Positions 1 to 20,089 of a DNA stretch of 20,089 bases are shown one piece after another. Below the pieces are notes generated by a model. That model did no database searches and was not told the origin of the DNA. It saw only the letters and a list, made by a program, of their open reading frames with translations. A program made the translations under genes and the position numbers. The stretch is from a virus. Every line of letters starts with the position of its first letter. The stretch's first letter is position 1. The stretch is from IMG/VR virus record IMGVR_UViG_3300043496_000079, positions 1 to 20,089 of that record, one strand, 5' to 3'.

Positions 1-1
1 G

Positions 2-52
2 TACGCCCGCGTGTACGTCGCCGACGGCGAGGTCATCAAGGTCGTCCAGTAG
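2..52 (+). CDS. 3' end of an unidentified plus-strand gene (partial)
   Basis: Reading from base 2, an open frame enters from the left edge and ends in TAG at 50-52, giving 16 residues (YARVYVADGEVIKVVQ). The codons are GC-ending like those of the neighbouring genes, and a perfect hairpin begins 9 bases after the stop, as expected for the end of a transcription unit. The gene converges on the minus-strand late operon. Too little is visible to name a function. Confidence 0.5.
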   Translation, partial: YARVYVADGEVIKVVQ

Positions 53-60
53 GACAGCGT

Positions 61-94
61 GAAGGGCCCGCACCGATCACGGTGCGGGCCCTTC
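61..94. terminator. Perfect 15-bp hairpin between convergent genes, probable bidirectional terminator
   Basis: Bases 61-75 (gaagggcccgcaccg) are the exact reverse complement of bases 80-94, with a 4-base loop (atca). It lies between the stop of the plus-strand partial gene (50-52) and the stop of the minus-strand holin-like gene (104-106), so it can end transcription from both sides. No long T tract follows on either strand, which is common for terminators in GC-rich actinobacteria. Confidence 0.8.
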
Positions 95-103
95 GCTGTC
101 GAG

Positions 104-382
104 CTACAGGCTGGTGGTGGGTCCGCCCACCTCCGCGTTCTTGACCATGGCGCGGACCGTTGCCGGGGCGAACACCTTGCTGCGGCCGATCAGTGCCACG
201 GCCAGCGGTGCGATGACGCCGACGAATACGAGCAGCGAGCCCTGCTGCGCCTCGGACAGGTTGAGGCCGAAGGAGACGGCAACCGCGACCGCACCGGAGA
301 AGACGGCGGTGATGGTGCCGACGGACAGGAGTGGTTCCTTGGGTGAGCCGGGGCCCGGTGTGACGGGCGGGTTGTCTGACAT
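104..382 (-). CDS. Holin-like small membrane protein
   Basis: A 92-residue protein with a Pro/Gly-rich N-terminus (residues 1-18) and two hydrophobic segments at about 20-40 and 48-65, followed by a basic turn (GRSKVF) and a polar tail. Size, two-helix topology and position right after the endolysin and a coiled-coil membrane protein fit a holin-like protein, which would sit in the host membrane and let the endolysin reach the wall. The ATG at 382 overlaps the upstream stop as TGATG and is preceded by AAGGAG six bases away, so the start is well supported. This is the last gene of the late operon before the terminator. Similar small membrane proteins next to lysins are often left as hypothetical in actinophages; the holin role is inferred from context. 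Confidence 0.65.
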   Translation of the reverse strand: MSDNPPVTPGPGSPKEPLLSVGTITAVFSGAVAVAVSFGLNLSEAQQGSLLVFVGVIAPLAVALIGRSKVFAPATVRAMVKNAEVGGPTTSL

Positions 383-903
383 CAGGTGCTCCTTGTGGCG
401 TAGTTGGCGGCGAAGACGATCACCGTCATGAGGACGGCGAAGACGGCTCCGAGGATCGCGATCCTTCCGGTGATGTTGCCTTGCCAGATCTGCATGGCCT
501 TGATGGTCTCGTCCAATCGGGTGATGCGGGCGTCGACGCCCGCCATCTCGACGACGTGCTCATTGCGGGGCATGAACGAGCTGGCCTGATCGGCGAGTTG
601 CCCGCGGAACTCGTTGACTGCCTCGAAACGTCGCTCCGCCGCCACCTCGGCTTTCAGGACGGCCTCCTTCGCCGCCAGCAATGCGGTCTGAACGGCTTTC
701 TCCGCCGCAAGGAGCGCCGCGGAAAGGGCCTTGTCCGAGGAGTCGTATCGCTGCTGGTAGCGAAGGTCCATCTCGGCGAGTAGCCGATCGTTGGCATTCT
801 TCATCGCTGCAACGACGGCGGCTTGCGCTTCTAGCTCGCGGATGAAGTAGACGCGCAAGGTGTCGACCGTCCAACCGATACTCCCCTCTGTCTCCCCTGG
901 CAT
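382..903 (-). CDS. Coiled-coil protein with C-terminal membrane anchor, lysis cassette
   Basis: A 173-residue protein. Residues about 22-100 are highly charged and Ala-rich with heptad-like spacing (AALLAAEKAVQTALLAAKEA, 62-81), predicting a long coiled coil. The segment RFEAVNEFRGQLADQASSF and the following MPRNE (92-115) resembles a motif I recall from many phage proteins encoded beside lysins. Residues about 147-167 form one transmembrane helix close to the C-terminus, so the protein should be tail-anchored. The ATG at 903 lies 5 bases after the endolysin stop and has no clear Shine-Dalgarno sequence, suggesting coupling to lysin translation. An open frame continues upstream of 903, but it runs through the lysin gene and is only its shadow. 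Function is unknown; a role as a lysis regulator or second membrane component is inferred only from position. Confidence 0.7.
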   Translation of the reverse strand: MPGETEGSIGWTVDTLRVYFIRELEAQAAVVAAMKNANDRLLAEMDLRYQQRYDSSDKALSAALLAAEKAVQTALLAAKEAVLKAEVAAERRFEAVNEFRGQLADQASSFMPRNEHVVEMAGVDARITRLDETIKAMQIWQGNITGRIAILGAVFAVLMTVIVFAANYATRST

Positions 904-908
904 GGCTA

Positions 909-1748
909 TCAGTAGCCCATGGCCTTCCACGTCTTCGGCCCGACAATGCCGTCGGCGTCGAGGTCGCGCATTTCCTGATACCAGCGCACTCCGGCGGTGA
1001 AGGCCGCACCGGCGACGCCGTCTGGGGTGCCGGCTCGGGAGCCGATGAACCGCTGGACGAACAGGACGTCCGTGCCGCGGTGCCCGGCGGCGACCTCGTG
1101 TGCGCCGTTGGTGTGGTTCGGAACGTTCGGCTCGCCGGCCGGAGGCTTGGGCGGTGTGGTCGGCTTGGGCGGCTGCGGCAGGGACGCACGCCACTGGGCG
1201 GCGGTCAACCCGATGAGCACGGTGTAGAGCGCCCACACACCCCACCAGTCGTTGATCTCGCCGCGGATCGCGGAGATGTGCAGGTGCCACAGGTGGGAGG
1301 TGTCGGAGGACGCCGCCTCCTCCTTGTACTCGTTGTAGCCCTCAACGTGGACGTCGTTGTCCGCCTGGCCGTAGAACTCGAACACGAACAGGTCGAGCCG
1401 GGGATCCGCCTTGTTCAGCGCCGACGACAGGAGCCTGGACGTGTACTTGTCGATGTTGGTGTACTTGCCGGACTGCGCCGACCGGAAGGTGAGGTCGATG
1501 GCGGCGGCCATGTCCTTCGGCCCGAACTGGTTGATCTTGTCGCGGATCGAGTAGTTGCCCGGATAGTTCTTGCTGTTGCCTTCGCGCGTGTTGTGGAATC
1601 CGCTCTTGTTGGCGTAGATGCCGCCCAGCTCCAGGTCGTTGCCGACGTGCGCGCGCATGACCAGCCACAGCCACCACAGCGTGTCGGGTACGTGTGCCCC
1701 GGTGTTCGGCTTGGTCAGCTTGAAGTCGGGTGTCAGAAGCGTTGCCAT
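909..1748 (-). CDS. Endolysin: putative LAS/M15-like peptidase plus C-terminal peptidoglycan-binding domain
   Basis: A 279-residue protein. The N-terminal domain (about 1-165) carries H52 (SGFHN), D85 (AAAIDL) and H155/H157 (SHLWHLHIS), an order that matches the zinc-binding His-Asp-His set of LAS metallopeptidases such as M15 D-Ala-D-Ala peptidases. The gap between H52 and D85 is longer than usual, so the family call is tentative. A Pro-rich linker (189-210) leads to a C-terminal module (about 215-279) ending GIVGPKTWKAMGY, the hallmark of PG_binding_1 domains that hold lysins to the wall. A hydrophobic stretch (168-182) precedes the linker. No signal peptide is seen, so release would need the holin-like protein downstream. 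The ATG at 1748 has only a weak TGAGG in front. Confidence 0.7.
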   Translation of the reverse strand: MATLLTPDFKLTKPNTGAHVPDTLWWLWLVMRAHVGNDLELGGIYANKSGFHNTREGNSKNYPGNYSIRDKINQFGPKDMAAAIDLTFRSAQSGKYTNIDKYTSRLLSSALNKADPRLDLFVFEFYGQADNDVHVEGYNEYKEEAASSDTSHLWHLHISAIRGEINDWWGVWALYTVLIGLTAAQWRASLPQPPKPTTPPKPPAGEPNVPNHTNGAHEVAAGHRGTDVLFVQRFIGSRAGTPDGVAGAAFTAGVRWYQEMRDLDADGIVGPKTWKAMGY

Positions 1749-1802
1749 GGCCTCAGCGTAGGCCGAGGGCCTGCCGGGCTGTCCTACGTCAAACCCTGGC
1801 CC

Positions 1803-2216
1803 TCAGAGCGCGTCTTCCGCGCGAACCTCCGCGGCGATCGCGGCGTAAAGCTGGGGCATGTTGATGTTGATCTGGCTGCGGGTGAACCCGCGGGACAGGA
1901 GTGCCAGCACCACCGTCCGCACGGTGGCCCGTGACGCCGGGACCGTCCAGTCGGCACGCCCGGTCAAACCGTCCAGGAATTGGTCGAGGACGTCGCCGGG
2001 CGTCGCCGACAACATCACCCACTCCCACCGGACCACGCTGTTGACGGTGGCTTGCCGGCCCAGCCCGGGCAGACCCAGGAACGTGCCCTCACGGGGCAGC
2101 GGAATCTGCTCACGGTCGACGGCAACCACCTTGCCGTTGTGCTGTTGCGTGTCGGCGGGGGAGCCCAGGGCGGCGTCGTAGATCAGGGTGACCTCGACCA
2201 GGTCGGACAGCGACAT
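1803..2216 (-). CDS. Uncharacterised late protein between tail fibre and endolysin
   Basis: A 137-residue protein of unknown function. It has no signal peptide or transmembrane helix. The N-terminal half is predicted beta-rich (LVEVTLIYDAALGS, then a turn-rich PLPREGTFLGLPGLG segment), while the C-terminal half looks helical (ATVRTVVLALLSRGF, and a final Ala/Glu-rich helix). The ATG at 2216 lies 3 bases after the stop of the large host-binding tail protein and has AGGAG about seven bases upstream, so it is co-expressed with the tail tip genes. Position suggests a minor tail component or a chaperone for the preceding fibre, but no motif supports either. A 54-base gap separates it from the endolysin start. 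Confidence 0.65.
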   Translation of the reverse strand: MSLSDLVEVTLIYDAALGSPADTQQHNGKVVAVDREQIPLPREGTFLGLPGLGRQATVNSVVRWEWVMLSATPGDVLDQFLDGLTGRADWTVPASRATVRTVVLALLSRGFTRSQININMPQLYAAIAAEVRAEDAL

Positions 2217-2219
2217 TGT

Positions 2220-4829
2220 TCACTCCTGCCAGGGCCCATAGATGATGGTGGCGTTGGCGGCCTGAGCGTACCCGCGGTACTCGTAGGGGACGCCGGTGAT
2301 GGCCCGCCAGTCGAGGGTGACTTCTCCGGATTGGACGTCGGCAGCGATGCGAATGCCCTCGTCGGCGTTGCCTGCCAGGAGTTGAAGTTCGTCTCCGAAC
2401 AGGGTGTCGCCGGCGGCGGGTGTGGCGATCTGCCCGACCGCGTATCGGACGGTGACCGTACCAGCGGGGGCAATGCCTTGGTTGCTGGCCCACACCCACG
2501 TATTCGCGACGGCGGTGAAGTCGCGTGTCACCTCGGAGATGAACGCCGCGGACACGTCGTAGAAGCGCAGCCGCAGCCGGATGGTCTTGTTGGCGTTCGG
2601 GGAGCGCACCCACCCGCGTTGTTCCCAGAGTTGCCCGGCGGTGGCGGTGTAGCCGCTGGTCTCCATGTACGGCGTCGGGGCGGCTCCGGTCGGGGTGCCC
2701 AGGATGGAGGCCGCACCTTGGTGGAATTGGGCGGTGGATCGGACCATGGTGCTGTACCCGTTGTTGGTCCAGTCGGTGGTGTTGGTTTCGAAGTTCGGGT
2801 TCGCGTTGACGATCGTGGTGGTGCCGGCCAGAACGCGGCGGCGGTACACGTCTCGGGTGGCTGTTGCGGGTTGGGTGCCGGTCGCGGCGGCCTGGGTCAG
2901 GGTGGCGTTGATTCCGCCGGAGGCGGCTGCCCCGGCGACGGTCATGATCGGGGCGACGGGCTCAACAAAGTCGACGGTGAAGTTGACGGTGCGGACAACC
3001 GAGGACAGGCCCTCGGCGTTCTTGGTTTGCAAGGTGAGCGTGCCCGCGAAGCCGTCGGGGAGGATCACCGGAACCACGTATGACAGCACGGTCGGTGTGA
3101 GTGGGGTGGGGTCGACGAGGAACCCGGAGTCGTGGACGGCGACGCTGGTGGTGGTGTTGGTCAGGGTGATCCGGTACAGGCCTTGCTCGGAGACGGTCCA
3201 GGTGGCGGTGACCAGCCCGGAGTTGAGGACCTGGGCGGCGGTCGGCGCGGTCAGAGTGGGATCGACCCTGGTGGACGGGATGACTCCGAGGCCGATCGAG
3301 TACGGGGAGGGGATGCTCGCCGCGTCCCACGTCTTCACCTTGTAGACGTGTGCCGCGTCGGCTGCGCCGCCGCCGCCGACCCACTGCCCGGTGGTCAGCG
3401 TGCGGTTGGTGGTGGCGGACACGTTCTGGATCTCGCCGGGCTGCCACGTGTTGTCGGAGGCGCGGAAGTATTCGATCGTGGCCGCGCCGATCTGCCGGGA
3501 CAGCGCCCAGGAGCCTTGTGTGTCGAGCGGGTCCGGGTCGTGAAAGTCCCAGTCGAGGAGCAGCGACGAGGACACGTCGAACGCGGCTCCGTTGGTGACG
3601 ACCGTGCCGGCGGTGCCGGTGATCCACGTCGGCGCGGTCGGCGTGTAGCTGACGGACACTATGTCGTTGGTGATGGTCCAGGGTGAGCCGCCGCCGGACT
3701 CGCGGTACACGTCGTAGGCGTTGGTGCCGTAGGTGGAGCGGCGCACACCCCATTCGTCGGTCAGGGGTGCTGTCGCGTTCTCGATGGTCCAGGCACCCCA
3801 GGAGGCGGTGTCTCGGATGAAGTCGATGTAGTACAGGACGCCGGTGCTGGTGCCGCGGGCGAAGACGCGCGGGTCCTTGGTGATGTGGTTGTAGCCGAGC
3901 ATGTAGGCGGTGACGGCACCGGTGGTGTGGGTGGGTGTAGTGCGTACGGCAACGTTGGAGGTGTTGGCGGCGTTGCGTTCGACCAGGTCCAGCTTGGTGT
4001 TGTCGGAGGCGTTGTTACTGATGAGCACGAACCGGGTGCCGTCCCACCGTCCGGGTACGTCCCGGTTGTTGGGCCGGTTGGACAGAACGACGGTGGCCTT
4101 GGGCGGGGACTTCCAGCCGGTCTTGTAGCCCTGCCAGGTCAGCTTGATCGTGTACAGGTAGGTGAAGATTTGGAAGCTGGCCCAAATGTTCGGGGTGATC
4201 GAGGAGTAGCCGTCTCCGTTGTGTTCGACGTCCAGGCTGACGGTCAGGCCGCCGGAGTCGTTGCCGACCAGCCGGTACAAGGTGGTCGGAGAGACGAGCT
4301 TGCCGTTCTTGATGGTGGTGAACACGGAGTCGTTCTTGATGGACACACCCCAGAAGTTCACACCGGACATGGCGGTGGAGTGGAACGCCGCGGCGATCAC
4401 GACGGACAGTGAGCTGTCGGGGTTCTTGTAGGCGACCAGGCCGGCGGAGTAGATGTAGTCGCGGGACGCTGCCGCCGGGCCTGAGGTGATCAGTGTTTCC
4501 CCGGACGACAGGTTGGCGGTGCCGGTCCGGATGTCGATGCGCTTGTAGTACAGCTTGTCCAGGCTGGATTCGTTGACCAGGTACGCCATGTGAATGTGGT
4601 CGCCGGCCTGGTCGATGCGAATCTCTCCGAGGTCGTACAGGTTGGCGCGGGTGATGGTGCCTTGCGATCCCCAGGAGCCGCCCTTGTCGGTGGACTTGAA
4701 CAGCCCGATGGTGGTGGACCCGGTCCGGATTGCCATCCACAGGTGGCCGGTGTCGGTGGCGCGTTCCATGTTGCTGTGCGGCGGGAAGGCGAAGGCCGTG
4801 TTGCTGGTGCTGGTGGTGACGGTCGCCAT
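2220..4829 (-). CDS. Minor tail / receptor-binding protein with Asp-box propeller, Ig/Fn3-like modules and CBM-like domain
   Basis: An 869-residue protein. The N-terminal half contains an Asp-box (FKSTDKGGSW, 44-53) of the S-x-D-x-G-x-S-W type found in sialidase-fold and BNR-repeat beta-propellers, followed by repeated Trp/Tyr- and Asp-rich strands consistent with a propeller. The middle holds Thr/Val-rich Ig- or Fn3-like strands. From about residue 675, NPNFETNTTDW followed by a jelly-roll-like stretch to about 820 resembles CBM_4_9 carbohydrate-binding modules. The protein probably sits at the tail tip and binds host surface glycans; enzymatic cleavage is not shown. The ATG at 4829 is chosen because GGAGGTGATC (4835-4844) precedes it and it overlaps the upstream stop as TAATG; a longer open frame to 4913 runs into the upstream gene. 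Confidence 0.8.
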   Translation of the reverse strand: MATVTTSTSNTAFAFPPHSNMERATDTGHLWMAIRTGSTTIGLFKSTDKGGSWGSQGTITRANLYDLGEIRIDQAGDHIHMAYLVNESSLDKLYYKRIDIRTGTANLSSGETLITSGPAAASRDYIYSAGLVAYKNPDSSLSVVIAAAFHSTAMSGVNFWGVSIKNDSVFTTIKNGKLVSPTTLYRLVGNDSGGLTVSLDVEHNGDGYSSITPNIWASFQIFTYLYTIKLTWQGYKTGWKSPPKATVVLSNRPNNRDVPGRWDGTRFVLISNNASDNTKLDLVERNAANTSNVAVRTTPTHTTGAVTAYMLGYNHITKDPRVFARGTSTGVLYYIDFIRDTASWGAWTIENATAPLTDEWGVRRSTYGTNAYDVYRESGGGSPWTITNDIVSVSYTPTAPTWITGTAGTVVTNGAAFDVSSSLLLDWDFHDPDPLDTQGSWALSRQIGAATIEYFRASDNTWQPGEIQNVSATTNRTLTTGQWVGGGGAADAAHVYKVKTWDAASIPSPYSIGLGVIPSTRVDPTLTAPTAAQVLNSGLVTATWTVSEQGLYRITLTNTTTSVAVHDSGFLVDPTPLTPTVLSYVVPVILPDGFAGTLTLQTKNAEGLSSVVRTVNFTVDFVEPVAPIMTVAGAAASGGINATLTQAAATGTQPATATRDVYRRRVLAGTTTIVNANPNFETNTTDWTNNGYSTMVRSTAQFHQGAASILGTPTGAAPTPYMETSGYTATAGQLWEQRGWVRSPNANKTIRLRLRFYDVSAAFISEVTRDFTAVANTWVWASNQGIAPAGTVTVRYAVGQIATPAAGDTLFGDELQLLAGNADEGIRIAADVQSGEVTLDWRAITGVPYEYRGYAQAANATIIYGPWQE

Positions 4830-5545
4830 TACTCGATCACCTCCGTGCACTCCAGGGTCAGGTAGTCCAGTGTGTTGACGGTGACGGTGCCGGTGCCGGA
4901 CTGGCGTCGCCATCGGGGAGTGAGCAGGTAGGGCATGCCGGCGTCTTCCTGGTAGCCGCCCGGCAGTGTGGAGGTGGTGACCGCACCGGATCCGTTGATG
5001 TGCTCGCCAGCTCGGATCAGGTGGATGCGGAACAGGGTCTCATCGTAGAGAATCGAGGCGTCTTCGCTGACGACCGCAACCCCGAATTCGGCGACGTCGC
5101 CGGCGACGGTGGTGAAGGCGGAGATGTCCATGCGGATGCGGAGGCGGGTGTGGTCGCGCCGTTTGGTCATGATCAGAGTCGGGGACAGCGGCATGTCCAC
5201 AAAGGCTCCGGCGGTGGTGGTGTTGGCTCCACCCCAGGCCGCGTTATACAGGTGTCCGGTGCCGAGGTTTCGCAGGCTGTAGTTGCCGACGATGATCCAT
5301 TCGCCTTCGAATTTGACCAGGCCGACTCTGTCGCCGATGTCGACGATCACGGACTCGAAGCATTTGACGGGCATGGCGGTACCGGACGAGCCGTCGAATA
5401 CGACGGACGCCCAGTATCGGTAGGGCTCTCCGGCGGTGTCGCCGGCTTGACGGCCCGCGACGGTGCCCATTTTGGCGGTCTTCTTGATCGCGTCCGCGAC
5501 TCGGCTGTCGATCAGAGCGAGCTGTGAGGTGCCGTAATCGGGCAT
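4829..5545 (-). CDS. Minor tail / tail-tip protein
   Basis: A 238-residue protein. Residues about 10-30 form a short helix rich in Ala and Lys (RVADAIKKTAKMGTV). Residues about 40-90 look like a compact beta-barrel (YRYWASVVFDG, CFESVIVDIGDRVGLVKFEG, WIIVGNYS), reminiscent of OB-fold modules in tail-tip and baseplate proteins. The C-terminal part is a predicted beta-sandwich with alternating strands (LRIRMDISAF, AEFGVAVVSED). The preferred start is the ATG at 5545, which overlaps the upstream stop as TGATG; an in-frame ATG at 5560 is possible but lies inside the upstream gene. It sits between the tail-hub-like gene and the receptor-binding protein, which fits a structural linker at the tail tip. 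The OB-fold idea is inference from pattern only. Confidence 0.7.
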   Translation of the reverse strand: MPDYGTSQLALIDSRVADAIKKTAKMGTVAGRQAGDTAGEPYRYWASVVFDGSSGTAMPVKCFESVIVDIGDRVGLVKFEGEWIIVGNYSLRNLGTGHLYNAAWGGANTTTAGAFVDMPLSPTLIMTKRRDHTRLRIRMDISAFTTVAGDVAEFGVAVVSEDASILYDETLFRIHLIRAGEHINGSGAVTTSTLPGGYQEDAGMPYLLTPRWRRQSGTGTVTVNTLDYLTLECTEVIE

Positions 5546-6693
5546 CAGAGAATGCTCCACTCATGCGCCATGTCGGAGCCGTTCAGGTTGAGTGACCAGG
5601 ACTGGCCGACCACGTCCACCGCGGCACCGAGCTGAGGGTCGCTGACCGCGTACTTGTCGAAGTGCCAGACCAGCGGGAACGGGGCGGTGTCGATGCTGAC
5701 CTTGGTGGGGATCTGCATGTCGGCGGCGATGACGCGTTGCGCGTACGCCTCCAGAGACGCCTGGTCGGCGACGTCGACACCTTCCGGGGTTTTGGTGATG
5801 GTGCGGCCGCCGCGGGCCTCGACCGACGTCTCCCCGCGATCCTCATTGATGTACTCGTACCGTCCGTTGCCGTCCACAGGTTGCGTCTCGGTGACGTTGG
5901 ACTGGTAGAACACCCACCGGTTCGGAGCGTCGTAGAAGTCTCTGGACCGCTTGCGCCGTTGGGTCAGGAGTGTGTTGGCGACGTCGGCGGTCAGGTACCA
6001 CTCGGGGGGGCGGAACAGCGGGGCGGTGTAGGCGTGACAGCGGAGCGCACCGTTCCAGTCGGACCAGATCCCCGAGTAGCCGACCCCGGCAAGAAGGTCG
6101 TTGACCACCTGAAGCCAGGTCGGGTTCTCGTCCAGCGAGTACACCTTGGGGCTGGCCAGGATACGCGCCGACGCGTCTTGGTCGATGACGTAGCGGGTGA
6201 CACCTCGTTCCAACAAGATCTGTTCCACACGTGCCAGGTAGGCAACCCCGGTGTCGACGTGGTAGTCGTCGCCAATGTAGTCGTCGAGGATCGAGAGCAC
6301 GTCGTATCCGGTGGCGTCCCACGTCGGCGGCTCGGCTTGCATGTCCTCTTCGGGGGTGTCGACGAAGTACGCGCCCAGGTAGAACACCATCGTGGTCAGG
6401 GCGGTGGCGGTGGAAGAGATCGGCCCGGTGAAGGTCATGTAGGGGCGGACGATCGTGTTGCCCCAGTCCAGGGCGGCGTCGAGGGACAGGGTGCAGGTTC
6501 CGTGCAGGGTGGCGAAGTTGGATCGGCCGACGGTGCACTCCGACATGAACTCGGAGAAGTCGTCGAGAATGTTGCCGTCCATGTCGATGAGCTGCAATCC
6601 CATGTCGGTGTTGAACGACGGCGAGTTTTCGATCAGGTACGCCACCTGTGCGGCGGTGAAGCCGGCACGCGGGCCGTCGGTCGGCGGCTGCAT
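5545..6693 (-). CDS. Tail hub / Tal-like minor tail protein
   Basis: A 382-residue protein. The N-terminal part (about 30-130) has the beta-rich pattern of siphovirus tail-hub proteins: LQLIDMDGNILDDFSEFM, a strand pair around CTLSLDAALDWGNTIVRPYM, then MVFYLGAYFVDTPEED. A mixed domain (about 130-270) includes TWDATGYDVLSILDDYIGDD and WLQVVNDLLAGVGYSGIW, a helix-rich insertion typical of gp27/Tal-type folds. The C-terminus has further strands ending in AHEWSIL. Location after the tape measure and Dit-like genes is the standard place for this protein, which caps the tail and nucleates tip assembly. The ATG at 6693 is chosen over longer open frame upstream because of GAGGGGG four bases before it and the TAATG overlap. 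It may correspond to proteins annotated DUF5047 in actinophages; I could not verify this. Confidence 0.75.
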   Translation of the reverse strand: MQPPTDGPRAGFTAAQVAYLIENSPSFNTDMGLQLIDMDGNILDDFSEFMSECTVGRSNFATLHGTCTLSLDAALDWGNTIVRPYMTFTGPISSTATALTTMVFYLGAYFVDTPEEDMQAEPPTWDATGYDVLSILDDYIGDDYHVDTGVAYLARVEQILLERGVTRYVIDQDASARILASPKVYSLDENPTWLQVVNDLLAGVGYSGIWSDWNGALRCHAYTAPLFRPPEWYLTADVANTLLTQRRKRSRDFYDAPNRWVFYQSNVTETQPVDGNGRYEYINEDRGETSVEARGGRTITKTPEGVDVADQASLEAYAQRVIAADMQIPTKVSIDTAPFPLVWHFDKYAVSDPQLGAAVDVVGQSWSLNLNGSDMAHEWSIL

Positions 6694-7094
6694 TAGACCC
6701 CCTCGACGACGTCGACCTGGTTGATGGTGATTCCGGCCCGGAACCGGTTGTTGGGGTCGGTGTACAGGATGGCGGGGATGACCTCGGATACGGCGACGTC
6801 GAAGAAGGTGCCGTACATGGATTGGCCGCGGTGGTCGCGGGCGAAGACGGTCACACCGGACGACAGCCATTCGCGGAGCTGGGCGATGTCGTCCAGGGTC
6901 AACTCGACCAGAGTGAACGACCAGTGCCCGGCGGTGCCCGTGGAGCCGACGGCCCGTTGCCGGCCTCCGGCGTAGGTGCGAATCTCGCCGCGGACGGTGT
7001 AGGACTGGCCGCGGTCGGGTGCGGTGTACCAGCCGAACGACTCTGCGGTCACGACGGATGTGAGCCACATCCGGGTGAGCTGGATCAGGGCCAC
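6693..7094 (-). CDS. Dit-like minor tail protein
   Basis: A 133-residue protein encoded straight after the tape measure gene. It is predicted to be mostly beta: SYTVRGEIRTYAGG, AGHWSFTLVELTLDD, GVTVFARDHRGQSMYGTFFDV and FRAGITINQVDVVEGV. The phrase around TLDDIAQLREWLSSG resembles the short helix that crosses the Dit-type hub domain, and size and position fit the N-terminal ring domain of a distal tail protein, which would join tail tube to tip. The start is GTG at 7094, supported by GAGGAGGTG about seven bases upstream. It overlaps the tail-hub-like gene by one base at its 3' end. The family assignment rests on context and pattern, not on a diagnostic motif. Confidence 0.65.
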   Translation of the reverse strand: MALIQLTRMWLTSVVTAESFGWYTAPDRGQSYTVRGEIRTYAGGRQRAVGSTGTAGHWSFTLVELTLDDIAQLREWLSSGVTVFARDHRGQSMYGTFFDVAVSEVIPAILYTDPNNRFRAGITINQVDVVEGV

Positions 7095-7117
7095 GTGTCA
7101 CACCTCCTCGGGTCAGC

Positions 7118-10100
7118 CTACGCAAACGCCGGGCGACGGCCTGCCTGTCGTGCGGCGACACGTGTCGCCGGGACGGTGCCGAGGAGGGCACGACCGACGG
7201 TCTCCCCGACCGCGGGGGCGAGAACCTCCAGCAAGTCGGCGATCCGGGCCAGCAGAGCTGTCTGCTCGTCTCTGTCCCCGGCGGCGGTGACGTGCTCGGT
7301 CCGGCCGGAGCCGTTGTAGCCCAGGGTGCCGGACGGCCAGTAGCCGCCCATGTCGTAGGAGCGGGGTCCGCCGGCGGACAGGTATCCGCCGTTCCGCATG
7401 GCGATGTGGATGTGGTTGCGGTGCGCTTCCATGAGGGCGTTGTTGAACGAGCCCTTGTTCCGGCCGCGGGTGTAGGCGTAATCCCGGTTTCGTGTGCGGT
7501 GGATGAGTTCCAGCGGGTTGCGGGTGCTGAGGTAGGTGGCAAGAGCGTCCTGGTTGAAGCCCATCCAGTCGACAGCCCGACCCGACCCGTGCCACTTCGG
7601 GTCGCCCGGCCGGTAGGCGTTACCGAATGCGCCGGAGATCGGCCCGGTGGATCGGATCATCGCGACGACACCGCGCCACACACCCGAGTCTCCGCGTTGC
7701 GCGCCCGGCGACGACGGCCATGCCCCGAACGCTCCGGAGCCGCCTCCGCCGCCCGAACCGAACAGGCCCTTGGCCTTGTTGACGACAGCGTCGATCAGGC
7801 CCTTACCCATGCCGACGAGCATCTTCGCGATGCCGCTGTCACCGAAGCGGCTGATCACGTCGTTGATGCCGCCGCCGAGTCCTCGGATGAACTTGGCGGG
7901 ATCCTTGAAGAAGTCGAGGATGCCGCCGACCAGGCCGCCGTCGGCGAACCCGTCAGCCGAGTTGATCGCGTGGAGCAGGGGCAGGTTCTTGCTGGTCTGC
8001 CGGGCGTTGACGATGAACTCCCCGGTGGCGACCTTCATCAGGTTGCCGCCGGGGCCTGCGGCCAGCATGTTGTCCTCGGCTGATTCGGGTCCGGGGATGC
8101 GGCCGCCGCCGGCGAAGCCGGGAATGAGCGGGGCGGTGGGTGCCTTGAAGACGGACGCGATCTTGTTGTAGCCGCCGATGAGCTTGTTGACGATGCCGAC
8201 GACGAAGACGATGGGCTTGCGGGCCAGCTCCTCCAGGCCCTTCCAGAATTTGCCGATGGCGGCGACGCCTGTCTTGAAGGCGTTGGGGATGGTGACGGTG
8301 ATCAGGGTCTTGATCGTGTTGAAGTAGGTTGCGACCTTGTCGACGACGGTTTTGATCGTGTCGCGGATACCGTTCCACACGATCTTGATCGCGTTCCAGA
8401 GGAATCGGTAGTAGGCCACCATGAAGTCGATAATCTTCTTGATGAACGGCCACGCGGTGTTGACGATCCAGTCCACGGTGGCCTTGATCGCGATCTTGAT
8501 GGCCTTCCACACGGCGTCGACGATCTTCCGGAAGGTTTCGTTCTTCTGGTAGGCCAGAACAACGATCGCGATCAGCGCCACGATGGCGGCGACCACGATA
8601 CCGATCGGGTTGGCGGTGAGAGCCGCATTCAGCAACCACTGTGCGGCGGTCATCGCCCCGGTGGCGACAGCGGCGGCGGCCTGCGCAACCTTCTGCGCAA
8701 TCAGCCCGGCAAGAGCCCTACCGCGAGCCAGGATGCCCGCGTTCTGTGCTCCTGTGTTGACGGCTATGGCGGTGGTCGCCCCGGCAACGGCGGCCGTCTC
8801 ACCCGCCCGGGCGACGGTGTTCGCGGTGATCGCCGCGGTCTGCTGCCGGGTGGCGAGGAGTTCGGCGACACGGAACACCGGGGACAGAGCCATGGCGACG
8901 TTGGCGCCGACCTGCGCAATCTTGTAGGCCACCAGGGCGCTGACCAGGATGGGCAGCGCCTTGGCAAGAAGGTCGGTGTGGTCGGCCAAGAACTTGAGGA
9001 CCGTCCCGGTGACCTTGAGGCCGTCGGCGAGGGTGTTACCGCCGTTGTCCTTCAGGTCCTTCAGGGCGGGGATCAGATTGTTTTTGATCGAGTCGCCGGC
9101 GGGTCCGATGTTGTCGCGGATTGAGGCGAGCGCTGGCCCGGCTTTCTCCTTCAGGTCGTTGAATGTGTCCTTGAGTGCGTTGCCCCAGTCGCGGATCGTG
9201 TCGGCGTCGATCGACGCTACGAAGTCCCCGAACTTCTTGGCGGCGTCGTCGAGGAACTTGATCACGGCCGGGCCGTTCTTGTCCCACAGATCCTTCAAGG
9301 TGGGCATCACCTTGGTGGTCATGACGGTGACGAGTCTGAGGAAGATAGGCAGCAGTGCTTGCCCGATCGACGCCTTCATGTTCTGGAACTGGGCGGACAG
9401 GATGCGCTGCTGGTTGGCCAGCCCGGCGGACGTGCGCGCAAAGTCGCCCTGAGCGTCCGAGGTTTGCTTAGTAATCAGAGAGTTGACGGCCAGGACCTTC
9501 TGCTGCGCCGTCAGGTTACCGGTCGCGCCGGAGACAATCTCCTTCAGCTTCCCCTGAGCGTTGATCAGCCCAGCCTGCGCCGACTGCGCCTCCCGGCTGT
9601 TCTTGCCGTGCTCCTTGACGGCCTCGTTGTACCGCTTCTGCGCAACGATCGCCTTGAGCTGAGCGGCCCGCACCTTGTCCTGATCGACCGACCCCTTAAG
9701 CAGGCCGAGTGACAGCGCCTCGGCCTTGACGTTGGTCTCGTTGAGCAGGACGCCGTACCGTTCGATCGGATCGAACTCGCCACGCAGAGCCGACCCGATC
9801 GCGGAGATTGCCTCGGTGGGAGTGGTGTTGGAGAACGACGCCATGTCGGTAGCGGTCTTGGTCAGGCCAGTCGAGAACTTGACCAGGTCCTTACCCGTCA
9901 GATTCGCGCCCTTGCCGAAGACGGCGAAGGTGGCGGCGGCGTCCAGCGCTTCCTGCTTTGACTGACCCAACGCGGTGGCGGCGGTGTCCGCGAACTTCTG
10001 AATGTCGGCGGCACCCTTACCGAAGATCACCGACACCTTGGAGGTGGTTTCATTCAGGTCGGACGCCGCGTCGATCGACTGGCGGATTCCGGTGACGAGT

Positions 10101-10300
10101 TTCTTACCGACGATCGCGGCACCGACAGCAACGGCCGCTCCGATCGCGGCGGTCATCCGCTTACCGAACTGGGAGCCCTGCCGTTCGGCTTCCTGGCCCA
10201 GGCCCTTCCCGGCCTGAGAGCGGACGTCGGCGGGCAGACCGCGGGCGTCGGCGACAAGCTTGACCCGGGCGGTGGCAAGAGTGTCGCCTTCGAGCGCCAT
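7118..10300 (-). CDS. Tape measure protein with C-terminal M15-like peptidase motif
   Basis: A 1060-residue protein, the longest in the window. The N-terminal 440 residues are helical and Ala/Lys-rich, with TMP-type sequences such as ASDLNETTSKVSVIFGKG (79-96) and FSNTTPTEAISAIGSALRGE (156-175). Hydrophobic helices lie at about 449-475, 525-560 and 564-584, as expected for the segment that enters the host membrane. A Gly-rich linker leads to a domain (about 886-970) with WHGSGRAVDW (H904, D911) and HRNHIHIA (H963, H965), matching the zinc site of M15-type peptidases; it probably cuts peptidoglycan during DNA entry. The length would fit a tail of roughly 150 nm or somewhat less at about 1.5 angstroms per residue. 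The ATG at 10300 has GAGGGGGTGAGGG just upstream and lies 3 bases after the T frame stop. Confidence 0.9.
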   Translation of the reverse strand: MALEGDTLATARVKLVADARGLPADVRSQAGKGLGQEAERQGSQFGKRMTAAIGAAVAVGAAIVGKKLVTGIRQSIDAASDLNETTSKVSVIFGKGAADIQKFADTAATALGQSKQEALDAAATFAVFGKGANLTGKDLVKFSTGLTKTATDMASFSNTTPTEAISAIGSALRGEFDPIERYGVLLNETNVKAEALSLGLLKGSVDQDKVRAAQLKAIVAQKRYNEAVKEHGKNSREAQSAQAGLINAQGKLKEIVSGATGNLTAQQKVLAVNSLITKQTSDAQGDFARTSAGLANQQRILSAQFQNMKASIGQALLPIFLRLVTVMTTKVMPTLKDLWDKNGPAVIKFLDDAAKKFGDFVASIDADTIRDWGNALKDTFNDLKEKAGPALASIRDNIGPAGDSIKNNLIPALKDLKDNGGNTLADGLKVTGTVLKFLADHTDLLAKALPILVSALVAYKIAQVGANVAMALSPVFRVAELLATRQQTAAITANTVARAGETAAVAGATTAIAVNTGAQNAGILARGRALAGLIAQKVAQAAAAVATGAMTAAQWLLNAALTANPIGIVVAAIVALIAIVVLAYQKNETFRKIVDAVWKAIKIAIKATVDWIVNTAWPFIKKIIDFMVAYYRFLWNAIKIVWNGIRDTIKTVVDKVATYFNTIKTLITVTIPNAFKTGVAAIGKFWKGLEELARKPIVFVVGIVNKLIGGYNKIASVFKAPTAPLIPGFAGGGRIPGPESAEDNMLAAGPGGNLMKVATGEFIVNARQTSKNLPLLHAINSADGFADGGLVGGILDFFKDPAKFIRGLGGGINDVISRFGDSGIAKMLVGMGKGLIDAVVNKAKGLFGSGGGGGSGAFGAWPSSPGAQRGDSGVWRGVVAMIRSTGPISGAFGNAYRPGDPKWHGSGRAVDWMGFNQDALATYLSTRNPLELIHRTRNRDYAYTRGRNKGSFNNALMEAHRNHIHIAMRNGGYLSAGGPRSYDMGGYWPSGTLGYNGSGRTEHVTAAGDRDEQTALLARIADLLEVLAPAVGETVGRALLGTVPATRVAARQAGRRPAFA

Positions 10301-10303
10301 CCC

Positions 10304-10580
10304 TCACCCCCTCAACCCAAGTGCCCTCTTGATCACGGAGCCGTCTGACACTACCTCTTCCGGTTCAGCCCACAGCCACTCGTCGAAATCGGCTCGGGCC
10401 TCCGCCATCGACGGGATCTCCACCTCGGACCCGGCTGCCCGGATCGAGCCGAATACCCCGATGATGGCGGCCATCTCCTTTTCGAGCGCGTCGAGTTGAA
10501 GGGCGTAGGACAGCCCACACAGTTGCGCAATGGTCAGCCTGCTGTGAGACCCATACGTGACGCCGTTGTCTCTCCCACGT
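10304..10580 (-). CDS. Tail assembly chaperone T extension, read in the -1 frame relative to G
   Basis: No normal start is evident, but the -1 frame relative to gene G is open from 10846 down to TGA at 10304-10306, just before the tape measure gene. Its last 90 or so residues look like real protein: HSRLTIAQLCGLSYALQLDA, then MAAIIGVFGSIRAAG and EARADFDEWLWAEPEE. G/C-rich third positions appear to move from the G frame to this frame at about 10560-10600. This is the classic place for the G-T fusion made by programmed -1 frameshifting, which recruits tail tube subunits to the tape measure. The exact slip site is unclear: the only canonical heptamer seen, C CCT TTC at 10795-10801, is far upstream. 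An ATG at 10472-10474 would give 56 residues but has AAGGAG directly abutting it. The right coordinate is approximate. Confidence 0.6.
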
Positions 10581-11109
10581 CGGTCTGGGACGTCCCGCGG
10601 GCCTCCTGAGCTTGAATCAGAAACTCCTTGATGTCCGCCCGGCCCCCGGGTACCAGCTCCAGGGCCCGCTGGACGTCCTGGCCCTGACTCTGGCCCCTCT
10701 TGCCACGCTGCCTGGCCCGCGCCGGCGAGGGCGAGGCGGCCTTCGATTTCGAGTTGGTGGTCGGCGGCCCAGCGGCAGAGGCGGACGGCGACTCGAAAGG
10801 GGTTCCGGAGACGGCCTCCACGATCTTCTCGCCCAGAAGGAGAAGATCAGGGAGTGTCTGCCGGTTGGCCTTCGCCGCCGACCAGAAGGTGTCCCAGTCG
10901 TCGTCGGCAACCAAACCCTTCAGATAGCGGGCGGTGGCCTGCATGGCTTTGTTCTCGTCGACGGTTTCAACGTCGGCGGCTTCGAGCATGAACCCGACAA
11001 GATCCAGGTCGGACGCCGACGGGTTGACCTTGATGACCAGGCCGAAGTAGTTGAAGGTGAGGTCCACTGGCTCCCGTGGGGTGCCGAGGTCGCCGATCGA
11101 TCGTGCCAT
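10534..11109 (-). CDS. Tail assembly chaperone G
   Basis: A 191-residue protein between the major tail protein and the tape measure genes, the conserved place of the gpG chaperone. Residues 1-95 form a folded domain (VDLTFNYFGLVIKVNPSASD, DWDTFWSAAKANRQTLPDLL). After VSGTPFESPSAS the sequence becomes a Ser/Pro/Lys-rich linker (105-140), followed by a short helix (RADIKEFLIQAQEARG). This architecture, folded head plus Ser/Pro-rich linker near the frameshift zone, is typical of actinophage G proteins. It should bind the tape measure and major tail protein during tail assembly and not be part of the virion. The ATG at 11109 lies 27 bases from the hairpin after the major tail gene, with AAGGAGG upstream (minus-strand text AAGGAGGCTGGATAG before ATG). 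Confidence 0.8.
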   Translation of the reverse strand: MARSIGDLGTPREPVDLTFNYFGLVIKVNPSASDLDLVGFMLEAADVETVDENKAMQATARYLKGLVADDDWDTFWSAAKANRQTLPDLLLLGEKIVEAVSGTPFESPSASAAGPPTTNSKSKAASPSPARARQRGKRGQSQGQDVQRALELVPGGRADIKEFLIQAQEARGTSQTDVGETTASRMGLTAG

Positions 11110-11135
11110 CTATCCAGCCTCCTTGGATGTGATGC

Positions 11136-11166
11136 GCCCGGCGCATCCCCGTGAGGTGCGCCGGGC
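11136..11166 (-). terminator. Perfect 10-bp hairpin after the major tail protein gene
   Basis: Bases 11136-11145 (gcccggcgca) are the exact reverse complement of 11157-11166, with an 11-base loop. It starts 20 bases after the major tail protein stop and ends 26 bases before the chaperone start. No T tract follows, so it may be a partial terminator or an mRNA 3'-end protector that lowers expression of the chaperone relative to the tail tube protein. Confidence 0.65.
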
Positions 11167-11186
11167 CTGGTGCTTCTAGGTCAGGA

Positions 11187-11777
11187 TCAGGTACCCAGCC
11201 GGGCGGTGCCAGCGGCGTACAGCTTGAACGGATTACCCGAGGTCGGAACCTCGAAATTGAACACGCAGGGAAGCACCGCGTAGGACGGGGCCTTCTTGAA
11301 CGAGGCCTTGATAGTGGTGCCGTTGATGCACTGGTAGGCGACCATCCGGACGGTGTGGTCCAGGGATTCCCATCCGATCATGGACCGCACCTCGAATCCC
11401 GGTGCCGGGGGGACGTACGAGGACGACAGGGTGACACCGGAGCCGGACACGGTGGCGATGGTGCCGCCGTTCAAGACCCGCTTGACCGCGTTCAGGTGGA
11501 AGGACGCCAGGTTGAAGCCGATGCTGCCGGACCGTTCGGTCGTGGACCAGCGAATCGGGTCGAAGAACTCGGCGACGGAAATCGGTTCGATCTTCGTCTC
11601 GTAGTTGAGTTCGGAGCCGTCTTCGGTGGCTCCGAGGGGAATCCAGGCGACGGGCCACACGTCCAGGTCGTACGTGGACGCCAGGGCGGCCATGGTGGGT
11701 TCGGTCGACGCCAGCGGGGCCCAGAACAGGTAGCCGGGGTCGGTGAGGATGAGTGGTGTTGCGGTGGTCAGCGACAT
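11187..11777 (-). CDS. Major tail protein (tail tube subunit)
   Basis: A 196-residue protein directly upstream of the tail assembly chaperone and tape measure genes, the conserved position of the tail tube subunit. It is predicted mainly beta, with strands such as NYETKIEPISVAEFFDP, GSIGFNLASFHLNAVKRVL, and FEVRSMIGWESLDHTVRMV, the alternating pattern of siphovirus tube proteins. The N-terminus (LFWAPLASTEPTMAALAS) resembles the start of many actinophage major tail proteins. It should assemble as stacked hexameric rings around the tape measure. The ATG at 11777 overlaps the previous stop as TGATG, and upstream there is only weak Shine-Dalgarno complementarity, so coupling probably matters. 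A perfect hairpin follows the gene, fitting a product needed in high amount. Confidence 0.8.
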   Translation of the reverse strand: MSLTTATPLILTDPGYLFWAPLASTEPTMAALASTYDLDVWPVAWIPLGATEDGSELNYETKIEPISVAEFFDPIRWSTTERSGSIGFNLASFHLNAVKRVLNGGTIATVSGSGVTLSSSYVPPAPGFEVRSMIGWESLDHTVRMVAYQCINGTTIKASFKKAPSYAVLPCVFNFEVPTSGNPFKLYAAGTARLGT

Positions 11778-12148
11778 CAGCCGTTACCGCCCTTCGCGTC
11801 GTCGGTGTCGGTCGTGTCGGTCGTCGCCGACCGGCGGGGCCGCTTGACGGGTGCGACCGCGGTCGCCTCCAGTTGCTCCTTCAGTGCGGCGTCTCGCCGG
11901 GCCTGGCGCTCCTCTTCCTCCGCAGCGGCCTTCTCCGCGTAGGTGCCCGTCGACACCACCACACCGAGCTTGTCCAGTGCCAGCCGCTCCACCGTCGACT
12001 TCGGTACCGGCTCGCCCTCGTTGAATGCGCGGGCACCGTCGAAGTGGATCGGGTTCGGCCCGCACTCCCAGGTGCCGTACTCCTCGGCCCGGGCCTTGCG
12101 CCGGGCGTCGACGTCCGGGTCGGTGATGATCTCGATGGGCTGTCCCAC
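11777..12148 (-). CDS. Uncharacterised charged protein upstream of the major tail gene
   Basis: A 123-residue protein of unknown function. The first 55 residues are compact and contain Trp/Cys/Pro (EEYGTWECGPNPIHFDG). Residues about 68-95 form a strongly charged helix, possibly a coiled coil (EKAAAEEEERQARRDAALKE), and the C-terminus is a basic then Thr/Asp-rich disordered tail. It starts with GTG at 12148, preceded by GAGGAGG about seven bases away, and ends overlapping the major tail start by one base. Its place between the gp10-like gene and the tail tube gene suggests a head-tail junction or tube-assembly role, but nothing in the sequence shows it. Confidence 0.7.
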   Translation of the reverse strand: MGQPIEIITDPDVDARRKARAEEYGTWECGPNPIHFDGARAFNEGEPVPKSTVERLALDKLGVVVSTGTYAEKAAAEEEERQARRDAALKEQLEATAVAPVKRPRRSATTDTTDTDDAKGGNG

Positions 12149-12168
12149 TTACTGCCTCCTCGGTTGGT

Positions 12169-12492
12169 TCATGATGCCGCTGCCCGCAGGGCGGGCACCA
12201 GGAACGGTCGGGCCGGCAGGTAGCGCGAGCCCTTCTCATGCCAGTACATGTAGAACTCCTGCTGTTCCCAGCTTGTGAGGGCCGCCCATTCTCCCTCGTC
12301 GAGAACGACTTCAGTATGAATGCCCGCCGCGCCGGCACCCGTGTTGTGGGGTGCGCGGGCCTTCGCCTGGAGAACCACCGGGTTAGACGCGTCCAGCAAC
12401 ATTCTCCGGGTGTCTCCGCCGGCGAGGAGGTGGTCGATGGCGTCCTCGTGGACGTCGACTGACACGAAACGTCCGACGGTGTCCCGAGCCAT
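12169..12492 (-). CDS. HK97 gp10-like head-tail joining / tail completion protein
   Basis: A 107-residue protein with features of the HK97 gp10 family: a central VVLQAKARAPHNTGAGAAGI stretch (helix followed by the turn where family members have the P-x-x-T-G pattern), and a C-terminal YMYWHEKGSRYLPARPFLVP segment ending in a helix, where ARPF followed by a helix is the best-known signature. The family acts at the neck, completing the tail or joining it to the head. The ATG at 12492 overlaps the stop of the upstream gene as TGATG with no clear Shine-Dalgarno sequence, so translation is probably coupled. It lies two genes before the major tail protein, as usual. Confidence 0.8.
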   Translation of the reverse strand: MARDTVGRFVSVDVHEDAIDHLLAGGDTRRMLLDASNPVVLQAKARAPHNTGAGAAGIHTEVVLDEGEWAALTSWEQQEFYMYWHEKGSRYLPARPFLVPALRAAAS

Positions 12493-12950
12493 CAGGAGGT
12501 TCCGTAGTTGAGGAAGCCGGCCATGCGTACCTGGTAGGTGAGGATCGAGACGGTTTCGTCGTCGGTGCGATGGTAGTCGCCTTGACCGCGGGCGATGCCG
12601 ATGACGAAGCCGCCGCCGGCCAGGGTGGGTTCGGTGCGGAGCAGGGTGCCGACTGCGTCGCCGATCTCGGCGGCGCGGATGTCGGTGTCTTCAACGGGTC
12701 CAGGCGGTCGTGCCACGACACGAATATAAACCGCGACCAGGACCTCTTCGGTGACGAGGACTCCGGGCTGTTCGGCGACGCTGTCGCGCTGTTCGAATCG
12801 AACGCCTCCGCCGTACACACATTCGGCCTCAACGTTGGAACCCGGGTAGGCGTATTCGACCTGCAAGCCTTCGAGAGGTTGTGCTGGTGCGGTGCGCGCC
12901 TGGAGCCGATCGAACAGGGCGGCCTTGGCGGTGTACGCGTACGTCGTCAT
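12492..12950 (-). CDS. Probable tail terminator protein
   Basis: A 152-residue protein. The order of elements fits the gpU-like tail terminator fold: an N-terminal helix (AKAALFDRLQARTA), a strand with a YP turn (VEYAYPGSN), paired strands with acidic residues (EECVLVAVYIRV-like stretch, seen as LVTEEVLVAVYIRVVAR), a long helix (AAEIGDAVGTLLRTEPTLAG) and a last strand pair (ETVSILTYQVRMAGFLNYG). Such proteins cap the finished tail tube before it joins the head. The ATG at 12950 overlaps the upstream 59-residue gene as ATGA. Position among neck genes supports the call, but the family is very divergent and the assignment is made from pattern only. Confidence 0.55.
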   Translation of the reverse strand: MTTYAYTAKAALFDRLQARTAPAQPLEGLQVEYAYPGSNVEAECVYGGGVRFEQRDSVAEQPGVLVTEEVLVAVYIRVVARPPGPVEDTDIRAAEIGDAVGTLLRTEPTLAGGGFVIGIARGQGDYHRTDDETVSILTYQVRMAGFLNYGTS

Positions 12951-13126
12951 CGGGCCTCCGTCGTCTCGGTCGGCGGGACACCCTTGAGTACGCCGTCCGC
13001 GTACGCCTGGTCCAGGCGTTCCCGGATGTCGGCGGTGGGTGTCTCCTTGCCAAAGTCGAGAGGTTCACCCGTCAGAAACGCGGTCAGCAAGCGGTGAACC
13101 CATTCGGGCGCTTCAGAGGTGGTCAC
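12947..13126 (-). CDS. Small neck-region protein of unknown function (59 aa, GTG start)
   Basis: A 59-residue protein read from GTG at 13126, preceded by CGGAGG six bases upstream. It overlaps the stop of the connector gene as GTGA and the start of the next gene as ATGA, so it is locked into the operon on both sides. The sequence begins MTTSEAPEWVHRLLTAFLTG, has one helix with a Trp-Val-His start, then RERLDQAYADGVLKGVPPTE. No membrane segment or motif is recognised. Small genes between connector and terminator sometimes encode neck proteins, but this one is shorter than known stoppers. Confidence 0.7.
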   Translation of the reverse strand: MTTSEAPEWVHRLLTAFLTGEPLDFGKETPTADIRERLDQAYADGVLKGVPPTETTEAR

Positions 13127-13965
13127 GCGAAGCCTCCGCGTTCGGCTTGGTAGCGCTCGTAGACCCCGTCGATTTCGGGGATGCCGACGCGCCGGGCAGA
13201 CGGAACGGAGAGACGATAGGTGCCGCCGTCGCCGACGGTGAAAGACAGAGCCCGCTGCGGGACGCCGGTGTCGCCCATGGACAGCCGGGACCGGAGCCGG
13301 AGCATGGCGGCTTCTCGCAGGTCCTCGGGTGGATAGTCCAGGCCGTGTTCGTATTCGACGATGATCACCGGATCGGGGGTGCCGGTCACCCAGGTGCCGC
13401 CGGTGATGACACCAGCCTCGGACACTCCGAGCCCGGTCAGAGACCGGGCAGCCCCGTTGATGGTGACGCCGCGAAGGGCTCGCACGTTGATGTGCGGCAA
13501 GGTCAGAGTGGCCCGGCCGGCGGGGACGCGTGCCCGGCCGAAGCGGGGAACGAATGCCTGCCCGCAGATCTCCTCGCACTCCTGCTCGACAGAGATACGC
13601 CGGGCGGCGAGTGTCGCGGTCGGATACTTCACCGACGACAGGACCGGTGGCATGGCCCTGGCCTCGGCCAGTCCGAACAGGTAGCCGCCGACGATCTCGA
13701 TGAAGTCGCGGGCGGTGACAACGGCTCCGCTGATCGTGCCGGTCCAGTCCAAGGTGAGAACGTCTACGGTGGACTGGGCCGGCACGGTGACCTGATAGAC
13801 GCCTACTGGGGCGGGTCCGGTGGCTGAACCGGACGCGACTACGGTGCCGTCAAGTCGCTTGATCGAGTAGGTGACTGATCCGGATGCAGAGGTCGGGCTC
13901 TCGTCCACGTAGAAGGTGTGCGAGAGGATGACCTGTGCGGTGCGGAGCACCCGGACCAGGGTCAC
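13123..13965 (-). CDS. Head-tail connector protein with N-terminal Ig-like domain
   Basis: A 280-residue protein. Residues about 1-95 are predicted to be an Ig-like beta-sandwich (ASGSVTYSIKRLDGTVVASG, APVGVYQVTVPAQSTVDVLT). The rest matches the pattern of gp6-like head-tail connectors or adaptors: a helix-rich start (LFGLAEARAMPP, RRISVEQECEEICGQAFVPR), a strand region (ALRGVTINGAARSLTG), then IIVEYEHGLDYPPEDLREAA, a phrase typical of this family, followed by a long helix. Connectors form the ring under the portal to which stopper and tail attach. The start is GTG at 13965, directly after the upstream TAA, with GAGGAGAA in front. The Ig-like extension is shared by several actinophage connectors I know of and may face outward. 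Confidence 0.7.
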   Translation of the reverse strand: MTLVRVLRTAQVILSHTFYVDESPTSASGSVTYSIKRLDGTVVASGSATGPAPVGVYQVTVPAQSTVDVLTLDWTGTISGAVVTARDFIEIVGGYLFGLAEARAMPPVLSSVKYPTATLAARRISVEQECEEICGQAFVPRFGRARVPAGRATLTLPHINVRALRGVTINGAARSLTGLGVSEAGVITGGTWVTGTPDPVIIVEYEHGLDYPPEDLREAAMLRLRSRLSMGDTGVPQRALSFTVGDGGTYRLSVPSARRVGIPEIDGVYERYQAERGGFA

Positions 13966-14343
13966 TTACTTCTCCTCGACTGCCTTCGATCGGCTCGGCG
14001 CGGCCGTCCGGCCGCTCGGCTCGGCGCTGAGGCGGGACTGCCCGGCGTCGGCGCGCTTCGCCCCGGCAACCTTCTTGGCGGCCTCGTCGTCGCCCTCACG
14101 TGTCGGTGTATCCACGGAAAGGTCCTTCGGTACGTCCACGCCCGCGGCGGTCAGCGTCTTGGCCAGGCGTTGCCGGGAGTCGGGGTCCTGGCCTGCTGCC
14201 GGCACGTCGAAGTTGACCGCTTCGGCCTCGTCTGCCGGTTCGGGTTCGTCGACCGGGTAGTCGGTCTTGCCCGCGGCCCGGCGGGAGGCAACCTCCGGGG
14301 AGACCTCCTCGGCCTTGTCCTTGTCGTCCTTCGCTACTGCCAT
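13966..14343 (-). CDS. Acidic, probably disordered protein of unknown function
   Basis: A 125-residue protein made almost entirely of Ala, Asp, Glu, Lys, Pro and Ser, with no Trp or Cys and few hydrophobic residues. One short segment (SRQRLAKTLTAAGVDVPKDL, 56-75) could fold as a helix; the rest appears disordered, with a Lys/Arg-rich C-terminus. The ATG at 14343 has GGAGGAGAAA about eight bases upstream, and the stop abuts the connector start (TAAGTG), so the gene is expressed with the head genes. It could be a small head or neck component or an assembly factor; no homology is recognised. Confidence 0.65.
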   Translation of the reverse strand: MAVAKDDKDKAEEVSPEVASRRAAGKTDYPVDEPEPADEAEAVNFDVPAAGQDPDSRQRLAKTLTAAGVDVPKDLSVDTPTREGDDEAAKKVAGAKRADAGQSRLSAEPSGRTAAPSRSKAVEEK

Positions 14344-14371
14344 CGAGCTTTCTCCTCCAGGATTCGGGGTA

Positions 14372-14779
14372 TCAGGACCACGGCGGCGTCTGCGAGTCGT
14401 CGTAGAGGAAGTCGATCGTGTTGGTGATGTTGGTGTTGGCCGACGTGGTGACCCGGATGAAGCGCCACTGTGCGGGCTGTTTGATGATCTTCGTGGCGAC
14501 CGTGGAGGTGGTCAGCACAAAGGTGGTGGTGACGTCCACGGTCGGAGTGGAGATGTCCGCGTAGGTGGCATTGATCCAGACCGTACCGTCTACCGAGGTT
14601 TCGATCAGGTAGGTACAGGTCGGGGTTGCGCCGGAGGCGTTGATGACACGGATACAGCCGCCCTTGTGTGAGCCGGGCCGCTCCGCAATGTTGGTGGTCA
14701 CCGCGTTGCCCGCCATCTGCGCACACAGATTCACGAACTCGGGGTTGCGCGCCGACGAGCGCGCCGCAAGCGTTGCCAT
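14372..14779 (-). CDS. Small beta-rich head protein, possible decoration protein
   Basis: A 135-residue protein encoded right after the major capsid gene and its hairpin. Residues about 30-135 are rich in Thr, Val, Ile and Asn with clear strand alternation (TCTYLIETSVDGTVWINATY, TVDVTTTFVLTTSTVATKII, QWRFIRVTTSANTNITNTID), predicting a beta-sandwich. The N-terminus (about 1-30) is polar with two Cys. A beta-sandwich gene next to the capsid gene commonly encodes a head decoration or fibre protein, which would bind the capsid surface; this is inference from position. The ATG at 14779 is about ten bases after GGAAGG, a long but workable spacing. It does not resemble a lambda gpD-type protein in any way I can see. 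Confidence 0.65.
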   Translation of the reverse strand: MATLAARSSARNPEFVNLCAQMAGNAVTTNIAERPGSHKGGCIRVINASGATPTCTYLIETSVDGTVWINATYADISTPTVDVTTTFVLTTSTVATKIIKQPAQWRFIRVTTSANTNITNTIDFLYDDSQTPPWS

Positions 14780-14806
14780 AGTCAGTCATCCCTTCCGAAT
14801 GACCAG

Positions 14807-14837
14807 AGCCGGACGCCTCCAATCGAGGCGTCCGGCT
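14807..14837 (-). terminator. Perfect 13-bp hairpin after the major capsid gene
   Basis: Bases 14807-14819 (agccggacgcctc) are the exact reverse complement of 14825-14837, with a 5-base loop. It starts 7 bases after the major capsid stop and lies 27 bases before the next start. No T run follows, so it may be a leaky terminator or a 3'-end stabiliser that keeps the capsid mRNA more abundant than the downstream genes. Confidence 0.75.
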
Positions 14838-14844
14838 ATTCGGA

Positions 14845-16284
14845 TCAGGATCCGGTGAAGGTCGGCGTAACCAGGGCAGCGCCGTTGATCTTCTGCATGC
14901 CGTTGGTGTACCGGCGCATCGAGTAGGCGAAGTAGCCGTACAGCACCAGCGTCACGGCCATGTTCTTCGCGCGCGGCTGCTCCGCGCGGATGAACGTCGG
15001 CGCTCCTGGGTCTTCCCACAGGTGGGCCTCGTCGGAGGCCACGACGTAAATCTCGTCTTCGGTGCCGCCACCGAAAGCGGTACCGATATTCGCGTCGACC
15101 ACAACGGCGAGTCCGTTGGGCAGGTAGCCGCGGAAGCCGCGACCGTACTTCTCGGCGGCGTTGACACCCGACTGCTGGGCCGGAATACCCGGCTGAGCCA
15201 TCGCGGGCCAGGTCGAAACGAGCATGTTGTTCAGCCAGTGCCAGCGCCGCGGGTGCATGACCACCACATCCGGAGTGGCGTAGCCGAGGAACACACCTTC
15301 GGCCTGCGCCATGGCTGCGGACAACTTGGGCCACACACCGACAAAGGACACAACGGTGGCGGCGGTCGACTGGGCAACGGCGGACAGGCCGGTGACTGCC
15401 TGGTTGAGGATCGTGAAGTCGATCCGGGACGCGTACCGGCGGAACAGGTCGTCAACGGTGACGTCCTCGATGCCGGTGCCCCGGTCGATGGCCTGCCGGG
15501 AGAGGTCCTGGAAGCCGGCGGCGGTCTGCACGTTCTCGGTGAGCAGGGTGTCGTCCATGGACACGCCAGCGACCTGGTCGAACTCGGCGGCCTGAAGGTC
15601 CACCGAGGAACCGGTGGTGATCTGGCTGATGTTGACCGTCATGCCGTCGGCCGGCAGGTCGTGCTTGTTCATGATGTCGGCGAAGGGCCGCATCGCGGCA
15701 ACCTTCGGGGCGTACATCTCGGTCAAGTACTGCGGGACGACCAGACCGGCGAATGCTCCGGTGCCGGCGTCACCGGCAGCACGGGTGAGCTGGCCGGAGC
15801 GTTCGACGCGCTCCTCCTGCATGTGCCGGGACAGGCGTCCCTCGGCCTCCAGGTCGCGGTGGGCGTAGGCGTTGATGACGTCCTTCAGGAAGCCGGAGCC
15901 CTTGCCGGTGTTGCCCTGGTGGTAGGTGCGCTCTTCCTGGCCGACCCGGGCTACCCGGTCGTACGCCGGGCGCGGCGTGACGGTGGTCTCCGGGTTGAAG
16001 ATTCCGCGCTCTTCGCCAGCGGCCTCGATCTGCTGCTCGGCGGCCTGCGCACGCTTGGCCTTGCCCAGCTTGACGTCGATGCCCTCGATCTCCTGCCGGG
16101 CCCGGGTACGGTTCGCCTCGGCCTGGTCGGTGTCGCGGTCCTCGTCGTCGGTGAGGTTGGTCCGGCCGTCGGCGCGAACCTTGGTCAGGATTGAGCGGAT
16201 TTCGGCGGCCGCGCGGTCGCGCCGCTTGACTGCCTGTTCGCGCTCGATCTCGATCGACATGACAATGTCGTCGATTGTGGGCAT
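14845..16284 (-). CDS. Major capsid protein, HK97 fold, with N-terminal delta-like scaffold domain
   Basis: A 479-residue protein. Residues about 5-90 form a highly charged coiled coil (IEIEREQAVKRRDRAAAEIR, then RARQEIEGIDVKLGKAKRAQ) typical of the delta domain that guides assembly and is later cut off. A linker (95-160) leads to the shell domain, which starts near GAFAGLVVPQYLTEMYAPKV and contains E-loop and P-domain-like segments (DLFRRYASRIDFTILNQAVT) and an A-domain-like segment with DVVVMHPRRWHWLNNMLVST, a phrase seen in many phage_capsid family proteins. The protein ends VTLVLYGYFAYSMRRYTNGM plus a short tail. No separate scaffold gene is present. The start is set at 16284, because GGAGGGG (16290-16296) lies five bases upstream; an in-frame ATG at 16302 lies upstream of that site and is less likely. 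Confidence 0.9.
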   Translation of the reverse strand: MPTIDDIVMSIEIEREQAVKRRDRAAAEIRSILTKVRADGRTNLTDDEDRDTDQAEANRTRARQEIEGIDVKLGKAKRAQAAEQQIEAAGEERGIFNPETTVTPRPAYDRVARVGQEERTYHQGNTGKGSGFLKDVINAYAHRDLEAEGRLSRHMQEERVERSGQLTRAAGDAGTGAFAGLVVPQYLTEMYAPKVAAMRPFADIMNKHDLPADGMTVNISQITTGSSVDLQAAEFDQVAGVSMDDTLLTENVQTAAGFQDLSRQAIDRGTGIEDVTVDDLFRRYASRIDFTILNQAVTGLSAVAQSTAATVVSFVGVWPKLSAAMAQAEGVFLGYATPDVVVMHPRRWHWLNNMLVSTWPAMAQPGIPAQQSGVNAAEKYGRGFRGYLPNGLAVVVDANIGTAFGGGTEDEIYVVASDEAHLWEDPGAPTFIRAEQPRAKNMAVTLVLYGYFAYSMRRYTNGMQKINGAALVTPTFTGS

Positions 16285-16289
16285 GATCG

Positions 16290-16296
16290 CCCCTCC
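16290..16296 (-). promoter_or_regulatory. Ribosome binding site that sets the major capsid start
   Basis: On the minus strand the sequence is GGAGGGG followed by CGATC and ATG at 16284, a near-ideal spacing of five bases. The alternative in-frame ATG at 16302 would place this site inside the coding region and has no equally good site in front of it. A 159-base gap (16285-16443) separates the capsid start from the protease stop; besides this site no convincing promoter or hairpin was seen in it. Confidence 0.75.
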
Positions 16297-16443
16297 GGTC
16301 ATAGGGATACGTCAGGTATGCCCGCAAGCGCTGGAGTCTTCTGCCCGCTTGTCTTGCTGACTGTCCCGGCCGTGTCCCGTCATCCGCGGGGCCTACCAGG
16401 TGTCGCCGTCGGTCATCTGCGTCGGGCGACTGTTTCGGTCATG

Positions 16444-18129
16444 CTACTCGGACTCGTCCGACATCAGAGTGGCCCAGCGGTGGACAAGGCTGGTGCCGGT
16501 CGGCTTCGGCTGGTCCATGCGTGCCTGGATCTCCTCGGCAACGAGGCGGCTGACCACGTCCGGAGTGACCGGGCCGGGGTCGGCGACTCCGCCGAGGACG
16601 AGTGCGGCGGCGCGTGCCTGTGCCGGGCCCATACGTCGCAGCTCGGCGAAGATTTCCCGCTGACGGGCAGCGATCGAGGTGTGCGGGTTGGCTCCGTAGT
16701 TGACGGCCGACACGTCGCCGCGGTTGATGTCGTACGCCTGAATGCGGAACTGGGTGAAGTCCATGTTCCACACACCGTCGGTGATGTAGAAGGCGAAGGA
16801 CTGTTCCTCGATGGTCTCGTCCTGGATGGCCAGGACGAGGTCCTTGGCGTCCTGGCGTTCGGGGTTGAGCCAGGCAATGTCCTGGAGACCGTTGCGGTCG
16901 TTGGACAGCTCCAGGGTGCCGTTCTTGGTGGACGCCAGGGCGAGGCCGCCGTGGTTGGCGAGGAACACGACGTGCGGCTTGGCGGCCAGGGTGGCGTCGC
17001 CGGCTCCGGCGACCACGATCTCGTCGTAGGGGCCGAAGTCGTCGCACATGGCGTAGGGGGTGTCGTAGACGGAGGCGTAGCCCTCGACCCGGTAGAAGAT
17101 CTTGCCGTCGCGCTCGACCTGCTCGGACCGCATCTGCGATTGGAATGGAAGGCGTCGTTCGGCGGTCCCCAGAGCGAGCGTGGCGGCTCCGCGGGTCTCG
17201 GCGTGCCCGTTTACCCGGGTGAGGGCGCTACGACGTGCCAGGGCGGCCTGGACGGCGTCGGCGGGCGCAGCCGGACGCTCGCGCACCTCGACCTTCCGGG
17301 CCTGCCGGGCGTCGCGCTCTTGACGGCGCAACTGGAAGGCCGTCGTCGAGAACGGTGTCGGCGCGGGCGCTTCCCGGCGAGACTGATACCGGTAGCCGTA
17401 CTTCGACACGTCGAACCGACGCGCCATCAACTCGGCGTCCGGGTCGTGGGTGCGGGCGGCGTACACGTTGTCGGCCAGGCCGAGCTCGACGGATTCCTCG
17501 GCGAAGGCCCAGGTCTCGTCGAGCATGAGGAGCCGCCAGTCCTGCGGGTCGCCCCCGGCCTTCCGGGCGTACATGCCGGCAATGTTCTGCGACTGCCGGT
17601 CGAGGAAGGTTTGCATCTGCCCGTGGTCGGCGGCGTTGCCGTCTTCGAGGGCCGACGCGTCGTGGATCATCATCTGGCTGCCCGGCATCATCACGACCTC
17701 GTCGCCGGCCATGGCGATGATCGACGCGGCGGACGCCGCGATGGCGTCCACGTAGGTGGTCACTCTGGCCGGGTGGGACAGTAGGGCGGAGTGGATGGCA
17801 ATGGCGTCGAATACCGAGCCGCCGGGCGAATTGATCCGGATGGAGATCGACGGTGCTGTGATGGCCTGGATCTCCGTCACAAGCTGATCTGCCTGGACGC
17901 CCAGCGATCCGCCGATCTCGTCGTAGATCAGGACTGTTGCCGGCTCCTCCTGGCCGACGGTGCGGCCTTCTGTGTCGGCACGCACCTCGTACCAGGGCAG
18001 TCGAAGGTTCGTCAACGCGTCCGGGTCGATGTGGCCGCCGCCGGACTGGCGGCGTGCCTGATCGACGATCCGGTCGGCGGTCCGGTCAACGCGACCCTCC
18101 AGCCGGCGAAGGTGGATGCTGGTCGTCAT
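16444..18129 (-). CDS. Head maturation protease: ClpP-like (S14) domain fused to S78-type prohead protease domain
   Basis: A 561-residue protein. Residues about 60-225 form a ClpP-like fold: RINSPGGSVFDAIAIHSALL (98-117), AIAASAASIIAMAG (129-142, nucleophile probably S136), MMIHDAS with H156, and LDETWAFAEESVELGLAD with D204, a complete Ser-His-Asp set. A charged, Arg/Ala-rich linker follows (about 240-320). Residues about 325-490 match the HK97 prohead protease family (Peptidase_S78): FYRVEGYASVYDTPY, VVFLANHGG with H393, TIEEQSFAFYITDG with S444, and DVSAVNYGANPHTS. A C-terminal tail of about 70 residues ends the protein. Such proteases enter the prohead and cut the capsid delta domain. Position between portal and capsid fits. 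The ATG at 18129 overlaps the portal stop as ATGA. Having both protease types in one chain is unusual; no strong internal start for the second domain was found. Confidence 0.85.
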   Translation of the reverse strand: MTTSIHLRRLEGRVDRTADRIVDQARRQSGGGHIDPDALTNLRLPWYEVRADTEGRTVGQEEPATVLIYDEIGGSLGVQADQLVTEIQAITAPSISIRINSPGGSVFDAIAIHSALLSHPARVTTYVDAIAASAASIIAMAGDEVVMMPGSQMMIHDASALEDGNAADHGQMQTFLDRQSQNIAGMYARKAGGDPQDWRLLMLDETWAFAEESVELGLADNVYAARTHDPDAELMARRFDVSKYGYRYQSRREAPAPTPFSTTAFQLRRQERDARQARKVEVRERPAAPADAVQAALARRSALTRVNGHAETRGAATLALGTAERRLPFQSQMRSEQVERDGKIFYRVEGYASVYDTPYAMCDDFGPYDEIVVAGAGDATLAAKPHVVFLANHGGLALASTKNGTLELSNDRNGLQDIAWLNPERQDAKDLVLAIQDETIEEQSFAFYITDGVWNMDFTQFRIQAYDINRGDVSAVNYGANPHTSIAARQREIFAELRRMGPAQARAAALVLGGVADPGPVTPDVVSRLVAEEIQARMDQPKPTGTSLVHRWATLMSDESE

Positions 18130-19379
18130 TGCTCCTCTTCTCCGTCTTCGCCCTTATCTTGCCCGGGCGGCTTGGCCCCTGGTGGTTTGTTGCCTCCGCC
18201 GCCGGGCGCGGCGGCCTTCTTTGCCGGGAAGAACTTCTCGACCTCGGCCTCCTGGGCCGGGGTGTACTTCGGCCGGTTGTCGAGCTCCCGGGCCTCGGTG
18301 ACGGTGATCTGTTTGGCTTCCAACTGCGACTTGATCATGTCCTGACGGGACTGCGAGTCCATGCGGAGCAGGGCGTCGGTGTTCAGCTTCACGTACCTGG
18401 GTTGTGGCAGGAGCCGCTGCGACCAGTTGTGCTCGCGGCGGATGACGGTAGGGCCGAGGTGGTGAATCAGAAATTGCAGGTTCCGCTGGGTGATGTTGGC
18501 GTAGTTGATGGTGCCGCCGCCTGAGGCGGCTGCGCCGTCGATCATGTCTGCTGGGCAGCCGAAGAAGCGGCAGATTTCGGGGACGGACGACTTCCGGCCC
18601 TCCAACCATTCAATACCGGCATTCTCCGCCTGTATCAGGTCATACTCCCAGTCGTTGCCGGTAACGAACAAATCGCCACCTTCAACGGAAGAACGCCAAC
18701 GGTCCTTGATCGCGGTGGCGTCACCCGGCTTGATTGTCTTCTGCGTGTTCCGCAGACGCGCCCGCGGCACACCGCCCTGACCGAACCAGGACATCGCGAA
18801 CTTCTGCATGGACATGGCCTCGCCGATCGTCCACGCCGCATACGCGATCGGCGACAGGCCGAGAATCATCCCCGAGACGGGGAACTGGCGTTCGTGCCAC
18901 ACCTGCTCCGGCTTGTACTCGACCCCGTTGATCATCCAGCGAACCACCCCGGTACGGCTGACCCGCACCGAGACGGCCCGCGTGTTCTGAAGTTCGATCA
19001 CCCGCGGCAGGCCGGTGTACGGGTCGCGCTCCAGAATCAGGCCGACGGCGTTGCCGGTCCGGTCGAGGTCGGACTGACTTGCCCAGGCCCAGTCGTGCCA
19101 CGGCCATTGGTCACCGCCGGGCGTGACGAAGATTTGCGGCTTCTTCTTGACCTCCAACGCGAGACCGTCGTGGTCGCGGAACACGTCGACCGGCAGAGTG
19201 GAGATGTGGTCGGCGCGAAGCCGGACGCACGCCCATACGGCCGACTGCCGAAGAGCGGTGTCCTGGTTGACCTCGACGGCTCCGGTGTCGCCGCGAGTGC
19301 GACGCAGAATGCCGCCCTGATAGTCGAGCTGCGAGTCGCCGGCGTCACGAACCTGCCGATTGCGCCGCCACAGACTCAT
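18126..19379 (-). CDS. Portal protein, HK97 family
   Basis: A 417-residue protein of the length usual for HK97-type portals. Typical family features are the early helix ALRQSAVWACVRLRADHIST (42-61, where portals carry the S-x-V-x-A-x-V-x-x-I-A-type pattern), LPVDVFRD, the clip and stem segments around GNAVGLILERDPYTGLPRVI, and the C-terminal crown with SVPEICRFFGCPADMIDGAA and NITQRNLQFLIHHLGPTVIR. The end is a Pro/Gly/Lys-rich tail of about 40 residues, probably disordered. The portal forms the dodecameric ring at the vertex through which the terminase pumps DNA. The ATG at 19379 overlaps the upstream small membrane gene as ATGA, and the stop overlaps the protease start in the same way, so portal and protease are likely coupled in translation. 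Confidence 0.92.
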   Translation of the reverse strand: MSLWRRNRQVRDAGDSQLDYQGGILRRTRGDTGAVEVNQDTALRQSAVWACVRLRADHISTLPVDVFRDHDGLALEVKKKPQIFVTPGGDQWPWHDWAWASQSDLDRTGNAVGLILERDPYTGLPRVIELQNTRAVSVRVSRTGVVRWMINGVEYKPEQVWHERQFPVSGMILGLSPIAYAAWTIGEAMSMQKFAMSWFGQGGVPRARLRNTQKTIKPGDATAIKDRWRSSVEGGDLFVTGNDWEYDLIQAENAGIEWLEGRKSSVPEICRFFGCPADMIDGAAASGGGTINYANITQRNLQFLIHHLGPTVIRREHNWSQRLLPQPRYVKLNTDALLRMDSQSRQDMIKSQLEAKQITVTEARELDNRPKYTPAQEAEVEKFFPAKKAAAPGGGGNKPPGAKPPGQDKGEDGEEEQ

Positions 19380-19567
19380 CGGGCAGCCTCGTCACCAGCG
19401 TGCCGGCGGCGCACAACCGGCACGGCCAGAGCGGACCCGATCAGGATGAGCGCACCGGAGACAGCCAGCGCGGCACCGCCCAGATACGGCCACAGGTAGA
19501 ACGCCAACCCGGCGGCTACCAGCAACAGGCCCAGGACGTCCAGCGCGGTGGTGATGTGCTCCCGCAT
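19376..19567 (-). CDS. Small two-helix membrane protein between terminase and portal
   Basis: A 63-residue protein with two hydrophobic segments (about 8-28 and 31-52) separated by a short turn (LWPYLGG) and ending in VVRRRHAGDEAAR, which would place the C-terminus in the cytoplasm. A strong site (GGAGGGG) lies six bases before the ATG at 19567, and the stop overlaps the portal start as ATGA, so the gene appears real and expressed. It has no recognisable family. A membrane protein in the middle of the packaging genes is not expected; possible roles include anchoring, superinfection exclusion or a displaced holin-like function, all speculative. Confidence 0.65.
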   Translation of the reverse strand: MREHITTALDVLGLLLVAAGLAFYLWPYLGGAALAVSGALILIGSALAVPVVRRRHAGDEAAR

Positions 19568-19579
19568 CCGCCGCCCCTC

Positions 19580-20089
19580 CTAGTAAACCGATTCGAGGAC
19601 TTCGTAGTCCTCCGGGGCGTGCATCTCATATCCGTGCATCGCCATTGTCGCCGCATACAGCGGCGACAGATTCGCGCCGTTGCCGATCCGGGCGTAGACG
19701 AATGTGCCGTTGGTCGGCGAAGACAGCTTACGTGCTGTGGCTATCGCGGTGTCCAGGGAACGCTGGCCAAGGTGCCTGACTCGGACGGGTGGTGCCACGT
19801 CGGGATCGTAGCCCGCTTGCCCGGTGGCGTCGTAGAAGCGGGAGCATGCGGCCGCCACCTCCAGGCCGTTCGGGGTTTCGACGGTCACGCCGGCGGCGAT
19901 CAGCGGGGTCAGCAGAGATCGGGCCGGTGATTTGGGGTCGAGGACGACGGCCACGGGTTCGTGGTTCTCGATCAGCTCCATGAGCCGGGGCTGGAGCCAG
20001 TCCAGATCGGATGTCCCGGCGGGGATACGACCACCGGGCTCGATGATTTCGATGTGCCAGTCCCGGTCGGCGCGCCGACCTGCCGCAGC
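19580..20089 (-). CDS. Terminase large subunit, C-terminal part (cut by window edge)
   Basis: The open frame runs from TAG at 19580-19582 to the right edge with no stop, giving 170 residues of the C-terminal part of the gene; the ATP-binding motor domain lies outside the window. What is visible looks like the RNase-H-fold nuclease domain of phage large terminases: DWHIEIIEPGG (a strand pair), VAVVLDPKSPARSLL (a strand ending in Asp, usual for a metal ligand), VRVRHLGQRSLDTAIATARK (the late Asp followed by a helix, as in the LDAAVAGA-type motif) and a C-terminal domain end. The nuclease cuts concatemeric DNA to start and finish packaging. The in-frame ATG at 19981 is internal and not the true start. 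Followed 12 bases later by the small membrane gene. Confidence 0.85.
   Translation of the reverse strand, partial: AAAGRRADRDWHIEIIEPGGRIPAGTSDLDWLQPRLMELIENHEPVAVVLDPKSPARSLLTPLIAAGVTVETPNGLEVAAACSRFYDATGQAGYDPDVAPPVRVRHLGQRSLDTAIATARKLSSPTNGTFVYARIGNGANLSPLYAATMAMHGYEMHAPEDYEVLESVY

Follow-up and report, generated by a model that had tools for sequence, protein, structure and literature searches.

Two unrelated head proteases joined in one chain, in either order, in uncultured phages

Introduction

As a rule, tailed phages with a proteolytic step in head formation are considered to rely on a single head protease. The window analysed here, a stretch of viral DNA of 20,089 nucleotides, raises the question of whether and why a single chain should carry two. 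Between the genes for the portal and for an HK97-type major capsid protein (MCP) lies one gene whose product was predicted, from the letters of the sequence, to join a ClpP-type protease to an S78-type prohead protease. Relatives in actinobacterial genomes point to actinobacteria as hosts of the window phage, a soil phage.

Results

One gene encodes two protease domains

The ATG of the fused gene (18129) overlaps the stop of the portal gene; the features of the locus are collected in Table 1. The original prediction of two protease types in one chain held, each half matching its own Pfam family: CLP_protease (PF00574) at residues 90–224, with 82.9 bits against a cut-off of 20.2, and Peptidase_S78 (PF04586) at residues 342–493, with 78 bits against 21. 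PHROGs and NCBIfam concurred, assigning the N-terminal half to ClpP-related and the C-terminal half to S78-type head maturation proteases. The NCBIfam model "head maturation protease, ClpP-related" (NF045542) scored 158 bits (cut-off 120), while the narrower HK97 equivalog TIGR01543 stayed below its cut-off (50.1 versus 59). AlphaFold2 applied to the 561-residue chain predicted two mostly confident domains (many blocks at about 90) and a disordered linker (about residues 227–326). The best Foldseek matches of the first modelled domain in the PDB were ClpP structures (E about 1e-10), which places it in the ClpP fold. The S78 domain modelled alone reached a pLDDT of 86.9, and no significant match to it was found in the PDB. 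A long antisense ORF of 488 aa lies over the protease gene (window 16318–17784, plus strand) and is of the kind expected by chance in high-GC DNA.

Table 1. Features of the fused protease locus (window coordinates)
Feature	Position	Strand	Remarks
Portal protein	18126..19379	-	PF04860, E 8e-47; family also found in S78-only phages
GAGGAG, Shine-Dalgarno-like, 5' of the ATG at 18129	18132..18137	-	direct reading
Fused prohead protease gene, 561 aa	16444..18129	-	from N- to C-terminus: ClpP-type domain, linker (disordered), S78 domain, tail
N-terminal helix and lead-in to ClpP domain, residues 1-89	17863..18129	-	common to fused members
ClpP-type protease domain, residues 90-224	17458..17862	-	PF00574 CLP_protease, E 3e-23
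S133 codon, putative ClpP nucleophile	17731..17733	-	aligned with Ser of ClpP structures
H156 codon, putative ClpP catalytic His	17662..17664	-	35/35 ClpP-S78, 7/7 S78-ClpP, 38/38 ClpP-only
E205 codon, at ClpP catalytic Asp position	17515..17517	-	Glu in 35/35 ClpP-S78, 7/7 S78-ClpP, 38/38 ClpP-only
Arg/Ala-rich linker, residues 231-333	17131..17439	-	pLDDT mostly <50, predicted disordered
Conserved linker motif RRFDVSKYGYRYQSRREAPAP, residues 237-257	17359..17421	-	candidate ClpP cis site
S78 (HK97-type) prohead protease domain, residues 342-493	16651..17106	-	PF04586, E 1e-21
H393 codon, putative S78 catalytic His	16951..16953	-	invariant in fused and S78-only rows
S444 codon, putative S78 catalytic Ser	16798..16800	-	invariant where covered
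D472 codon (in GDVSA), probable third residue of the S78 active site	16714..16716	-	invariant where covered
C-terminal tail from G545	16459..16497	-	degenerate copy of relatives' GRSxxxIEALL tail
HK97-type MCP	14845..16302	-	phrog_2263, E 3e-52; N-terminal scaffold-like (delta-like) region

Alignment with ClpP structures and conservation among relatives place the Ser-His-acid site of the first domain at S133, H156 and E205, a glutamate replacing the aspartate of ClpP. Five catalytic residues had been named beforehand; H156, H393 and S444 stood, while S136 and D204 gave way to S133 and E205. Position 133 is Ser in 34/35 ClpP-S78, 7/7 S78-ClpP and 38/38 ClpP-only distinct relatives (names give the order of the domains). 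S136 is well conserved too (Thr in four relatives), and since conservation by itself cannot decide between the two serines, S133 was chosen on the structure alignment. The position of D204 is Ala in most relatives. In the S78 domain, H393 is kept in all 37 ClpP-S78, all 7 S78-ClpP and all 107 S78-only rows. The GDVSA motif formed part of our search pattern, so the invariance of D472 is weaker evidence than that of H393 and S444, which lie outside the pattern. With the catalytic positions conserved in both domains, the further claim that both sites are intact in one chain is borne out at the level of sequence. The ClpP domain is unlikely to form a ring working with a Clp ATPase, as cellular ATP-dependent ClpP does; the head-gene context speaks against it.

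The pairing recurs in both domain orders

Relatives were gathered from three IMG/VR scans and one GTDB genome scan, to which the window and three phage records were added. The resulting 226 loci, some of them overlapping, comprise 57 ClpP-S78, 9 S78-ClpP, 115 S78-only and 43 ClpP-only loci and 2 frameshifted copies; they correspond to 38, 7, 107 and 38 distinct sequences of the four architectures, some ClpP-only rows being ORFs cut off by contig ends. Both Pfam families match in 28/28 aligned fused proteins, and both active sites are intact in nearly all fused proteins of either order. The pairing of ClpP and S78 recurs across uncultured phages in either order.

Phages had been expected to encode one type or the other, and indeed none of the 226 loci has adjacent, separate ClpP and S78 genes, one split gene excepted. 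Compared with L003 and L006, the fused gene of L012 is broken at about 4928 by a 1-bp difference, which is probably an indel and likely a sequencing error rather than a natural split. Nor, among the 50,697 catalogued phage records searched, is any described group characterised by the fusion: tblastn with the proteins of the window, L162 and L201 found no single place covering 80% of a query in these records, a search that a more diverged fusion could escape. With the window protein as query, no plasmid record had one place covering 80% of it. Among 395 genomes from the class of a Spongiactinospora genome (G002), 15 contained matches, and no match in the 395 spanned both halves. One fusion lies on a contig of a Micromonosporaceae MAG (L117). 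A search of the open-licence literature found no paper linking the two families.

In one order ClpP precedes S78; in the other it is placed between S78 and the C-terminal tail. A tail resembling GRSxxxIEALL forms the very C-terminus of many ClpP-S78, S78-ClpP and S78-only proteins, and its place there would fit a role such as uptake into the prohead. Circular permutation was considered for the reversed order and is unneeded, as the tail stays last in both. In L190 (596–2542) a zinc-ribbon (PF13240) lies between the S78 domain and the tail, and similar CxxC pairs occur in the fused proteases of L007, L015, L189 and L194.

Near-identical head modules occur with and without ClpP

The MCP family of the window was present at 52/57 ClpP-S78, 6/9 S78-ClpP, 106/115 S78-only and 0/43 ClpP-only loci. 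Portal and MCP are common to fused and S78-only phages, and ClpP-only phages have another MCP. Two pairs of loci are close to isogenic. Fused L002 and S78-only L032 share 82% amino acid identity in the portal and 90% in the MCP; for fused L179 and S78-only L033 the values are 82% and 90%, with 99% in the next gene. ClpP is missing from one partner of each pair, and the S78 parts are only 48–49% alike, which next to the 90% of the MCP suggests exchange of the whole protease gene. No prominent extra gene co-occurring with ClpP was found in these pairs.

Phylogenetic analysis rejected a single clade of fused S78 domains (p-AU 4.8e-5), so that ClpP was probably gained or lost repeatedly, the direction not being separable. 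The S78 domain of the window groups with those of S78-only L030–L033 (support 98), and the S78 domains of reversed order form one clade (support 98). Fused ClpP domains fall in one group (support 95) together with those of ClpP-only L019 and L186. At these two loci no head protease other than ClpP was found, and it stands beside a different MCP family; the ClpP of the fused branch can therefore probably serve alone.

The existence of S78-only head modules with a 90% identical MCP argues that ClpP is not needed for MCP cutting. Although the pairs demonstrate S78-only heads built around a similar MCP, ClpP may still act on the MCP in fused phages. S78 probably serves as the MCP protease, with ClpP as an accessory.

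We consider it fairly probable, on comparative sequence evidence, that the chain is a bifunctional prohead protease whose S78 domain cuts the scaffold region of the MCP and whose ClpP domain is a competent accessory with other targets. The S78 domain would be the resident enzyme of the head module, acting on the delta-like MCP region. The ClpP domain, a putatively competent protease joined to it, would probably enter the prohead together with S78 and would most likely act not at the MCP maturation site but on the protease chain itself, in the linker, and on scaffold or minor head proteins. This division of targets draws on gene context, conservation and the natural pairs with and without ClpP; we infer activity of both sites, co-encapsidation and the ClpP substrate. 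The degenerate C-terminal tail of the window protein and the Asn at the ClpP nucleophile position of one fused member (L168) count against this reading. A more specific version, which we regard as tentative, is a two-enzyme maturation device: the co-packaged ClpP would make a separate, timed cut with no counterpart in S78-only relatives, its target being ClpP's own chain, the portal or small head proteins, and the protease gene would move between head clusters in either domain order. Staged maturation by the two sites, as first suggested for this protein, is possible.

A conserved motif follows the ClpP domain

A motif with the consensus DLxxFxYxGRxxAPAP lies C-terminal to the ClpP domain in 71/75 distinct ClpP-bearing proteins, whatever their architecture (34/35 ClpP-S78, 7/7 S78-ClpP and 30/33 ClpP-only). 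The pattern was composed after viewing the sequences; it occurs in less than 1% of shuffled sequences. As a cut site common to portal or MCP the motif was rejected, since it was not seen in the portal and MCP ORFs.

Could ClpP cut the chain at this motif (about residues 237–257) and free S78, so that the two enzymes act in sequence? The predicted disorder of the linker is compatible with such a switch, as is a motif that follows ClpP so regularly, is rare in shuffles and is specific to the protease. In the reversed proteins, however, the motif is located C-terminal to both domains, where a cut would not part them. It is also equally common in ClpP-only proteins, and so did not arise to free S78, and it could instead be a docking or oligomer element. 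We therefore regard the switch as unlikely; on sequence grounds, the motif is a candidate for either self-cleavage or docking. A self-cleavage site in the linker, as proposed at the outset, is possible, and the motif is the best candidate for it.

Some fused relatives may obtain a separate S78 protein in another way. A GGAGG-type site and an ATG precede S78 by about 50 residues in the L064–L180 group, whose members are near relatives of each other, and in L117 and L008, and by about 75 in L015; this internal start lies about where S78-only genes begin. It is weak or absent in the window and in several branches. These starts are suggestive of a separate S78 product in some fused relatives.

Both domains are under purifying selection

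Median dN/dS, from 91 related and non-independent pairs, was 0.20 for ClpP, 0.19 for S78, 0.35 for the linker and 0.40 for the tail; both domains are under similar purifying selection, at about 0.2. These values bear on the view that the main role of the ClpP domain is structural: by oligomerising it would gather S78 domains, or dock them, inside the prohead, its catalytic residues being kept for other reasons. ClpP proteins assemble into rings, the domain is missing from closely related head modules, and one fused member (L168, 3515–5149) has Asn at nucleophile position 133. ClpP activity may be dispensable in L168, or its Asn may be a sequence error. A mainly structural role, which we find improbable, fits poorly with the retention of Ser, His and Glu by nearly every member in either order and with the low dN/dS given above.

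Equally hard to credit is a merely redundant enzyme, in which two head-maturation proteases with the same targets were fused for an advantage in rate. Repeated gain or loss of ClpP would suit redundancy, and so would the occurrence of the fused branch's ClpP alone with another MCP; but with 0/43 ClpP-only loci carrying the window-family MCP, shared specificity is unexpected. An assembly or frameshift artefact joining neighbouring genes, for which nothing in the window speaks, is ruled out for practical purposes by the reversed order and by the 38 distinct fused sequences, which come from many samples. L012 is the converse case, in which a single base breaks an open frame that is whole in L003 and L006.

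Discussion

The bifunctional prohead protease that we favour can be set beside four known systems. HK97 gp4 cuts the scaffold (delta) region of the MCP. The window protein resembles gp4 and the S78 family (PF04586, TIGR01543) in its domain, its conserved His and Ser and the order portal-protease-MCP, and its MCP likewise has an N-terminal scaffold-like region. It differs in its additional N-terminal ClpP-type protease and in scoring below the TIGR01543 cut-off. With the ClpP-related head maturation proteases (NF045542, phrog_2976; for example gp5 of Gordonia phage Dolores) it shares a ClpP-type domain above the family cut-off, the Ser-His-Glu residues, the motif after ClpP and a gene adjoining that of the portal. 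In those phages, however, ClpP is the sole head protease and the MCP is different, whereas the ClpP of the window is joined to S78.

Fusion of a ClpP-type head protease to another head protein is also known from the ClpP-like prohead protease/MCP fusions (NF045540), whose partner is the MCP and not a second protease; the window protein scored 157 bits against a cut-off of 475 with this model, over its N-terminal half only. In lambda, gpC and Nu3 combine a protease of related fold with a downstream scaffold part. The internal starts of some fused relatives recall Nu3, but in lambda no second protease follows, the downstream part being a scaffold, and a strong internal start is lacking in the window.

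A further kind of joined head gene was seen in ClpP-only phages, where a portal (PF04860) and, about 400 residues on, a ClpP-type protease share one ORF of about 1,160 aa (L211, 1605–5114; L214, 2781–6275; Pfam was applied to these two). Such ORFs occur likewise in L213, L215, L216 and L217, the last cut by the contig end. In L220 (1466–6589) the portal-ClpP ORF, of 1,708 aa, is split by an intein-like stretch, whose match to PF14890 (E 1.5e-7) lies below the cut-off.

Two unrelated head proteases have thus been joined in one chain repeatedly and in both orders. As near-identical head modules are found in versions with ClpP and without it, the contribution of the second protease is directly testable, and the same natural pairs make separable targets of the ClpP-type and S78-type enzymes testable. 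The sharing of one capsid-building job by two enzymes is now open to testing.
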